Below, piece by piece: positions 1-64,000 of a stretch of 64,000 nt of DNA (the first letter of the stretch is position 1; the number at the start of each line of letters is the position of its first letter). Made by a program: the position numbers and the translations under genes. The stretch is from Micromonospora parastrephiae (GTDB lineage: Bacteria; Actinomycetota; Actinomycetes; Mycobacteriales; Micromonosporaceae). Location of the stretch: contig NZ_JAEVHM010000008.1 of NCBI RefSeq assembly GCF_016802865.1, positions 1 through 64,000 of the forward strand. Reading direction: 5' to 3'. Under the pieces are notes generated by a model. The model saw only the letters and a list, made by a program, of their open reading frames with translations, was not told the origin of the DNA and ran no database searches.

Positions 1-402
1 GGCCTGCTCCCGCGCCCTCGCCGCGTCGGCCGCCGCGGTCTCGGCGTCGTCGCGGGCCTCGTCGCGTTCGGTCTGGGCCGCCGCTATCTCGGTGGCGGCC
101 TCGGCGCGGGCCTGGGCGAGCTGCCGCTGCACCCCCACCGGGGACAGCTCGGCGTGCAGGGCCTCGGTCAGCGTCTCGACGATCTGGTCGAGCCGGTCCA
201 CCGCCTCCCACGTGCGGGCCACCTGCCCGGGCAGGCCGGGGGCGTTGCGGTGGCGCATCCGGCTGTTGCGCGACGCGCGCTGGCAGGCGCCGTCGTTGTC
301 CCGGCAGTAGCGAAACGGTCGACCCGCGCCGACACGCTGCGGCACCGGCCGTCCACAGTGCGCACACGGACGGGTCTCGGCGGGGGTGAGCTGCGCGTCC
401 AT
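1..402 (-). CDS. Zinc-ribbon-like / coiled-coil hypothetical protein (3' end outside window)
   Basis: The reading frame opens at an ATG at 402 and stays open for 134 codons to the window edge, so the C-terminus is missing. Near the N-terminus is a CAHCGRPVP element followed by YCRDNDGACQ, giving four cysteines that could bind zinc. Residues from about 65 onward are rich in Ala, Glu, Gln and Arg with heptad-like spacing, which suggests a long coiled coil. I do not recognise a named family. Similar Cys-motif plus coiled-coil proteins occur in actinomycetes without a known role. A TAGACT box lies nine bases before the ATG. Confidence 0.7.
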   Translation of the reverse strand, partial: MDAQLTPAETRPCAHCGRPVPQRVGAGRPFRYCRDNDGACQRASRNSRMRHRNAPGLPGQVARTWEAVDRLDQIVETLTEALHAELSPVGVQRQLAQARAEAATEIAAAQTERDEARDDAETAAADAARAREQA

Positions 403-428
403 CGAGGGCGAAGTCTAGTGCCGGCCGT

Positions 429-533
429 TCAGCTCGCGGCCCGGGCCGTCGCGTCCAGGGTGTAGCGGCGTTGCAGCAGCACCGCGGCTAGCATCGCCAC
501 CGCCGGCAGCAGCCCGAACCGTAGCGAACCGCC
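429..533 (-). pseudogene. Relic of an MFS transporter C-terminus
   Basis: About 34 codons ending at a stop at 429 read as a final hydrophobic helix followed by QRRYTLDATAR, the typical tail of a major facilitator transporter of the GPH or drug-efflux kind. Upstream in the same frame the translation is Arg-rich and shadow-like, so only the 3' end survives. It sits next to a TetR N-terminal relic on the opposite strand, consistent with a decayed divergent regulator/efflux pair. Confidence 0.4.
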
Positions 534-626
534 GCGAGCGCCGCGTCGGCGACTCACCGGCCGTCGAGGCCACGAAACCGCCGACGGCCAGCCACGTTGC
601 CGGATTCTAGGGGCACCATGGCGGCC

Positions 627-710
627 ATGACCATGCCCCGCCGCCGTCCGGGTCGACCCCGGCGCGACGAGACCCGACCGACGCGCGAGGTGGTGCTCAA
701 CGCGGCCACC
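627..710 (+). pseudogene. Relic of a TetR-family regulator N-terminus
   Basis: The frame reads MTMPRRRPGRPRRDETR and then TREVVLNAAT, the usual start of a TetR repressor just before its helix-turn-helix. Homology is lost at about 710, where unrelated residues follow, and no ligand-binding domain is present. The frame stays open to 920, but that part overlaps the end of the next gene. Apart from this relic and the MFS relic, I see nothing else in the stretch 403-832. Confidence 0.4.
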
Positions 711-832
711 GACCAGGTCGGCGGCCTGTGGGTGTACGGGGCACCCGACTCGCCCGCGTACCGCACCCTGCACCTCAACACTGGCCGCCGGGATGTTGCG
801 CCGGCACCGCGACGCGGACCGGTGAACCCGGC

Positions 833-1684
833 TCAGTGCTCCACGTCCATGCGCTGGGTGCCGATGACCGACAGCAGCCTCAGCGCCTCTTCCGAGGGTG
901 AGCCGGGAACGGCCGTGTAGATCACGACCTGCTGGTCCCGGTCGGTGATGTCGAGGACGTCACAGTTCACGGTGACCGGGCCGACCAGCGGGTGCTGGAA
1001 GGTCTTGCACAGGGTGGGCTCGGCGCCCACGTCGTGGGAGGCCCACAGTTGGGCGAAGTCCTCACTCCCGGCGAGCAGGTCACCCACCAGCTCGGTCACC
1101 TCGGGATCGTCGGGGTAGCGCGCCGCGGTGGCGCGCAGGCGGCGGGCCGAGGTACGGGCGAACGCGTTTGCGTCGGACACCCCGTACAGCCGCCGCCCCT
1201 GCGGGTGGGGACCCAGGAAGACCCGGCGCACAAGGTTGCGGTGTCGCCGTGGCAGGGCGGAGAAGTCCTCCATGAGGGCAGCCGCGAGATCATTCCAGGC
1301 GATCACCTCGTACGCCGCAGAGGTCACGATCACGGCCGCCTGCGGCAGCCGTTGCAGGAGGTCGAGGACGCTCTGCCGTACCTCGCGGGAGGGCCCGGGC
1401 GGCGGCCCCGGCGGTGCGCCGGCGAGGTGGTGCAGGTGACTGCGCTCGGCGTTCGACAGCCGCAGGGCGCGGGCCAGCCCGGCCAGCACCTCACGCGATG
1501 GGCGCGGCCCGCGGGCCTGCTCCAGACGGGTGTAGTACTCGGTCGAGATGAACGCCAACTGGGCCGCCTCCTCACGACGCAGCCCGGGGGTGCGGCGGCG
1601 CGGCCCGGCGGGCAGGCCCACGTCGGCAGGCGTGATCCGCTCGCGCCTGCTACGCAGGAAGACAGCCAGCTCTCGTCGGTCCAC
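833..1684 (-). CDS. XRE-family regulator with MmyB-like ligand domain
   Basis: This 283-residue protein has an N-terminal helix-turn-helix (about residues 12-75, including RREEAAQLAFISTEYYTRLE) and a C-terminal MmyB-like domain with the hallmark NDLAAAL and QHPLVGPV stretches. Such proteins are DNA-binding repressors or activators whose PAS-like domain may bind a fatty acid or other small ligand. The start chosen is GTG 1684, which gives the usual VDRRELAVFLRSRRE beginning after a G-rich ribosome site. The gene diverges from an SDR gene, with a 45-bp inverted repeat between them, so it very likely regulates that SDR and itself. Confidence 0.9.
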   Translation of the reverse strand: MDRRELAVFLRSRRERITPADVGLPAGPRRRTPGLRREEAAQLAFISTEYYTRLEQARGPRPSREVLAGLARALRLSNAERSHLHHLAGAPPGPPPGPSREVRQSVLDLLQRLPQAAVIVTSAAYEVIAWNDLAAALMEDFSALPRRHRNLVRRVFLGPHPQGRRLYGVSDANAFARTSARRLRATAARYPDDPEVTELVGDLLAGSEDFAQLWASHDVGAEPTLCKTFQHPLVGPVTVNCDVLDITDRDQQVVIYTAVPGSPSEEALRLLSVIGTQRMDVEH

Positions 1685-1705
1685 ACCCCCAGTGTGCACG
1701 TGATT

Positions 1706-1750
1706 CGCGGGACCGATCCAGGTACCGCCAGTGCCTGGATCGGCCCCGCG
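1706..1750. promoter_or_regulatory. Long inverted repeat, probable operator
   Basis: Arms at 1706-1722 and 1734-1750 match as inverted repeats at 16 of 17 positions, with core CCGATCCAGG and its complement separated by 11 bases. The element lies exactly between the divergent MmyB-type regulator and the SDR gene, where an operator of the regulator would be expected. Binding by the adjacent regulator is inference. Confidence 0.7.
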
Positions 1751-1771
1751 ACCGGACGCAGGCTTGCTGCC

Positions 1772-2572
1772 ATGGACAACACACCAAATGCTGACGAAAC
1801 CACCCTGACCCCTACTGGTCTGTTGGCCGGCAAGGTCGCCTTCATCACCGGCGCTGGGCGCGGTATCGGTGCCGCCGCGGCCCGGTTGTTCGCCGCCGAG
1901 GGCGCCCGGGTGCTGCTCGCCGCCCGCACGGAGGAGCAACTGAAGGCGGTGACCGAGGAGGTCCGGGCAGCGGGCGGCACCGCGGACCACGTGGTCTGCG
2001 ACCTGGCCGACGCGGCGAGCGTGCGCGCCGCGGTCGACCGCGTGGTCGAGTTGTACGGCCGCCTCGACGTCGCCTTCAACAACGGCGCGACGTTCGTGCC
2101 GCCCGGCCCGATGGACCGGGTGCGGGAGACCGACTTCGACCATGTCTACGCCGTGAACCTCAGGGGCCCGTGGCTGGCCATGGTCGCCGAGGTCGGCGCG
2201 ATCCGGGCTACCGCCGGTACCGGGGCCATCGTCAACAACTCCAGCGTCGGCAGCCTGACGGGCAACCCCGAGCTGCCCGCCTACGGTGCGATGAAGCGGG
2301 CAGTGAACAGCCTCACCGAGTCGGCCGCCATCACGTACGGCCCGGAAGGCATCCGCGTGAACGCCATCGCGCCCGGCAACACACGGACGGAGATGATCCG
2401 CACCTGGGAGGGGGAGTCGCCCGGTCTCGTCGAACGACTCGTGGCGAACACGCCGCTGCGCCGTGCGGCCGAGCCCGTCGAAATCGCCCAGGCCGCCGCC
2501 TGGCTGCTCAGTGATCGCGCCTCGTTCGTCACCGGCACGGTTCTGCGGGTCGACGGCGGTGCGCGGGCCTGA
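1772..2572 (+). CDS. Short-chain dehydrogenase/reductase
   Basis: This 266-residue classical SDR has the cofactor motif TGAGRGIG near residues 26-33, a structural NNGA in place of the usual NNAG, a catalytic Ser near 158 and YGAMK (Tyr near 171, Lys four further on). The C-terminal GTVLRVDGG is typical of the family. It should carry out an NAD(P)H-dependent oxidation or reduction of an unknown alcohol or carbonyl. It is divergent from an MmyB-type regulator, a common pairing in actinomycetes that suggests substrate-induced expression. Its end lies eight bases from the convergent LysE-type gene. Confidence 0.9.
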   Translation: MDNTPNADETTLTPTGLLAGKVAFITGAGRGIGAAAARLFAAEGARVLLAARTEEQLKAVTEEVRAAGGTADHVVCDLADAASVRAAVDRVVELYGRLDVAFNNGATFVPPGPMDRVRETDFDHVYAVNLRGPWLAMVAEVGAIRATAGTGAIVNNSSVGSLTGNPELPAYGAMKRAVNSLTESAAITYGPEGIRVNAIAPGNTRTEMIRTWEGESPGLVERLVANTPLRRAAEPVEIAQAAAWLLSDRASFVTGTVLRVDGGARA

Positions 2573-2580
2573 GCGACGCC

Positions 2581-3231
2581 TCAGGGTGTGGCGATCGCGG
2601 CGCGGCTGCGGTCGGTGGCGATGCGGACGGCCAGCGCCGCGAGGGCCGTACCGGTCACCCACCGCTGCACCCGCAGCCACACCGGCCGACGGGCGAAGAA
2701 CCCGGCAAGCGTGCCGGCGCTGAGCACGATCAGCGCGTTGACGCTCAGCGCGACGGCGATCTGGGTCAGTCCGAGCAGCAGGCTCTGCGCCGCCACGTGC
2801 CCCCGAGTCGGGTCGACGAACTGCGGCAGCAGCGACACGTACAGGATGGCGATCTTCGGGTTGAGCAGGTTGGTGACCAGGCCCATGGTGAACAGCCGCC
2901 GCGGCGGGTCCGGCGGCAGCGGCGCGGGCGTGAACGGTGACCGCCCGCCCGGACGCACCGTGCGCCAGGCCAGCCACAGCAGGTAACCGGCCCCGGCCAG
3001 CTTCACCACCGCGTACAGCGTGGGCACCAGGACGAACACGGCGGCCAGGCCGGCGACCGCCGTGGTCAGGTAGACGCCGAACCCGGCGGCCACCCCGAGC
3101 AGCGAGACCAGCCCGGCCCGGCGGCCCTGCGCCACCGAGCGCGAGACCAGGTAGACCATGTTCGGGCCGGGTGTGAGCACCAGCCCCAACGCCACCAACG
3201 CGATGCCCAGCAGGGCACCCGAACCCACCAT
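2581..3231 (-). CDS. LysE/RhtB-family amino-acid or metabolite exporter
   Basis: A 216-residue membrane protein with about six hydrophobic segments. The N-terminal LTPGPNMVYLVSRSVAQGRR is the LysE/RhtB signature, and LLNPKIAILY after the central loop is also conserved. The family exports amino acids such as threonine, homoserine or lysine. The start at 3231 follows a GGGGG ribosome site; longer in-frame starts add an Arg-rich tail atypical of the family. Confidence 0.9.
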   Translation of the reverse strand: MVGSGALLGIALVALGLVLTPGPNMVYLVSRSVAQGRRAGLVSLLGVAAGFGVYLTTAVAGLAAVFVLVPTLYAVVKLAGAGYLLWLAWRTVRPGGRSPFTPAPLPPDPPRRLFTMGLVTNLLNPKIAILYVSLLPQFVDPTRGHVAAQSLLLGLTQIAVALSVNALIVLSAGTLAGFFARRPVWLRVQRWVTGTALAALAVRIATDRSRAAIATP

Positions 3232-3459
3232 GACGATCCCCCGTTTCACCGCCGACCGGACCGACCGTAGGCCGGGGCGGCCCCGCCGGCCGAGGGCCAC
3301 CTGCCAGGTCGTGGCCCTGAAATCCGGTCAGCGGGGCGGAAACGTCCCTGGGTGGCAGTGCGCCGGGAATGGTCGCGGTCGCGGGGGCGCTGATCCGTCG
3401 CAAGTGCGTGTCGCCGGCCGGAGGGGGCGCGTTACGGTGGCCAGGGGAGGTGGCGCAGG

Positions 3460-3945
3460 GTGACCGAGGCGTGGGACGCGGCCGTGGAGGCGCAGATCCG
3501 GGGAGCCGTGCAACGCGGCGAGTTCGACAACCTGCCCGGCCTGGGCAAGCCGATCCCCGGGCGCGGAATGCCGTACGACGAGTCGTGGTGGATCAAGAGC
3601 TTCCTGGAGCGCGAGAAGCTGCCCAGCGACCTGCTGCTACCCACCCCACTGCAACTGCGTCGCCGTATCGAGCAGGTCCCCGACGAGGTCCGCGACCTGC
3701 CTACCGAGCAGTCCGTGCGGGACTTCGTGGCGCAGCTCAACGCCCAGATCGTGGCGTGGCTGCGCAACCCCGAAGGCCCGCGCGTGGCGGTCCGGCCGGT
3801 GAACGCCGACGAGGTAATCGGCCGCTGGCGCGCCGAGCGCGCCCGGCCCGGGGCCAGGGTGCCCGCCACCGAACCGGCAACCGCCGTCGCGCCGGCCCGC
3901 CGTCCCCGCCGGAGGTGGTGGCCGCGCTGGCGCCGTGCGGGCTGA
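3460..3945 (+). CDS. DUF1992 / DnaJ-homologue subfamily C member 28-like protein
   Basis: The 161-residue protein contains the DUF1992 signature: AVEAQIRGAVQRGEFDNLPG, then GKPIPG and a WWIKSFLERE helix. Function is unknown in bacteria; the domain occurs in eukaryotic DNAJC28 without implying chaperone activity here. The GTG start is supported by AGGGGAGG nine bases upstream. The C-terminus is a Pro/Arg/Trp-rich tail with no clear domain. Confidence 0.88.
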   Translation: MTEAWDAAVEAQIRGAVQRGEFDNLPGLGKPIPGRGMPYDESWWIKSFLEREKLPSDLLLPTPLQLRRRIEQVPDEVRDLPTEQSVRDFVAQLNAQIVAWLRNPEGPRVAVRPVNADEVIGRWRAERARPGARVPATEPATAVAPARRPRRRWWPRWRRAG

Positions 3946-3981
3946 CCCCCACAGCGGCGACGGCAACGGCAGACTGTACCG

Positions 3982-4518
3982 ATGTTGATCGAGTCACGGG
4001 CGTCGGACACCTCCCCGGCGCTCATCCTGCGCCCCTGGTGCGCGGACGACCTGGACGCATTGCTGGCCGCGTACCGGGATCCGGTGCTGCGCCGATGGAC
4101 CCGTGTCCCGGTGACGAACGCCGCCGAGGGCCGGCGATGGCTGGACCGGACGCGACAGGACTGGACCGACGGCCGCCGGTACAGTCTCGCCGTTCTCGAG
4201 GGCGCCACGGACGATCCACGCCTCGTGGCGAACGTGGTGCTCAAGGGGGCCGCGCCCGAGCGGCCGGCCGCCGAGGTGGGCTACTGGACCGCGGTGTGGG
4301 CGCGCGGGCGTGGAATCGCCCCACGGGCGGTCACCGCGCTCAGTCGGTGGGCGTTCGACCGGTTCCCCCGGCTGGAGCGCCTCGACCTGCTGCACCAGGT
4401 GGACAACGTCGCGTCCTGCCGGGTGGCGCAGAAGAGCGGCTACGTGTTCCAGGAGGTGCTGCCGGCCCGGCCGCCGTTCCCCCTCGACGGTCACCGACAC
4501 ACGCTCACCGTCCGCTGA
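3982..4518 (+). CDS. GNAT acetyltransferase, RimJ/RimL type
   Basis: A 178-residue single-domain acetyltransferase. It begins with LILRPWCADDLDALL and has the acetyl-CoA loop ARGRGIAPRAV, the DNVASCRVAQKSGYVF motif and the late beta strand of RimJ/RimL-like enzymes. These use acetyl-CoA to acetylate protein N-termini or small amines; the target is not predictable. The convergent DinB-like gene ends 13 bases away. Confidence 0.85.
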   Translation: MLIESRASDTSPALILRPWCADDLDALLAAYRDPVLRRWTRVPVTNAAEGRRWLDRTRQDWTDGRRYSLAVLEGATDDPRLVANVVLKGAAPERPAAEVGYWTAVWARGRGIAPRAVTALSRWAFDRFPRLERLDLLHQVDNVASCRVAQKSGYVFQEVLPARPPFPLDGHRHTLTVR

Positions 4519-4530
4519 CCTGGGGCCGGC

Positions 4531-5106
4531 TCACTCCAGAGCGGCCCGCCAAGTCCACGAGCTGCGCCGTGCCCGGCCGGGCAGGTCGCCACGACCGGTC
4601 ATCCACAGCAGCACGTCGGGGGCGGCGCCCTCCGGGGCGTCCGGGAAGAGCCGCCGCAGCACCAGCGCGCTCAGCCGCTGCGGCGGCTGCCACCGCACGC
4701 CGAGCCCGAGGGTGATGTCGTGGCTGTGCAGCAGGGTCTCGGCCACGCCCATCGCGGCGAAGCCGGCCGGGTCGCAGGGACCGAAGTGCCAGGCCCGCGT
4801 GCCCGGCGGGGCGGCGTCGACGGCGACGGCGAGCAGCCCGGCGCAGGCACGCACCACGGTGAGTACCTGCGCCGGGCTCGCGTCGGGGGAGACCCGCAGG
4901 TCGTACGGCAGGTAACCGTCATCGGGGCGGCCGGTGACCTGGCCGGCGTACCCGAGAAGGTCGTGCGCGACGTGGGCGGCGGTGAGCCAGCAGCTCCAGC
5001 GCAGGGTGCCGGCCGGGACCGACCAGTCGTGCTCCTGGTACGGCCTCAGCACCCGGGTCATCTCGTCGGCTGCCTGGAGCAGGTCGGCGCCGGTCACCGC
5101 TGACAT
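4531..5106 (-). CDS. DinB / maleylpyruvate-isomerase-like mycothiol-dependent protein
   Basis: This 191-residue protein has the four-helix DinB/MDMPI fold signature: WLTAAHVAHDLLGYAGQVTG supplies one His, and GVAETLLHSHDITLGLG supplies the further metal-binding His/Glu/Asp residues. In actinomycetes this family includes mycothiol-dependent S-transferases and maleylpyruvate isomerase, metal enzymes acting in thiol redox or detoxification. The specific substrate is unknown. Confidence 0.8.
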   Translation of the reverse strand: MSAVTGADLLQAADEMTRVLRPYQEHDWSVPAGTLRWSCWLTAAHVAHDLLGYAGQVTGRPDDGYLPYDLRVSPDASPAQVLTVVRACAGLLAVAVDAAPPGTRAWHFGPCDPAGFAAMGVAETLLHSHDITLGLGVRWQPPQRLSALVLRRLFPDAPEGAAPDVLLWMTGRGDLPGRARRSSWTWRAALE

Positions 5107-5150
5107 CCGTCGACCCTCTCAGCGGCGCCGCGCGGGTGCAACCGGGTTCG

Positions 5151-5657
5151 TCAGCCGGCTGCCGCGGGATGCGAGTCGAGGCGGTGTGTCGAGCCCGCCG
5201 CCAGGGCCTGGTCGACGTGCTGGATGCCCGCGCGGACCAGGTCGCCGTACTGGTCGGTCGGCAGCTGCACGGCGAGGCTGCGAGCGGTGACCAGGTACGC
5301 GCGGGCCCGGGTGCTGTTGCCCAGTCGTCGGTGCACGTCGGCGAGGCTCAGGTGCAGCGACGGTAGGAAGGCCCGCACCTGGAGCGCGGAGTGGTACTGC
5401 TGGGCGCGGTCGTCGGTGAGGTCGGCGACGGCGGCCAGCGCCCGTTCGTCCCACACCAGCTCGGCCTCGGCGGTGTCCTGGAGGTCGGCGAGGTAGTGGG
5501 CGAGGGTGCAGCGGTGCAGGGCGTCACCGGTGGGGCCGATCTCGTCCCACAGCGCGCTGAGCGATTCGCGGGCCTGGACCGGCGCACCGGATTGGCCGAG
5601 TTGCACCGCCTCGATGATGCGCTTCATGGTCGGGTCGGGTGTCGGTTGGTCGTCCAT
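5151..5657 (-). CDS. TPR-like hypothetical protein
   Basis: A soluble, largely helical 168-residue protein. The pattern of paired helices around ALHRCTLAHYLADLQD and LHLSLADVHRRLGNSTRARA resembles tetratricopeptide repeats, so it probably binds other proteins. I find no catalytic motif. It is transcribed on the same strand as, and downstream of, the murein-recycling operon, but 74 bases from the end of the last gene, so membership is uncertain. Confidence 0.7.
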   Translation of the reverse strand: MDDQPTPDPTMKRIIEAVQLGQSGAPVQARESLSALWDEIGPTGDALHRCTLAHYLADLQDTAEAELVWDERALAAVADLTDDRAQQYHSALQVRAFLPSLHLSLADVHRRLGNSTRARAYLVTARSLAVQLPTDQYGDLVRAGIQHVDQALAAGSTHRLDSHPAAAG

Positions 5658-5731
5658 GCCGCCGATGCTCAGGCCTCAACCCGGTCGAGGGTCAACCCAC
5701 CGGACATCGGTCGACCCTCGCCGGGTATCGC

Positions 5732-7531
5732 TCAGCTGCGCGCGGGTGACCACCCGTCGGCGACGAGCCGGGAGGCATCGGCGCCCTCGCCGTCGACGAG
5801 CACCCCGTACCGGTCCGCCGCGACGACCCGGTCGACGTAGACGCCACGCCCCTGACCGGAGCCGTCCGTGCTGCTGCTCCATCGCAGGTGGGTGGCCTGG
5901 TCGGGCAGCGCCACCGTAACCTGCCACCAGACCCGGCCCCCGTAGCCGGTGACCGTGCCGTCGGCGCTCCATTGGCGGGCGGCGTCGCGTAGGCGCATGG
6001 TCGACGGCGTCCAGGTCTGCCCGCCGTCGGTGGAGACCTCGAATCGTGCGCTGTCGTAGCGGGGTTCGGTGTCGTACCAGAGGAGGAAGCTCAGCGTCCC
6101 GCCCCGGGCGGGCCGGCGCAGCGGAGCGGTGAGGGTGCTCGTCGTGGAGTCGCGGGGATCGGCCCGCCAGGCGCTGGCCGAGCGCGGTCGCACCGGCATC
6201 GCCTCGGCGAGATCCCGCGCGACGGCGCGTCGGGCCACGTTGTTGCTGCCCCAGCCGCGGTCGGGGTGCACCCGGTTGCTGAGCATGATCACGAACGAGT
6301 GCGACAGCGGGTCGACGACGATCGACGTCCCGGTGAAGCCAGTGTGTCCGAAGGCCACCGGCGAGGAGAGCCCCATCATGTACCAGTGCTTGTTCAGCTC
6401 GAAGCCGAGCCCGCGGTCGCTCTCCGGATAGGCCGACTCCAGCGGCGCGTTGTAGTTGACCAGCATCGTGCGCACCGTCTCCGCGCGAAGGATCCGCCGG
6501 CCGCGGTAGTCGCCGCCGTTGAGCAGTGACTGGCACAGCACGGCCAGGTCCGCCGCCGTGGAGAAGACCCCCGCGTGCCCGGCGACGCCGCCGAGCGACC
6601 ACGCGTTCTCGTCGTGTACCTCGCCCCACACCATGCCGCGTCCGGCATACGGCTGGTATTCGGTCGCGGCGATCCGCGACCGCCGCTCCGCGCCCGGGTT
6701 GTAGCCGGTGTCGGTCATGCCCAACGGCCCGGTCACGCCGTCGCGGACCAGGTCGGCCAGCGGCCGGCCGGTCACCCGCTCCACCAGTACGCCCAGCGAG
6801 ATCAGCCCGAGGTCGGAGTAGACGTACTGGGCACCGGGTGTCGCCCCGGCCGCGAGGGGCGTGGCGAGCGCTGCGGCGAACCGCTCGGCCGGTGTGGGGT
6901 ACCGGCTCCACAGCGGCGTGAACGCGGGCAGACCCGACGTGTGGGTGAGCAGCATCCGGACGGTGACCGTCTCCTTGCCGCCGGCGGCGAACTCCGGGAC
7001 GTACCGGGCGACCGGCGCGTCCAGCTCCACCCGCCCCCGCTCCACCTGCTGCATGGTGACGATCGTGGTGAACAGCTTGGACACCGACGCCAGGTCGAAG
7101 ATGGTGTCGGGGCGGGTCGCGATCTGCTGGTCGGCGGGGAGTTCCACGCCGACCAGGCCGGGCGGTGGCCCGACGGAGGCGTACTTCACCGCGCTGCCCA
7201 CGGCGGCGTGCTGGACGATGACGCCGTCCTTGGCGGCGAGGACCACCGCGCCCGCGTACGCCGGGTAGTCGGGGTGGTCCGGCGTCGGTTGAAGGTACGC
7301 CGCCAGGTCGGCGGGCAGGCGATCCACCTGCTCGGGGAGCAGCCCGACCTGGCGGGCGCTGCCGCGCCGCAACGTGTCGTGTCGGAAGTGGATGTCGGCG
7401 GGGGTGACGGACGGCGGACCGGACCCGGCCGGGGCGGCCACCGCCCCGGTGACGGGCAGGGTCGTGCCCAGGACCACCAGGGCCAGGCCGAGCGCGAGTG
7501 AACGGAGCGGGCGACGGGTCGGCATGGTCAT
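5732..7531 (-). CDS. Secreted serine hydrolase, AmiE/beta-lactamase family
   Basis: A 599-residue protein with a signal peptide (hydrophobic residues about 9-30 ending AVAAP). Its penicillin-binding fold has the SxxK motif ASVSK with Ser near 149, a YSD element in the second-motif position and HTG as the third motif. A C-terminal beta-rich region (FEVSTDGGQTW) probably binds carbohydrate or another surface. It is the last gene of an operon with namZ and nagZ homologues. In Bacillus subtilis the matching gene, amiE (ybbE), encodes an N-acetylmuramyl-L-alanine amidase that removes peptides from MurNAc. The same role here is inferred from fold and context. Confidence 0.85.
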   Translation of the reverse strand: MTMPTRRPLRSLALGLALVVLGTTLPVTGAVAAPAGSGPPSVTPADIHFRHDTLRRGSARQVGLLPEQVDRLPADLAAYLQPTPDHPDYPAYAGAVVLAAKDGVIVQHAAVGSAVKYASVGPPPGLVGVELPADQQIATRPDTIFDLASVSKLFTTIVTMQQVERGRVELDAPVARYVPEFAAGGKETVTVRMLLTHTSGLPAFTPLWSRYPTPAERFAAALATPLAAGATPGAQYVYSDLGLISLGVLVERVTGRPLADLVRDGVTGPLGMTDTGYNPGAERRSRIAATEYQPYAGRGMVWGEVHDENAWSLGGVAGHAGVFSTAADLAVLCQSLLNGGDYRGRRILRAETVRTMLVNYNAPLESAYPESDRGLGFELNKHWYMMGLSSPVAFGHTGFTGTSIVVDPLSHSFVIMLSNRVHPDRGWGSNNVARRAVARDLAEAMPVRPRSASAWRADPRDSTTSTLTAPLRRPARGGTLSFLLWYDTEPRYDSARFEVSTDGGQTWTPSTMRLRDAARQWSADGTVTGYGGRVWWQVTVALPDQATHLRWSSSTDGSGQGRGVYVDRVVAADRYGVLVDGEGADASRLVADGWSPARS

Positions 7532-7542
7532 GACCGCACTCC

Positions 7543-8832
7543 TCAGTAGAGCAGGTAGGGCCGGCGGCGCCGGTTGAAGGTGGCCAACTCCTCGGCCCAG
7601 GCACCGACGACGTCGTCCACGTCGGCTCCGGCGTCGATCTGGGTACGCAGGCGCGGCGACCCGGTGAGCTTGTCGATCCAGTACGGGCGCACGGTGTCCC
7701 AGGAGTCGCGTCGCCAGGCGAACGCCGGGTACTTGTGCGCCTCCACCAACATCGCGACGCCGGTGCGGATCGGGTCGTACACCGCCCGGTCGACGACCTT
7801 GACCTCGACGCCGGCGCAGAGCTTGTTGAGCAGGTCCGGCTTCTGCCCGGCCGAGGTGGGCGAGAAGTACGCCTCGCGGAACTCCACTCCGGGCAGGTTC
7901 CGGGCGTTGAGCCGGTCACCCCAGTGGTGGTCGAAGTCCGTCGCCAGCCCACCGATCAGCTCGAACGGGCGGCACGTGCCGCGGCCCTCGGTGATCGACG
8001 CGACGCCCTCGAACAGGCCGGTACCCGGGTAGACAAGGGCGGTGTCCGGGGTGGGCATGTTCGGGCTGGGCATCACCCAGGGCACGCCGGTGTCGGCGGC
8101 GAGGTCGTCGCGCTTCCAGTTCCGGCACCGCACCACGTGCAGGTCGACCGGTCGCCCCGCCTCGGCCGGCAGGAAGGTGGCGTTGAAGAACCGGGCCAGC
8201 TCCCCGACTGTCATCCCGTGCTGCTGGATGATCTCCTTGAGGCCCACCCCCGAGGTGTACGGGCTGGTCATCATCGGTCCGTACGCGCGCCCGCCGATGG
8301 GGTTGGGCCGGTCCAGCACGACGTAGCGTTTGCCGACCCGGGCCGCGGCGACCATCGAGGTGTACATCGTCCAGATGTAGGTGTAGAAGCGGACCCCGAC
8401 GTCCTGGATGTCGAAGACCACCGTGTCCACCCCGGCCTCGGTGAACATGGCTTCCCACCGGGCCTGCGAGGCGCCGTACGCGTCGTAGACCGGGATGCCG
8501 GTGCGTGCGTCGACGCCGGTGCCCTCGCTGCCACCGGCCTGCGCGGAGCCGCGGAAGCCGTGTTCCGGGCCGAACGCCGCGGCCAGTTGTACCCGACCCG
8601 AGCCGTGCATCAGGTCGACGAGGTGCCGGTAGGACGCGTCGACGCCGGTGGGGTTGGAGACGACGCCCACCCGCTGGCCGGCGAGTTCGGCGAATCCGGA
8701 GGACACCAGCTCGTCGAGGCCGGTGCGGACCGCACGGCCACGGGGGCTCGCCGCCGCGGGCGCCAGTGCCCCCGCGCTCGCCCCCAGCGCGCCGGTTCCG
8801 ACGGCTCCGACAAGGAAGTTCCTGCGCTGCAT
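7543..8832 (-). CDS. namZ: NamZ-type exo-beta-N-acetylmuramidase (DUF1343)
   Basis: The 429-residue protein starts with a twin-arginine-like signal (RRNFLVGAVG then an Ala-rich stretch ending AAASP), so it is exported. The remainder matches the DUF1343 family across its length, with VGVVSNPTGVD, FGPEHGFRG, FDIQDVGVRFYTY, DRPNPIGG and ITEGRGT. The founding member, NamZ (YbbC) of Bacillus subtilis, releases terminal MurNAc from peptide-free glycan strands. The gene lies 11 bases from the amiE-like gene and 10 bases after nagZ, a tight operon that reproduces the Bacillus nagZ/amiE/namZ recycling set. Confidence 0.9.
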   Translation of the reverse strand: MQRRNFLVGAVGTGALGASAGALAPAAASPRGRAVRTGLDELVSSGFAELAGQRVGVVSNPTGVDASYRHLVDLMHGSGRVQLAAAFGPEHGFRGSAQAGGSEGTGVDARTGIPVYDAYGASQARWEAMFTEAGVDTVVFDIQDVGVRFYTYIWTMYTSMVAAARVGKRYVVLDRPNPIGGRAYGPMMTSPYTSGVGLKEIIQQHGMTVGELARFFNATFLPAEAGRPVDLHVVRCRNWKRDDLAADTGVPWVMPSPNMPTPDTALVYPGTGLFEGVASITEGRGTCRPFELIGGLATDFDHHWGDRLNARNLPGVEFREAYFSPTSAGQKPDLLNKLCAGVEVKVVDRAVYDPIRTGVAMLVEAHKYPAFAWRRDSWDTVRPYWIDKLTGSPRLRTQIDAGADVDDVVGAWAEELATFNRRRRPYLLY

Positions 8833-8842
8833 TGGTTGCCTC

Positions 8843-10657
8843 CTACCAGCTCAGGCCGTGGCCGTAGGGGTAGAGCACGGAGCCCGTCCCCTCGGCCGTG
8901 GGGATCGTGACGGGTAGCTGCCCGCGCGGGGACAGCTCGCCGTGCAGCGCGCGGACGAGCGTGTCCATCGCCGCCCGCGTGTACGAATACGTCGCCAGGT
9001 AGGTGGTCACGCCCGGCAGATACGCGATGTCGTACGGGTCGCGGACGGCCACGACGACCACGGGTTTCCCTGTGGCCAGCAGCGCCGCGACGAGGCGTTG
9101 CTGGGTGGCGCGCGGGTCGGTGACGGCGGTGTCCCACGCCTTGTTCACCAGCACGACGGTGAGGTCGTGCTCGGCGGCCTGGCTCGCCGTGGCGGCGATC
9201 GTCGCGTCGGAGGGCAGGGTCGCCGGTCGGGCGGTGGCGCGGGCACCGCGGGTGGTGAATCCGGCGGCGACCGTCGCCACCGGTGCGAAGGCGGCGCTGT
9301 CCCAGCCGGTGATCAGCACCGATCGGTCGGCGCGGGGCAGCGGCAGCACGCCGGCGTCGTTACGGACGGCGGTGAGCGTCGGGTCGGTGACCCGGGCGAC
9401 GGCCGCGAGGTGCTCCGGCGCGCCGACGGTCCGGACCGCCTCGTCGACGTCGACCAGCGGAGAGCGGGCCAGTCCCTGCCGATACTTCATGCCGAGGATG
9501 CGCCGGACCGACTCGTCGATCCGGCGCTCGGTGAGCTCGCCGGTGGCGACGGCCCGCAGCACCGCGTCCCGCGCCAGCGCGAGGTCCGGCGGCATCAGGA
9601 GCTGGTCGGCGCCGGCCTTGAGCGCCAGCACGGGCACCCGCTCGTCGCCGTACTTCTCCCGTACGCCGGCCATGTTCAGCGCGTCGGTGACGATGACGCC
9701 GCGGAAGCCGAGCTCACCGCGCAGCACGCCGGTGAGGATCTTCGGCGACAACGTCGCGGGATCGTCGGACGGGTCGAGTGCCGGAACCACGATGTGCGCG
9801 GTCATGATTGATTCGACGCCGGCGCTGATCGCCCGGCGGAACGGCGGCGCGTCGATCCGGTCCCACTCGGCGCGGCTGTGGTTGATCACCGGGAGGCCGG
9901 TGTGGCTGTCGGTGGCCGTGTCGCCGTGCCCGGGGAAGTGCTTCGCCACGGCGGTCACCCCAGCCCGGTCCTGGAAGCCGGTGACCTGGGCGGCGGTGAG
10001 GTCGGCCACCAGGGTGGGGTCGGCGCCGAAGGACCGTACGCCGATCACCGGGTTGCCGGGGTTGACGTTGACGTCGGCGATAGGCGCGTACGGCTGCCGG
10101 ATGCCGACGGCCCGCAGTTCCCGCCCGGTGACGTCCGCCGCCGTCCGGGCGGCGGCGGGGGACCGCGCGGCACCCAGGGCCATCGCGCCGGGGAACTGCG
10201 CGGCGGGGGAGGGCATCCGTAGCACCGTGCCCTGTTCCTGGTCGGTCGAGATGAGCAGGGGCACCCGACCCTTCGCACCGTCAGCGAGGGCGGCCCGCTG
10301 GAGTCCGTTGGAGAGGGTGGCGATCTGGCGGGGACTGTCCAGGTTGTGCGACCAGGAGAAGTAGCAGACGCCGCCGAGGTGGTACCGGTCGATGACCTCC
10401 GCTGGCGTCTCGACGCCGAACGCGGCCCGGTTCGCGGCCCGGTCGGCGGCCGTGGGTTCGGTGGCGTCACCGCCGTACACGTAGGTCGCGAAGAGCTGGC
10501 CCACCTTCTGCTCCAGGCTCATGTGCCGCAGCGTGGAGGTGACCCAACCGTGTTCGGCGGACGGCGGGTGCGGGTTGGAGGCTCGGGCAGGGATGGGGGC
10601 GAGGGTGGCCGCCAGTGTGGCCGCCCAGGCGGTCGCGGTAACGAGTCGGGTCTGCAT
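8843..10657 (-). CDS. nagZ: Secreted GH3 beta-N-acetylglucosaminidase NagZ
   Basis: This 604-residue protein has a signal peptide ending near PARAS without a lipobox, then a full GH3 barrel. KHFPGHGDTATDSH, near residue 238, carries the His/Asp general acid pair typical of NagZ, and VTDALNMAG, near 324, supplies the Asp nucleophile. A C-terminal domain as in Gram-positive NagZ follows. It should cleave GlcNAc from the non-reducing end of murein fragments outside the cell, exposing MurNAc for NamZ. It is the first gene of the three-gene operon and has a good sigma-70-like promoter 26 bases upstream. Confidence 0.92.
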   Translation of the reverse strand: MQTRLVTATAWAATLAATLAPIPARASNPHPPSAEHGWVTSTLRHMSLEQKVGQLFATYVYGGDATEPTAADRAANRAAFGVETPAEVIDRYHLGGVCYFSWSHNLDSPRQIATLSNGLQRAALADGAKGRVPLLISTDQEQGTVLRMPSPAAQFPGAMALGAARSPAAARTAADVTGRELRAVGIRQPYAPIADVNVNPGNPVIGVRSFGADPTLVADLTAAQVTGFQDRAGVTAVAKHFPGHGDTATDSHTGLPVINHSRAEWDRIDAPPFRRAISAGVESIMTAHIVVPALDPSDDPATLSPKILTGVLRGELGFRGVIVTDALNMAGVREKYGDERVPVLALKAGADQLLMPPDLALARDAVLRAVATGELTERRIDESVRRILGMKYRQGLARSPLVDVDEAVRTVGAPEHLAAVARVTDPTLTAVRNDAGVLPLPRADRSVLITGWDSAAFAPVATVAAGFTTRGARATARPATLPSDATIAATASQAAEHDLTVVLVNKAWDTAVTDPRATQQRLVAALLATGKPVVVVAVRDPYDIAYLPGVTTYLATYSYTRAAMDTLVRALHGELSPRGQLPVTIPTAEGTGSVLYPYGHGLSW

Positions 10658-10683
10658 AGACGCCTCTCAGTCCGGGTGGCTGA

Positions 10684-10712
10684 AACTTAGCTACGCGTGC
10701 GGCCATCGTCAA
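10684..10712 (-). promoter_or_regulatory. Predicted promoter of the nagZ operon
   Basis: On the minus strand TTGACG (10712-10707) and TAAGTT (10689-10684) are separated by 17 bases, close to the actinobacterial housekeeping sigma consensus. The -10 box ends about 26 bases before the nagZ start codon. Confidence 0.6.
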
Positions 10713-10814
10713 GAAGAGAACCTACGGATTGCCGCCGGCCGAAGGCGAGGATCGAGCCCTGCCACACCACGAACTGATCATCGAGTCGGCAAATTACATG
10801 CGATTGCTCAAATC

Positions 10815-10844
10815 TTGCAGATTTCTGTCTCTGTTCCGTAGGCT
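10815..10844 (+). promoter_or_regulatory. Predicted leaderless promoter of the ABC exporter operon
   Basis: TTGCAG at 10815-10820 and TAGGCT at 10839-10844 are separated by 18 bases. The -10 box ends six bases before the third of three successive GTG codons (10851), the geometry expected if transcription begins at the start codon. The surrounding bases form a short AAATC/GATTT inverted repeat that could be an operator. Confidence 0.5.
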
Positions 10845-11825
10845 GTGGTGGTGAATGGACGTCCGCTGGTCGAGGCGAGGAATCTGACGAAGACCTATCC
10901 GCCGCGCGGGTCCACAGCGGAGTTCCACGCGGTCGACGGCATCGACTTCGAGGTCCAGCGGGGAGAGTCCTTCGGACTTCTCGGCCCCAACGGCGCCGGC
11001 AAGTCCACCACCATGCGGATGATCGCCGCGACGTCGCCGATCAGCGGCGGCAGCCTGCGCGTGCTCGGCATGGACCCGATGAGACAGGGCCCCCAGATCC
11101 GGGCCCGGCTCGGCGTCGTGACACAGGACGACTACCTGGACAACGAGCTCACCGTGCGGGAGAACCTGCACATCTACGGGCGGTACTTCAGCCTGCCGCG
11201 AGCCGTCATCCGGGACCGTGCGACCCGACTGCTGGATTTCGCCCAGCTTCGGGAGAAAGCCGGCGACCAGGTCGAGACGCTCTCCGGCGGGATGCGCCGG
11301 CGACTGACCATCGCCCGCGCCCTGATCAACGAACCCGACATCCTGCTGCTCGACGAGCCGACCACCGGCCTCGACCCGCAGGCCCGGCACATCCTGTGGG
11401 ACCGGCTCTTCCGGCTCAAGCAGGAGGGCGTCACGCTCATCCTCACCACGCACTACATGGACGAGGCCGAGCAGCTCTGCGACCGGCTCATCGTCGTCGA
11501 CCACGGCCGGATCGTCGCGCAGGGCTCCCCTCGTGAACTGATCAGCAGGTACGCCACCCGGGACGTTCTCGAACTCCGTTTCCGCCTGGACGAACGGGAC
11601 ACCGCAGCGGAGAAGCTCCGGACGTCGGCACTGGCCACCGGCGGCAACGACACCGATGGTCGCGTCGAACTGCTTCCCGACCGGGTGCTCGTCTACGCCG
11701 CCGACGGCGAGGCGGCCCTCGCCACGGTGCACGCCATGTCGCTCACGCCGCTCACCGCACTGGTCCGCCGCGCGACGTTGGAGGACGTGTTCCTCACGCT
11801 CACCGGCCGATCGCTCATCGAGTAG
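10845..11825 (+). CDS. ABC-2 exporter ATP-binding protein (DrrA/NodI type)
   Basis: A 326-residue nucleotide-binding subunit with Walker A GPNGAGKST, signature LSGGMRRRL, Walker B ILLLDEP, D-loop TTGLDP and the switch His in TTHYMDEAE. The extra C-terminal region ending in TLEDVFLTLTGRSL is typical of the DrrA/NodI exporter group. With the two following permeases it should drive export of a lipid, glycolipid or hydrophobic drug. GTG triplets at 10845, 10848 and 10851 are all possible starts; the last fits a leaderless transcript. Confidence 0.93.
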   Translation: MVVNGRPLVEARNLTKTYPPRGSTAEFHAVDGIDFEVQRGESFGLLGPNGAGKSTTMRMIAATSPISGGSLRVLGMDPMRQGPQIRARLGVVTQDDYLDNELTVRENLHIYGRYFSLPRAVIRDRATRLLDFAQLREKAGDQVETLSGGMRRRLTIARALINEPDILLLDEPTTGLDPQARHILWDRLFRLKQEGVTLILTTHYMDEAEQLCDRLIVVDHGRIVAQGSPRELISRYATRDVLELRFRLDERDTAAEKLRTSALATGGNDTDGRVELLPDRVLVYAADGEAALATVHAMSLTPLTALVRRATLEDVFLTLTGRSLIE

Positions 11826-11842
11826 CAGGAGAGAGAGCCCTG

Positions 11843-12601
11843 GTGCTTCACGCATTCGGATACTGGTTCACGCTCTACCGGCGTACCTGGCGTGGCTCGA
11901 TCGTCATCAACGTGCTGAACCCGTTGCTGTTCCTCATCGGCATCGGCGCCGGCCTCGGCGCCCTCGTCGACGACAACGCGCCAGCCCAGATCGCCGGCGT
12001 CTCCTACGCGGCGTTCTTCGCACCGGGCATGCTGGCCGCGGCCGCGATGCAGAACGCGTTCCTGGAGGGGTCCGCGGGGGTCGCCCGAGCTGCGGGCTTC
12101 GGGGCCTACCGCAGCGCCACACCGACGCCGCTCACGCCGGAGCAGCTCGCCGCCGGGCATCTGCTCTTCATCGCCTTCCGGGTGCTCATCGCCAGCGGCG
12201 CCTTCATCGTGGTGATGGCCGCGTTCGGGCTGATCTCGGGATGGTGGGCTCTCGGCGCCCTGCTCGGCGCGACGCTGACCGGGGTCGCGTTCGCGGCGCC
12301 GGCCGCGGCGTGGGCGGTCGGGGTACGCAAGCTGCGCCACGTCGACACGGTGTTCCGCTTCGTCATCATGCCGCTCTACATGTTCTCCGGTACGTTCTTC
12401 GCGGTCTCGCAACTACCGGAGTGGATCCGCCCGGTGTCCTACCTGCTGCCGTTGTGGCACGGGGTGGAGCTGTGCCGCACGCTGAGCCTCGGCTCGGCGA
12501 CGATCACCGGCAGTTCCGTCCACATCGCCTACCTGCTGGCGCTCGCCATCGGCGGCTTCCTGGTCGCGCGCATCACCTACCGCCGACGGTTGCACCCGTG
12601 A
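11843..12601 (+). CDS. ABC-2 type permease, first subunit
   Basis: A 252-residue integral membrane protein with about six helices and the NodJ/DrrB-like arrangement, including FLEGSAGVARAAGF before the central helices and LPLWHGVELCRT near the end. It begins at a GTG with AGGAGAGAG upstream, 17 bases after the ATPase gene. It should form half of the export channel with the next gene product. Confidence 0.88.
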   Translation: MLHAFGYWFTLYRRTWRGSIVINVLNPLLFLIGIGAGLGALVDDNAPAQIAGVSYAAFFAPGMLAAAAMQNAFLEGSAGVARAAGFGAYRSATPTPLTPEQLAAGHLLFIAFRVLIASGAFIVVMAAFGLISGWWALGALLGATLTGVAFAAPAAAWAVGVRKLRHVDTVFRFVIMPLYMFSGTFFAVSQLPEWIRPVSYLLPLWHGVELCRTLSLGSATITGSSVHIAYLLALAIGGFLVARITYRRRLHP

Positions 12602-12632
12602 CGGCCCACGCCGAGAGCCTCGTGGAGACACC

Positions 12633-13415
12633 ATGACCACCGTCGTCGTACCGGCCTGGACGAGACGCCGAGCCCTGGCGCTCATCGAACGCAACTTCAT
12701 GATCTACCGCCGGTCGGTCACGCCGTTGCTCAACGCGCTCGTCGAACCGATCCTGTACCTGTTGTCGATCGGTGTCGGCGTCGGGCTGCTCGTCGGCACG
12801 GTACCCGGTGTCGATGTCCCGTACGCCGTCTACGTGGCCCCGGCGATCCTGGCCACGACCGCGATGAACACCGCGTTCAACCAGACGAGCTTCGGCGTCT
12901 TCATCCGCTTGCGGGTCGAGAAGACCTACGAGGCGATCCTGCCGACACCGCTCTCCGTCAGCGACATCGCCGTCGGCGAGGTCACCAGCGCGATGATCAA
13001 CGGGTTGTTGACGTCGATCGGGTTCCTCACCGTCATGGCGGCCGGTGGGCTGGTCACCTCGGCCTGGGTGCTGCTGGCCCTACCGGCGTCGGTGCTGATC
13101 TCGTACGCGTTCGCCGCTGCGGGACTGGCCGTCACGACGTACCTGCGCGACTTCCCCGACTTCCAGTACATCCAGCTCTTCATGCTGCCGATGTTCCTGT
13201 TCGCGACGACGTTCTATCCCCTGTCGGTCTATCCGGAGGCGGTGCGGCCCCTGATCCAGGCGCTGCCGCTCTACCACAGCATCGAGCTGGTCCGGGAGCC
13301 GGCGTTGGGCCACCTGAGCTGGGACGTACTGATCCCGGTGGTCTACCTCGTCGCCTTCGGTTCGATCGCGATGTACGTCGCCACTCGTCGAATGACCCGT
13401 GCGATGCTGCGCTGA
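12633..13415 (+). CDS. ABC-2 type permease, second subunit
   Basis: A 260-residue membrane protein with six predicted helices, similar in plan to the preceding permease. It has RNFMIYRRSVTPLLNALVEP at the start, TYEAILPTPLS in the cytoplasmic loop and ALPLYHSIELVREPALG near the end. A heterodimeric channel with one ATPase is the NodIJ-like organisation seen in actinomycete exporters. The gene follows 31 bases after the first permease. Confidence 0.88.
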   Translation: MTTVVVPAWTRRRALALIERNFMIYRRSVTPLLNALVEPILYLLSIGVGVGLLVGTVPGVDVPYAVYVAPAILATTAMNTAFNQTSFGVFIRLRVEKTYEAILPTPLSVSDIAVGEVTSAMINGLLTSIGFLTVMAAGGLVTSAWVLLALPASVLISYAFAAAGLAVTTYLRDFPDFQYIQLFMLPMFLFATTFYPLSVYPEAVRPLIQALPLYHSIELVREPALGHLSWDVLIPVVYLVAFGSIAMYVATRRMTRAMLR

Positions 13416-13546
13416 CAACCTCGGCCGGAGCGGGCCTCCCGGCGACCTCGGCCCTGGCGCCGGTGTTGGCCGCATTCCTGGCCGGCGGGGACCGTGTGCC
13501 CCAAAGTGGCGATGAGCTTGAGCAGAGGGGCGTACGGTCGTTCGTC

Positions 13547-14500
13547 ATGTCGACTGATCTACGCTGCGCGGTGCTGGACGACTACCAGGGGGTGGCCCTC
13601 GGGCTGGCGGACTGGTCCGCGGTCCGGGCCACCAGCTTCCGCGAGCACTTCACGAGCACCGACGAGCTCGTGGCGGCCATCCATGACCGCGAGATCGTGG
13701 TCGCCATGAGGGAGCGCACGCCGTTCCCCGCCGAGGTGTTCGACCGGCTGCCCCACCTGCGGCTGCTCGTCACCACCGGCATGAGCAACGCCGCCATCGA
13801 CCTGGAGGCGGCGCGGGCGCACGGCGTCACGGTGTGCGGCACCGGCGGCGGCTGGACCTCGACGGTCGAGCTGACGTGGGCGCTGATCCTCGGTGTGGCC
13901 CGCCACCTGGTGTCCGAAGCGACCGCGCTGCGCAGCGGCGGTCCGTGGCAGCACACCCTCGGCACCGACCTGCACGGACGCACCCTCGGGCTGCTCGGCT
14001 TGGGCAGGATCGGGTCGAAGGTGGCGGCGGTCGGGCGGGCGCTCGGCATGGACGTGTCGGCCTGGAGCCAGAACCTGACACGCGCGCGGGCCGAGGAGGT
14101 CGGCGCGCGGCCGGCGGGCAGCCTGGACGATCTTCTCGCCGGCTCCGACGTCGTCTCCGTTCACCTCGTGCTCGGCGACCGGACGCGCGGGCTCGTCGGC
14201 GCGCGGGAACTCGCACTGATGAAGCCGACCGCCTACCTGGTCAACACCGCGCGGGCGGCGATCGTCGACCAGTCCGCCCTGGCGTCCGCGCTGCGCGAGA
14301 AGCGGATCGCGGGGGCCGGGCTGGACGTGTTCGACGAGGAGCCGCTGCCCGCCGGCCACGAGTTCCGTACGCTACCGAACGTGCTGGCCACGCCGCACCT
14401 CGGCTATGTCAGCGAGCTCAACTATGCGACGTTCTTCCGGGACGCCGTGGACGATATCGGCACCTTCCTCGACGGCAGGCCAATCCGGTTGCTGACCTGA
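13547..14500 (+). CDS. D-isomer-specific 2-hydroxyacid dehydrogenase
   Basis: The 317-residue enzyme has an N-terminal catalytic lobe and a Rossmann domain with GLLGLGRIGSKVA. The catalytic triad is visible: Arg in NTARAAIVDQ, Glu in DVFDEEP and His in ATPHLGY. It should reduce a 2-keto acid or oxidise a D-2-hydroxy acid with NAD(P)H; the substrate is unknown. The start at 13547 (MSTDLRCAVLDDY) fits the family better than the longer frame from 13463. Confidence 0.9.
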   Translation: MSTDLRCAVLDDYQGVALGLADWSAVRATSFREHFTSTDELVAAIHDREIVVAMRERTPFPAEVFDRLPHLRLLVTTGMSNAAIDLEAARAHGVTVCGTGGGWTSTVELTWALILGVARHLVSEATALRSGGPWQHTLGTDLHGRTLGLLGLGRIGSKVAAVGRALGMDVSAWSQNLTRARAEEVGARPAGSLDDLLAGSDVVSVHLVLGDRTRGLVGARELALMKPTAYLVNTARAAIVDQSALASALREKRIAGAGLDVFDEEPLPAGHEFRTLPNVLATPHLGYVSELNYATFFRDAVDDIGTFLDGRPIRLLT

Positions 14501-14663
14501 TCCACTCGACCCAACACCGCCTACCGGCCGGTGATGGACGCCCCCGGACCTGCTGGCCCGGTGCGCCGACCTGCCGAACAGGTCCCGGATTTCCCTTCGC
14601 TGACCGCAGCACCATCACGCAGCTGGTGCATGTGGACGCCCCGTGAAGGGCCATCAGAGCGGG

Positions 14664-15089
14664 TCAGCGGATGAGGGCGCGGGTGAGGAGGCGCTGCAGG
14701 GCGTCCTGCTCATCGGTGGTCAGAGGAGACAGGGGGGAGTCTTCGGAGAGCAGCTCGAGAAGGCGTTCGCGGAGTTCGGTGCCCTTGGGGGTCAGGACGA
14801 GCTGCTTGGAGCGCCGATCGTCGGGGTGTGGGTGGCGTTCGAGGTAGCCCTGCTCCGCGAGGCGATCGGCGATGAAGGTGACGTTGGAGGGCTCGCAGCT
14901 CATCCGTTCGGCGAGTTCGCGCAGGGTCAAGGGGTGGGTCAGCTCGCGCAGGGCGTTGCCCTGTGAGGCGGTCAGACCGAGGGCGGCCGCCCGGACCCGG
15001 AGGTGGGCTTCGATGTGACTGGCCAGGTCCTTTACCAGCCCGCACAGCTGGCGGTCGTCTTGGCTTTGGGGCTCGCGCTCGGTGGACAC
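14664..15089 (-). CDS. MarR-family regulator
   Basis: A 141-residue winged-helix protein. The recognition region is LTLRELAERMSCEPSNVTFI and the wing contains RHPHPDDRRSKQLVLTPKG, the MarR hallmark. It begins at a GTG and diverges from a lactonase-like gene, with repeated AGTTG half-sites in between. It probably represses both genes until a small ligand binds. The stretch 14501-14663 downstream holds no recognisable feature. Confidence 0.9.
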   Translation of the reverse strand: MSTEREPQSQDDRQLCGLVKDLASHIEAHLRVRAAALGLTASQGNALRELTHPLTLRELAERMSCEPSNVTFIADRLAEQGYLERHPHPDDRRSKQLVLTPKGTELRERLLELLSEDSPLSPLTTDEQDALQRLLTRALIR

Positions 15090-15102
15090 GTCACAAGATT
15101 AC

Positions 15103-15142
15103 TACAACTCACATAGTTGCAGTTGAAGTCATTCTAGTTGTA
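15103..15142. promoter_or_regulatory. Candidate MarR operator cluster
   Basis: TACAACT (15103-15109) and AGTTGTA (15136-15142) are perfect inverted repeats. Two further AGTTG copies lie inside, at 15115-15119 and 15121-15125; the first pairs with CAACT across five bases. The AT-rich block sits between the divergent MarR and lactonase-like genes, where MarR dimers usually bind over the promoters. Confidence 0.55.
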
Positions 15143-15198
15143 ACTTTCTGCTCGTGTCGCCGCCCGGCGGCACGTCTCCGAGCAGGAGGTAGGACCAT

Positions 15199-16092
15199 AT
15201 GGCCACGACGACCGATTTCGACCGCGTACGGCTGACAAGTGCACCGCGCGTCCGTTCGCTCAGCCTGGGTGAACTGAAGATCACCTACATTCCGGACGGG
15301 CTGGCCCTGTGCAAGCCGCGCGGCTGGCTGCCCGCCGCCAGCGACGCGGACTGGGCGGCCAACCGGGATCATCTCGACGACGCCGGCTTCCTTCCCGCAG
15401 CCGTCGGCGGGCTGCTGGTCGAGCGGGGTGACCGGGCGCTGCTCATCGACACCGGGTTCGGACCCGAGTCCCACCCCGACGACCCGGCCAACCCGATGCT
15501 GGGCAGCATTCACGGAGGTGAGCTGCTGAACGGCCTGCGGCGACTGGGCCGCGAGCCGCGCCAGATCGAGGCCGTCGCCATCACCCACCTGCACCTCGAC
15601 CACCTGGGCTGGGCCTGGAGCGCCGAGCCCGGTGCCGATGCGCCGCCGTTCGCGCACGCCACCCACTTCGTCGCGGCACCCGAGTGGGAGCGGCGCGATC
15701 TGGCCGCCGGGGCCGGGGCGACCGAGGAACGCCTGGCCGCCTTCGCGTCCCGCGTCCGTATGGTCCAGGACGGCGAGGAGATTTTCCCCGGCGTGCGGGC
15801 CTCGCTCTCGCTCGGACACACCGTCGGCCACGCCACGTACACCATCACCGACGGCGACCGGCGGCTCATCGCGTTCGGCGACGCGATGCACGCGCCGGTA
15901 CAGGTCACTTATCCCGAATGGGGCTGTGGGATCGACCACGACCCCGCCGAGGCCGCCGAGCACCGCCGCCGCCTGGTCGACGAGCTGAGCCGACCCGACA
16001 CCATCGGCTACGGCAACCACTTCGCCGACGTGGTCTTCGGACGCGCCGAGCGCCGCCCCGACGGCCGGTTCACCTGGATCCCCGTCGCCTGA
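15199..16092 (+). CDS. Metallo-beta-lactamase-fold hydrolase (lactonase-like)
   Basis: A 297-residue protein with the HLHLDHLGW motif supplying zinc ligands, a further His in SLGHTVGH and the bridging Asp in FGDAMHAP. The overall pattern resembles AHL-lactonase and related MBL hydrolases that open lactone rings, but other ester substrates are possible. The start follows AGGAGGTAGGACCAT closely. It is divergent from, and probably controlled by, the MarR gene, which suggests a role in degrading a signal or toxic compound. Confidence 0.85.
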   Translation: MATTTDFDRVRLTSAPRVRSLSLGELKITYIPDGLALCKPRGWLPAASDADWAANRDHLDDAGFLPAAVGGLLVERGDRALLIDTGFGPESHPDDPANPMLGSIHGGELLNGLRRLGREPRQIEAVAITHLHLDHLGWAWSAEPGADAPPFAHATHFVAAPEWERRDLAAGAGATEERLAAFASRVRMVQDGEEIFPGVRASLSLGHTVGHATYTITDGDRRLIAFGDAMHAPVQVTYPEWGCGIDHDPAEAAEHRRRLVDELSRPDTIGYGNHFADVVFGRAERRPDGRFTWIPVA

Positions 16093-16194
16093 CCATCCCA
16101 CCCGGCGGTGCGACCCCTGGAACGGGCCGCGCCACCGCGCACCGATGAGCGCGGCAACAAGTCGTACACATTTTCAAGAGAACGGAGAATTGTC

Positions 16195-17171
16195 GTGAAG
16201 CGCATCAAGCTGGGGGACCTGGACGTCTCCCGTATCGGTTTGGGCCTGGTATCGATGTCCTACGCCTACACCGGAGCCGGCACGGACGACGCCGAGTCGA
16301 TCCGCACGATCCACCGGGCCCTGGAATTGGGCGTCACTTTCCTCGACACCGCCGAGGTTTACGGCCCCTACATCAACGAGGAACTCCTCGGTAAGGCACT
16401 CAAGGGCCGCCGCGACCAGGCCGTGGTGGCAACAAAGTTCGGCATGATCTCGCACGGGGGCGGCGGGGCAGGACAACTCGACAGCAGCCCGGCCAACATC
16501 CGGACCGCAGTCGAAGGCTCGCTCAAGCGGCTGGGCACCGACTACATCGACTTGTACTACCAGCACCGGTCGACCCGAACACGCCCATCGAGGACACGGT
16601 CGGAGCGCTGGCCGAACTGATCACCGAGGGCAAGATCCGCCACATCGGCCTGTCCGAGGCCGGACCGGAGACGATCCGCCGCGCCCACGCCGTGCATCCC
16701 ATCGCTGCCGTCCAGTCGGAGTACTCCCTGTGGACCCGGCACCCGGAGGCAAAGGTGCTGCCCCTGCTGCGCGAGCTGAACATCGGCTTCGTGCCCTACT
16801 CGCCCCTGGGGCGGGGATTCCTCACCGGGCAGATCCGCTCGACCAGCGGCTTCGACGAGACCGACCTGCGTAAGAACAACCCGCGCTTCACCGGCGAGAA
16901 CCTGCAGCGTAACCTGCGTCTCGCAGACGAGGTCCAAGCCGTTGCCGCCGAAGCGGGTGCCACCCCGGCGCAGATCGCACTGGCCTGGTTGCTGACCCGG
17001 GGCGACGACATCGCTCCAATCCCCGGCACCAAGCGCGTGGCACGCGTCGAGGAGAACACCGCCGCCGACGCCGTGCAACTGACCGCCGAACAGATCGAGA
17101 AGCTCGACAACCTTCCTCCCGCTGTCGGCGACACCCACGACGAAGCCGCCATGCGACTGTTGGAGCGGTGA
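16195..17171 (+). pseudogene. Aldo/keto reductase, frameshifted
   Basis: The first part encodes a typical aldo/keto reductase start (LGDLDVSRIGLGL, then FLDTAEVYGP with the catalytic Asp and Tyr, and VATKFGM). Near 16567-16570 one base is missing: the frame ends soon after YYQHR, while the next frame continues [18 protein letters not shown] through to a normal C-terminus at 17171. Joined, the two parts would give a full-length NADPH-dependent reductase of about 325 residues. The start is GTG 16195 with GGAG seven bases before it. Either a real frameshift or a sequence error is possible. Confidence 0.85.
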
Positions 17172-17377
17172 CCTCAGCCCCGGCTGTGACCGCACACTCA
17201 CGGACACGTCCGTGTCGCTTACGCAGGGACGGCATCGCTCTCAGGACTTGTTCCTGCCCGAGTTGAGGATGCGGTCCGCAGCGGCCACCTACTCGGTGTT
17301 CCCGTGCCCCTCCCGCTGGCTTTCCTCCCACCCGGGGGCCTTTGTCGGTCGGCCAGCCGAACGTCGCCGAGCGGTTC

Positions 17378-17423
17378 GATGCGCAGCGTGCAGATGCGAC
17401 ACCGCGCCTGCACGCTGCGCATC
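17378..17423. repeat. Perfect 16-bp inverted repeat in a non-coding stretch
   Basis: GATGCGCAGCGTGCAG at 17378-17393 is followed, after 14 bases, by its exact complement at 17408-17423. There is no T-tract, so it is not a classical terminator. It lies in the 470-base gap 17172-17641 between the aldo/keto reductase and the Eis-like gene. Apart from this and a small CACGGAC/GTCCGTG hairpin at 17199-17214, I see no convincing gene in that gap. Confidence 0.65.
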
Positions 17424-17641
17424 ACGGGGCCGCCAACCTCCAGGATCGGCAGGTGCCGGGTGACGGCGGCCATGGTGTCGCTTCTCGTTCGATCTGGCGA
17501 CGCTGGTGTGGGTTGACCTGCGGTTCGCCAGCGTTCTCGACTAGGCGAGGCAGCCCGACACGCCGCGCTCGACGCATCGGGAGAACACCATTCCTCGCCG
17601 CTTTCAATGAGACCGCGCCATCCATCGCAGCCGAGGAGAGG

Positions 17642-18943
17642 TCAGAAACCGAAAGAGTTGAACGGTTCCGGGTCGACGCGGAGGACACGGGCGACGTCGG
17701 TTACAGCACCGGGCCGGTGGGCACGAATGCGTCCTGCGCCAGCCAGCACCGCAGCAGACATGCCGCCCAGGTACAGGGAACCCAGCGCCTGGATGTCCAT
17801 CGTGAGGTCCGGTCGCATGGCCGTGCGAGTGCAGGTCGCACCCTCGGGGGAGACTGCCAACCGCCATACGCCGACGTTTCGCGGGCACATGCTGTCGGCC
17901 TCGATCGCGAACGTCAGCTCAGCGGTGGTGTCGTAGGCGCGTGCGGTCAAGGCGCCTGGCAGGTCGAGGATGCGGAGCCACAGGTTGTCGGACTGCCGGG
18001 TGATCCGCATGGCCCGTGGATTGCGCAGCATCCAGCGCAGTGGTTCGTCGGTCGGTCGGGACGGCGCGATGATCTTGCGGGTGAGGTCAAAGTCGGCCAG
18101 AAGCATCCACATTGCCCGATATGCATCCGGCGTCAAGGCTTGGAACTCGTCGACGACGAGCGTCCCGGTGTGTTCCGGTGATGGCGACCACGGGAGCCGG
18201 AAGTTCGCGACGCCGTCAAGGTCGCCGGCGGCGTCACGATGTACCAGGTACCGCATCGGCCCGTCGGTGCCGGCGGCCTCATCGGACAGGCCGTCCCACC
18301 GGTCCGGCTGAGGGGTGAGCTCGCCAATCTGGAGTTGCCGAATCTGCTCCTGGATCTGCGGCCACGCCTGCCGCGCTGCCGCAGCGTCTACCAGCTCCAA
18401 GGATCCCGCTGGAAGTTCGGAGTCGATGAAGCGGGCGTCGCTGCGCTCCAACTCCCAACGGCTGCGCATCGTCGCCGGGAGGAACCCGAAACGTCCGTAG
18501 ATGCCGCCCTCACTTGCGCTCAGAGCGGCCAGAGGTTCGCCACGCTCCAAGGCTTCATCGAACATCGCCTGCATCATGCCGCGCAGGAGCCCTCGCCGCC
18601 GGTGGGTCGCGATTACGCCGGTTGCCGTCACACCGCCGAAGGGGACAGCACCCGGGCCCGGCACGGTGATGGCCAGCGAGAGCATCGCCGAGCCGCCCAC
18701 CAGCTTTCCGTCCACGAAGGCGGCCTGAGGATGGAAGTGGTCATCCATCACCTCATCGGCCCAAGCCTCCAGTTGCTGCTTGGTGGCCGGCTTTCTCGGC
18801 GGCGGCCAAGCTTCCGGGCCGCCGTGCCACGAGGCCGGTGCGGGCTCCCAGTTCGGCAGCCCGTTGGCGTACGGCAGCACCTTGAGGTAGTCGACTGCCT
18901 CGGATCGTTCGACAGGCCGGATCTCGATTTTCACAGTCCGCAT
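17642..18943 (-). CDS. Eis-family GNAT acetyltransferase
   Basis: At 433 residues it matches the three-domain Eis family: an N-terminal GNAT domain with the acetyl-CoA loop ATHRRRGLLRGMM, a second GNAT-like domain, and a C-terminal SCP-like domain ending in a free carboxyl at Phe that acts as the general base in this family. GIYGRFGF contains the conserved catalytic Tyr region. Mycobacterial Eis acetylates aminoglycosides and a host phosphatase; here the substrate is unknown. An AT-rich palindrome lies about 180 bases upstream. Confidence 0.88.
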   Translation of the reverse strand: MRTVKIEIRPVERSEAVDYLKVLPYANGLPNWEPAPASWHGGPEAWPPPRKPATKQQLEAWADEVMDDHFHPQAAFVDGKLVGGSAMLSLAITVPGPGAVPFGGVTATGVIATHRRRGLLRGMMQAMFDEALERGEPLAALSASEGGIYGRFGFLPATMRSRWELERSDARFIDSELPAGSLELVDAAAARQAWPQIQEQIRQLQIGELTPQPDRWDGLSDEAAGTDGPMRYLVHRDAAGDLDGVANFRLPWSPSPEHTGTLVVDEFQALTPDAYRAMWMLLADFDLTRKIIAPSRPTDEPLRWMLRNPRAMRITRQSDNLWLRILDLPGALTARAYDTTAELTFAIEADSMCPRNVGVWRLAVSPEGATCTRTAMRPDLTMDIQALGSLYLGGMSAAVLAGAGRIRAHRPGAVTDVARVLRVDPEPFNSFGF

Positions 18944-19120
18944 CTTTCAGCTCGCCCGGCCGCCGAGGCAACGAAGATTCGGCACCTGTCCGGTTCATCG
19001 GCACCCCTGGCACGACGACGGGAACCGCACTGGTCGAACGACCATCCCGGGTGCGCCAGTTCACCTGAGAACCGACACCACTCGCCAACTCGGCTACGAA
19101 GCGAAACATGCACCGCACCA

Positions 19121-19158
19121 CGATTATCGGATTGCTATTAACGATAATCCGATAATCG
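19121..19158. promoter_or_regulatory. AT-rich perfect palindrome, possible operator
   Basis: CGATTATCGGATT (19121-19133) and its exact complement (19146-19158) flank a 12-base spacer that itself contains another GATAAT-like half-site. It is strikingly AT-rich for this genome. It lies in the 322-base gap 18944-19265 between the Eis-like gene (start side) and the STAND/TPR gene (stop side). No other feature is visible in that gap. Confidence 0.55.
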
Positions 19159-19265
19159 ACCGGCACATAAGGGGACAAACCACACAGACATCATAATGAC
19201 AGTTCTTGTGCGTAAGGGTTCAGGTTGGTGTGACAGGCGGTCATGGCAAGTGACGGGAAGAGCCG

Positions 19266-21500
19266 CTAGGCCCGGGTGTTCTCGGCTTCGCCCTGTGAAG
19301 AGCGGCCCGGAGGAAGGGTTCGGGCCAGGGCCGCGGTTTCCGGGTGGTCTGCGCCCAACACCCGCTTACGACGGTGAAAGGTGTCCTCGTCGAGAGCCTG
19401 CGCCTCGTGGAGACTGCCGTGGCGGCGAAGGATGGCGGCAAGGATGGCGGCCGCGTGCAGGGTGCTGCGGTGGTCGGGGCCGAGCATGCGTCGCAGCTCG
19501 GTGAGAGCGTGGCGACCCAACGTCATCGCCTCTTCCAGCTCTCCGAGATTCGCAAGGTCGCGCGCGAGTTGGGAGATCGTGATCAGGGTTTCCGGATGAT
19601 CATGACCAAGTACGGCGGTGCGGCGTTCCAGGGTCTCGTGGTGGAGAGCCTTCGCGGCTTCGTGTTCACCGAGTTCGGAATATCGGTTGGCCAGGTTGTC
19701 GGCGGAACGGAGAGTCTGGGGATCATCGTCGCCGAACACGCGCCGCAGGCGAAGGAGAGTGTCCTGGTTCAGCTGTCGGGCGTCCTCGTATCTCCCGACG
19801 TCGGCAAGGGCCCTGGCACAGTTGGCGGCCGACAGCAACGTCTCCGCGTTGTCGGGACCGAACAGGCGTTGCAGGCGGGCAAGGGTGTCCATCTCGATGG
19901 CCAACGCGTCGGAATGTGCCGGGGGAAGCGTCGCCGACTGACGCCGGGCTGCCCTCAGGACATCCAGGTCGTCGTCGCCCAGAGACCGGGACCACCTCTC
20001 GCGGGCGGCCCGGGCGAGCCCGTTCGCTGATGCGCCCTTTCCGGATAGCTCCAGGTAGCGGGCGGCATCCAGGACGACATCCCGATAATCCTCGCTGCCC
20101 ACCTCGGCGGAGTCCGGCGGCGGCAGTCGTAGATGGACCTCGACGTGAGCCGTCAGGGTGGACCACGCCGGCCAGAGCGCCAACTCGGAGGGGTCACCGG
20201 GTCGGTTCGCGGCGAGCAGGTCACCGGACAACTGCCACTGCCTGCTGCGCTTAGCCGGACCGAGCAGATCGCGCACCACCGCCGCCGTCGTGCGGTGCAC
20301 CACGAGCGACCCGCCGTCCGAGTCGAGCCGCACCAGGCCGAATTCCCGCAGCCGTCCCACCGCTGACCTCAACGTGACCGCCGAAGCCTTGGCGGGGGCG
20401 CCCGGCTGCCGCGCCTGCGGCATGCGAGAAAGCCAGGTGACGGGAATGGGCTCCGAGCCGAGGAGCGCACACAGATCCAGGATGCTGACCGCGAGCGCGT
20501 CCTCAACCTTGAGACGTTCGACGGAGAGCGCGACCACCGCGGCCAAAGACAGTTGGTATCCAACCGGTCTGCCCTGGCCAAGGATCTCCATCGCGTGTGC
20601 CTCGATCGCCTCGACGTACTCCCGCGGCCCCATGCCGGTCGCCACCATGAACCCCGCGGCCTGGGCTACCGCCAGGGGCAGATCGCCGACCGCGTCCGCG
20701 ACTCTGTCCGCGTCCGACGGGCTGATCCCGCTCAGCTGAGCCGCCAACAGGGAAACGGACTCCGCCCGGGTGAAAACGTCCACTTCGATCAACGCTCCCA
20801 GCTGATTCCAGTGATTGGCCCGTGAGGTGATCAACACTTGGCCCGCACCATCGGGGATGGCCGGTGACGCGAGCTCGATTCCCGGCATGTTGTCGAGCAC
20901 CACCAGCCAACCACTGTGGCTGCGCAGCCAATCGAGAGCCTTCCCGGCGGCATCCTTGGCCAATGTTCCCTCGGTCGCCGCACCCACGTCCACAGCCAGG
21001 GTGGCCAGTTGCTCGACCACCAGTGGAGGCTGTTCGGCGTCGATCCACCAGATCACGGAGAAGCGGTGTTGGAATCGGTGCGAATATTCGATCGCCACAC
21101 TCGTCTTGCCGGATCCACCAATGCCGTGCAGGCAGACCACGGATGCTGTCGGTCGCCGTTGAAGGTCGTCCAGAATCTGTTGTCGGCCGGTGAACAACGG
21201 ATTCCGCTTCGGCATCCGGCGCGGGCCAGGCTGATCGCAAGGCGGCTGGGTGGGCTGCTCGGTCGCTGCGAGGCCGGCGGTGTCGGATACACGGCGCGGC
21301 CACAGCAACGCGACCTCGAACCCGACACACACCAGGGTGACGAGGCCCAGGGTCAACCACGGGTTCTGCCGCACCAGATCGAGGACTCTCGGCCATCGCT
21401 GTTGGTCGGATGCGGCGTTGGCCGCGAGGCCGCCGAGCGCGGCCAACAGCGGCACACCGGCTACGACCCATCCGGTGGAGCGGCGACCCTCTGCACCCAT
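19266..21500 (-). CDS. Membrane-anchored STAND NTPase (NB-ARC) with C-terminal TPR repeats
   Basis: About 744 residues. Two hydrophobic segments near the N-terminus (VVAGVPLLAALGGLA and WLTLGLVTLVCVGFEVALLW) anchor it in the membrane. Then comes an NB-ARC-like ATPase with Walker A GIGGSGKTSVA, Walker B WLVVLDN and a sensor ITSRANHW, followed by a winged-helix region and at least four TPR units carrying the LGxDHPETL signature. Such proteins act as ATP-driven switches that sense a ligand or partner through the TPRs. I chose ATG 21500, preceded by GAAGGG; GTG 21560 is the longest option. No effector domain is visible, so a partner protein may act downstream. Confidence 0.82.
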   Translation of the reverse strand: MGAEGRRSTGWVVAGVPLLAALGGLAANAASDQQRWPRVLDLVRQNPWLTLGLVTLVCVGFEVALLWPRRVSDTAGLAATEQPTQPPCDQPGPRRMPKRNPLFTGRQQILDDLQRRPTASVVCLHGIGGSGKTSVAIEYSHRFQHRFSVIWWIDAEQPPLVVEQLATLAVDVGAATEGTLAKDAAGKALDWLRSHSGWLVVLDNMPGIELASPAIPDGAGQVLITSRANHWNQLGALIEVDVFTRAESVSLLAAQLSGISPSDADRVADAVGDLPLAVAQAAGFMVATGMGPREYVEAIEAHAMEILGQGRPVGYQLSLAAVVALSVERLKVEDALAVSILDLCALLGSEPIPVTWLSRMPQARQPGAPAKASAVTLRSAVGRLREFGLVRLDSDGGSLVVHRTTAAVVRDLLGPAKRSRQWQLSGDLLAANRPGDPSELALWPAWSTLTAHVEVHLRLPPPDSAEVGSEDYRDVVLDAARYLELSGKGASANGLARAARERWSRSLGDDDLDVLRAARRQSATLPPAHSDALAIEMDTLARLQRLFGPDNAETLLSAANCARALADVGRYEDARQLNQDTLLRLRRVFGDDDPQTLRSADNLANRYSELGEHEAAKALHHETLERRTAVLGHDHPETLITISQLARDLANLGELEEAMTLGRHALTELRRMLGPDHRSTLHAAAILAAILRRHGSLHEAQALDEDTFHRRKRVLGADHPETAALARTLPPGRSSQGEAENTRA

Positions 21501-21585
21501 GGACGAATCCCTTCGCCGCATCGTCCCTTCCATCCAACTCCACGTCGCGCCTGCTGTCACGGATGGTTCACCCGCCCGTCCGCCC

Positions 21586-21591
21586 TAGGAT
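21586..21591 (+). promoter_or_regulatory. TAGGAT -10 box for a leaderless start
   Basis: TAGGAT ends exactly six bases before the ATG at 21598 and there is no ribosome-binding site, so the transcript probably begins at the start codon. No strong -35 box is visible. Confidence 0.5.
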
Positions 21592-21597
21592 CGCCTG

Positions 21598-22155
21598 ATG
21601 TTCCAGCCGACCTATCCGATCCACACCCCGCGGCTCACCCTGCGACCGGTCACGATCGACGACCTCGACGACGTGTACGCGTACCAGAGCCGGCCCGACG
21701 TCGTGCGCTGGATGCTCGGCGCCGAGCCGCGTACCCGCGAGCAGTCCCGGGCGTCGGTGCTCGCCATGGCGGGTGAGGACGCGTGGCGCGCGGAGGGCGA
21801 CTGCCTGACGGTGGCCGTGGTCGACGGCACCGGGGTGATCGGGACCGTCGAGCTGGTGTGGCGCAGCGAGCGTGACCGTACGGCTGAGGTCGGGTACGTC
21901 TTCCATCCCGATCATGGCGGTCGCGGCCTGGCCACCGAGGCCGTCGCGGCGCTCGTGGACTGGGGGTTCGACGAGGTCGGGCTGCACCGGGTCTTCGGTC
22001 GTTGTCACGCCCGCAACGAGGCGTCCGCCCGTTTGATGGCCCGGCTCGGGATGCGTCAGGAGGCCCACCACGTGCAGAGCTACCTGTTCGATGGACAGTG
22101 GGCTGACCAGCTTGTCTTCGCCGTCCTGGCCCGGGAGTGGCGGTCCCGGGCCTGA
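21598..22155 (+). CDS. GNAT acetyltransferase, RimJ/RimL type
   Basis: A 185-residue acetyltransferase beginning HTPRLTLRPVTIDDLDDVY, with the acetyl-CoA loop HPDHGGRGLATEAV and the ARNEASARLMARLGM element of the RimJ/RimL group. It should transfer acetyl from acetyl-CoA to a protein N-terminus or small molecule. It diverges from the STAND/TPR gene with only about 100 bases between the starts. Confidence 0.87.
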   Translation: MFQPTYPIHTPRLTLRPVTIDDLDDVYAYQSRPDVVRWMLGAEPRTREQSRASVLAMAGEDAWRAEGDCLTVAVVDGTGVIGTVELVWRSERDRTAEVGYVFHPDHGGRGLATEAVAALVDWGFDEVGLHRVFGRCHARNEASARLMARLGMRQEAHHVQSYLFDGQWADQLVFAVLAREWRSRA

Positions 22156-22160
22156 CGCCT

Positions 22161-22664
22161 CTACGTGCGGCCGTACGCGGCGCGGGCCTGGGCCACCTCG
22201 GCGGCCTCGCGTTCACGCCACCGTCGCTGGGCTTCCCGGTTGCAGGCCCGGCAGACCCGGCGGTAGCGGCCGGTCGCGGCGTCGAGTTCACGGTCGTGGC
22301 CGTTGCGGCACTGTGCCGCCTGTGACCGGGTTCGGCAGGTCTCGGAGCGGCTGACCTGGCGCAGGTGCGTCGGCTCGATGCAGTCGGGGGCGCCGCAGGT
22401 CTGGTCGACGTCGAGGGTGGGGTCGTACCCGCCGACGAGGACCACGAACGCGGCGATGTGCGCCCAAGCGCGGCCGGCGACCTTCTGGTGGACCCCGCGT
22501 CGCGGCCCGTAGCCGTGCACGACGAGGCAGCCGTCGTCGGTGCGGTGCGAGCGCTCCAGTAGGTGCGCGCGCAGCGACTCCTCGGTGTGGTACCGGGACA
22601 GACCCTTCACCGCGGACAGCACGCCGACACCGTACCCGGACGCGCTGTGGCAGTCGATCACCAC
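22161..22664 (-). CDS. HNH-type endonuclease-like protein
   Basis: A 167-residue protein whose centre contains TCGAPDCIEPTHLRQV, the zinc-binding C-x4-C...HL core of small HNH endonucleases as found in phages and actinomycetes. A second cysteine cluster (CRNGHD, CRACNREAQRRW) follows. The usual first catalytic His is replaced by VDQ, so nuclease activity is not assured. No prophage genes surround it. The role is unknown. Confidence 0.7.
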   Translation of the reverse strand: MVIDCHSASGYGVGVLSAVKGLSRYHTEESLRAHLLERSHRTDDGCLVVHGYGPRRGVHQKVAGRAWAHIAAFVVLVGGYDPTLDVDQTCGAPDCIEPTHLRQVSRSETCRTRSQAAQCRNGHDRELDAATGRYRRVCRACNREAQRRWREREAAEVAQARAAYGRT

Positions 22665-22688
22665 AGCGCGCGCGGGTCGGGTCGCGTC

Positions 22689-23429
22689 TCAGCCCTGGCG
22701 GCCGAGCCACTCCCGGTAGGCGGTGGGTGCGATGACCGCGTCGTCGGAGGCGATGAGGACGTCGCCGGCGACGGCGGCGAACATGCCAGCGCTGTTGTCG
22801 GTGGTGACGGTGCGCTGGTCACCGCGGGCGGCGAGGGTGATCCGCCCCAACTCGTCGAGGGCGAAGACGTCCGGCCCGGCGACGTTGCGGACACCCTGGA
22901 GGGGCGCGCCCATGCTGACCTCGGCGACGGCCTGCGCCACGTCCGCGGCGGCCATCGGCTGCACGGGGGTGGCGGGCAGGCGGACGGTGTTCTCGTCGGC
23001 GGTCCAGGACAGGATCGCGTCGACGAACTCGAAGAACTGGGTGGCCCGGACGATCGAGTACGGAATGGGACCGGCCTTGAGGATGTCCTCCTGGAGGGTC
23101 TTGGCGCGGTAGTAGGCCAGGTCGGGCACCTGGTCGACGCCGACGATGGAGAGCACCACGGCGTGGCCCACGCCCGCGCGGTCGGCGGCGGCCAGCAGGG
23201 TGTCCATGGTCGTCTGGAAGAACGCGGGGGAGGCGTCGTCGAAGGTCGGCGAGTTCGTCAGATTGACGACCACGTCGGCGCCGGTGAGCGCGTCGGACAG
23301 GCCCTGCCCGGTGAGGAGGTCCACCCCGGTGGACGGCGAGAGTGGCACCGCCTCGTGACCAGTGGCCTGCAAGATCTTGACGACCTGTGACCCGATGAGG
23401 CCGGTTCCGCCCAGTACGGCGATCTTCAT
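22689..23429 (-). CDS. NAD(P)-binding protein, atypical SDR / NmrA-like
   Basis: The 246-residue protein begins MKIAVLGGTGLIGSQVV, a GxxGxxG Rossmann signature of extended or atypical SDRs. FFEFVDAI and YYRAKTLQEDILKAG place it with the NmrA/NAD(P)H-binding group, which senses redox state or reduces small molecules. Start 23429 is favoured because GGAAGG lies nine bases upstream; ATG 23435 is too close. It is divergent from an Rrf2-type regulator with a perfect palindrome between them. Confidence 0.88.
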   Translation of the reverse strand: MKIAVLGGTGLIGSQVVKILQATGHEAVPLSPSTGVDLLTGQGLSDALTGADVVVNLTNSPTFDDASPAFFQTTMDTLLAAADRAGVGHAVVLSIVGVDQVPDLAYYRAKTLQEDILKAGPIPYSIVRATQFFEFVDAILSWTADENTVRLPATPVQPMAAADVAQAVAEVSMGAPLQGVRNVAGPDVFALDELGRITLAARGDQRTVTTDNSAGMFAAVAGDVLIASDDAVIAPTAYREWLGRQG

Positions 23430-23498
23430 GCCCATGCACCTTCCCGTGACTGTGGGGTCGTTCGTCCGGCCGCTGAGGCGCAACCAAACGCGGACCTC

Positions 23499-23527
23499 TC
23501 CTGTCCGAGAACTATACTCGGACAGGA
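23499..23527. promoter_or_regulatory. Perfect palindrome, probable Rrf2-type operator
   Basis: TCCTGTCCGAG (23499-23509) and its exact complement (23517-23527) flank a seven-base spacer AACTATA. A third TCCGAG half-site follows at 23532-23537. The element sits between the divergent NAD-binding gene and the Rrf2-type regulator and overlaps the likely promoters, so it is a strong candidate for autoregulation. Confidence 0.75.
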
Positions 23528-23561
23528 TGAGTCCGAGTAATGGGGTGGCTAGGGTGACGCC

Positions 23562-24044
23562 ATGAAGATGTCCGGCGGGGTCGAGTGGGCGCTGCACTGC
23601 TGCGTGGTGCTCATGGTCAGCAGCACACCCGTCCCTGCGGCCAAGCTGGCCGAACTGCACGACGTCTCCAGCAGTTACCTCGCCAAGCAGCTCCAGGCCC
23701 TCGCCCGCGCCGATCTGATCCACTCCGTGCAGGGCAAGTCGGGCGGCTACGTGCTGACCCGCGCACCCGAGAGCATCACCCTGCTCGACGTCGTCCGGGC
23801 GGTCGACGGTCCCGGTCCGACCTTCGTCTGTACGGAGATCCGCCAGCGCGGCCCCTTCGCGACGCCGGCCGACGCCTGCACCACGCCGTGCCCGGTCGCC
23901 CGCGCGATGTGGGCCGCCGAGGACGCCTGGCGCCAGGCACTCGGCGCGGTCACGATCGCCGACCTCGCCCGTGACGTCGACGTCGACTCCGGCCCCGAGG
24001 CCCTGGCCGGCATCCAGACCTGGCTGACCGGCGGAGCCGGCTGA
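23562..24044 (+). CDS. Rrf2-family transcriptional regulator
   Basis: A 160-residue Rrf2 protein with an N-terminal winged helix (AKLAELHDVSSSYLAKQLQA) and the wing GKSGGYVLTRAP. Three cysteines lie after it: FVCTEI, then ACTTPCPV. This spacing could hold an iron-sulfur cluster or act as a thiol switch, as in IscR/NsrR relatives. It most likely represses the divergent NAD(P)-binding gene in response to redox or electrophile stress. A 27-base tandem duplication covers its last codons. Confidence 0.9.
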   Translation: MKMSGGVEWALHCCVVLMVSSTPVPAAKLAELHDVSSSYLAKQLQALARADLIHSVQGKSGGYVLTRAPESITLLDVVRAVDGPGPTFVCTEIRQRGPFATPADACTTPCPVARAMWAAEDAWRQALGAVTIADLARDVDVDSGPEALAGIQTWLTGGAG

Positions 24045-24070
24045 ACCTGGCTGACCGGCGGAGCCGGCTG
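24018..24070. repeat. Tandem 27-bp duplication across the rrf2-type stop codon
   Basis: A 26-base unit at 24018-24043 is repeated exactly at 24045-24070. The TGA stop of the regulator falls at the end of the first copy. The second copy, together with CGGTCAGCC at 24075-24083, can form a hairpin with GGCTGACCG at 24049-24057, so the duplication may have created or kept a terminator between two convergent genes. Confidence 0.7.
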
Positions 24071-24077
24071 CGCACGG

Positions 24078-25634
24078 TCAGCCGGTGTGGCGTACCTCGG
24101 TGTCCCAGATCTGCGCCCACGGACGCCGCAGCCCCCGGCACACCTGGATCGGGCCGCCGTTCTCGTCGTTGTCCACCTCGGCCCGCTGGTCCACCCGCCC
24201 GGCGAGCGTGCACTCCTCGAACCAGGTGTTCAGCTGGTCGGGACGCTCCCAACCGACGGCGATGACGACGTCCGCGTCGGCCGGCGGCCGGCCGAAATCG
24301 GCCATGCTGTTGTGTCCTGAGTACGCGCGGGGGAGGCCACGGGCCGGACCGTAACGAGCCAGCGCACCGGCCTCGCCGTAGTTGCCGGTCAGGACGACCG
24401 CCCCCGCGCGCTCCTCGGCGGGCAGAACACGATGGACGGCCGCAACCGAGTCGGCGAACGCCGGCCAGCCGATCGTCTCCCCGGCGTCGTAGTTGACGTC
24501 GACCACGAAACCGGGCAACCGTTCGGCCGGCAGCACCGGCAGCAGCAGCACCACCGTGGGCAGGAGCAACGGCACCGCGCCCAGCGCGAGCAACCCTCGA
24601 CGTAACCGGACTGAGCCGCGCGACGCCCACGCCCCGGTGACCACCGCGCCGGCGGCGGTCAGGACCAGCAGCAGTGGCGCGTCGTAGTAGCCCTTGCCGC
24701 CGGCGATCAGCACGACGCCGATCACGACCAACCAGGCCCAGCCCACCGCCCGGTACGCCCGCCACTCCGGCCGGCGCAGCAGGGCGACGAGGCCGGCGAT
24801 CCAGATCGGTACGGCGTACGGGCTGATGATGACGAACTGGAGGACGAACGCGTCGAGGCGGCCGCTGTAGGAGCTGTCACCCTCGGAGATGGAGGCCGCC
24901 ACGCCGAGCTGGGGGAAGCCGTGCGCCGCCTGCCAGATCAGGTTCGGCCCCGCCAGCAGCGCGGCGAGCGCGGAGGCGGCCAGCACCCACCGGTCGCGCA
25001 GCAGCCGACGCGGCCCGGCGATGAGCACCCCGGCGATCAGGCCCACGGCCAGCAGCGCGGGCAGCAGCTTGTTGAGCATGCCCACGCCGAGCGCCAGCCC
25101 GATGCCGAGCGCCCAACGGCTGTCACCGGTACGCAGCAGCCGCACCGCGCACCACGCCGCGGCCAGCCAGGCCAACAGGTCGACGGTGGTGGTGCTGAGC
25201 AGGTGCCCGCCGGCGAGCACGATGCCGGACAGCGCGGCGAGCACCGCCGCGAAGGTCTGCCCGCCCCGGCCGGCGCCCAGCTCGCGGGCGATGGCGGCGA
25301 CCAGGAGCACCGCCACGCCGGCCAGCAGTGCCGACGGCGTACGCAGCACCACCAGGTTTCCTGGCGCGATCGTGTCGAGCAGTCGGGCCAGCGCCGGGAC
25401 CAGGGGGCCCTGATCGACGAAGCCCCAGTCAAGATGTCGGCCGGCGAGCAGGAAGTACAGCTCGTCGCGGTGGTAGCCGTAGCGACCGGCGAGCAGCAGC
25501 AGCGTCAGGCTGGTCGCGGCGGCGGCCAGCCACCGGCCGAGCGCGCGCGGACCCGACTCCGGTGGCCGACCTGGCGGCGGCTGGGCCGGCTGGTGAGGTC
25601 GGTCGATGTCGATCGCGGACTCGCTCACCCGCAC
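24078..25634 (-). CDS. Polytopic glycosyltransferase, GT39/ArnT-like
   Basis: A 518-residue membrane protein with about ten hydrophobic helices. After the first helix comes GYHRDELYFLLAGRHLDWG, the Asp/Glu-containing loop of GT-C fold enzymes such as protein O-mannosyltransferase and ArnT. GFVDQGPLVPALARL is also conserved. These enzymes use a polyprenyl-phosphate sugar to glycosylate lipids, proteins or wall polymers on the outer face of the membrane. The soluble C-terminal part (about 390-518) is typical. The acceptor is unknown. Confidence 0.85.
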   Translation of the reverse strand: MRVSESAIDIDRPHQPAQPPPGRPPESGPRALGRWLAAAATSLTLLLLAGRYGYHRDELYFLLAGRHLDWGFVDQGPLVPALARLLDTIAPGNLVVLRTPSALLAGVAVLLVAAIARELGAGRGGQTFAAVLAALSGIVLAGGHLLSTTTVDLLAWLAAAWCAVRLLRTGDSRWALGIGLALGVGMLNKLLPALLAVGLIAGVLIAGPRRLLRDRWVLAASALAALLAGPNLIWQAAHGFPQLGVAASISEGDSSYSGRLDAFVLQFVIISPYAVPIWIAGLVALLRRPEWRAYRAVGWAWLVVIGVVLIAGGKGYYDAPLLLVLTAAGAVVTGAWASRGSVRLRRGLLALGAVPLLLPTVVLLLPVLPAERLPGFVVDVNYDAGETIGWPAFADSVAAVHRVLPAEERAGAVVLTGNYGEAGALARYGPARGLPRAYSGHNSMADFGRPPADADVVIAVGWERPDQLNTWFEECTLAGRVDQRAEVDNDENGGPIQVCRGLRRPWAQIWDTEVRHTG

Positions 25635-25738
25635 ATCATCGCCCCCGATACCGCCGCGCGGGTGCCCGGAAGCCTCCGCGTGCAGACGGTGTGACCAGGT
25701 GCGAAGATCAGCTTCGTCACTCGGACCGAAAGGACGAC

Positions 25739-26770
25739 ATGCGCTATCGCACTCTGGGCGCCACCGGCACGGTGGTGTCGACCCTGTGTCTGGGCACGAT
25801 GACCTTCGGCGCGGAGACCGACGAGGCGGGCAGCTTCGCCCAACTGGACCGCTTCGTCGACGCCGGCGGCACCTTCGTCGACACCGCCGACGTCTACTCC
25901 GCGGGCGTCTCGGAGGAGATCGTCGGCCGCTGGCTGCGGACGCGACCCGACCTGCGGGACCGCCTCGTCATCGCCACCAAGGGGCGGTTCCCGATGGGCC
26001 CCGGCGCCAACGACGCCGGCCTGTCGCGGGTGCACCTCAGCCGCGCACTGGACGCCAGCCTGCGGCGGCTCGGCGTCGAGGCCATCGACCTCTACCAGGC
26101 GCACGCCTGGGACCCGCTGACCCCGCTGCCGGAGACGCTGCGGTTCTTCGACGACGCGGTCCGCGCCGGAAAGATCCGCTACGCGGGCGTCAGCAACTTC
26201 ACCGGCTGGCAGTTGCAGAAGGCCGCCCTGCTCACCCAGCACCTCAACCTCACCCCGGTCGTGACCCTGCAACCGCAGTACAACCTGCTGGCCCGGGAGG
26301 TCGAGTTCGAACTGGTGCCGGTCTGCGAGAACGAGGGCATCGGCATCCTGCCGTGGTCGCCGCTGGGCGGCGGTTGGCTGACCGGCAAGTACCAGCGCGA
26401 CAGCACGCCCACCGGCGCCACCCGTCTCGGTGAGAACCCGCAGCGCGGCGTCGAGGCGTACGCCGGTCGTAACGCCGAGGAGCGCACCTGGCGGGTGCTC
26501 GACGCGGTCCGTCAGGTCGCCGGGGAACGCGGTGTGTCCATGTCGGCGGTGGCGCTGGCCTGGCTGGCGGCCCGACCGGCGGTCACCTCGGTGATCCTCG
26601 GCGCGCGCACCACCGAGCAGCTCGACGACAACCTCACCGCCGCCGACCTGGTGCTCGACGCCGAGCAGACGCGGCTGCTGGACGAGGCGAGCGCCCCGCC
26701 GGTCGGCGACTACCCGTACGGCGACGCGGGAGTGCGTCAGCGTGGCCGCGACCTGCCGACCGCGCCATGA
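25739..26770 (+). CDS. Aldo/keto reductase
   Basis: An intact 343-residue aldo/keto reductase. MRYRTLGATGTVVSTLCLGT is followed by FVDTADVY with the catalytic Asp and Tyr, the catalytic Lys in IATKGRF and the His in YQAHAWD. VILGARTTEQLDDNL near the end binds NADPH. It should reduce aldehydes or ketones; the substrate is unknown. It starts at ATG 25739 after GAAAGGACG and overlaps the next gene by four bases (ATGA), indicating translational coupling. Confidence 0.93.
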   Translation: MRYRTLGATGTVVSTLCLGTMTFGAETDEAGSFAQLDRFVDAGGTFVDTADVYSAGVSEEIVGRWLRTRPDLRDRLVIATKGRFPMGPGANDAGLSRVHLSRALDASLRRLGVEAIDLYQAHAWDPLTPLPETLRFFDDAVRAGKIRYAGVSNFTGWQLQKAALLTQHLNLTPVVTLQPQYNLLAREVEFELVPVCENEGIGILPWSPLGGGWLTGKYQRDSTPTGATRLGENPQRGVEAYAGRNAEERTWRVLDAVRQVAGERGVSMSAVALAWLAARPAVTSVILGARTTEQLDDNLTAADLVLDAEQTRLLDEASAPPVGDYPYGDAGVRQRGRDLPTAP

Positions 26771-27273
26771 TCCCGTTTCCTGAGCCCACCGAGGCGGCCG
26801 GCAGCCGCACCGAGGTCTTCCTGCGCTACCTGGACTACTTCCGGGAGTCGGTGCTGGCCAAGGTGTCGGCGTTGGACGAGACGGAGCTGCGGCGTAGCCG
26901 GCTGCCGTCCGGGTGGACGCCGTTGGAGCTGCTCACCCACCTGCGTCACGTCGAGCTGCGCTGGATCGAGTGGGGTTTCCAGGGCCGGCAGATCGCTGAG
27001 CCGTGGGGTGACCGCCGCGGGGACCGCTGGTACGTGGCGCCCGAGCAGACCCGCGCGGACCTGGTGGCGGCGCTGCGCGCGCAGGGTGCGCACACCAGCG
27101 CCGTGGTGACGGCGCACGACCTGTCGGAGGTGGGGGCGCCCGGCCCGCGGTGGAACGGCGCCGACCCGGCGTCGCTGGAGCGGGTGCTGTTCCACCTGGT
27201 CCAGGAGTACGCCCGCCACCTCGGCCACCTCGACGTGGTTGCCGAACTCGCCGGCGGTCCAACCGGCGAGTGA
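26767..27273 (+). CDS. DinB-like DUF664 protein, possible mycothiol S-transferase
   Basis: A 168-residue DinB-superfamily protein. LLTHLRHVELRWIEWGF and HLVQEYARHLGHLDV provide the three His residues that bind a metal in this fold. DUF664 members in actinomycetes are thought to join mycothiol to electrophiles. Overlap with the preceding aldo/keto reductase suggests the two act on the same reactive carbonyl compound, which is inference from the operon. Confidence 0.87.
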   Translation: MIPFPEPTEAAGSRTEVFLRYLDYFRESVLAKVSALDETELRRSRLPSGWTPLELLTHLRHVELRWIEWGFQGRQIAEPWGDRRGDRWYVAPEQTRADLVAALRAQGAHTSAVVTAHDLSEVGAPGPRWNGADPASLERVLFHLVQEYARHLGHLDVVAELAGGPTGE

Positions 27274-27294
27274 GGCCGAGGCGATACTGGGGGC

Positions 27295-27870
27295 ATGCCG
27301 CTGCTCGTCGCGCCCGCCCTGCCCGCCGGGAGTATCGGCGGCCAGGAGCAACCCCACCTGCCGGTACGCCCCGGACTGGCGCTGCGGGCGTGGCGCGACG
27401 ACGACGGCCCGTCGGTCCGGGTCGCTTTCAACTGTCCGGCGATCCAGCGGTGGCACGTCCGCCGCCTCGACAGCGACGACGAGGCGCGGGCGTGGACGGC
27501 GCAGTGGGCCGGCCGCTGGCGTGCCGAGACGGCTGCCAGCTGGGCGATCGTCGACGCTGACGACCGGCCGGTCGGTCAGGTGGGGTGGCGCGGTGTGCTG
27601 CTGGCCGAGGCGTCGGCGCACCTGTCGTACTGGGTGCTGCCCGCCGCGCGGGGTCGAGGGATCGCCACCGCGGCGCTGCGCGCGTTGACCCGGTGGAGTT
27701 TCACGCGGGCCGGGCTGCACCGGCTGGCCCTGGAGCACTCGACCGCCAACACCGCGTCCTGCCGGGTGGCTGCGCGGGCCGGCTTCATCGAGGAGGGCGT
27801 GGCCCGCGGCTCGGTGCGCCACGCCGACGGCTGGCACGACATGCACCTGCATTCGCGGTTGGCGACCTGA
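27295..27870 (+). CDS. GNAT acetyltransferase, RimJ/RimL type
   Basis: A 191-residue acetyltransferase with LALRAWRDDDGPSVRVAF at the start of the fold, the loop AARGRGIATAALRAL for acetyl-CoA and NTASCRVAARAGF near the C-terminus. It follows the DUF664 gene by 21 bases and may be in the same operon. The acceptor is unknown. Confidence 0.87.
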   Translation: MPLLVAPALPAGSIGGQEQPHLPVRPGLALRAWRDDDGPSVRVAFNCPAIQRWHVRRLDSDDEARAWTAQWAGRWRAETAASWAIVDADDRPVGQVGWRGVLLAEASAHLSYWVLPAARGRGIATAALRALTRWSFTRAGLHRLALEHSTANTASCRVAARAGFIEEGVARGSVRHADGWHDMHLHSRLAT

Positions 27871-28017
27871 GACTGAACCAGGAAATTGCCCCTCGGCGAC
27901 GAGAACGCCCTGGTGGTCAGGCAGCCGTAGCCGCACCGGTAGGGGTGCCGACCAGTCCGCGGTGGAGGTGTGTGCCGGCGATCCGGAGCGGCGTCGCAGC
28001 TGGTGGACGACCGGGGG

Positions 28018-28938
28018 CTACCAGTAGGGGCAGTTGCGCCCCTCGCGCACCATCTGCGCGTACTCGGCGCCCGTGATGCGGAGCCGGTCGGTCTTGCTGC
28101 CGTCCTTGGCCCGACAGCCATTGATCGGATTGAGGTAGACCCAGGTGTAGGCCGAGTCGTCCGCGCGCCCGGTCACCTCGAACGGCTTGTCGCCGGGTGC
28201 CGAGATCACCATCGTCTGGCGTCGTCCGTCGGCGAGGTAGTCCAACTCCAGTCGCCATCGGCAGTGCTGCTTCGCGCTGAGCGCTCGTACCTGAATGACG
28301 TTCTTCTCACCCTTGGGCAAGGTGATCTTGTGGGTGGCGAAGAACGGGGCACCGGCTTCGTCGCCACCCCGGTCCTCGACGAGCATCCGGGGATTCGGGC
28401 GATCCACGTGTGTCACGAGGACGACCTTCTTGGATTCGCCCTGGGATTCGTTGGGCTCCTTGATCCCGGTGAGTGGGGCGCGGCAGGGCTCGACGAGGAC
28501 GGGCCGGAGGTCGACGGCCTCGGCTGCCTCGTCCCGGGTGCCGACGAGGGTGATCTCCCAGGTGCTCCGTTCGATGTCGACCGCGCCGGCCTCGACGGCC
28601 GGATCGTCCGGACGTGCGGCGTCCAGGCGAGCCAGGTCGGAGCCGGCGGGGTAGACGTAGTCGAGCGAACCCTCCTGCGGATAGGGGACGTGCTTCACGT
28701 CCAGGACGACGAGTGGCCCCCGGCCGGCCAACTCCTCGGCCAGCTCGTCCGCGGGCTTCCACTGATTGATCATGCCCAGAACGACGGCGCCGAGCCAGGT
28801 GGCGACCGCACCGACCACGATCGTCAGCAGCCAGGTAACGGGACGTTTCCACCAGGCGACGGTTGCCGGCGCGGGCGACGACACCGGGGCCGGAGTGGGG
28901 GCCTTACGGCGACGCGGGCGCTTGTTACGTGGACTCAT
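28018..28938 (-). CDS. Membrane-anchored hypothetical protein
   Basis: 306 residues: a basic, proline-rich cytoplasmic tail (RNKRPRRRKAPTP), one transmembrane helix near residues 30-55 (VTWLLTIVVGAVATWLGAVV) and a beta-rich extracytoplasmic domain with four Cys that may pair. No catalytic motif is visible and I do not recognise the family. It overlaps the upstream polytopic membrane gene by 14 bases, so the two are almost certainly co-translated and may form one complex. Confidence 0.72.
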   Translation of the reverse strand: MSPRNKRPRRRKAPTPAPVSSPAPATVAWWKRPVTWLLTIVVGAVATWLGAVVLGMINQWKPADELAEELAGRGPLVVLDVKHVPYPQEGSLDYVYPAGSDLARLDAARPDDPAVEAGAVDIERSTWEITLVGTRDEAAEAVDLRPVLVEPCRAPLTGIKEPNESQGESKKVVLVTHVDRPNPRMLVEDRGGDEAGAPFFATHKITLPKGEKNVIQVRALSAKQHCRWRLELDYLADGRRQTMVISAPGDKPFEVTGRADDSAYTWVYLNPINGCRAKDGSKTDRLRITGAEYAQMVREGRNCPYW

Positions 28939-30190
28939 GGACCGGCGTCTCCTGCGTATCGATGGACGTTTTGTTGTCGAGGAGCCGACGGGCCAGCAGC
29001 ACGGGCAGCGCGACGAGCCAACCCCAGGCCGCGCCGAAACGCAGCGAGGAGGTCAACTGCACGCCCAGGGACTGCCAGGGCGCGCAGCCGGTAGGGGAGT
29101 GCGAGACCGCACAGTCGACAAGGACGTCGGATGTCGCGGTCAGCCCGGCCGCGGCGATCGTGGCACCCCAACAGACGACGACGAGCCCGAGGCGGTGCCC
29201 GGAGTTCGGCAGGCCGGCGAGCAGAGCCCGCAGCAGGAGCCACAGCAACACCAGCAGGGCGAGGGCGAGCACCGACCTGTGCACCCACAGGTCCATCGAC
29301 AGGGGATTCGGCTCGATCTCGTGGGTCAGCCGGTACCCCACGTCATCGCGTACGAGTGGCGGCGGCGACAGGGCGGGGCGGTACAGGAATTCCCTGAGCA
29401 GTCCCAGGAAACCTCTCCCGGCATAGCTCTCCCACACGGCTCGGGTGCCGTTGATCAGCAGGAGCACCAGCACCGGAAGGACGCCGGCCAGGGCAAGGTT
29501 CGCGCTGCGTCCTCGCACGTCGCCGATCAGCGGAACGCGGGCTGTCGGCTCCGGGTCCTCGTCCGTGTCGTCGACCGCGTCCTCTTCCTCGTCTTCGCCT
29601 TCGTCCTCGTCGGTCGCTTTGTTCAACCGGTCCAGCAGCAACCTCGCCAGGCTGACGCTACCCACCAGGGATGCGTTCGTGCCTGCCACCAGGCAGCCGA
29701 GGAAGAGAGCGTCGGACGTCCAGCCGGCCAGCGTCAGGTGCGCGCTGGCGAGGAGCGTGGAGTGGTCCAGTGCCTCGTTGGCGTACCAGCCGGTGGGGGC
29801 GGTGTGGACACGGACCACGAAGGTGGCCCACCAGAGCAGGTCCCCGATCGCCGTGGCGGTGAGGGCGGCGGCCGCGCCGGTCATCGCCGCGATGAACGGG
29901 TGCGTCCGCCGCGTGACCAGGCCGCAGGCCAGGTACGTCGACACCCCGATCAAAAGGATCACGACCCAACGGATCTGCGGCGTCACCGCGTCCATCATGG
30001 GAGCGGTCATGGGGTCGAGGGGGGCGAAGAAGGCCACACCCTTCACGACGAGCGTCGGGAAGTCGACGGCGGTCCGCGGGATGGTGAACGGCCCCGGCAT
30101 GGAACGCAGCTTGGCGGTGACCACCAGGTACATCAGGATGGCACCCACCGCGGCGAGCGCGGCGACGACAATCCTGTCTGGCCGGCTCAT
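28925..30190 (-). CDS. Polytopic membrane protein of unknown function
   Basis: 421 residues with about eight hydrophobic helices in two blocks, separated by a strongly acidic linker near residue 185-210 (DEDEGEDEEEDAVDDTDEDP). There is no transporter or enzyme signature that I recognise. The acidic loop could bind cations or a basic partner such as the Arg/Lys-rich tail of the protein encoded downstream, with which it overlaps by 14 bases. Confidence 0.7.
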   Translation of the reverse strand: MSRPDRIVVAALAAVGAILMYLVVTAKLRSMPGPFTIPRTAVDFPTLVVKGVAFFAPLDPMTAPMMDAVTPQIRWVVILLIGVSTYLACGLVTRRTHPFIAAMTGAAAALTATAIGDLLWWATFVVRVHTAPTGWYANEALDHSTLLASAHLTLAGWTSDALFLGCLVAGTNASLVGSVSLARLLLDRLNKATDEDEGEDEEEDAVDDTDEDPEPTARVPLIGDVRGRSANLALAGVLPVLVLLLINGTRAVWESYAGRGFLGLLREFLYRPALSPPPLVRDDVGYRLTHEIEPNPLSMDLWVHRSVLALALLVLLWLLLRALLAGLPNSGHRLGLVVVCWGATIAAAGLTATSDVLVDCAVSHSPTGCAPWQSLGVQLTSSLRFGAAWGWLVALPVLLARRLLDNKTSIDTQETPVHEST

Positions 30191-30455
30191 CCGGCCGGCC
30201 TCATCCCGGGGCGGGTCGTCACGCCGTCAGTCTCGCGCAATGTTCGGCTGCGCATAAGCCCGCGGGTCCCCTCTCGGAGTGCTCCGACGACACCTCTCCG
30301 CGCACAGCTTCTGGGCACCCTGCAGCGACGGTGGGAGCGTATCCGCGGAGAGGCACTGCCCCGAGGGCGTTCCCTGGCACTCCTCGCAGAAGCGGCAGCA
30401 GCATGGACATGACCGGCGCGGTGGCGGAAGAGCACGAAGAGCGGCGGCGACGGCG

Positions 30456-30542
30456 ATGAAGAAGGATCGCGACGGCGGAACGCTCACCGTCAGCCCGGAG
30501 TCGTGGCGTGGCTTCGTCGCACTGGCACGCAACGCCGGCTGA
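30456..30542 (+). pseudogene. Relic of a DUF397 protein C-terminus
   Basis: A 28-codon frame (MKKDRDGGTLTVSPESWRGF and on to RNAG) reads like the end of a DUF397 protein, which normally has about 60-80 residues and is paired with an XRE regulator. The N-terminal half with the conserved Trp/Ser and NCVEVA parts is missing, and no XRE partner is adjacent. The rest of the stretch 30191-30617 shows nothing I can support. Confidence 0.4.
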
Positions 30543-30617
30543 TCGAGCAGCCCGGCTGACAGCCGCGACCGGAAATCGCCTGGCGGCCCGCGTACCCCCG
30601 ATGGGAGGGTGAGCGGC

Positions 30618-31132
30618 ATGACAGCCGATGCTCTGGCCGGGGCCCTGGCCGACGACGGACGGCGGCGGGTCTTCGCGGCGATCGTGCTGGGTGCGACCAG
30701 CGTCGCCGAGGTCGCGCAGCGGACCGGCCTGGCGGCGCGGGTGGTGCTCACCTGGGTTCGCCGGCTCACCGACGCGGGTCTCTCATCGGCCCGGACGGCG
30801 CGCTCGCGGCCGACGAGGCGTCGCTGCGGGCGGCGGCGCGCGACCGTCGCCCGGCCGACGACGCCGACCCGGCGGACGACCCGGTGCTGCGGACCTTCCT
30901 GCGCGCGGGCGTCCTGGTGGGCCTGCCGGCACAACGTGGTCGCAGGCGGGTGCTGCTGGCGCACATCGCGGACCGGTCGTTCACGACGGGGACCCGGTAT
31001 CCCGAGCGGGCCGTCGACGAGGCGCTCAAGCCCTGGTGCGCGGCGGGCGGGTCGGACCACGTCACGCTGCGCCGCTACCTCGTCGACGAGCAGTTGCTCA
31101 CCCGCGAGCACGGCATCTACCAGCGGGCCTGA
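30618..31132 (+). pseudogene. DUF2087 winged-helix protein, frameshifted
   Basis: The N-terminal half reads LADDGRRRVFAAIVLGATSV, a winged-helix domain. The C-terminal half reads LRTFLRAGVLVGLPAQRGRR through to YLVDEQLLTREHGIY, the DUF2087 domain. The two are in different frames because of two extra bases in a TCTCTC run near 30779-30784 (or one missing base). Repaired, it would give about 170 residues, the usual length of this actinobacterial family. The ATG has GGGAGG nine bases upstream. Function is unknown; DNA binding is likely. Confidence 0.8.
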
Positions 31133-31172
31133 TCGTCCGCTGCGCGAACCGTCTGGTTCCGGAGCATGTTGC

Positions 31173-31178
31173 TAGCCT
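31173..31178 (+). promoter_or_regulatory. TAGCCT -10 box for a leaderless start
   Basis: TAGCCT ends six bases before the ATG at 31185 and no ribosome-binding site is present, so the MarR-type transcript probably starts at its initiation codon. Confidence 0.45.
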
Positions 31179-31184
31179 CCGTGC

Positions 31185-31661
31185 ATGACCTCGTGTACGC
31201 CCGCCGACGGCCCACCCGACCTGTTGTTCCTGCTCTCCTGGGCGAGTCACGCGTTGCAGACCGAGCACGCGGCGGGTCTGGCCGAGTTGGGCATCTCGCC
31301 GCGGGCGCACTACGTGCTGGCGCAGGCCAGCACCGGGGAGCTGACCCAGCGGGAGATCGGCGAGCGGTGCGGCGTGGACAAGACGACCATGGTCGTCACG
31401 CTCGACCAGTTGGAGCGGGCCGGGCTGGCCGAGCGCCGCCCCGCCCCGACGGATCGACGTGCGCGGCTGGTCGCGGTGACGCCGGCGGGGGAGCGGATCC
31501 TGCGCCGGGCGCAGGAGGTCGTCCGGCGCATCCAGGACGAGCTCCTCGCGACCCTGCCCGAGCAGGACCGGGAGGCGTTCCTGCGGGCCCTCGTCGCACT
31601 GATCAGCGGACCGTTGGCCAACACCTCCCCGTACGCGCCCGGTGGCCGCTCCGGTTGTTGA
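31185..31661 (+). CDS. MarR-family regulator
   Basis: A 158-residue MarR protein: GELTQREIGERCGVDKTTMV is the recognition helix region and RRPAPTDRRARLVAVTPAGE the wing. It is followed 75 bases later, on the same strand, by a DUF6069 membrane protein gene. An inverted repeat lies in the gap, so it likely controls that gene rather than a divergent one. Confidence 0.9.
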   Translation: MTSCTPADGPPDLLFLLSWASHALQTEHAAGLAELGISPRAHYVLAQASTGELTQREIGERCGVDKTTMVVTLDQLERAGLAERRPAPTDRRARLVAVTPAGERILRRAQEVVRRIQDELLATLPEQDREAFLRALVALISGPLANTSPYAPGGRSGC

Positions 31662-31670
31662 TCCCGAGAA

Positions 31671-31694
31671 AGATAGTTCCGAACAAGACTATCT
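31671..31694 (+). promoter_or_regulatory. Candidate MarR operator before the DUF6069 gene
   Basis: AGATAGT (31671-31677) and ACTATCT (31688-31694) are perfect inverted repeats with a ten-base spacer. They lie 43 bases before the ATG of the DUF6069 gene and just after the MarR gene. Confidence 0.55.
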
Positions 31695-31736
31695 GCTACG
31701 GTCATACTCGTTCGTTTCCCTGAACGAGGAGCCGTC

Positions 31737-32159
31737 ATGAGTGCTGCCGCCGTCACCACCCCCACCACCGACTCGCCGCTGCGCCGTCGGGCCCTCGGTG
31801 TTGCCATCGCAGTGCTGGCCTGCCTGGCCATCTGGGCGATCGGCGCACTGGCCGGGGTCGACTTCACCGTCGAGAGCCCCGGTCAGCCCGCAACGGTCAT
31901 CGGGGCGGGCGCGATCGGCGTCGTCGCTCTCGGCGCGTCCCTGCTGGGCTGGGCATCGCTGGCCCTGCTGGAGCGGTTCGCCGCGCGCTTCGCCCGTCCG
32001 GTCTGGATCTCGCTGGCCGTCGTGGTGACACTGCTGTCCTTCCTCCCGCTGCTCGGCACCGAGGCCACCGCCGGCGCGAAGCTGACCCTCGGCGCGACAC
32101 ACCTCGCGGTGGCGGTCGCGTTGATCGCCCTGCTGCCGACCCACCGCCGCTCGGAATAA
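31737..32159 (+). CDS. DUF6069 four-helix membrane protein
   Basis: A 140-residue integral membrane protein with four predicted helices and little loop sequence, matching the actinobacterial DUF6069 type (ALAGVDFTVESPG after helix 1). The function is unknown. GAGGAG lies seven bases before the ATG. It is probably induced through the upstream MarR regulator, so a link to membrane stress or drug response is plausible but unproven. Confidence 0.75.
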   Translation: MSAAAVTTPTTDSPLRRRALGVAIAVLACLAIWAIGALAGVDFTVESPGQPATVIGAGAIGVVALGASLLGWASLALLERFAARFARPVWISLAVVVTLLSFLPLLGTEATAGAKLTLGATHLAVAVALIALLPTHRRSE

Positions 32160-32188
32160 TCCGTTGACCGGGCGCTGATGATCGACAG

Positions 32189-32683
32189 GTGACCGCCACC
32201 ATCCGACCCACCTGGGCGACCACCACCGTCCAACCCGAACAGTCCGACGCGGCCCGGCTGCTGCGCGAGTACATGACCGAGATGGTGGTCCGCTACCACC
32301 ACCGCCCGGCCCTGCCCGGCGAGGTCGACGCGGCGCTGGTCGAGATGCCCAGCGACGACCTGACCTACCCGACCGGGTTGCTGTTGCTCGCCCATCACGG
32401 CGCCGAACCGGCCGGCTGCGCCGGGCTGCGGTGGCAGCCGGGCTGGGCCGAGTTGACCCGGGTGTACGTCCGTCCCCCGCATCGCGGCGCGGGTGGGGGC
32501 GCCGCGTTGCTGGCCGCCGCCGAGGATCGTGCCCGCGCGGTGGGGGCGGACCGGATCCGGCTCGACACCCGCGACGACCTGGTCGAGGCCCGCGCCCTGT
32601 ACGCCCGGCACGGCTACGTCGAGATCCCGGCGTACTCACGGGGCCCGTACGCCGAGCACTGGTTCGAAAAACGGTTGCGTTGA
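32189..32683 (+). CDS. GNAT acetyltransferase
   Basis: A 164-residue acetyltransferase with the acetyl-CoA binding loop VRPPHRGAGGGAALLAAAE and the C-terminal RALYARHGYVEIPAY, typical of small GNATs acting on free amines or amino-acid-like substrates. The start is a GTG at 32189. It is separated by about 100 bases from the downstream hsp20 gene, which has its own regulatory site. Confidence 0.83.
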   Translation: MTATIRPTWATTTVQPEQSDAARLLREYMTEMVVRYHHRPALPGEVDAALVEMPSDDLTYPTGLLLLAHHGAEPAGCAGLRWQPGWAELTRVYVRPPHRGAGGGAALLAAAEDRARAVGADRIRLDTRDDLVEARALYARHGYVEIPAYSRGPYAEHWFEKRLR

Positions 32684-32726
32684 GCGGTTGACGTCCGACT
32701 CCGGTCGCGCTAAATAAAAAGAGGAA

Positions 32727-32747
32727 GTTGAGTCACCCCGACTCAAC
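32727..32747 (+). promoter_or_regulatory. HAIR element (HspR-binding inverted repeat)
   Basis: GTTGAGT, seven bases, then ACTCAAC matches the HspR-associated inverted repeat, whose consensus is CTTGAGT-N7-ACTCAAG, at all but the outermost pair. It lies about 30 bases before the Hsp20 start. HspR, a MerR-type repressor released on heat shock, is the expected ligand; its gene is not in this window. Confidence 0.8.
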
Positions 32748-32778
32748 CATCACCTTCGGCCAGGAGAACCGAGGAGGC

Positions 32779-33210
32779 ATGACCATGTTGATGCGTACCG
32801 ACCCGTTCCGCGAGATCGACCGGCTCGCCGAGCAGTTCTTCGGTACGGCGGCCAGCCCGGCGACGATGCACCTCGACGCCTACCGCGACGGAGACTACTT
32901 CTACGCCGCGTTCGACCTGCCCGGCGTCGACCCCGACACCATCGACTGCACCGTCGAGCGCAACGTCCTCACCGTCCGCGCCGAGCGTCGCCGACCCGCC
33001 GGCGACGGCGTCGAGCTGGTCGCCGCCGAACGCCCGATGGGCACCTTCACCCGGCGACTGTTCCTGGGCGACACACTGGACACCGACAAGCTGGAAGCGG
33101 GCTACGAACACGGGGTGCTGACGCTGCGCATCCCGGTCGCCGAGCGCGCCAAGCCGCGCCGGGTGACCATCACCGCCAACGGCGACGGCCGTCGGCAGAT
33201 CAACGCCTGA
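32779..33210 (+). CDS. Hsp20 small heat-shock protein
   Basis: A 143-residue alpha-crystallin-domain chaperone: MRTDPFREIDRLAEQFFGT at the N-terminus, then YAAFDLPGVDPDTIDCTVE, and GVLTLRIPVAERAKPR, which holds the I-x-I/V type tail motif. It should bind unfolding proteins and hold them for ATP-dependent chaperones. Both ATG 32779 and ATG 32785 are possible; GAGGAGG at 32771-32777 is better spaced for the second. An HAIR site precedes it and a strong hairpin follows it. Confidence 0.93.
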   Translation: MTMLMRTDPFREIDRLAEQFFGTAASPATMHLDAYRDGDYFYAAFDLPGVDPDTIDCTVERNVLTVRAERRRPAGDGVELVAAERPMGTFTRRLFLGDTLDTDKLEAGYEHGVLTLRIPVAERAKPRRVTITANGDGRRQINA

Positions 33211-33223
33211 CCCACGGGATCGA

Positions 33224-33285
33224 CTCAGCCTCGGATGGGATCGGCGCGCCTGCAGGCCGATCCCACCCGAGCTGAGAGCCTTTTT
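33224..33285 (+). terminator. Rho-independent terminator after hsp20
   Basis: The arms CTCGG..GATCGGC (33230-33245) and its complement (33256-33271) pair at 15 of 16 positions around a ten-base loop. A further CTCAG/CTGAG pairing extends the stem to 33276. Five T residues start at 33281, four bases after the stem. Confidence 0.75.
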
Positions 33286-33288
33286 CAC

Positions 33289-34287
33289 ATGGTGTCCTCC
33301 GACGCTCCGGTGCTCGTCCGCCCCGCCGCCCGGCCCGTCCTACCCGGCGGACCGGTCGACGTCACCGAGGCGTGGCTGCGCAACCGGCGGCTGTCCGAGC
33401 ACACCCGCGACGCGTACCGGCGGGACGTCACCGGGTGGCTCACCTGGTGCGCCGGCCGCGACGTCGACCCGCTGCGGGCCACGTTCCTGCACGTCAACGA
33501 GTACGCCCGAGCATTGGAGTCCACCCTCGGGGCGCGCAGCCGTCGCCCACTGACCCCCGCCACCGTGGCACGTCGGCTCTCCGCGCTGTCCAGCTGGTAC
33601 GACTTCCTCGTCAAGCTCGGCGGGGTGCCGGCGAACCCGGTCTCCGGCGCGGATCGCCCCCGCGTCGACCGGGACCACTCGGCCACCGTCGGGCTCACCC
33701 CCGAGGAGGTGGACGCCCTCCTCGCCGCCGCCGACGCGGACACCGGCCCGACCGCCGTACGCAACCGGGCGGCCATCGCGCTCCTCGCCGACCTCGGCCT
33801 GCGCGTCGGCGAGCTGATCTCGCTGGACCTGACCGACCTCGGCACCGAACGCGGCCACCGCAGCGTGCGCTTCGTCGGCAAGGGCGGCAAGCAGCGCCGC
33901 CGCGCCCTCACCCCCGGCACCGGGTACGCCGTGGACGCCTACCTGGCCCAACGGGCCGCCGCCACCGGCGTGCCGGTGCCGCAGCTCACCGGGCCACTGC
34001 TGGTCACCGCCAGCGGCGCCCGCCTGGATCGGCACTCGGTGTTCCGGATGGTCCGCCGCCTCGCCCGAGCGGCCGGGATCCCGGCCTGGGCGAGGCTGTC
34101 CCCGCACTCGCTGCGGCACGCCTTCGCCACCACCGCCCGCTCCGAGGGCGTGCCCCTGGAAGACGTGCAGGACGCCATGGGGCACGCCGACCCACGGACC
34201 ACCCGCCGCTACGACCGCGACCGGCACAACCTCGACCGCGACCCGGCGTACGTGGTGTGGGCGGCGCGGTCACGCCGCCGCGGCTGA
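33289..34287 (+). CDS. Tyrosine recombinase (XerC/XerD-like phage integrase family)
   Basis: 332 residues with an N-terminal SAM-like DNA-binding domain (about 20-120) and a C-terminal catalytic domain. The catalytic residues are visible: Arg in LGLRVGELISL, Lys in GKGGKQRRR, HSLRHAFAT (His and Arg), GHADPRTTRRY with a His and the nucleophile Tyr. I chose ATG 33289, because the longer frame from 33235 would start inside the upstream terminator. It stands alone without an excisionase or att-like repeats, so a Xer-like or domesticated recombinase is as likely as an integrase. Confidence 0.87.
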   Translation: MVSSDAPVLVRPAARPVLPGGPVDVTEAWLRNRRLSEHTRDAYRRDVTGWLTWCAGRDVDPLRATFLHVNEYARALESTLGARSRRPLTPATVARRLSALSSWYDFLVKLGGVPANPVSGADRPRVDRDHSATVGLTPEEVDALLAAADADTGPTAVRNRAAIALLADLGLRVGELISLDLTDLGTERGHRSVRFVGKGGKQRRRALTPGTGYAVDAYLAQRAAATGVPVPQLTGPLLVTASGARLDRHSVFRMVRRLARAAGIPAWARLSPHSLRHAFATTARSEGVPLEDVQDAMGHADPRTTRRYDRDRHNLDRDPAYVVWAARSRRRG

Positions 34288-34304
34288 GCGTCGCACCCGC
34301 CTTC

Positions 34305-34310
34305 TACGGT
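34305..34310 (+). promoter_or_regulatory. TACGGT -10 box for a leaderless start
   Basis: TACGGT ends six bases before the ATG at 34317. No ribosome-binding site is present. This fits transcription starting at the initiation codon. Confidence 0.45.
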
Positions 34311-34316
34311 CGGCGG

Positions 34317-35162
34317 ATGAGACACGGTCTGGAGATCTCCTGCGGTGGCGCCTCGCTCGCGGTGTCCACCCTCGTCGAGCTGGGTGAACTCGCCGAGCAC
34401 GCCGGCTGGGACGGGGTGTTCCTGGAGGACTATCTGATCCACTACGACGGCGACGACCCGTCCACCTACGACCCGTGGCTGGTGCTCGCCGCGATCGCCG
34501 GCCGCACCAGCCGGGTGCGGCTGGGCACCACGGTCACCGCGCTGCCCCGGCGCCGCCCGGCGAAGCTGGCCCGCGAGGTGCTCACCCTCGACCACCTCAG
34601 CGCGGGCCGCGCCATCGTCGCCGTCGGCGTCGGCGACCCCGGCGACCGGGGCCTGACCGCCTTCGGCGAGCAGACCGAACCGGCCGTGCGGGCCGCGATG
34701 CTCGACGAGGGCCTCGACCTGCTGACCGGCCTGCTCAGCGGCGAGCGGATCAGTCACCAGGGCACCCACTACCGCGCCGATCAGGTGGCGCTGCGACCGC
34801 CACCGGTGCAGTCGCCCCGGGTGCCGGTCTGGGTCGGCGGCAGCACCCAGGCCGGCGCGGTACGACGCCGGGCGGCCCGCGCCGACGGCATCGTCCCGTA
34901 CAAGCTGACCGACACCGCCGGCTGGTCCGACTTCACCCCCGACGAGGTGCACGAGCTGGTGGACGCTCTGCCGCCGACGCGCGCCGACGGCCAACCGTTC
35001 GACGTGGCGGTCGGCGGTCGACGCCGTCGAGCCGACGAACGTGCCGAACGGGCCTACCTCGGTGAGCTGGCCGCGGCCGGCGCCACCTGGTGGCTGGAGT
35101 TCGTGCCGGCCGACGATCCGGCGGCGATGCGCGCGGCGGTCGCCGGCGGCCCCCTGCGCTGA
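34317..35162 (+). CDS. LLM-class flavin/F420-dependent oxidoreductase
   Basis: A 281-residue luciferase-like monooxygenase-family protein: GWDGVFLEDYLIHYDGDDPS, VRLGTTVTALPRRRPAKLAR and LSAGRAIVAVGVGDPGD are typical of the TIM-barrel core. In actinomycetes most members use F420 or FMN. The shortness (versus about 330 residues) and the PVWVGGSTQAGAVRRRAARA element near the end fit small actinobacterial LLM enzymes. The substrate is unknown. Confidence 0.88.
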   Translation: MRHGLEISCGGASLAVSTLVELGELAEHAGWDGVFLEDYLIHYDGDDPSTYDPWLVLAAIAGRTSRVRLGTTVTALPRRRPAKLAREVLTLDHLSAGRAIVAVGVGDPGDRGLTAFGEQTEPAVRAAMLDEGLDLLTGLLSGERISHQGTHYRADQVALRPPPVQSPRVPVWVGGSTQAGAVRRRAARADGIVPYKLTDTAGWSDFTPDEVHELVDALPPTRADGQPFDVAVGGRRRRADERAERAYLGELAAAGATWWLEFVPADDPAAMRAAVAGGPLR

Positions 35163-35193
35163 CCGCCGGCTCTCCCTAGCCCGTGCCGGCCGT

Positions 35194-36898
<1,705 letters not shown>

Positions 36899-37044
36899 GA
36901 TCGGCTCCCTGGCACTGCTCGGGGGTGTGCGCCGACGGTAGACGATCCGCGGCCGGTCCGAACAGGGCGCACCCGCGTACCGGCCGGACCCGATTTTCCG
37001 CTTGTCGTGATTCGGCGCGACGGTGTTCTCTACGGTCGGTAGTC

Positions 37045-37503
37045 GTGGGTGCCGGCCAGTCGTGGAGTCGACCGGCCCGGCGGACCCGTCCGATGCGCAC
37101 CGGGCTGGCGTTCGCCGGGTTCGGCGTGGCGTTGTGCTGCGTCGGGGTGGCCGGGCTGGCCGCGTGGAACCTGCAGACGGTTCGCGGGGCCGCCGGCCCG
37201 ATCCGGGAGACCGCCGACGGTTTCCTCAACGAGGTGGCCGTCGGGGACACCACCGGCGCGTACGACCGGTTGTGCAAGGACGCGCGCAGCCGGTGGAGCG
37301 CGATCGGCTTCACCAGTTGGGTGCGTACCCCGCCGATGGTCACCGACTACGAGATCACCGACGTGTCGGTGGCCACCAAGGGTGGGCGACCGCACGGCAC
37401 GGTGACGGTGCGGTTGAGCCGTGACGGCGGGATCAGCGAGGAGCGTCGCCTGCCGGTGGTCCGCGAGGGCGGCGACTGGCGGGTGTGCGGTGACCCCTTC
37501 TGA
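37045..37503 (+). CDS. Single-pass membrane protein with DUF4878-like domain
   Basis: A 152-residue protein with one N-terminal hydrophobic helix (LAFAGFGVALCCVGVAGLAA) and an exported alpha/beta domain of the NTF2-like kind (ETADGFLNEVAVGDTTGAYD, then WRVCGDPF). Such domains often serve as small lipoprotein-like or secreted modules without known catalysis. GTG 37045 and ATG 37093 are both possible starts. Its last 14 bases overlap the LtrA gene. Confidence 0.65.
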   Translation: MGAGQSWSRPARRTRPMRTGLAFAGFGVALCCVGVAGLAAWNLQTVRGAAGPIRETADGFLNEVAVGDTTGAYDRLCKDARSRWSAIGFTSWVRTPPMVTDYEITDVSVATKGGRPHGTVTVRLSRDGGISEERRLPVVREGGDWRVCGDPF

Positions 37504-38734
37504 GCCGCCGATCGTCCGACCGAAGCGGCCCTGGTTGCTCCGCGAGCGTCGGGGGGTGGAGCCGACCACGTCGACGGAACTCTTCTTCGACCTGGTGTTC
37601 ATCTTCACGACCACCCAGTTGGCGCACTACCTGATCGCGCACCCGGACTGGCGTGGCGCGGCGCGCACCGGGCTGCTGCTGGCGCTGGTCTGGTTCGTGT
37701 GGATCTACACCGCCTGGGGGACGAATTGACTGCGGCCCGACCAGGCGCCGGTGCGGGCGCTGCTGATCGCGCTGATGCTGGGCAGCCTGCTGCTCTCGGC
37801 GGCGATCCCCGAGGCGTTCGCCGGGGCCGGACCGGTCTTCGCGCTGGTCTACGTGACCTTGCAGGTGGGCCGCACCGTGTTCGCGTTGTGGGCGGTGCAG
37901 GGCCAGCCGTGGCTGGTCGACGGGTTTCAGAAGACGCTGCCGTGGTTCGCCGGAACGTCGCTGCTCGTGGTGCTCGGCGCCGTGGTCGGCACCGTGGTCG
38001 GCACCGTGGTCGGCGGAGCCTTCCAGGAGGCGTTGTGGGCGGCCGCGATCGTGTTCGAGGTGGTCGGCCTGTCGACCGGGTTCCCGGTGCCCGGTCTGGG
38101 CCGTACCCCAGCTGAGCGGTGGATGGTGGAGGGCGGGCACCTGGCGGAGCGGTGCCAGGCGTTCATTCTCATCGCCCTGGGTGAGTCGATTCTGGTCACC
38201 GGCAGCACACTCGCGCAGCACCTGGACCTGACGATGGCCGGTGCGTTCGTGCTGGCGTTCGCCGGTTCGGTGGCGCTGTGGTGGGTGTACTTCGCCCGTT
38301 CGGCTCCGGCGGCGGCGGAGGTCATCGCGCGCGCTGGTGAGCGCACCGGCGCGTTGGGCCGGCTGGCGTTCAACTACCTGCACCCGGTGATGGTCGCCGG
38401 CATCATCGTCACCTCGGCGGGGGACGAGAAGCTCCTGCGCGAGCCCGGCGCCCCCGCCACCCCGGCCGGCGCGCTGTTCACGTTGGGCGGTCCGGCGCTG
38501 TTCCTCGCCGGGCACGCCGCCTACCGGGCGGTGCTGTGGCGGACCCTGCCGACCAGCCGGATCGCGGCGGTGGTGGTGTTGCTGGCGCTGGTACCCGCGG
38601 CTGTCGCGCTGCGGGTGCCGGTCGCGGTGGCCGCCGCGGCGGCGCTGCTGATCACGGTCGCGGTGATCGTGGCCGACCGGGTGTCGGGGCGGCGGGCGCC
38701 TCAGTCGCGGGGGCCGAGGTCGCCGCTGCGGTAG
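37490..38734 (+). pseudogene. ltrA: Low-temperature requirement A (LtrA) protein with in-frame stop
   Basis: The frame encodes a polytopic LtrA membrane protein: TTSTELFFDLVFIFTTTQLA, then FGKxLP-like and ERCQAFILIALGESILVTG. At 37727-37729 a TGA replaces what is normally a Trp codon (GTN, stop, LRPDQAPVR), and the same frame then runs on to 38734. Repair would give about 414 residues. LtrA was named for cold growth in Listeria and its molecular role is unknown. A single-base change, TGG to TGA, explains the stop; this could be a real nonsense mutation or an error. Confidence 0.85.
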
Positions 38735-39417
38735 TGCCGACGGCAGAGCACCTGGTAGCGCACCTCGGCGGTGTCCACGGTGTCGCCGATGACGACCTGC
38801 GCCCCCTCGCGGACGACGCGCCCGTCGACGACGCGGGCGTTGAGCAGCCCCTCCCGACCGCACCAGCACAGCACCTCGACCTGGATGCGGGCCACCTCGT
38901 CGGCCAACTCGAACAGGCGTTGCGCGGCGGGAAACAGGCAGGACCGGAAGTCGGTGGCCAGCCCGAACGCGAACACGTCCACGTCGTAGCTGTCGACCAG
39001 CTCGGCCATCTGCTCGACGTGCTCGACGGTGTAGAAGCATGCCTCGTCGCAGATGAGGTAGTCGACGCGTACCCCGTCGGCCCACCGGCCGCGGACCAGG
39101 GCGCGCAGGTCCAGGTCGTCGGTGACCTCGATGGCCTCGTGGGCCAGGCCGATGCGGGTGGTGACCTGCGGGCCCAACGACCGGTCGATGCGGGTGGTGA
39201 CCAGCCCGCGGCGGCCCTGCCGGGCGTGGTTGTAGTTCATCTGCAACGCCATCGTGGACTTGCCGCAGTCCATCGGCCCCCAGAAGAACTTCAACGCCGC
39301 CGCGTGCACCGGACGTCCGTCGAGCCCGCGCGCCGCCGCGCACCCCGCCGGGGCGTGCGGCTGGCCGGGGAACGGGTGAGCCAGGCAGGTAGGGGCGGTG
39401 GCGGCGTCGTCAGTCAC
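38701..39417 (-). CDS. tdk: Type II thymidine kinase
   Basis: A 238-residue kinase with P-loop FFWGPMDCGKSTMALQ, DEACFY, which contains the catalytic Glu, and a lasso region with four Cys/His zinc ligands (CWCGREG and CRRHY). It should phosphorylate thymidine with ATP in nucleoside salvage. The first 40 residues are an unusual Ala/Pro-rich N-terminal extension before LKFFWGPMD, common in related actinomycete sequences. The 3' end overlaps the convergent LtrA gene by 34 bases. Confidence 0.93.
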   Translation of the reverse strand: MTDDAATAPTCLAHPFPGQPHAPAGCAAARGLDGRPVHAAALKFFWGPMDCGKSTMALQMNYNHARQGRRGLVTTRIDRSLGPQVTTRIGLAHEAIEVTDDLDLRALVRGRWADGVRVDYLICDEACFYTVEHVEQMAELVDSYDVDVFAFGLATDFRSCLFPAAQRLFELADEVARIQVEVLCWCGREGLLNARVVDGRVVREGAQVVIGDTVDTAEVRYQVLCRRHYRSGDLGPRD

Positions 39418-39473
39418 GGTCGGGCAGCCTAGCCGATCGACCGACCGTGATCTGTCGGGTGCGGGATGCGTGC

Positions 39474-40865
39474 TCAGAGCACCCGGGGCGGCGTGTTGCC
39501 GGCCGCGACGATGGCCCGGCGGATCGGCACGGCGGCGAGGAGCAGGAACCCGACCACGAAGAAGATCAGCAGTGAGACCAGGCCCACCCGGTAGGAGGCG
39601 GTGAGCTGGAACACCAGGCCGAAGGCGAGCGGCCCGAGCCAGCTGGTGCCCTTGTCGCTGATCTCGTAGAAGCCGTAGTACTCGCCCTCCTTGCCGGCCG
39701 GGATGAGCTGGCTGAACAGCGACCGGCTCAGCGCCTGGCTGCCGCCCAGGACCAGCCCGATCGCCGCGCCGAGGACCATGAACGGCACCGGCGCCTCGGC
39801 GGGCAGCCGGAACGCGCCGATGATCACACCGGTCCAGAGCACCAGGCTGATCAGCACCGTCTTCCAGGCGCCGATGCGCCGGGCCAGAGCGCCGAGGCTC
39901 AACGCGCCACCGAAGGCGAGGAACTGCACCAGCAGGATCGTGACGATCAGGTGGCTCTGTTGCAGCCGCAACTCCTCGGTGCCGTACTGGCTGGCCAGGG
40001 TGATGACGGTCTGGATCCCGTCGTTGTAGACCAGGAACGCGAGCAGGAAGAACAGGGTCAGCGGGTACGCCTTGACCTCGCGCAGCGTCCGGCCCAACTG
40101 CCGGAACCCGTCGGTGAGCACGTTCCCGCCGCGAGCCAGCGCCGCCGCGGTGGGGCGTTCCCGCAGCCACCGCAGTGGCACCAGCGTGAACGCCGCCCAC
40201 CACACGCCGGCGGACACGATCGACCAGCGGGCCAGGTCCAGGGTGCGCTGCGGGTTGTCGTCCTCACTGAGCAGGGTGACCGCGACCAGGTTGAGCGCCA
40301 GTAGCAGGCCACCGCCGAGGTAGCCCAGCGCCCAGCCGCGGCTGGAGATGCCGTCGCGCTCGTCGGGGCCGCCGAGCTGCGGCAGGAACGAGTTGTACAC
40401 CACGATGGCCGCGCCGAAGGAGATGTTGGCGATCAGGAACAGCGCGCCGCCGAGCAGGTAGCGGTCGCCGGTGACGAAGGCCATCGCGATGGTCGCGCCG
40501 GCGCCGGTGAACGCGGCGCCGCCGAGCAGCCGCTTCTTGTGCGCCGACCGGTCGGCGATCGCCCCGATCACCGGCAGCACGAACACGGTGAGGAAAACCG
40601 ACAGCGAGATCAGGTACGGGTAGTAGGAGCCGGCGGCCACCCGGATGCCCAGTGGGTGCACGTACCCGTCGCAGGTGTCCGCGCCCAGTTCGCAGCCGGC
40701 GGCCAGCTCGGCGACGGTGGTCAGGAACGGACCGAGGAACACCGTGATGACCGTGGTCTGGAAGGCGGAGTTGGCCCAGTCGTAGATGTACCAGCCGCTG
40801 CGCTCGCGGCGGGTGCTCGCCGGGGGCGGGGTGTCGTCCACCGTGGGGGTCACGGTTTCGGCCAT
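39474..40865 (-). CDS. MFS transporter, UMF1 family
   Basis: A 463-residue, 12-helix transporter. The start SGWYIYDWANSAFQTTVITV, with GALARRIGAW and LGGSQALSRSLFSQLIPAG, are marks of the UMF1/Atg22-like family. Atg22 releases amino acids from the yeast vacuole, but bacterial substrates are unknown. The gene lies 17 bases from the end of the next (GDPD) gene on the same strand. Confidence 0.9.
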   Translation of the reverse strand: MAETVTPTVDDTPPPASTRRERSGWYIYDWANSAFQTTVITVFLGPFLTTVAELAAGCELGADTCDGYVHPLGIRVAAGSYYPYLISLSVFLTVFVLPVIGAIADRSAHKKRLLGGAAFTGAGATIAMAFVTGDRYLLGGALFLIANISFGAAIVVYNSFLPQLGGPDERDGISSRGWALGYLGGGLLLALNLVAVTLLSEDDNPQRTLDLARWSIVSAGVWWAAFTLVPLRWLRERPTAAALARGGNVLTDGFRQLGRTLREVKAYPLTLFFLLAFLVYNDGIQTVITLASQYGTEELRLQQSHLIVTILLVQFLAFGGALSLGALARRIGAWKTVLISLVLWTGVIIGAFRLPAEAPVPFMVLGAAIGLVLGGSQALSRSLFSQLIPAGKEGEYYGFYEISDKGTSWLGPLAFGLVFQLTASYRVGLVSLLIFFVVGFLLLAAVPIRRAIVAAGNTPPRVL

Positions 40866-40882
40866 CGGGGGTCCTTCGATGG

Positions 40883-41712
40883 TCAGGCGGCCCAGTGGCC
40901 GCGGCTGCGGTAGACGTCGCGCAGCACGCCGACGTGATCGGTCATGATGCCATCCACGCCGCGATCGAGTAAGTCGTGCATCTGGGCGGGTTCGTCGATC
41001 GTCCAGACGTGCACCTGAAGGCCCAGCCGGTGGCAGTAGTCGAGGAACCGGCGGTCCACCACCGGCATCCGCCCGTAGCGTGGCGGCACCTGCGCGGCGA
41101 CCACCGACGGAGGCAGCCGCAGCGGACGCCCGTGCAGGGAGGCGAGTCGCAGCCGGGCCACCCCGCGCATGCCGAGGCTGGTGGCGACCCGCCCCCCGGT
41201 GAGCGCCCGCATCCGGGTCAGTCGGGCGTCGCTGAACGAGGCGAGCAGCACCCGTTCGGCGGCGCCGACCCGGGTCACGGTGGCGACCGTCGCTCGACGC
41301 CGCCGTCGGCCTTCACGTCGATGTTGAAGTGGACCAGCGGCCAGGCGCCCAGCACCTCGTCGAGCCGGGGTACGACGGCAGCCCCGCCGACGCGTACCGA
41401 GGCGAGGTCGGCCCAGCGCAGGTCGGCGATGCGTCCCCGCTCGCCGGTGACCCGTGCGAGGGTCGGGTCGTGGAAGATCACCGCCACTCCGTCGGCGGTG
41501 GCGTGCACGTCGGTCTCCACGTACTGGTAACCCAGCCCGATGGCGCGGGCGAACGCCTCGGCGGTGTTCTCGTCGCCGTCGGCGGCGCCGCCACGGTGCG
41601 CGAACGCCAGCGGCGCGGGCGCGTCGAGGTAGCTGGATCGGGTCAGCACGCGACGCAGTATGCCCCCGGTGGGTGGCCGGCGGATGACCGCCCGGAAGAT
41701 TCCCTTGATCAC
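40883..41712 (-). pseudogene. Glycerophosphodiester phosphodiesterase, frameshifted
   Basis: The N-terminal part ([19 protein letters not shown], then [20 protein letters not shown] and HFNIDVKA) has the catalytic HR and Glu/Asp motifs of the GDPD barrel. One base is missing near 41290-41294: the frame stops soon after DGGVE, while the other frame continues [20 protein letters not shown] to a normal GDPD end (VHVWTIDEPAQMHDLLDRG). Restored, it would be about 276 residues and would hydrolyse glycerophosphodiesters to glycerol-3-phosphate and an alcohol. Confidence 0.87.
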
Positions 41713-41799
41713 TTGATGCTCAGCAGTCGCCGACGGATCGAATCACCTGCTGGTCATCAAGAGATCATGGGAATCCCGCGGTGGTGCGCGCCGGAGGGA

Positions 41800-42573
41800 T
41801 CAGCTCTCGCTGCGGCGGTGGGTCCGGCTGGGGTCGGTGGGGCGGCCGGGGTCGACGTGCCGGGGGAGGTCGGGTTCGTCCGGGCGCAGCGGGGCGAGGG
41901 TGTCGGTGAGCGCGTCGATGATCCGCCCGGTGGCCCGCCGGGCGGCGCCGGGGATCGCGGCGGTCGACTCGCCCAGGTCGACGGGGGTGCCGAAGTGCAC
42001 GCGGATCACCGGGCGGCGCCACAGGGAGCGGACGATGCCGCGCAGCATTCCCCGGGGCGCCTGGTAGGGCAGCACCTCGTGCGACCCCCACTGGGCGACC
42101 GGGATGACGGGCGCGTTGCAGGCCAGCGCGAGGCGGGCGGCGCCGGTCTTGCCGCGTTCGGGCCACATGCCGGGGTCCAGGCCGATGCGCCCCTCGGGGT
42201 AGATGAGGATCACCGAGCCCGCCGCGACGGCGGTGGCGGCGTTGTCCAGGGCCCGGTGCACGGCGCTGGTGCCGCGGTCGACGCGGATGTGCCCGGCCCG
42301 GCGCATCGCGGCGCCGAGCACCGGGGCGCGGAACAGCCCGGCGGTGGCCATGATCCGCGGGGCGATGCCGCGGGTCTGGCAGGCGGCGGCCATCACGAGC
42401 GGATCGAACGGGCTGATGTGGTTGGCGGCCAGCACCAGCGGCCCACGACGTAGGTCTGCGGGAACGTCGCCGGTGACCTCGAGGCGGGCGAGCAGGCCGA
42501 CGAGGGCCCGGGCCAGCAGAAGGGCTGCGCGCCAGATCAGCGGTGGCTGCCAGGGGGAATGCGTGGTGTCCAT
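41800..42573 (-). CDS. 1-acyl-sn-glycerol-3-phosphate acyltransferase (PlsC-like)
   Basis: A 257-residue membrane-associated acyltransferase with the NHxxxxD motif in AANHISPFDPL and YPEGRIGLDPG. It should transfer an acyl group to lysophosphatidic acid or a related glycolipid. It lies upstream of GDPD and the UMF1 transporter on the same strand, 87 bases from GDPD, so a lipid-metabolism grouping is plausible. The Arg-rich C-terminal tail is poorly conserved. Confidence 0.9.
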   Translation of the reverse strand: MDTTHSPWQPPLIWRAALLLARALVGLLARLEVTGDVPADLRRGPLVLAANHISPFDPLVMAAACQTRGIAPRIMATAGLFRAPVLGAAMRRAGHIRVDRGTSAVHRALDNAATAVAAGSVILIYPEGRIGLDPGMWPERGKTGAARLALACNAPVIPVAQWGSHEVLPYQAPRGMLRGIVRSLWRRPVIRVHFGTPVDLGESTAAIPGAARRATGRIIDALTDTLAPLRPDEPDLPRHVDPGRPTDPSRTHRRSES

Positions 42574-42690
42574 CAGCGCGCCATCGTCGCACGCGGCGGT
42601 GTGGCCGCGAGGGCGGTTGGCGGGTTGCCCGGGTGATCAGGGTCATTGGTCCCGGGGCGGCGCGGGACACCCACCCGTCTACGACGGGCA

Positions 42691-42715
42691 GTAGTATTTA
42701 CTACGTCCCGTAGTA
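42691..42715 (+). promoter_or_regulatory. Overlapping palindromes upstream of cydA
   Basis: GTAGTATTTACTAC (42691-42704) is one perfect palindrome. TACTACGTCCCGTAGTA (42699-42715) is a second, with 7-base arms and a 3-base centre, sharing TACTAC with the first. It lies 20 bases before the likely cydA start, where repression would be effective. TACTAC/GTAGTA dyads resemble BlaI/CopY-type sites in actinobacteria, but the regulator is not in this window. Confidence 0.6.
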
Positions 42716-42735
42716 TGAATGGCTGGGGGTTTCAG

Positions 42736-44151
42736 GTGGACGCGTTGGACGTCGCCCGCTGGCAGTTCGGTGTCACCACCGTCTACCACTTTCTCTTCGT
42801 TCCGCTGACCATCGGCCTGTCCGTGCTGGTGGCCATCCTGCAGACGATGTGGCACCGCACCGGCAACGAGCGCTACCTCAAGCTCACCAAGTTCTACGGC
42901 AAACTCTTCCTGATCAACTTTGCCATGGGCGTGGTCACCGGCATCGTGCAGGAATTCCAGTTCGGCATGAACTGGAGCGACTACTCCCGCTTCGTCGGCG
43001 ACATCTTCGGCGCCCCCCTCGCCATCGAGGCCCTGGTCGCGTTCTTCCTCGAATCCACCTTCATCGGCCTGTGGATCTTCGGCTGGGACCGACTGCCCAA
43101 GCGGGCGCACCTGGCCAGCATCTGGGCCGCCGCGATCGGCACCAACCTCTCCGCGTACTTCATCCTCGCCGCGAACTCGTTCATGCAGAACCCCGTCGGC
43201 TACCGGATCAACCCGGACAGCGGGCGCGCGGAGCTGACCGACTTCCCGGCCGTGCTGACCAACAAGGTCGCCCTCATCACCTTCCCGCACACCCTGGCCG
43301 GTTCGTTCCTGGTCGCCGGGTCGCTGATCGTCGCGGTCGGCCTGTGGCACCTGATCCGCAACCGCGACTCCGCCGACACCGGCGCGTACCGCTTCGCCAC
43401 GAAGTTCGGCTCCTGGGTGGTCCTGGTCGCCTCCGCCGCCGTGCTGTTCACCGGCGACATCCAAGGCAAGATCATGACGGACGTGCAGCCGATGAAGATG
43501 GCCGCCGCCGAGGGCCTCTACACCACCGAGAGCCCCGCCTCGTTCTCCGTGCTCACCATCGGCAGCCTCGACGGCAGCCGCGAGGTGTTCGCCCTCAAGA
43601 TCCCTTACCTGCTGTCGTACCTGGGCACCGGCGACCCGAACGGCACCGTGCACGGCATCAACGACCTGCAGGCCCAGTACGCGACCCAGTACGGCGCGGG
43701 CAGCTACACCCCGATCATCCCGGTGACCTACTGGAGCTTCCGCTTCATGATCGCCTTCGGGATGGCCGCCGGTGCCATCGCCCTGCTGGTGCTGTGGAGC
43801 CAGCGCAAGGGCCGTACCCCGAGCAGCAGGTGGCTGCTGCGCGCCGGGCTGGCCATGCCGGTACTGCCGCTGCTGGCCAACTCCTTCGGCTGGATCTTCA
43901 CCGAGATGGGTCGCCAGCCGTGGATCGTCTTCGGCGAGATGCTCACCCGCAACGGGGTGTCCCGCAGCGTCTCGCTGGCCGAGGTGCTCACCTCCTTCAC
44001 CGCCTTCACGCTGATCTACGCGACCCTCGCCGTGATCGAGGTGAAGCTGCTGCTGCGCTACGCCGAGGCCGGCGTGCCGGACGTCAGCGACGAGCACCCC
44101 ATCGACGACACCCACGACGACGCCGAGCGCCCGCTCGCCTTCGCCTACTGA
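42736..44151 (+). CDS. cydA: Cytochrome bd oxidase subunit I
   Basis: A 471-residue membrane protein with LDVARWQFGVTTVYHFLFVP, containing the His ligand, EFQFGMNWSDYSRFVGDIFG, LTIGSLDGSREV in the quinol loop, and MGRQPWIVFGEMLT. It is a short Q-loop CydA. With CydB it oxidises quinol and reduces oxygen at low oxygen or under stress. I chose GTG 42736 because it gives the family's usual VDALDVARWQFG start and follows TGGGGG; ATG 42715 lies inside the operator. The next gene is 14 bases on. Confidence 0.95.
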   Translation: MDALDVARWQFGVTTVYHFLFVPLTIGLSVLVAILQTMWHRTGNERYLKLTKFYGKLFLINFAMGVVTGIVQEFQFGMNWSDYSRFVGDIFGAPLAIEALVAFFLESTFIGLWIFGWDRLPKRAHLASIWAAAIGTNLSAYFILAANSFMQNPVGYRINPDSGRAELTDFPAVLTNKVALITFPHTLAGSFLVAGSLIVAVGLWHLIRNRDSADTGAYRFATKFGSWVVLVASAAVLFTGDIQGKIMTDVQPMKMAAAEGLYTTESPASFSVLTIGSLDGSREVFALKIPYLLSYLGTGDPNGTVHGINDLQAQYATQYGAGSYTPIIPVTYWSFRFMIAFGMAAGAIALLVLWSQRKGRTPSSRWLLRAGLAMPVLPLLANSFGWIFTEMGRQPWIVFGEMLTRNGVSRSVSLAEVLTSFTAFTLIYATLAVIEVKLLLRYAEAGVPDVSDEHPIDDTHDDAERPLAFAY

Positions 44152-44165
44152 CCCCGGAGCCCATC

Positions 44166-45164
44166 GTGGAACTGACCACCATCTGGTTTCTCCTCGTCGC
44201 CGTGCTGTTCACCGGCTACTTCATCCTGGAGGGCTTCGACTTCGGCGTCGGCATGCTGCTGCCCGTGCTCGGCCGCGACGACCGTGAACGCCGCGTGCTG
44301 ATCAACACCATCGGCCCGGTCTGGGACGGCAACGAGGTGTGGCTGATCACCGCCGGTGGCGCCATGTTCGCCGCCTTCCCGGAGTGGTACGCCACCCTGT
44401 TCTCCGGTTTCTACCTGCCGCTGCTGCTGATCCTGCTCGCCCTGATCGCCCGCGGGGTGGCCTTCGAGTACCGGCACAAGCGCCCCGAGGCGTCCTGGAA
44501 GCGCCGCTGGGACACCGCGATCGTGGTCGGCTCGCTGCTGCCGGCGATCCTGTGGGGCGTCACCTTCGCCAACATCCTGCGCGGCGTGCCACTCGACGCC
44601 GACCACGAGTACGTCGGTGGCCTGGTGGACCTGCTCAACCCGTACGCCCTGCTGGGCGGCGCGACCACCCTCGCGCTGTTCCTCACCCACGGCGCGGTGT
44701 TCCTCGCCCTGAAGACCACCGGCGACATCCGCGAGCGCGCGGGCGCCCTCGCGGTGCGCGTGGGTGCCGGCGCGGCCGTGCTCGCGATCGGCTTCCTGAC
44801 CTGGACGCTGAACATCCGCTCCAGCGCGGCCGCCGTCGTGCTCGCCGTCGGCGCGGCCCTCGCGCTGCTCGGTGGCCTCGCCGCCGCCCGGGTACGTCGG
44901 GAGGGCTGGGCGTTCACCGGCACCGCCCTGGCGATCGGCCTGGCCGTGGCCACCCTGTTCGCGGCGCTGTTCCCGAACGTGCTGCCCTCCACCCTGGACG
45001 CGGCGGGCACGCTGACGGCCACCAACGCCGCCTCCACCCCGTACACCCTGAAGCTCATGACGTGGGTGGCGGTGATCTTCACTCCGGTGGTGCTGGCCTA
45101 CCAGGGCTGGACGTACTGGGTGTTCCGCAAGCGCATCGGCGTCGCCAACATCCCGCAGCACTGA
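44166..45164 (+). CDS. cydB: Cytochrome bd oxidase subunit II
   Basis: A 332-residue membrane protein with TIWFLLVAVLFTGYFILEGF and FDFGVGMLLPVLGRDD at the start and IGPVWDGNEVWLITAGGAMF, all typical of CydB. It starts at GTG 44166 and forms the bd oxidase with CydA. The CydDC ABC exporter that often follows in actinobacteria is absent from the downstream sequence here, which contains a hairpin and an unrelated acetyltransferase gene. Confidence 0.95.
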   Translation: MELTTIWFLLVAVLFTGYFILEGFDFGVGMLLPVLGRDDRERRVLINTIGPVWDGNEVWLITAGGAMFAAFPEWYATLFSGFYLPLLLILLALIARGVAFEYRHKRPEASWKRRWDTAIVVGSLLPAILWGVTFANILRGVPLDADHEYVGGLVDLLNPYALLGGATTLALFLTHGAVFLALKTTGDIRERAGALAVRVGAGAAVLAIGFLTWTLNIRSSAAAVVLAVGAALALLGGLAAARVRREGWAFTGTALAIGLAVATLFAALFPNVLPSTLDAAGTLTATNAASTPYTLKLMTWVAVIFTPVVLAYQGWTYWVFRKRIGVANIPQH

Positions 45165-45170
45165 CCGACC

Positions 45171-45195
45171 GGCCCGCGGGCCGAGCCCGCGGGCC
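45171..45195 (+). terminator. GC-rich hairpin after cydB
   Basis: GGCCCGCGGG and its exact complement flank a five-base loop, six bases after the cydB stop codon. There is no T-tract, as is common in high-GC genomes. Confidence 0.6.
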
Positions 45196-45310
45196 GACCC
45201 GGTCGATCATGGAGTTATGGTGCCGGACTTGACGCGGTAGGGCTGCTTTGTCACCCACCACAATTCCTTGATCGACGGCGAGGGAGGGGGGTCGGCTCCG
45301 ATCCGCCCGC

Positions 45311-45316
45311 TAGGGT
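45311..45316 (+). promoter_or_regulatory. TAGGGT -10 box for a leaderless start
   Basis: TAGGGT ends six bases before ATG 45323 and no ribosome-binding site is visible; the alternative GTG 45317 would sit directly at the box. Confidence 0.45.
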
Positions 45317-45322
45317 GTGCCG

Positions 45323-46507
45323 ATGCCCGACCCCGTCCGCGAACTCTCCGCCGCCGACCTCGAAGCCGCCTGGGAGCTGGGGCGGTTCGCGTTCGGCTCC
45401 GACCCGCAACGACCTCCGCACGCCAGCGTCGAGGTGCCCGGGATGACCCGCTACGGCGCGTTCGACGACGCCGGTCGGCTCGTCGGCAAGGCCGTCGACC
45501 TGCACCACGAGCAGTGGTGGTCCGGGCGTGCGGTGCCGGCCGCCGACGTCGCCGGTGTGGCGGTCGCCCCCGAGGCCCGCGGTCGGGGCGTGGCCCGCGC
45601 CCTGCTCAACACGCTGCTGCGCGGCGCCCGCGAGCGCGGCGCCGCGGTCAGCGCGTTGTACCCGACCATCGCCGCCCCCTACCGCGCCTGCGGGTGGGAG
45701 GCCGGCGGTGTGCTGCGCACCGTCGACCTGGCCACCGCCGCGCTGCCCCGACACCGACCTGCCGCGCACCTGAGCGTGCGGGCCGGCACGCCTGCGGACC
45801 TACCCGCCGTCGCCGCCCTCTACGAACAGGTCACCCGGCACCGCAACGGCATGCTGACGCGCCGGGGCGAGCTGTTCGACTTCTTCGCCGCCGACGGCGG
45901 CCTGCCCGGCGACGGGCTCACCCTCGTCGAGCACGACGGCGACCTCGTGGGCTACGCCACCTGGCAGCGGGGCCGCGGATACGGCGCCGACTCCGTACTC
46001 ACCGTCGACGAGGCCCTGGCCACCACCTCCGAGGCCGCCCGGGAACTCGTCGGCGTGCTCGCCAGTTGGGCCAGCGTCGCGCCGACCCTGCGGCTGTGCC
46101 CCCTCGACGGTGACGCGGTCGGCGTCCACCTGCCGCTGGAGTCGGCCCGCGAACACGAGCGGGACCTGTGGATGCACCGGCCGGTGGACGTGGCCCGGGC
46201 GGTGAGCGCACGCGGTTGGCCGGCCCACGCTCGGGGCGTCGTCGACTTCAGCCTCACCGACCCGCTCGCCGAGTGGAACACCGGCACGTGGCGCTTGGCC
46301 GTGACCGACGGCGCCGCCGAGCTGACCCGGTTCGACGGTGAGGCGGACCTGCGGCTGAACGTCCGCGGCTTCGCGCTGCTGTACGCCGGGGCGGCCCGCG
46401 CCCGGTCGGTCGCCCAGGCGGGCCTGCTGCACGCCGCCGGTGTCGCGCCGGACGCCCTGGACCTGCTGGGCTCCGGAGGCCCGGCGCAACTGCTCGACTA
46501 CTTCTGA
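45323..46507 (+). CDS. Eis-family GNAT acetyltransferase
   Basis: A 394-residue protein with the Eis domain order: an N-terminal GNAT domain with VAVAPEARGRGVARALLNTL and LYPTIAAPYRACGWE, a middle domain, and a C-terminal SCP-like domain ending LLDYF, whose terminal Phe carboxylate serves as the general base in this family. It should acetylate amines, possibly drugs. It differs from the Eis-like protein at 17642-18943, so the window has two members. The start codon position is discussed with the TAGGGT box. Confidence 0.87.
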   Translation: MPDPVRELSAADLEAAWELGRFAFGSDPQRPPHASVEVPGMTRYGAFDDAGRLVGKAVDLHHEQWWSGRAVPAADVAGVAVAPEARGRGVARALLNTLLRGARERGAAVSALYPTIAAPYRACGWEAGGVLRTVDLATAALPRHRPAAHLSVRAGTPADLPAVAALYEQVTRHRNGMLTRRGELFDFFAADGGLPGDGLTLVEHDGDLVGYATWQRGRGYGADSVLTVDEALATTSEAARELVGVLASWASVAPTLRLCPLDGDAVGVHLPLESAREHERDLWMHRPVDVARAVSARGWPAHARGVVDFSLTDPLAEWNTGTWRLAVTDGAAELTRFDGEADLRLNVRGFALLYAGAARARSVAQAGLLHAAGVAPDALDLLGSGGPAQLLDYF

Positions 46508-46560
46508 GCGGCCGCGTGCCGCTCAGATCGTCGGGTACGGCGCCGAGCCGCCCGGTGATC

Positions 46561-46644
46561 GCATCCGGTCGGGCCGGCAGCGCCGAACGCGACCAGTTGA
46601 CCCGGCTGCTCACCCGGCCACTGGAACACCGCGCCCGGCGCTGA
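46561..46644 (+). pseudogene. Short relic resembling a MarR-family C-terminus
   Basis: A 27-codon tail reads AGSAERDQLTRLLTRPLEHR and then a stop, similar to the last helix of MarR regulators (SxxERDQLxxLL). Nothing upstream in this frame matches the rest of a MarR protein. It could be a leftover from a deletion or chance similarity. Confidence 0.25.
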
Positions 46645-46650
46645 GCGCCC

Positions 46651-47340
46651 TCAGCGGGCCTCGCGCAGCTCCGCCAGTCGCGCCTCGATCTCGGCCAGCT
46701 CGGCGCGCAGCTTCTCCGCCTGCTGCTCCGCCTCGGCCCGCTCGGTGCCGAGGATCTGCTCCACCGCCTCCTGCACACCGGGCACGTCGACCAGCGCCAC
46801 CATCTTCAACGCCTCCGCCGGCTTCACCACGTACGGCTTGGCCAGGGCCTTGCTGCCCTGCTGCGCGGCGACGGTCCACTCACCGTCGGCGTACGCCAGC
46901 GTCACCGTCAGACCCGCGGGCCCCTTGGGCTTGACAGCCTTGACCGGCCGCCGCGCCGGCGGCTTCTCGGTCTGCTCCACCTTCGGCTCCTCCTGTCGCT
47001 GCGCGGGAACCCGCGGCGTGTCCAACACGAACTCCGGCACCGCCACCGCCGGCGGCGCCTGCGGCTCCGGCTCCGGTTTCGGCTCCACCACCCGGCGGCC
47101 CGCGCCCTTGGGCGCCACCGCCAGATCGGCCGGGGAGAACGGCAACTCGTCGCGGCCGAACCGCACCACCACGAACTCGTCGGACACCTCGGGATCGGTC
47201 AGCTCGACCACCTGGCCGACCTGACCGGCGATCTGCCCCGCCGACGCGGTGAACACCACCCGCGGCTTACGCCCGGCCGCCAACGCCTCCCGGATGCTCT
47301 GCACCTCGTCAGTGGACAAACCCTGGCCGGCATCCATCAC
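46651..47340 (-). CDS. DUF6319-like hypothetical protein
   Basis: 229 residues in three parts. The first is GRKPRVVFTASAGQIAGQVG through EFVVVRFGRDELPFSPADL, conserved in actinobacteria and resembling DUF6319. A proline/lysine-rich linker follows (PKPEPEPQAPP). The third is a C-terminal part with AYADGEWTVAAQQGSKALAK and a long helix rich in Glu/Ala/Leu that probably forms a coiled coil. The function is unknown; the linker and coiled coil suggest a scaffold or nucleoid/ribosome-associated role, but this is a guess. Confidence 0.75.
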   Translation of the reverse strand: MMDAGQGLSTDEVQSIREALAAGRKPRVVFTASAGQIAGQVGQVVELTDPEVSDEFVVVRFGRDELPFSPADLAVAPKGAGRRVVEPKPEPEPQAPPAVAVPEFVLDTPRVPAQRQEEPKVEQTEKPPARRPVKAVKPKGPAGLTVTLAYADGEWTVAAQQGSKALAKPYVVKPAEALKMVALVDVPGVQEAVEQILGTERAEAEQQAEKLRAELAEIEARLAELREAR

Positions 47341-47410
47341 AACCCTCTTCCGTACACCTGTTTGATTGCTGTCTTGATACCAGCCCGCTGCGACACCCGC
47401 CGCACGGGGC

Positions 47411-47872
47411 TCAACCGCCCAACGCCCGCAGCGCCCGGTCCGCGTGGTCGTTCATGCTGACCTCGCTGTGGATCACCTCGATGATCCGCCGGTCGGTACC
47501 GATCACGAACGTCATCCGCTTCATGCTCAACGGCCCCAACGGCAGCCGCCGCCTGACCCCCAGCTGCTGCGCCACCCTGCCGTCCACATCCGACAGCAGC
47601 GGATAGTCGAAGCCGTGCAGCCGGGAGAACTCCGCCTGCTTCGCCACCGGATCGCGGCTGATGCCCACCCGCGAGGCGCCCAGCGCCGCGAACTCCGCCG
47701 CGAGGTCCCGGAAGTGGCAGCTCTCCGCCGTGCAGCCCCGGGTCATCGCCGCCGGGTAGAAGAACAGCGCCACCGGACCGGTCGCCAGGAACTCCGACAG
47801 CCGTCGCGGCGTGCCCGTCTCGTCCGGCAGCTCGAAATCCTCCACCACGTCGCCGACACCCACACCCGCCAC
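47411..47872 (-). CDS. BCP/thioredoxin-type peroxiredoxin
   Basis: A 153-residue peroxiredoxin of the BCP group: DFELPDETGTPRRLSEFL, then VALFFYPAAMTRGCTAESC, with the peroxidatic Cys and a resolving Cys five residues later, and ISRDPVAKQAEF. It should reduce peroxides with electrons from thioredoxin or mycoredoxin. The usual TxxC active site is MTRGC, with Thr conserved. Confidence 0.9.
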   Translation of the reverse strand: MAGVGVGDVVEDFELPDETGTPRRLSEFLATGPVALFFYPAAMTRGCTAESCHFRDLAAEFAALGASRVGISRDPVAKQAEFSRLHGFDYPLLSDVDGRVAQQLGVRRRLPLGPLSMKRMTFVIGTDRRIIEVIHSEVSMNDHADRALRALGG

Positions 47873-47917
47873 CGCGCACCTCCGTTGTCCGACCGAACGC
47901 GCGGTGAGCGTAAGCGA

Positions 47918-48252
47918 TCACACCCAGAGCGTCGTCACCTCGTCCGCCACCACCGCTGCCTGCGCCCGTCCGGCCCGCGCCGCCGCGTCACGGGTGCGGC
48001 CACCGGCCCACACCAGCCGCGCCACCGCCACGAACCCAGCCGCGCCGCCACCTCACCCGTCGGCGGCGCCAACTGCTCCTCGTACAGCTGCTCCAGCGGC
48101 ACCCCGGAACGCACCTGCGCGCCGACCACCGAACCCGCCGACGTGCCGACCACCAGGTCGGCCTCGGTGACCGCCGCGCCCCGCTCGGCCAACCCCGCCA
48201 GCAGCCCCAACTCCCACGCCACGCCGGTCACGCCACCACCGCCGAGCACCAA
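47918..48252 (-). pseudogene. Truncated patatin-like phospholipase
   Basis: The frame starts VLGGGGVTGVAWELGLLAGL (oxyanion-hole GGGG) and contains VVGTSAGSVVGAQ, the nucleophile elbow with Ser. The frame breaks near 48033-48038; the other frame continues FVAVARLVWAGGRTRDA to a stop at 47918. The remaining two thirds of a patatin, including the catalytic Asp in DGG, are absent, so the gene ends after about 110 codons against about 280 usual. No good start codon or ribosome site precedes VLGGGG. Confidence 0.7.
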
Positions 48253-48352
48253 CGCCCGCTGCGTGTGACCCTCCTCTCGACGACTGGTCCGCGCCGGTCA
48301 CGGTAGCGTCGGCGGGACCGTTGCGCAGCCGTCAGAAATCCCGGGAGGCACC

Positions 48353-49081
48353 GTGGCACCCGTCACCGTCATCACCGGCGGTGGCCGCGGCATCGGCGCG
48401 GCCACCGCCCGCCGTCTCGCCCAGGCCGGTCACCACATCGCCCTGTGTTACCGCCGTGACCACGCCGCCGCGGACGCCGTCCTGGCCGATCTGCGGGCGG
48501 CCGGCGGGCAGGCCATCGCGGTACGCGCCGACACCACCGATCCCGACCAGGTCGCCGCGCTGTTCGACGCCGCCGCGCGCCTCGGTCCGCTCACCGGCCT
48601 GGTCAACAACGCCGGCGTCACCAGCCTCATCGGGCCCTTCACCGAGCTGCGCGTCGAGGACCTGCGCCGGGTCGTCGACGTCAACCTCGTCGGCTACGTC
48701 CTCTGCGCCCAGCAGGCCGCCCGCCGGTTGACCGACGGCGGCGCTATCGTCAACGTCTCGTCGGCCGCCGCGACCCTCGGCAGCCCGGGGGAGTACGTGC
48801 ACTACGCCGCGGTGAAGGCGGCCACCGACACGCTCACCGTGGGTCTGGCCAAGGAACTCGCCCCGAGGGGCATCCGGGTCAACGCCGTCGCGCCCGGCAT
48901 CGTGCGCACCGACATCCACGCCGACTCAGGCGTACCCGACCGTGCCGACACCGCGGTCGGCCGCATCCCGCTGGGCCGCGCCGGGGAACCCGACGAGATC
49001 GCCGCCGCCATAGCCTGGCTGCTCAGCCCGGACGCCTCGTACGCCACCGGCACGGTGCTGCGCGTCTCCGGTGGCCTGTGA
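48353..49081 (+). CDS. Short-chain dehydrogenase/reductase (FabG-like)
   Basis: A 242-residue classical SDR with TVITGGGRGIGAATARRLAQ, NNAGVTS, a catalytic Ser in VNVSSAAATLG and YAAVKAAT (Tyr and Lys). KELAPRGIRVNAVAPGIVRT and the C-terminal VLRVSGGL are typical. It is probably an NADP-dependent 3-ketoacyl reductase or other small-molecule reductase. The stop codon is contained in a bidirectional hairpin. Confidence 0.9.
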   Translation: MAPVTVITGGGRGIGAATARRLAQAGHHIALCYRRDHAAADAVLADLRAAGGQAIAVRADTTDPDQVAALFDAAARLGPLTGLVNNAGVTSLIGPFTELRVEDLRRVVDVNLVGYVLCAQQAARRLTDGGAIVNVSSAAATLGSPGEYVHYAAVKAATDTLTVGLAKELAPRGIRVNAVAPGIVRTDIHADSGVPDRADTAVGRIPLGRAGEPDEIAAAIAWLLSPDASYATGTVLRVSGGL

Positions 49082-49108
49082 GCCGGGGCGCCGCGCGCCC
49101 CGGCTCAC
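49078..49108. terminator. Bidirectional terminator hairpin
   Basis: GTGAGCCGGGGCGC (49078-49091) and its exact complement (49095-49108) form a 14-base-pair stem with a 3-base loop. It overlaps the SDR stop codon and ends four bases before the convergent small gene, so it can stop transcription from both sides. Confidence 0.75.
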
Positions 49109-49112
49109 CTCC

Positions 49113-49238
49113 TCAGTGCGTGAACAGTTTCGCCGCCGTGATCAGCGTCTGCACCACCCCGTAGCCCAGCAGCGCCGCCACCACCAGCCAGGAAATCCAC
49201 AACCGGGCGTGCTGCCCGTGTCGGCTGTCGTCACTCAT
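49113..49238 (-). CDS. Small single-helix protein of an MFS transporter
   Basis: A 41-residue peptide starting at ATG 49238, with a basic/polar head (SDDSRHGQHARL), one transmembrane helix (WISWLVVAALLGYGVVQTLI) and a short tail. The size and the WxxxxxxLxYGVxxTL pattern match the MFS transporter small subunit found next to OFA-type transporters. It overlaps the transporter stop codon (ATGA), so the two are co-translated. The role may be to stabilise the transporter. Confidence 0.75.
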   Translation of the reverse strand: MSDDSRHGQHARLWISWLVVAALLGYGVVQTLITAAKLFTH

Positions 49239-50646
49239 CGCGTGCCACTCCTCTCCGCGGTCCTGCCCTCGTCCACGTTTCCCTGCGCCGACGGTTCGTG
49301 GTAGCGCTGCGGCACCGGGCGCACCAGCAGGTTCGCCACGAAGCCCACGGCCAGCAGGCCGACCATGGTGAACAACGCCGGCCGGTACGCCGCCGCCGTC
49401 AACGTGCCCGGCTTGCCCTGCGCGTCGAGGAACCCGTTGACGATCAACGGCCCGGCGATTCCCGCCGCCGACCAGGCGGTCAGCAGCCGTCCGTGGATCG
49501 CGCCCACCTGGTACGTGCCGAACAGGTCCCGCAGGTACGCCGGCACGGTGGCGAATCCGCCGCCGTAGAACGAGAGGATCACACAGGCCAGCAGCACGAA
49601 CAGCGCCGTCGCGGTCTGCCCGACGAGCGCCAGCAGCACGTACAGCACCATGCCGACACCCAGATACACCATGTAGATCGGACGACGCCCGATCAGGTCC
49701 GACGTGGACGACCACACGAACCGACCTGCCATGTTGAACAGCGACAGCAGGCCCACGAACCCGCCGGCCGCCGCCACCGACACCGCCGACGTGCCGTTGT
49801 CCCGGAAGAAGTCCTGGATCATCGGGCTGGCCTGTTCCAGGATGCCGATGCCCGCGGTCACGTTGCAGAACAGCACCACCCACAGCAGCCAGAACGAGCG
49901 GGTCTTCACCGCGTTGGCCGCCGACACGTTCGCCGTGGTGACCAGTGGTTTCGCCGCCACACTCGCCGGGTCGAAGCCCGCCGGACGCCAGCCGTCGGCC
50001 GGCACCCGCACGTTCGCCACCCCGAACATCATGATCACGAAGTAGCCCAGGCCGAGCGTCACGAACAACCACACCAGCGCGCTGCCCGACGCCGTGGAGG
50101 CCCCGTTGGACGGGTCGTAGGCGGGGTCGTAGAACGACAACAGCTGCCGCGACAGGGGAGAGGCCACCATCGCCCCACCTCCGAAACCCATGATCGCCAG
50201 ACCGGTGGCGAGACCCGGCCGATCCGGGAACACTTGATCAGCGTGGAGACGGGGGAGATGTACCCGATTCCCAGGCCGATGCCGCCGAGCAGCCCGTAGC
50301 CCAGGTACAGCAGCCACAGCTGCTTCGTGGCGATGCCCAGCGACCCCACCAGGAAGCCCGCCGCCCAGAAGCAGGCGGAGACGAACATGGCCTTGCGCGG
50401 CCCGTTCGCCTCCACCCAGGTCCCGGCGACCGCGGCCGACAGGCCGAGCATCACGATCGCGATGCTGAAGATGACCCCGATCGCGGTCTGACCGGTGTCG
50501 AAGTGGGCGATCAGCGAGTTCTTGTAGACGCTGGTCGCGTAGACCTGACCGATGCAGAGATGGATGGCCAACGCCGCCGGGGGGATCAGCCACCGGCTGT
50601 AGCCGGGTGGCGCGACGGTGTGCCGACGGTCGAGTGCGGAAAGCAT
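49235..50646 (-). pseudogene. OFA-type MFS transporter (oxalate/formate-like), frameshifted
   Basis: The N-terminal part (SRWLIPPAALAIHLCIGQVY, then GQTAIGVIFSIAIVMLGLSA) and the C-terminal part (FPDRPGLATGLAIMGFGGGA through RYHEPSAQG) together form a complete 12-helix OFA transporter of about 470 residues. One base is missing near 50231, within AAGTGTTCC, where AAG TGG TTC is expected. The family exchanges oxalate, formate or similar acids. A 41-residue partner gene overlaps its stop. GAGAGGAAG precedes the ATG. Confidence 0.88.
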
Positions 50647-50793
50647 GCGCTGCTTCCTCTCGGAGCGGGCGGGAAACGTTGGTGACAACGTGCCCACACC
50701 GCGCCCGAGCGGCAAACCTCACCGTCGCCGGACGGTCGCTGCGGTGAGCTGAGCGGTCACTCAGCCGCCGGTGGTCGACCCACTGCTCACCGG

Positions 50794-50833
50794 CGACATG
50801 GGGGTGTCCCTGGCGCGGGACACCCCCATGTCG
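50794..50833. terminator. Perfect 17-bp hairpin between two minus-strand genes
   Basis: CGACATGGGGGTGTCCC and its exact complement flank a six-base loop. The hairpin lies 41 bases past the stop of the acetyltransferase gene and upstream of the OFA transporter, so it probably ends the acetyltransferase transcript. No T-tract is present. Confidence 0.65.
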
Positions 50834-50874
50834 GTGATCCGGAGTCGATCACGCATCGGGCCGGCCGTGATTTC

Positions 50875-51726
50875 CTAGACGGCCGGCTGCTGCGCCCGCC
50901 AGACCCAGTTGCGCCGCTCGTACAACGGTGTGAGGCCCAGCCGGCGCATGTTGTTCAGCGACGGGTTGGACGACCCCGGCTCGGGTCGTCCCGTCTCGGC
51001 GGTGACCCACCGGCAGCCGGCCGCCGCGGCGGCGGCCGCCCTGGCCGCCAACAGGGCCGACTGCGCACCCCGACCCCGATGCGTCGGCAGGGTCGCGGCG
51101 GTGTTGAGCGAACCGACCGCGCCGTGCAGGAACAGGTTGGCGGCGGCCACCATCTGCGTGCCGTCCCAGGCGGCGAAGGGGCGAAAGCCCGGATCGCGCA
51201 CGCTCGCGGCGACCATCGGCGCCAGGTGTTCCTCGGGCATCCCGAAGCAGCGCAGCACCACCGAGGCCCACTCGTCCACCAGGTGGTCCGGGACCGGCCC
51301 GACCCGCAGGTCCGTGCGGCCCGGCCGCAGCGCCGCGATCTCGCCGGCGAGCTTCACCCAGACGCTCCCCGCGCTGATGTTCTCCCGCGCGCAGATGTCG
51401 TCCCAGTCCGCCGGCAACCGGTCCGGAGCGATCTGGATGACAGCTGCCGGAGTGCCCTCGGCGCGGTAGAGGTCGCACACCCGGGCGATCAGGTCGCCGC
51501 TGACCGGCTCGTCGAAGCCGAACCCGAGCGCCTTGCTCCAGTACCCGGTCGGGTCGTGCCGCATCGACAGCACCACCCCGCCGCCCATCCGGGCGGTCCG
51601 GATCCCGAGCGCCTCCCGGACGTCGGCCGGCGCCCCCGACTCGTACCGGAACATGAACTCGGCCTCGGCCAGCTCGGCGAGCGCGCGTAGCGTGTCCTGG
51701 TCCTGGTCCTGATGATCAGCTGTCAC
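50875..51726 (-). CDS. GNAT acetyltransferase with N-terminal extension
   Basis: A 283-residue protein. The C-terminal half (about 140-283) is a GNAT domain with TLPTHRGRGAQSALLAARAA for acetyl-CoA and SLNNMRRLGLTPLYER, while the N-terminal half resembles a second, degenerate GNAT-like fold (SKALGFGFDEPVSGDLIARV). The substrate is unknown. It lies 51 bases from the zwf stop and on the same strand. Confidence 0.83.
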   Translation of the reverse strand: MTADHQDQDQDTLRALAELAEAEFMFRYESGAPADVREALGIRTARMGGGVVLSMRHDPTGYWSKALGFGFDEPVSGDLIARVCDLYRAEGTPAAVIQIAPDRLPADWDDICARENISAGSVWVKLAGEIAALRPGRTDLRVGPVPDHLVDEWASVVLRCFGMPEEHLAPMVAASVRDPGFRPFAAWDGTQMVAAANLFLHGAVGSLNTAATLPTHRGRGAQSALLAARAAAAAAAGCRWVTAETGRPEPGSSNPSLNNMRRLGLTPLYERRNWVWRAQQPAV

Positions 51727-51777
51727 TCGGCCCAGCCTGCCACGATGCCGGCGCTGCCGGCACCGTGAGCAGCACCA

Positions 51778-53157
51778 CTACCGCAGGTCCGGGGTGTGCC
51801 AGCCGCCGGCCAACGCGTCGGCGTCCGCCGGACCCCAGGTGCCCTTGTCGTACGACTGGACCTCGGCCGCCAGATCCAGGATCGGCCCGACGATGCGCCA
51901 CTCCTGCTCGATCGTCTCCGCGCGCGCGAACCGCAGATGCTGCCCGTCCATCGCGTCGTCGAGCAGCCGCTCGTACGCCTCCTGACGGCGACCGAACGCC
52001 GCGCCGAAGTCGACCGACAGGTCCACCGGCCGGCTGGTCACCTCGGCGCCCGGGCTCTTGGCCTGGATGGACATCGTGATGCCGTCGCCGCGACCGAGCC
52101 GGAACCGCAGCAGGTTCGCGGGCGCCTGGGCCCCGTTCTCGGCCGGGATGAGCGAGCGCTGCGGCTGCTTGAACTCGACCACCACCTCGGTCGCCGTCCC
52201 TGGCAGGGACTTGCCGGTGCGCAGGTAGAACGGCACACCCGCCCAGCGGGGGGAGTTGACCGTCAACCGGGTGGCCACGAACGTCTCCGTGTTCGAGTCC
52301 GGCGCGACGCCCGGCTCGTCGCGGTAACCCGCGTACTGCCCCCGCACCGTGGAGTCCGGCGACAGGGGCTCGATCTGCCGCAGCACCGCGCTCTCCGCCT
52401 CGCGGAAGGCGTCGATGTCGTCGGCGGCCGGCGCGTCCATCGCGATCAGGGCGACGACCTGCAGGATGTGGTTCTGCAGCACGTCGCGGGTGGCGCCCAC
52501 CCGGTCGTAGAAGCCGGCCCGGCCCTGGGTGCCGAAGCCCTCGGCGAGCGTGACCTGGATGTTGTCGATGTGCTCGCTGTTCCACAACGGCTCGAACAAC
52601 CGGTTCGCGAACCGGAAGGCGTAGAGGCCCTCGACGGCTTCCTTGCCGAGGTAGTGGTCGATGCGGAACACACGCCGCGGGTCGAACGCCGCGCGCAGCG
52701 TACGGTCCAGCTCGCGCGACGACGTCAGGTCACGCCCGAACGGCTTCTCCACGATCACCCGGCCCCGCTCGGCCAGTCCGGCCGCCGCCAGGCCGTCGAC
52801 GACGGCGCCGAACACCGCCGGCGGGATCGCCAGGTAGAAGATCGGTCGTTCGGCGTCGCGCAGACGCTCCGCGAGCCGTTGGTACGTGAACGGGTCGGCG
52901 TAGTCGCCGGAGATCATCGACAGGTTGCGCGCCAGGGCGTCGAACGCCTCGTCGTCGACCTCGGCGTTCGCCTCGCTGACCGACTTGCGGGCGGTGGAGA
53001 CCAGTTGTTGATCATCCCAGGGGGAGCGGGCCACGCCGATCACCGGCACGTCGAGGCGACCGCGTCGGGTCAGCTCGTACAGCGCCGGGAACAGCTTCTT
53101 CGATACGAGGTCTCCCGTGACGCCGAACAGCACTACCGCGTCAGAGCGCATGGGCAT
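51778..53157 (-). CDS. zwf: Glucose-6-phosphate 1-dehydrogenase
   Basis: A 459-residue dehydrogenase with GVTGDLVSKKLFPALYELTR (coenzyme motif), EKPFGRDL and the active-site RIDHYLGKE. It oxidises glucose-6-phosphate to 6-phosphogluconolactone, making NADPH for the oxidative pentose phosphate pathway. It is a bit shorter than the common zwf of about 510 residues and stands alone, without tal, tkt or opcA, so it is probably a second zwf-like copy. Confidence 0.93.
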   Translation of the reverse strand: MPMRSDAVVLFGVTGDLVSKKLFPALYELTRRGRLDVPVIGVARSPWDDQQLVSTARKSVSEANAEVDDEAFDALARNLSMISGDYADPFTYQRLAERLRDAERPIFYLAIPPAVFGAVVDGLAAAGLAERGRVIVEKPFGRDLTSSRELDRTLRAAFDPRRVFRIDHYLGKEAVEGLYAFRFANRLFEPLWNSEHIDNIQVTLAEGFGTQGRAGFYDRVGATRDVLQNHILQVVALIAMDAPAADDIDAFREAESAVLRQIEPLSPDSTVRGQYAGYRDEPGVAPDSNTETFVATRLTVNSPRWAGVPFYLRTGKSLPGTATEVVVEFKQPQRSLIPAENGAQAPANLLRFRLGRGDGITMSIQAKSPGAEVTSRPVDLSVDFGAAFGRRQEAYERLLDDAMDGQHLRFARAETIEQEWRIVGPILDLAAEVQSYDKGTWGPADADALAGGWHTPDLR

Positions 53158-53373
53158 GGCACTTCCATCCGATCATCTGAACTGATCTTCCAACCGGTGA
53201 ACGGCGCTGCCCACCTGCGAATTCCCCTGCTGTGCCGCCGTGAGCACGGCGACAGACCGCACCAGCGTCGCACCCGGACCATTGATTAGGAAGGTTTACA
53301 GTCCAAGCGCGCCACGGGTAGCGTGCGAGTCGGATCGACGAACACCGATCATAACGAACGCCTGGAGGTATCC

Positions 53374-54968
53374 GTGCGTCGCCGACACACCACGACGCGG
53401 CTGATGGTCACCGCCGCACTCGCACTGCCCCTCACCCTCACCGCAGCCCCGGCCGTCGCCGCGCCCACCACCCCGGCCCGACACCTGACCGACGTGATCC
53501 CCGCACCCGTCGACACCCGCCCCGACCCCCGGGCCGCGTTCCGGATCAGCCCCCTGACCGTCATCCGCACCACACCCGGCTCCACCGACGCCCGCCAGGT
53601 GGGCCGTCAACTCGCCGAGACACTGCGCCCCGCCACCGGCTACCCCCTGCCGGTCCTACCCGTGCCCTCCACACCACTGCCCGAGATCGCCCTCCTGCTC
53701 GGGGGAGCGGACCACCGCATCGGCCAGGAGGGCTACCAACTCGACGTCACCCGCCAGCGCGTCACGATCCGCGCCAACACCCCCGCCGGACTGTTCGCCG
53801 GCACACAGACCCTGCGCCAACTCCTACCCGCCGACATCGAGGCGCCCAACCGGCGACGAACCACCTGGACCATCCCCGGCGGACGCATCGTCGACTACCC
53901 GCGCTTCGCCTACCGCGGCGCCATGCTCGACCTCGCACGGCACTTCCACACCGTCGACGAGATCACCGCCTACGTGGACCTCATCAGCCAGTACAAAATC
54001 AACTACCTGCACCTGCACCTGACCGACGACCAGGGCTGGCGCATCCAGATCGACTCCTGGCCCCGACTCACCACCGTCGGCGGCGGCCCCGGCACCGGAG
54101 TCGACGGCGTCGGCCCCGGATACCTCACCAAGGCCGACTACAAGGCCGTCGTCGCCTACGCGGCCGCACGACACATCACCATCGTCCCCGAGATCGACAT
54201 GCCCGGCCACACCAACGCCGCCCAGTCGACCTACCCCGAACTCAACTGCGACGGTGTCCCGCCGCCCCCACGCACCGACACCGCCGTCGGCTACAGCTCC
54301 CTCTGCATCAACGACGACCTGACCTACCGCTTCGTCGAGGACGTCATCCGCGAACTCGCCGCCATCACACCCGGACCCTTCCTGCACATCGGCGGCGACG
54401 AAGCCCACGCCACCACCGACGAGGACTACCGCACCTTCATGAACCGCGTCCTGCCCCTCGTCACCAAGTACGGCAAACGCGCCTCGGGCTGGAACGAGGT
54501 CACACAGGTCGATCCACCCGCCGACGTGGTCGCACAGTTCTGGGGCACCGGCACCACCAACGCCGACCTGGCCGACGCCGCCGCCCGAGGCACCAAGGTC
54601 ATCATGTCGCCGGCCAACAAGTCCTACCTGGACATGAAGTACGACGCCAACACGCCCCTCGGGCTGCGCTGGGCCGGCCTGATCGAGGTTTCCGACGCGT
54701 ACGGCTGGGACCCCGCCACCCGCGTCAGCGCGTCGGCGAGAACGCGATCCTCGGCGTCGAGGCACCCCTGTGGTCCGAAACCCTGCGAACCCTCGACGAC
54801 ATCGAGTACATGGCCTTCCCACGCCTGCCCGCGATCGCCGAGCTCGGCTGGTCGACGGCGGCCAGCCACGACTGGGAATCGTTCCGGACCCGACTGGGGG
54901 AGCAGGCACCCCGCTGGCGCCTGCAGCAGGTCAACTTCTACCCGTCGCCCCAGGTGCCCTGGAGCTGA
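53374..54968 (+). pseudogene. Secreted GH20 beta-N-acetylhexosaminidase, frameshifted
   Basis: Signal peptide (MRRRHTTTRLMVTAALALPL, then AVAAP), a GH20b-like N-terminal domain, and the catalytic barrel with DLARHFHTVDEITAYVDLIS and HIGGDEAH, which holds the catalytic Asp-Glu pair. One base is missing near 54728-54731. Past that point the correct frame reads VGENAILGVEAPLWSETLRT and ends PSPQVPWS at 54968. Joined it would be about 530 residues and would cleave GlcNAc from chitin or murein. The GTG start follows TGGAGG. Confidence 0.87.
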
Positions 54969-54975
54969 GCCGGTC

Positions 54976-55006
54976 GGGGGCACCGGCCGCCGCGGCCGGT
55001 GCCCCC
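54976..55006. terminator. Bidirectional terminator hairpin
   Basis: GGGGGCACCGGCC (54976-54988) and its exact complement (54994-55006) around a five-base loop. It lies between the convergent hexosaminidase and lipoprotein genes, eight bases from each stop. Confidence 0.75.
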
Positions 55007-55013
55007 GCGTCGC

Positions 55014-55478
55014 TCAACGACCGCAGGCGCTGTCCAACGCCTTCAGGGTCGGATCCAGGTCCGGCGCCTCCACCTCGGTGGCCTTCGGGCCGGTGAGCCG
55101 CTTCTCGACCGCGGCGGCGAGATTCTCCAACGCCGTACGCACCCGCGGATCCGCAGCCGTCGGCGCCTCCTCACGGAGATCCTGCGCGAGCGCCGTGTAG
55201 TGGCCCCGCACCTTCGCACCCTGCTCCTTCGCGCTGACCGGCTTGTCGATCGCGGCGATCGCGTCGTCCGCCATCGCGACAAAGTGCTTCTTCACCACCG
55301 CCAGGGTCGTCTCGCAGACCTGCTTGCTGTTCGCCGCGACGTCCACCGTCGCACTGGGCGCCGCGGCCGCCGACGGCGCGGCGCTCCCCGCGTCCTGCGC
55401 CGCCGACGGGTCGCAACCAGCGGCCAGGCCGGCCAGCGCGACAAGGGTCAGGACGGTACGGACAGGCCTACCCATCAT
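55014..55478 (-). CDS. Small lipoprotein of unknown function
   Basis: 154 residues. A signal peptide ends with lipobox LAAGC (LVALAGLAAGCDPS), so the mature protein is lipid-anchored. An Ala/Ser/Pro-rich linker is followed by a helical domain with KQVCETTLAVVKKHFVAMAD and DPRVRTALENLAAAVEKRL. The pattern of helices is seen in many actinomycete lipoproteins of unknown role. ATG 55478, with GGGGGA seven bases upstream, is preferred over the longer frame. Confidence 0.75.
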   Translation of the reverse strand: MMGRPVRTVLTLVALAGLAAGCDPSAAQDAGSAAPSAAAAPSATVDVAANSKQVCETTLAVVKKHFVAMADDAIAAIDKPVSAKEQGAKVRGHYTALAQDLREEAPTAADPRVRTALENLAAAVEKRLTGPKATEVEAPDLDPTLKALDSACGR

Positions 55479-55599
55479 GGTCGTTCCCCCGTTGTGGTGA
55501 GCGGCCCCGACGATGATCACTTCGCCGGCCGAGCGCACCACTGTAGAGAGCACCAGCCGCGGGCGCACGCCCGTTCCACCCGCCGCCGGGCACACTCGC

Positions 55600-55605
55600 T
55601 AGGCT
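55600..55605 (+). promoter_or_regulatory. TAGGCT -10 box for a leaderless start
   Basis: TAGGCT ends six bases before ATG 55612 and no ribosome-binding site is visible, as for other leaderless starts in this window. Confidence 0.45.
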
Positions 55606-55611
55606 CCCGGG

Positions 55612-56397
55612 ATGGATCTGGCGGTCGACGAGACAGCGGGAACCGGACCGGCGATCGTCTGCCTGCCCATGTTCGGCACGAGCCGCGCCACCACGGCAGC
55701 CGCCCTCAGTCCCGCCCTCGCCGGTGCGGGCCTGCGCGAGACGTACCTGGACCTGCCCGGCCACGGCGACTCACCAGCGACCGGCCACCCCACCTCCCAG
55801 GCGGTGCTGGACGCCGTCTGCGCATGGCTCGACCGTCACCTCGACGCGCCCGTCCTGCTGGCCGGCGCGTCCTACGGCGCCTACCTCGCCGCCGGGATCG
55901 CACGCCAGCGGCCAGAACTCGTCCGTGGCCTGCTCCTCGTCTGCCCGGGTGTCGCCATCTCGCCGGAACGTCGGACCCTGCCCGACCGTCGTCGCCCACC
56001 GGCGGCGCCCACCGGCTGGCTCGACGCCGCCCCCGCCGACCTGCGCGCACACCTCGACACCGCGCTGGGCCATCGCACCCCGGCCGTCGTCGCGACGGTG
56101 CTCGCCGCGCTCACCTCCGGCGGCTCCGGCGACGAGACGTTCCAGCAGGACCTGCGAACAGGCCCCGGGTACGCGCTTCCCGACGAGCACGACGACACCG
56201 TCTTCGACGGGCCGGTCAGCGTGCTCACCGGCCGACAGGACGGCATCGTCGGCTACGCCGACCAGTTCCACGCCATGCGCCGCTATCCCCGTGGCACCTT
56301 CACGGTGATCGACGAAGCCGGGCACTACCTGCCCTTCGAACAACCGGCGCTGCTGCGCTCGCTCACCCAGGACTGGCTGCGCCGCACGCACAACTGA
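55612..56397 (+). CDS. Alpha/beta hydrolase
   Basis: A 261-residue alpha/beta hydrolase. The nucleophile Ser is in LAGASYGAYLAAGI, the acid Asp in TGRQDGIVGY and the His in EAGHYLPFEQ. It should hydrolyse an ester, lactone or similar bond. It lies 199 bases before ramC on the same strand, with regulatory repeats in the gap, so it is probably not part of the ram operon; no leader-peptidase feature is evident. Confidence 0.85.
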   Translation: MDLAVDETAGTGPAIVCLPMFGTSRATTAAALSPALAGAGLRETYLDLPGHGDSPATGHPTSQAVLDAVCAWLDRHLDAPVLLAGASYGAYLAAGIARQRPELVRGLLLVCPGVAISPERRTLPDRRRPPAAPTGWLDAAPADLRAHLDTALGHRTPAVVATVLAALTSGGSGDETFQQDLRTGPGYALPDEHDDTVFDGPVSVLTGRQDGIVGYADQFHAMRRYPRGTFTVIDEAGHYLPFEQPALLRSLTQDWLRRTHN

Positions 56398-56466
56398 CCG
56401 CCCGACCTGCGGCAAGCCAGCGCGGCAGGGTCCCCGACCCTCCCCGGCCGTGCGGACCTGACTTTT

Positions 56467-56504
56467 GTCATGAGTGCCCGTGCGCCCCACACCGAAGCTC
56501 ATGA
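56467..56504 (+). promoter_or_regulatory. Inverted GTCATGAG/CTCATGAC repeats upstream of ramC
   Basis: GTCATGAG at 56467-56474 and CTCATGAC at 56498-56505 are perfect inverted repeats, and each carries a TCATGA core. The cores are 31 bases apart, close to three helical turns, which fits a pair of regulator dimers on one face of DNA. The distance to the ramC start is about 95-130 bases, a normal position for activator sites such as those of RamR. Binding is inference. Confidence 0.5.
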
Positions 56505-56596
56505 CTAAGCGCACTGTGGCCCGTCACGTCCTGTGAACGAGACTCAATCCAGCGCCGGAACACATGCCGGCCGAGTTCGTGACGGGAGGCGGGACG

Positions 56597-59194
56597 GTGG
56601 ACGAGCGCTACGACAGTTACTGCGCCGCGGATCGACTGTTCTACGACTCGCTCGGCAGCGCCGTCGCGCAGCCCGTCTTCCCGGCCGCCGAGCGGCCGGT
56701 ACCGGCCGGCTGGCGCCGAGAGCCGCTCGACGACTGGTTGATCTACGGCCCGGACGGCGGCTCGCTGCCGCAGCAGGGCTGGAAGATCCACGTGTCGGCG
56801 GGTCTGGCCAACGCCGAGCGGGTGCTCGACGCGGTCTGGGACTACTGCGTCCCCCGCGGCCTGTCCTTCAAGTTCCTGCGCGGACCTCGCACGTTGCTGC
56901 TGCGCAACTCCAAGTACGCCGCGCGGGCCGCCAGCGGCAAGTTCATCACGGTCTACCCCCGCGACGACGCGGAGCTGGAGCTGACCTGCAAGGAACTCGA
57001 CAAACTGCTCGCCGGCGAGTCCGGACCGTACATCCTCAGCGACCTCCGCTACGGAGCCGGCCCGGTCCACGTGCGCTACGGCGGCTTCGCCGCCCGTTAC
57101 TGCCACTCGCCGGACGGTCAGGTGGTGCCGGCGATCGAGGACGACTCCGGTGCGCTGGTACCCGACCGTCGCGAACCGGTCTTCCACGTCCCGTCCTGGA
57201 TCACCCTGCCCGACTTCCTCGGCCCGCACCTGGCCGCCCGGAGCGAGACCAGCACCAACGAGGTGCCCTACCGCATCGAGCGGGTGATCCACTTCTCGAA
57301 CGGCGGCGGGCTGTACGTGGGCCGGGACCTGCGCAGCGACACCCAGGTGGTGCTGAAGGAGGCACGACCGCACGCCGGCCTGGACGCCGACGGCGTCGAC
57401 GCCGTCGCCCGACTGGCACGCGAGGCCGCCGCACTGCGGCAACTCTCCGACCTGCCGCAGGTGCCACGTGTGCACGACGAGTTCACCCTCGGCGAGCACC
57501 GGTTCCTCGCCCTCGAATTCATCGAGGGCCGGCCGCTGAACAAGGTGCTCGTCGACCGCTACCCGCTCATCGACGCCGACGCCACGGACGACGACCGGGC
57601 GACGTACGCCCGATGGGCCCGGCACATCTACGAGCAGGTCGAGTCCCTCATCGAGGCGATCCACCAGCACGGCCTGGTCTACGGGGACCTGCACCTGTTC
57701 AACATCATGGTCCGCCCGGACGATCGAGTCGTCCTGGTCGACTTCGAGGTCGCCGCCCCGATCACCGGACACCGTCGACCCGGGCTGCGCAACCAGGGCT
57801 TCGCGGCGCCCCGGGACCGGACCGGACCAGCGGTCGACCGGTACGCGCTGGCGTGCCTGCGGCTGGCGCTGTTCCTGCCACTGACCCAGCTGGTCCGCCT
57901 CGCACCGACGAAGGTGGGCCACCTCGCCGACATCATCGCCGCGAACTTCCCGGTGCCGCGATCCTTCCTGGACCCGGCGGTCGAGGAAATCACCGGCGGT
58001 CCACGAGACACCGCCAACCCCGGCCTGGACCTCGACACGCGCGACTGGCCGACCCTGCGAGACCAACTGACCAGAGCGATCGTCGCCAGCGCCACCCCCG
58101 AGCGCGACGACCGGCTCTTCCCCGGCGACATCGAACAGTTCCGCAGCGGCGGCCTCAACCTCGCCCACGGCGCGGCCGGCGTGCTGTACGCACTCGACAA
58201 GGCCGGCGCGGGCCGCTGGCCCGAACACGAGGACTGGCTGGTACGGCGGGCGACAGCACCCCCGTCCGGCACCCGCTGCGGCTTCTACGACGGCCTGCAC
58301 GGTGTGGCGTACACCCTGGAACACCTCGGACGCCGGCAGGACGCCCTGGACGTCCTCGACATCTGCCTGCGCGAGCCCCTGGACGGGCTCGACCACAGCC
58401 TGTCGAGCGGACTGTCCGGAATCGCCCTCAACCTGGCCGAACTGGCCGCGCGTACCGGGGAGGCGTCACTGCTCGACGCCGCCTGGCGGGCGGCCCAGCG
58501 GGTGATCGACCGGCTGGCCGACGACCCGGGCCCCGACATCAGCGGCGGACGCCACCCTTACGCCGGGCTGCTGCGCGGCCGGACCGGACCGGCGCTGATG
58601 TTGCTGCGGCTCTACGAACTCACCGGCGACGACGACCTCCTGGGGCACGCCGCCACGGCGCTGCGCCAGGACCTGCGCCGGTGCGTGCTGCGCCCGGACG
58701 GCGCGCTGGAGGTCAACGAGGGCTGGCGAACCATGCCATACCTGGCGCACGGCAGCGTCGGCATCGGGCTGGTCATCGACCAGTACCTGCGCCACCGCGC
58801 CGACGACCGGTTCGCCGAGGCGAGTGCCGGGATCCGCCGCGCGGCACGGTCACCGTTCTACGCGCAATCCGGACTCTTCGCTGGCCGGGCCGGCATCATC
58901 AGCTACCTCGCCGCATCGACCGACGACGCCGACCGCCGGGAACTCGACGTGCAGCTGGATCGGCTGTCCTGGCACGCGCTGCCGTACCGCGACGGCACGG
59001 CCTTCCCCGGTGAGCAGTTGCTGCGCCTGTCCATGGACCTCGGCACCGGCACCGCCGGCGTGCTGTACGCGCTGGCCTGCGCCCAGCACGACGAGCCGCC
59101 GGTGCTGCCGTTCCTCGCGCCCCTCGCGGGCGCGACCAGACTCCCTCGCGACAGCGAGGGCGACCTGACCGACGAACGGATGGAAGGGAGGTGA
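56597..59194 (+). CDS. ramC: Class III lanthipeptide synthetase (RamC/LanKC)
   Basis: 865 residues in three parts: an N-terminal lyase-like region (about 1-210, MDERYDSYCAADRLFYDSL), a Ser/Thr-kinase-like domain (about 220-480) and a LanC-like cyclase (about 520-865). The kinase has QVVLKEARP (ATP-binding Lys), HGLVYGDLHLFNIM and VDFEVA; the cyclase has repeated GxxG motifs (LAHGAAGVLY, LSSGLSGIAL, FAGRAGIISY). The zinc Cys ligands of LanM/LanL are missing (YLAHGSVG), as in class III. It should phosphorylate, dehydrate and cyclise the RamS precursor in the cytoplasm. GTG 56597 follows GGGAGG and gives the usual family N-terminus. Confidence 0.94.
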   Translation: MDERYDSYCAADRLFYDSLGSAVAQPVFPAAERPVPAGWRREPLDDWLIYGPDGGSLPQQGWKIHVSAGLANAERVLDAVWDYCVPRGLSFKFLRGPRTLLLRNSKYAARAASGKFITVYPRDDAELELTCKELDKLLAGESGPYILSDLRYGAGPVHVRYGGFAARYCHSPDGQVVPAIEDDSGALVPDRREPVFHVPSWITLPDFLGPHLAARSETSTNEVPYRIERVIHFSNGGGLYVGRDLRSDTQVVLKEARPHAGLDADGVDAVARLAREAAALRQLSDLPQVPRVHDEFTLGEHRFLALEFIEGRPLNKVLVDRYPLIDADATDDDRATYARWARHIYEQVESLIEAIHQHGLVYGDLHLFNIMVRPDDRVVLVDFEVAAPITGHRRPGLRNQGFAAPRDRTGPAVDRYALACLRLALFLPLTQLVRLAPTKVGHLADIIAANFPVPRSFLDPAVEEITGGPRDTANPGLDLDTRDWPTLRDQLTRAIVASATPERDDRLFPGDIEQFRSGGLNLAHGAAGVLYALDKAGAGRWPEHEDWLVRRATAPPSGTRCGFYDGLHGVAYTLEHLGRRQDALDVLDICLREPLDGLDHSLSSGLSGIALNLAELAARTGEASLLDAAWRAAQRVIDRLADDPGPDISGGRHPYAGLLRGRTGPALMLLRLYELTGDDDLLGHAATALRQDLRRCVLRPDGALEVNEGWRTMPYLAHGSVGIGLVIDQYLRHRADDRFAEASAGIRRAARSPFYAQSGLFAGRAGIISYLAASTDDADRRELDVQLDRLSWHALPYRDGTAFPGEQLLRLSMDLGTGTAGVLYALACAQHDEPPVLPFLAPLAGATRLPRDSEGDLTDERMEGR

Positions 59195-59200
59195 CACGAC

Positions 59201-59320
59201 ATGGCGCTTCTGGACCTCCAGGGCCTGGAGATGGCTCCGGCCGACCGCACGGGTGGCGGTAGCCGGGCGAGCCTGCTGCTCTGCGGCGACAGCTCGCTCT
59301 CCGTCACGACCTGCAACTGA
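59201..59320 (+). CDS. ramS: SapB-like lanthipeptide precursor (RamS)
   Basis: A 39-residue precursor. The leader starts MALLDLQGLEM, with the LLDLQxLE element recognised by class III synthetases. The core GGSRASLLLCGDSSLSVTTC differs from Streptomyces SapB only at its start and by Val for Ile. Ser21-x2-Ser24-x3-Cys28 and Ser31-x2-Ser34-x3-Cys38 each give one lanthionine ring and one dehydroalanine in SapB. SapB is a surface-active peptide that lets hyphae leave the wet surface. The start is six bases after ramC; GGGAGGTGA overlaps the ramC stop, so the two are coupled. Confidence 0.95.
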   Translation: MALLDLQGLEMAPADRTGGGSRASLLLCGDSSLSVTTCN

Positions 59321-59331
59321 TCCATTCGCAC

Positions 59332-59376
59332 GCGTGGCCCTGGGCGGGTAGACGTACCCGCCCAGGGCAACCACGC
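59332..59376 (+). terminator. Strong stem-loop between ramS and ramA
   Basis: CCCTGGGCGGGTA (59338-59350) and its exact complement (59355-59367) form a 13-base-pair stem with a 4-base loop, extended by GCGTGG/CCACGC at the outside. It sits 12 bases after ramS and 17 bases before ramA. It has no T-tract and may act as a leaky terminator or as an mRNA-stabilising end, favouring precursor over transporter. Confidence 0.7.
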
Positions 59377-59392
59377 AGCACCGGGAGGACCG

Positions 59393-61119
59393 ATGCCGAC
59401 GTTCGCCACGGGAGACCGGTTGCTCAGGCGGACGGTCCTGGCGGGCGGTGGCTGGACCGCCGCACTCGCGGCGTCGCGCTGCTCGGCGCGACCGCCGAAC
59501 TCCTGCTACCCGCGGTCCTCGGACGCGCCGTCGACGCCGCTCTCGCCGCGGGCTCCGGCTGGTGGACGGTGGCCGCCTGCGCACTGGTCGTCGTACTCAT
59601 CTGCGTCGACACCCTCACGGACCTGGCCACCGGATTCGGCGCGGCACGAGCCACCGCCGAGCTGCGCCGGCACCTGCTGCGCCACCTGTTCGCGCTGGAC
59701 GTCCGCACCACCCGCCGGCACCCGGTGGGTGATCTCGTCGGCCGGCTGGTCAGCCAGACGGCCGACGCGGGACAAGCCGGCAACGCCGTGGTGCTGGCGG
59801 TGATCGCGTTGCTGCCGCCACTCGGCAGCGTCGTCGCGCTCACCATCATGGAACCGGTGCTCGGGGTCACCCTGCTCGCCGGCCTCGGCCTGCTCACCAT
59901 CCTCATGCGGGCCTTCGTCTCCGACGCCTCGGCCGTGACCGCCAGCTACCAACGGGTGCTGGGCGCCATCGCCGGCCGACTGCTGGAATCACTGACCGGG
60001 GCCCGGACCATCGCCGCCGCCGCCACCACCCACCGTGAGCAGGAGCGGGTGCTGGCGGCCCTACCGGAACTCGGCGCGCACGGCCGGCGCGGTTGGGAGC
60101 TGCTGGCCCGGGTGAGCGCACGCACGTCCGCCGTGGCGCCGCTGCTGCACCTCAGCGTCGTCGCGGTCGGCGGATACGCCCTGACCGTCGGCTGGCTGAC
60201 GCCAGGGCAACTGGTCGCCGCGGTCCGCTACGCGGCGATGGGCGCCGGCCTCGGCGGCGTACTCGCCGCACTGAACCACCTGGTCCGCAGCCGCGCGGGC
60301 GCGACTCGGATCGCCGAGCTGCTGGCTCAGCCCGTCGTGCCGGCAGGCGACCGACCCCTCCCACCCGGCGGCGGCGCGCTGCGACTGCGCGGGGTGAGCG
60401 TGCGCGCCGACGACGGCCGGCCCATCCTGGACCGGATCGACCTGGACGTACCGGCCGGCTCGACCGTGGCCGTCGTCGGAACGTCCGGCTCCGGCAAATC
60501 GACCCTGGCCGCAATAGCGGGACGACTGCACGATCCCGACGACGGCGACGTGCGACTGGACGGCGTACCCCTGCGGCACCTCGACCGGGCGGCGCTGCGC
60601 CGGGCCGTGGGCTACGCCTTCGACCGACCCGTGTTGATCGGCGCGACCATCCACGACGCGATCGGGTTGGCGCTGCCGCCCGGGTCGGCAGCCCTGCCGA
60701 CCGACCCGGCTCCGGCGACACCGGCGGTCCTACAGGCCGCCCGCATGGCGGCGGTCGCCGACGTGGTCGAACGGCTACCCCACGGCTACCGCACCCCGCT
60801 GGCGGACACACCCCTGTCCGGGGGCGAAACCCAACGCCTCGGCCTGGCACGCGCCTTCGCCGCCGAACGACTGCTCATCCTGGACGACGCGACATCCAGC
60901 CTGGACACGGCCACCGAACACCGCATCGCCCAGGCGGTCACCGGACGGACCGGCGAGCGCACCCGGCTGGTGATCACCCACCGGGTCGCCACGGCCGCGA
61001 CGGCCGACCTCGTCGCCTGGCTGGACGGCGGACGGCTGCGCGGCCTGGCACCACACCAGCGGCTCTGGGCCGACCCGGACTACCGAGCGGTCTTCCAACC
61101 CGCCAGCGGTGGGTCGTGA
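59393..61119 (+). CDS. ramA: ABC exporter half-transporter RamA, 5' frameshift
   Basis: From about 59473 to 61119 the sequence encodes a complete TMD-NBD transporter: LGATAELLLPAVLGRAVDAA onward, Walker A VVGTSGSGKSTLAA, signature LSGGETQRLG, Walker B LLILDDATSSLD and His in ITHRVA. The ATG at 59393, with GGGAGG four bases before, opens a frame MPTFATGDRLLRRTVLAGGG that ends in a shift: one base is missing near 59466-59472. The repaired protein has about 575 residues. If the shift is real, translation would start near 59569 without the first transmembrane helix. With RamB it should export the peptide. Confidence 0.87.
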
Positions 61120-62894
61120 ACCCTCCCGGGGTACGCCGAGTGACCTGGCGGGCGATGCGGGCCCGCCGGCGGGAGCTGGCCCGGCTGTGCGGCTGGTCGC
61201 TGGTCGAGTCACTGCCCGCGCTGCTCTCCGGCTACCTGGTCGCCCGCGCCGTCGACGAGGGTTTCCTGGCCGGGCACGCACTCACCGGCCTGACCTGGTT
61301 GGGTGCCCTCGCCGTGGCCGTGCTGATCGGCGCGACGGCCACCGGCCGGACGTACCGGAGCCTCGGCGCCGTGGTCGAGCCGTTCCGCGACGAACTGGCC
61401 GCTCAGGTGGTCCGCGGGGCGCTGCGCGACGCCACCCGGGCCGGCGGCCACCCGGACAGCACCGCGGTGGCCCGGTTGACCCACCAGACGGAGATTGTCC
61501 GCGACACCTTCGCCGGTCTGCTGATGGTGACCCGCGGTTTCCTCTTCTCCGCCGGCGCCGCCCTGCTCGGCCTGCTCGCCCTGGCACCGGTGGTGGCGGC
61601 GCTCGCCGCCGCGCCCCTGGCCGTCGGCCTGGCCGTGTTCCTCACCGCGCTGCCGGCGATGGTCACGCACCAGCGCGCGTACGTCCGGGCCGGTGAGCAG
61701 CTCGGCCAGTCCGCCGCGACCGCGTTGGCCGGGCACCGAGACGTGCTGGCCTGCGGCGCGCAGGCACGTGTGACGGCCGACGTGGAACGTCGAGTGTCGT
61801 CGCAGGCCGCCGCGGAACGCACACTCGCCCGGATGGCCGCGATCCGCAGCCTCAGCCTCGGCATCGGCGGCTGGCTGCCGCTGGTGGTGCTGCTGGCAGC
61901 CGCACCGTGGCTGGTCCAGCATGGCCTGACCGCCGGCGCGGTGCTGGGCGCGCTGATCTACGTCTCCACCGGCCTGCAACCAGCCCTGCACACCCTGGTC
62001 CAGGGCGTCGGCGGCGGCGGACTGCGCTACGTGGTGACCCTGGAGAACATCCTGCGCACCTGCCCGGAGATCGACGCTCCCCGTCCACCGGAGTCGGTCA
62101 ACCGGACGCCCCGCTCCCGCCCACCGACCGGCCGGACCGGCCCCGCCCCGGCCGTCGAGGTCCGGGGACTGACCTTCCGCTACGGCCCGCGCTCCCGGCC
62201 CATCCTGGAGAACTTCTCACTCGACCTGACCCACGGCGAACACCTCGCCGTGGTGGGCCCGAGTGGTGCGGGCAAGTCCACACTGGCCGCCCTGATGGCC
62301 GGCCTGGTGCCACCGCAAGCCGGCACCGTCCACCTGGCCGGCGAGCCGGTGACCGGCGCCGACCCGGCCGCCCTCGCCCGAATGCGGGTGCTGGTACCGC
62401 AGGAGGCCTACATCTTCACCGGACGCCTCGCCGACAACCTGCGCTACCTCCGGCCCGACGCCGACGACCGCACGCTGGAAACCGCCCTCGACACGCTCGG
62501 CGCGCGCCCCTTGGCAACCCGCCTGGGCGGCCTGAACGCACAGGTCACACCGGCCCTGCTCTCCGGCGGCGAGCGGCAGCTCATCGCCGCGGTCCGGGCC
62601 TGGCTCGCGCCCGCCCCACTGGTGATCCTCGACGAAGCCACCTGCCACCTGGACCCGGCACTGGAGGCCACGGTCGAAGACGCCTTCGCCCGGCGACCCG
62701 GCAGCCTGGTCGTGATCGCCCACCGGATCAGTTCCGCGCTCCGGGCCCGTCGACTTCTGGTCCTCGACGGTGACGAGCCCGTCGCGGGGACGCATGAGCA
62801 ACTGCTGGCACACTCGGCCACCTACCGGCTGCTCGTCGGCTACTGGGACGAGCCGGCGGTGGCACCCCCGGCGACGCCGGCGCGGCGGGGCTGA
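61116..62894 (+). CDS. ramB: ABC exporter half-transporter RamB
   Basis: A 592-residue transporter of the same type, with six transmembrane helices, Walker A VVGPSGAGKSTLAA, signature LSGGERQLIA, Walker B PLVILDEATCHLD and His in IAHRIS. It starts at GTG 61116, overlapping the ramA stop (GTGA), so production is coupled. RamA and RamB would form a heterodimer exporting the SapB-like peptide after modification, as the corresponding Streptomyces ramAB genes are thought to do. Confidence 0.92.
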   Translation: MNPPGVRRVTWRAMRARRRELARLCGWSLVESLPALLSGYLVARAVDEGFLAGHALTGLTWLGALAVAVLIGATATGRTYRSLGAVVEPFRDELAAQVVRGALRDATRAGGHPDSTAVARLTHQTEIVRDTFAGLLMVTRGFLFSAGAALLGLLALAPVVAALAAAPLAVGLAVFLTALPAMVTHQRAYVRAGEQLGQSAATALAGHRDVLACGAQARVTADVERRVSSQAAAERTLARMAAIRSLSLGIGGWLPLVVLLAAAPWLVQHGLTAGAVLGALIYVSTGLQPALHTLVQGVGGGGLRYVVTLENILRTCPEIDAPRPPESVNRTPRSRPPTGRTGPAPAVEVRGLTFRYGPRSRPILENFSLDLTHGEHLAVVGPSGAGKSTLAALMAGLVPPQAGTVHLAGEPVTGADPAALARMRVLVPQEAYIFTGRLADNLRYLRPDADDRTLETALDTLGARPLATRLGGLNAQVTPALLSGGERQLIAAVRAWLAPAPLVILDEATCHLDPALEATVEDAFARRPGSLVVIAHRISSALRARRLLVLDGDEPVAGTHEQLLAHSATYRLLVGYWDEPAVAPPATPARRG

Positions 62895-62920
62895 CACCGC
62901 CCGCCCACACCGGCGGGGGG
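62892..62920. terminator. Possible bidirectional hairpin between ramB and ramR
   Basis: The stretch from the ramB stop (TGAC) to the ramR stop (GTCA) contains CCCGCC and GGCGGG around a six-base loop, with TGAC/GTCA pairing outside. It could terminate both convergent transcripts. Confidence 0.45.
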
Positions 62921-63505
62921 TCAGATCCAGCCCGCCTCGCGTGCGACGCGCACCGCCTCGACCCGGGTACGCGCACCAACCTTGCGCGCGATCCGCCCCA
63001 GATGGTTGCGGACGGTGCCCGAGGTGAGCCCCAGCGACACCGCGACCTCCGCGACCGGCGCCCCCGCCGCGGTCAGGGACAACACCTCCGTCTCACGATC
63101 GGTCAGTGGGCCGTCCGAGTGCAGCGCCGCGACGACGAGGTCCGCGTCGAGCACCGGCTCCCGCCGAGCGAGCCGGCGGATCCCGTCGATGACCCGCTGA
63201 GGAGCGACGTCGCTGCGCAGCACGCCCACCATCCGGGTCGCGCAGGCCATTCCGCGCAGCCGCCCAGCCCGACGTGGGTGAGCCAGCACCAGGACCGGAC
63301 ACGGGCCGAGGCGACTGGCGTCGACCCCCTCGATGAAGTTCAGGTCCGCCACCACCACGTCGGGGCGTTGGGCCCGCACCGCCGCGGGAACCGCCTCGCC
63401 GCGGTCCACCTTCGCCACCACACGGATGTCATCCTCGGCAGCGAGGACGAACGACAACGCGCCCAACACCAGGGCACCGTCCAACGCGAGCAGGGTACGG
63501 ATCAC
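62921..63505 (-). CDS. ramR: NarL/FixJ-type response regulator, RamR-like
   Basis: 194 residues from the preferred GTG 63505 (VIRTLLALDGALVLGALSFV), which has GGAAGG seven bases before; ATG 63520 is the longest alternative. The receiver domain has an Asp in VVVADLNFIEG at the phosphorylation-site position. The C-terminal LuxR helix-turn-helix is LTDRETEVLSLTAAGAPVAE followed by GLTSGTVRNHLGRIARKVGA. In Streptomyces RamR, an orphan regulator next to ramCSAB, activates the operon; position and fold argue for the same job. An ATCAC/GTGAT dyad lies upstream at 63535-63549. Confidence 0.85.
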   Translation of the reverse strand: MIRTLLALDGALVLGALSFVLAAEDDIRVVAKVDRGEAVPAAVRAQRPDVVVADLNFIEGVDASRLGPCPVLVLAHPRRAGRLRGMACATRMVGVLRSDVAPQRVIDGIRRLARREPVLDADLVVAALHSDGPLTDRETEVLSLTAAGAPVAEVAVSLGLTSGTVRNHLGRIARKVGARTRVEAVRVAREAGWI

Positions 63506-63625
63506 TTCGAACCTTCCCACGCACTCCGATGATGATCACACAACGTGATAATTCAAGCACGCACCCGACGTGTCCGCACGTCGGGGGAGCGGGCCCGGGC
63601 AGACCGCCGGACCCGCCCCCGACCA

Positions 63626-64000
63626 CTACAACCAGCCGTCCCGCCGCGCACGCCACACCGCCTCCAACCGGTTCCGAGCACCGGTCTTGCGCAGAATCGC
63701 CGACAGATGGTTGCGCACCGTCCCATGTGCCAGGTACAGGCGGACAGCGATCTCCTTGAGAGGCAGACCTTCGGCGGCCATCCGCAGCACATCCATCTCC
63801 CGGGGCGTCAACGGGCTCTCCGTGGGCCACAGCACCGCCGCCGCAGCGGCCGGGTCGATCGCACGCTCCCCGGCGGCGAGCGTGCGGATCGCCCGCACCA
63901 ACTCCGCCAGGGAGCCATCCTTGCCGACCAGACCCCGAGCGCCGGCCGCCAGCGCCGCCTCCACCAGCGCCGGACTCCACCGCGGACTCATCGCCAACAC
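63626..64000 (-). CDS. Second NarL/FixJ-type response regulator (5' end outside window)
   Basis: The visible 124 residues cover the end of a receiver domain (AALAAGARGLVGKDGSLAEL with the conserved Lys) and a LuxR helix-turn-helix: LTPREMDVLRMAAEGLPLKE and LYLAHGTVRNHLSAILRKTG. The real N-terminus lies beyond 64000; the GTG at 64000 is probably an internal Val. It is parallel to ramR, about 120 bases upstream, and could control the ram cluster or form a pair with a kinase outside the window. Confidence 0.85.
   Translation of the reverse strand: MLAMSPRWSPALVEAALAAGARGLVGKDGSLAELVRAIRTLAAGERAIDPAAAAAVLWPTESPLTPREMDVLRMAAEGLPLKEIAVRLYLAHGTVRNHLSAILRKTGARNRLEAVWRARRDGWL

Follow-up and report, generated by a model that had tools for sequence, protein, structure and literature searches.

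At the end of the window, by which we mean the whole stretch of 64,000 nucleotides from Micromonospora parastrephiae that was analysed, lies a locus of the SapB type, in which an operon ramC-ramS-ramA-ramB (56597-62894, plus strand) converges with two regulator genes on the minus strand. Its features are as follows.

56466..56515, plus strand: putative ram operator, pattern TGTCAY-N(28-33)-RTGAC-N6-CACT, starting 131 bp upstream of the ramC start codon
56597..59194, plus strand: ramC (lanKC), class III lanthionine synthetase, 865 aa, matched by NF038151, RamC_N, Pkinase and LANC_like; the start is a probable GTG
59201..59320, plus strand: ramS, SapB-type precursor, 39 aa, matched by PF19402 and NF033212
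59337..59368, plus strand: hairpin between ramS and ramA, with 14-bp arms, a 4-nt loop and no T run, from folding z and covariation
59393..61119, plus strand: ramA, ABC exporter half, disrupted; it starts in the frame of ATG 59393 and continues in another frame past a missing base near 59472
61116-62894 (from GTG), plus strand: ramB, ABC exporter half, 592 aa, matched by ABC exporter models; overlaps the ramA stop codon
62921..63520, minus strand: regulator a, NarL/LuxR type, GerE 52.6 bits, probable start GTG 63505
63626..64000 in the window and on to 64234 on the contig (L032), minus strand: regulator b, 202 aa, from the contig sequence

Gene families and known relatives

RamC belongs to class III, combining lyase, kinase and LanC-like cyclase domains, with the class IV model remaining under its own cut-off. 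The LanKC equivalog NF038151 scores 1132.8 bits against a cut-off of 575 and Pfam RamC_N 275.1 bits against 27, Pkinase and LANC_like match as well, and solved LanKC-type chains are matched at 1e-75 to 1e-90. The mechanical reading frame begins at 56564; the GTG at 56597 is preferred, being preceded by GGAGG and aligned with the starts of relatives, and identity with 19 other Micromonospora loci (one of the 19 broken) is 79-92%. RamS is a member of the SapB/AmfS precursors, short, with an LLDLQ leader and two S-x-x-S-x3-C units, and gives 59.6 bits with PF19402 (cut-off 24.3) and 64.1 bits with the SapB/AmfS family NF033212 (cut-off 25), the only RamS match in the whole genome. RamB is 66-84% identical to the RamB of relatives, and the 25 ABC exporter models listed for it all score under their curated cut-offs.

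The succession ramC-ramS-ramA-ramB, with a regulator next to ramB, is that of a ram/amf operon and is kept both in relatives and in Streptomyces-family loci. The sequence-only reading had proposed that a Micromonosporaceae genome carries a locus of the SapB type with synthetase, precursor and exporter genes in this order; that part of it is upheld by the coordinates and by the LanKC and RamS models, which exceed their curated cut-offs. Across 56000-64000 Rfam at its gathering thresholds yielded 0 matches; a sigma-70 promoter scan also yielded 0, and a terminator scan one, equal to shuffle expectation.

In its LanKC synthetase, RamS/AmfS-family precursor, two ABC exporter halves, gene order and regulator adjoining ramB the locus resembles S. 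coelicolor ramCSABR and S. griseus amf, the S. coelicolor side of this comparison being a gene list only, from the available part of PMC4255298, and the sequence comparison having been made with other Streptomyces. According to the accessible portion of PMC13380574, durhapeptin and other class III lanthipeptides of the SapB/AmfS family share the L-L-D-L-Q leader motif and the two SXXSXXXC core units, and the durhapeptin synthetase groups with RamC and AmfT; durhapeptin differs from the window in its core and in its three-gene cluster with one transporter gene.

Regulators, operator and hairpin

The sequence-only reading also named a single RamR-like regulator; regulators do adjoin ramB, but there are two, the second running past the window end, whereas the Streptomyces ram locus has one. 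Both receivers are degenerate in different ways: regulator a keeps the Asp and lacks the Lys and the first acidic residue, and regulator b has an Ala where the phospho-acceptor Asp is expected. Regulators a and b, drawn from the same 47 loci, each form one clade (support 100/94 and 99/90), and the single regulators of Streptomyces group with regulator b across a weakly supported split (85/89), in a tree that leaves out L100 (broken frames), proteins of fewer than 185 residues and identical copies. Some of the 32 loci classed as having a 'single' regulator, L110, L148, L168 and L184 among them, have little sequence beyond ramB, so that a second regulator may be missed there. As far as the available text of PMC4255298 goes, ramR was found only in streptomycetes by reciprocal blastp, and most Streptomyces clusters have a TTA codon in ramR or ramC; by contrast, none of ramC, ramS, ramA, ramB, regulator a or regulator b in our locus contains a TTA codon, the frequent though not universal sign of bldA control in Streptomyces.

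The operator pattern has only one match in the 6.54 Mb genome. Within the genus sample it is present in every genome with RamS (83 of 83) and also in 11 of the 77 RamS-negative ones, and no base-shuffled upstream region (0/550) came within one mismatch of it. Regulators a and b could act jointly on this single site upstream of ramC; the tie of the operator to the regulator pair may be a mere reflection of kinship. Within the operon, the region 59321-59382 folds with z = -6.72, and its hairpin covaries, both sides having changed in 4 of 12 pairs while 99.0% of 396 cells in 33 sequences stay paired; such a structure might set the level of the ramS message above that of ramAB.

A near-invariant ramS and an interrupted ramA

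A check for a precursor core distant from SapB, which the sequence-only reading had counted as evidence against itself, came out against distance: 18 of the last 19 residues of RamS match the S. inhibens copy, one position differing. Ahead of the core the window RamS has more Gly than its Streptomyces counterparts. The RamS protein is identical across many species, whereas ramC, ramA and ramB vary, with dN/dS of 0.17-0.41 against 10 loci, such that the ram genes, where present, look to be under purifying selection as judged from these comparisons. In ramS there is in addition almost no silent change. A structured RNA within the gene is not its clear cause, a 151-nt fold being ordinary (z -0.23); for the core, a consensus structure barely beats synonymous-codon shuffles (5 of 60 equally good). 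Uniform codon bias also fits poorly, because Leu and Ser codons are mixed yet fixed by position; gene conversion or very high expression are the remaining candidates.

The cluster had been called complete, a description that fails for this assembly, since ramA is split between two frames while ramB is open. Compared with each of the 15 further Micromonospora loci in the alignment, one base is missing between about 59472 and 59473; 4 of the 20 loci fetched (L044, L045, L049 and L050) did not enter this comparison. A coarser frame scan covered 103 distinct loci: in 99 of them ramA reads open from the start, 4 of the 99 being truncated at a contig end, and it is broken in the window and in three more draft assemblies, of which one is truncated as well. 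M. saelicesensis and M. lupini are examples of relatives with an open ramA. The missing base would then mean a ramA pseudogene in this strain, or else an error in the draft. We lean slightly towards an error of sequencing or assembly in an intact locus that makes a SapB-like peptide as its relatives do: the source is a draft of 417 contigs, the three other broken frames are likewise in draft loci, and the dN/dS of ramA to the nearest named relative is 0.26, similar to the 0.28 of ramB, all of which has to be set against a missing base that is not within a long homopolymer. Were the frameshift real, peptide export would be impaired in this strain.

Distribution and the role of the peptide

RamS is present in 83 of 160 Micromonospora genomes, and was not found in the other 77; across the family sample it occurs in 24 of 44 genera. 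The available text of Carro et al. 2018 (PMC5765111) reports sapB clusters in almost half of its Micromonospora strains, and the consulted part of the SapT paper (PMC9011353) describes such clusters by genome mining; these are Micromonospora loci of the type described here. The presence of a SapB-type locus is confirmed, but not as something remarkable in Micromonosporaceae: this kind of locus is already published, common in the genus and not peculiar to this genome. With this distribution (83/160 and 24/44) we rejected the idea that the genome is an unusual carrier of a cluster from Streptomyces, and because RamS is widespread and the nearest Streptomyces RamC encountered is only 56-57% identical to ours, recent transfer from Streptomyces appears unlikely. 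Four RamS-negative genomes retain pieces of ram genes, and in a fifth a solitary site resembling the operator is left, signs of repeated loss of the operon within the genus. In the available portions of Carro 2018 and the SapT paper we did not meet the regulator pair, operator, hairpin, remnants or frameshift; nor did literature searches, broader than these details, bring up the degenerate-receiver pair, the operator pattern, the covarying hairpin, the silent-site constancy of ramS, the ram remnants or the genus without a chaplin match.

SapB is classically a tool for aerial growth, a surfactant lifting Streptomyces hyphae into the air. By analogy with these families, RamC would dehydrate serines of RamS, four of them in SapB, and close two Ser-Xaa-Xaa-Ser-Xaa3-Cys rings, lanthionine and labionin being indistinguishable at the sequence level; a protease encoded outside the cluster would remove the leader, RamA and RamB would export the peptide, and the product would work extracellularly as an amphipathic surface peptide. 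For the 23-residue core with four dehydrations the calculated monoisotopic [M+H]+ is 2126.996, and trimmed forms would give 2025.948 or 1854.884. One question then is which surface it serves. In contrast to Streptomyces ram systems, the genus shows no chaplin match: the profile PF03777, which could miss distant chaplin relatives, matches 0 of 160 genomes, our own included, and none of its 14 control genomes, whereas across the class it matches 88 of 374 genomes, and chaplins occur in 39 of the 46 RamS-bearing genomes of a class-wide sample. Likewise, the available text of Carro et al. 2018 (PMC5765111) records no aerial hyphae in any of its Micromonospora strains, almost half of them sapB-bearing, which bears out an earlier doubt about an aerial role.

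A retained role in aerial growth like that in Streptomyces, confined to conditions or strains with (often sterile) aerial hyphae, is suggested by a core nearly the same as in Streptomyces and by earlier accounts, cited in the available part of Carro 2018 (PMC5765111), that some Micromonospora form aerial hyphae; set against the missing chaplin matches and the uniformly non-aerial strains of that study, we regard it as unlikely. The lack of RamS in 77 genomes, the leftover ram pieces and lone operator-like site, and the ramA frameshift of the window could instead be read as the decay of a functionless relic of an aerial-growing ancestor, with the frameshift as one step of loss, a view made quite improbable by dN/dS of 0.17-0.41 and by a RamS near-invariant even at silent sites. 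Much the most probable, in our judgement, is a Micromonosporaceae form of the ram/amf operon that has been long kept and lost more than once, and whose product would act as a surface peptide. With no chaplin match in the genus and strains reported to lack aerial hyphae, wetting or coating of substrate hyphae, of spores or of colony surfaces is a likelier function for the peptide than raising hyphae into the air. The surface, spore or antagonistic roles raised by the sequence-only reading are candidates of this kind.

A more specific version of this surface role is conceivable, if doubtful: a dedicated regulator pair, each member with different losses at the phosphorylation site, would work as a complex at a single operator that occurs only once in the genome, so answering to a non-kinase input, in a chaplin-independent surface system of Micromonosporaceae whose ramS is constrained at both the nucleotide and the protein level. 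Ultimately, a SapB gene nearly unchanged in about half of the species and lost in others offers species pairs in which a non-aerial role could be tested, while the operator and the regulator pair provide a handle for switching the operon on and suggest a control unlike that of the Streptomyces locus.

The ram genes and an apparent break in ramA

The order ramC-ramS-ramA-ramB proposed by the sequence-only reading is borne out, on the forward strand, by the gene coordinates and by family models.

Features of the ram locus
56466-56515, putative operator before ramC
56597-59194, + strand, ramC, GTG start (mechanical ORF start 56564)
59201-59320, + strand, ramS
59337-59368, hairpin between ramS and ramA, 14 bp, no T run, z -6.72
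59393-61119, + strand, ramA region
61116-62894, + strand, ramB, GTG start
62921-63520, - strand, proximal NarL-type regulator (a), convergent with ramB
63626-64234, - strand, distal NarL-type regulator (b), convergent with ramB; completed on the contig beyond the window

RamC exceeds the NCBIfam LanKC equivalog cut-off (1132.8 bits against 575), carries RamC_N, kinase and LanC-like domains in a profile search, and has LanKC-type chains as its nearest solved structures; the closest named copies, at up to 92% identity, come from Micromonospora species. RamS, the single match in the whole genome, clears the Pfam RamS and NCBIfam SapB/AmfS models. Its C-terminal 19 residues, SRASLLLCGDSSLSVTTCN, which we take to be the SapB core, show one change, Val for Ile, against the Streptomyces inhibens copy (L190), so that the proposed nearness of the core to SapB withstood sequence comparison.

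The cluster had also been called complete, which does not hold for the DNA as sequenced, since ramA is split over two frames, its beginning lying in the frame of the ATG at 59393 and the remainder in another. In an alignment with 15 other Micromonospora loci (four of the 20 fetched loci being left out) the window alone lacks a base between about 59472 and 59473. By a cruder scan of 103 distinct loci, ramA has an open frame from the outset in 99, four of which end at a contig edge; it does not in four loci, all from drafts: the window, G117 (likewise truncated by its contig), M. tarensis and V. sioxanthis. The missing base is either an error or the mark of a recent pseudogene, and, given a dN/dS to the nearest named relative of 0.26, near the 0.28 of ramB, ramA seems not to have escaped selection for long.

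A putative operator and a regulator pair

Alignment of the DNA before ramC revealed a conserved block, TGTCAY-N28..33-RTGAC-N6-CACT, whose sole match in this genome is the site at 56466-56515; the reversed pattern, used as a control, has no match here and matches two of the 160 sampled genomes of the genus. The pattern itself occurs in 94 of these 160 (83/83 with RamS, 11/77 without), two of which, G035 and G114, hold a second match. Among 110 loci with distinct upstream DNA, the operator within one mismatch precedes ramC in 49/49 two-regulator loci, 5/30 one-regulator loci, 3/12 loci without a regulator and 9/19 loci cut short, as against 0/550 base-shuffled upstream regions. This association with the regulator pair may partly mirror kinship, and, as some single-regulator loci depart from the pattern by just one or two mismatches, a relaxed version of it may hold generally.

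A RamR-like regulator does adjoin ramB, as had been proposed, but there are two regulators, not one. In a tree of distinct proteins (L100, short and identical sequences left out), the 47 proximal regulators form one clade (100/94) and the 47 distal regulators from the same 47 loci another (99/90); a further 32, Streptomyces among them, come from loci in which just one was found, some of which end early. The Streptomyces single regulators group with b, by a weakly supported split (85/89). At what are presumably the standard receiver positions, the a receivers retain the phospho-acceptor Asp in 46/47, the Lys in 0/47 and the first acidic residue in 0/47, while those of b have the Lys in 39/47, and in 35/47 their first acidic residue is a Glu; 21/47, the window's b included, lack the phospho-acceptor Asp. 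Judged by these residues, the a and b receivers are degenerate, each in its own way. The S. coelicolor RamR is described as an orphan regulator (PMC9739842).

Regulators a and b would jointly control the operon through one site. None of the six genes (ramC, ramS, ramA, ramB and both regulators) contains a TTA codon, which suggests operon control independent of bldA. In the window's own locus extended along the contig (L032), reading by eye found, downstream of the regulators and near the contig end, a frame resembling a tyrosine recombinase (XerC/D-like; 10922-11935, contig 66422-67435) and, on the - strand, a putative secreted lipoprotein with a fasciclin-like domain (11948-12652, contig 67448-68152).

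Conservation within and after ramS

Across 33 distinct sequences the ramS-ramA hairpin is paired in 99.0% of 396 cells, with both-side changes in four of 12 pairs. For the fraction of cells paired, the count of cells with both-side changes and the covariation score, none of 500 shuffles and no slid control comes as high; by contrast, 75/500 shuffles have at least as many doubly changed pairs, and 344/500 at least as many further pair types. The hairpin may protect the ramS message or limit ramAB. Comparison of 19 closest-clade loci gives ramS (59201-59317) a silent-difference proportion of 0.054, and none of 2211 overlapping windows of the same locus is as low (median 0.260, lowest 0.141). Different Leu and Ser codons are used within ramS, but each position keeps its own, and many codons of the core are shared even with Streptomyces. 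RNA folding explains this silent-site conservation poorly.

Distribution, loss and possible role

RamS occurs in 83/160 genomes of the genus, 123/300 of the family sample (24 of 44 genera) and 46/374 of the class sample. Carro et al. 2018 report a sapB cluster in almost half of their Micromonospora strains and aerial hyphae in none, citing other reports on aerial hyphae in the genus (PMC5765111); the SapT paper places relatives of the SapB precursor in Micromonospora and Verrucosispora (PMC9011353), and one table lists a SapB-like cluster for a Micromonospora (PMC7918784). Chandra and Chater describe ram clusters outside Streptomyces as sporadic and ramR as confined to streptomycetes (PMC4255298). 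The window's locus adds to a known kind of cluster; its regulatory and evolutionary detail had no match in the open-licence literature, queried mostly for SapB with Micromonospora, and may be published elsewhere. Many other Micromonospora loci (L002-L030, L098-L100, L141-L146) carry ramS as a tandem set of two or three genes whose cores differ, Gln, Asn or Gly replacing Arg and the C-terminal residue being Lys, His or Arg; G128 (contig C1, 3863105-3863584) has a second, divergent RamS-like precursor pair beside the standard RamS.

Where the operator pattern occurs without RamS (11 genomes), the five with letters like the ram site were chosen and examined. Fragments of ramC remain in G036, G049 and G131, together with a regulator b fragment in G036; G097 (L195, 1096-6805) retains a full-length ramC match, both regulators and only the final 33 residues of ramB, ramS and ramA not being found at this locus; and G007 holds the operator site only, within the 13 kb read. 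Loss thus accounts for at least some of the absences within the genus.

By family analogy, RamC would dehydrate the precursor and close its rings, a protease encoded elsewhere would remove the leader, and RamAB would export the product, probably an amphipathic peptide acting outside the cell. A chaplin profile matched none of the 160 genus genomes, its 14 controls likewise giving no match, but 88/374 class genomes; among the 46 RamS-bearing class genomes 39 have a match, two of the other seven being Micromonospora, in a count uncorrected for relatedness. Since Micromonospora yields no chaplin match, its SapB-type operon seems independent of the chaplin sheath, and for its role in these bacteria, which do not regularly form aerial hyphae, our preferred guess is wetting or coating.
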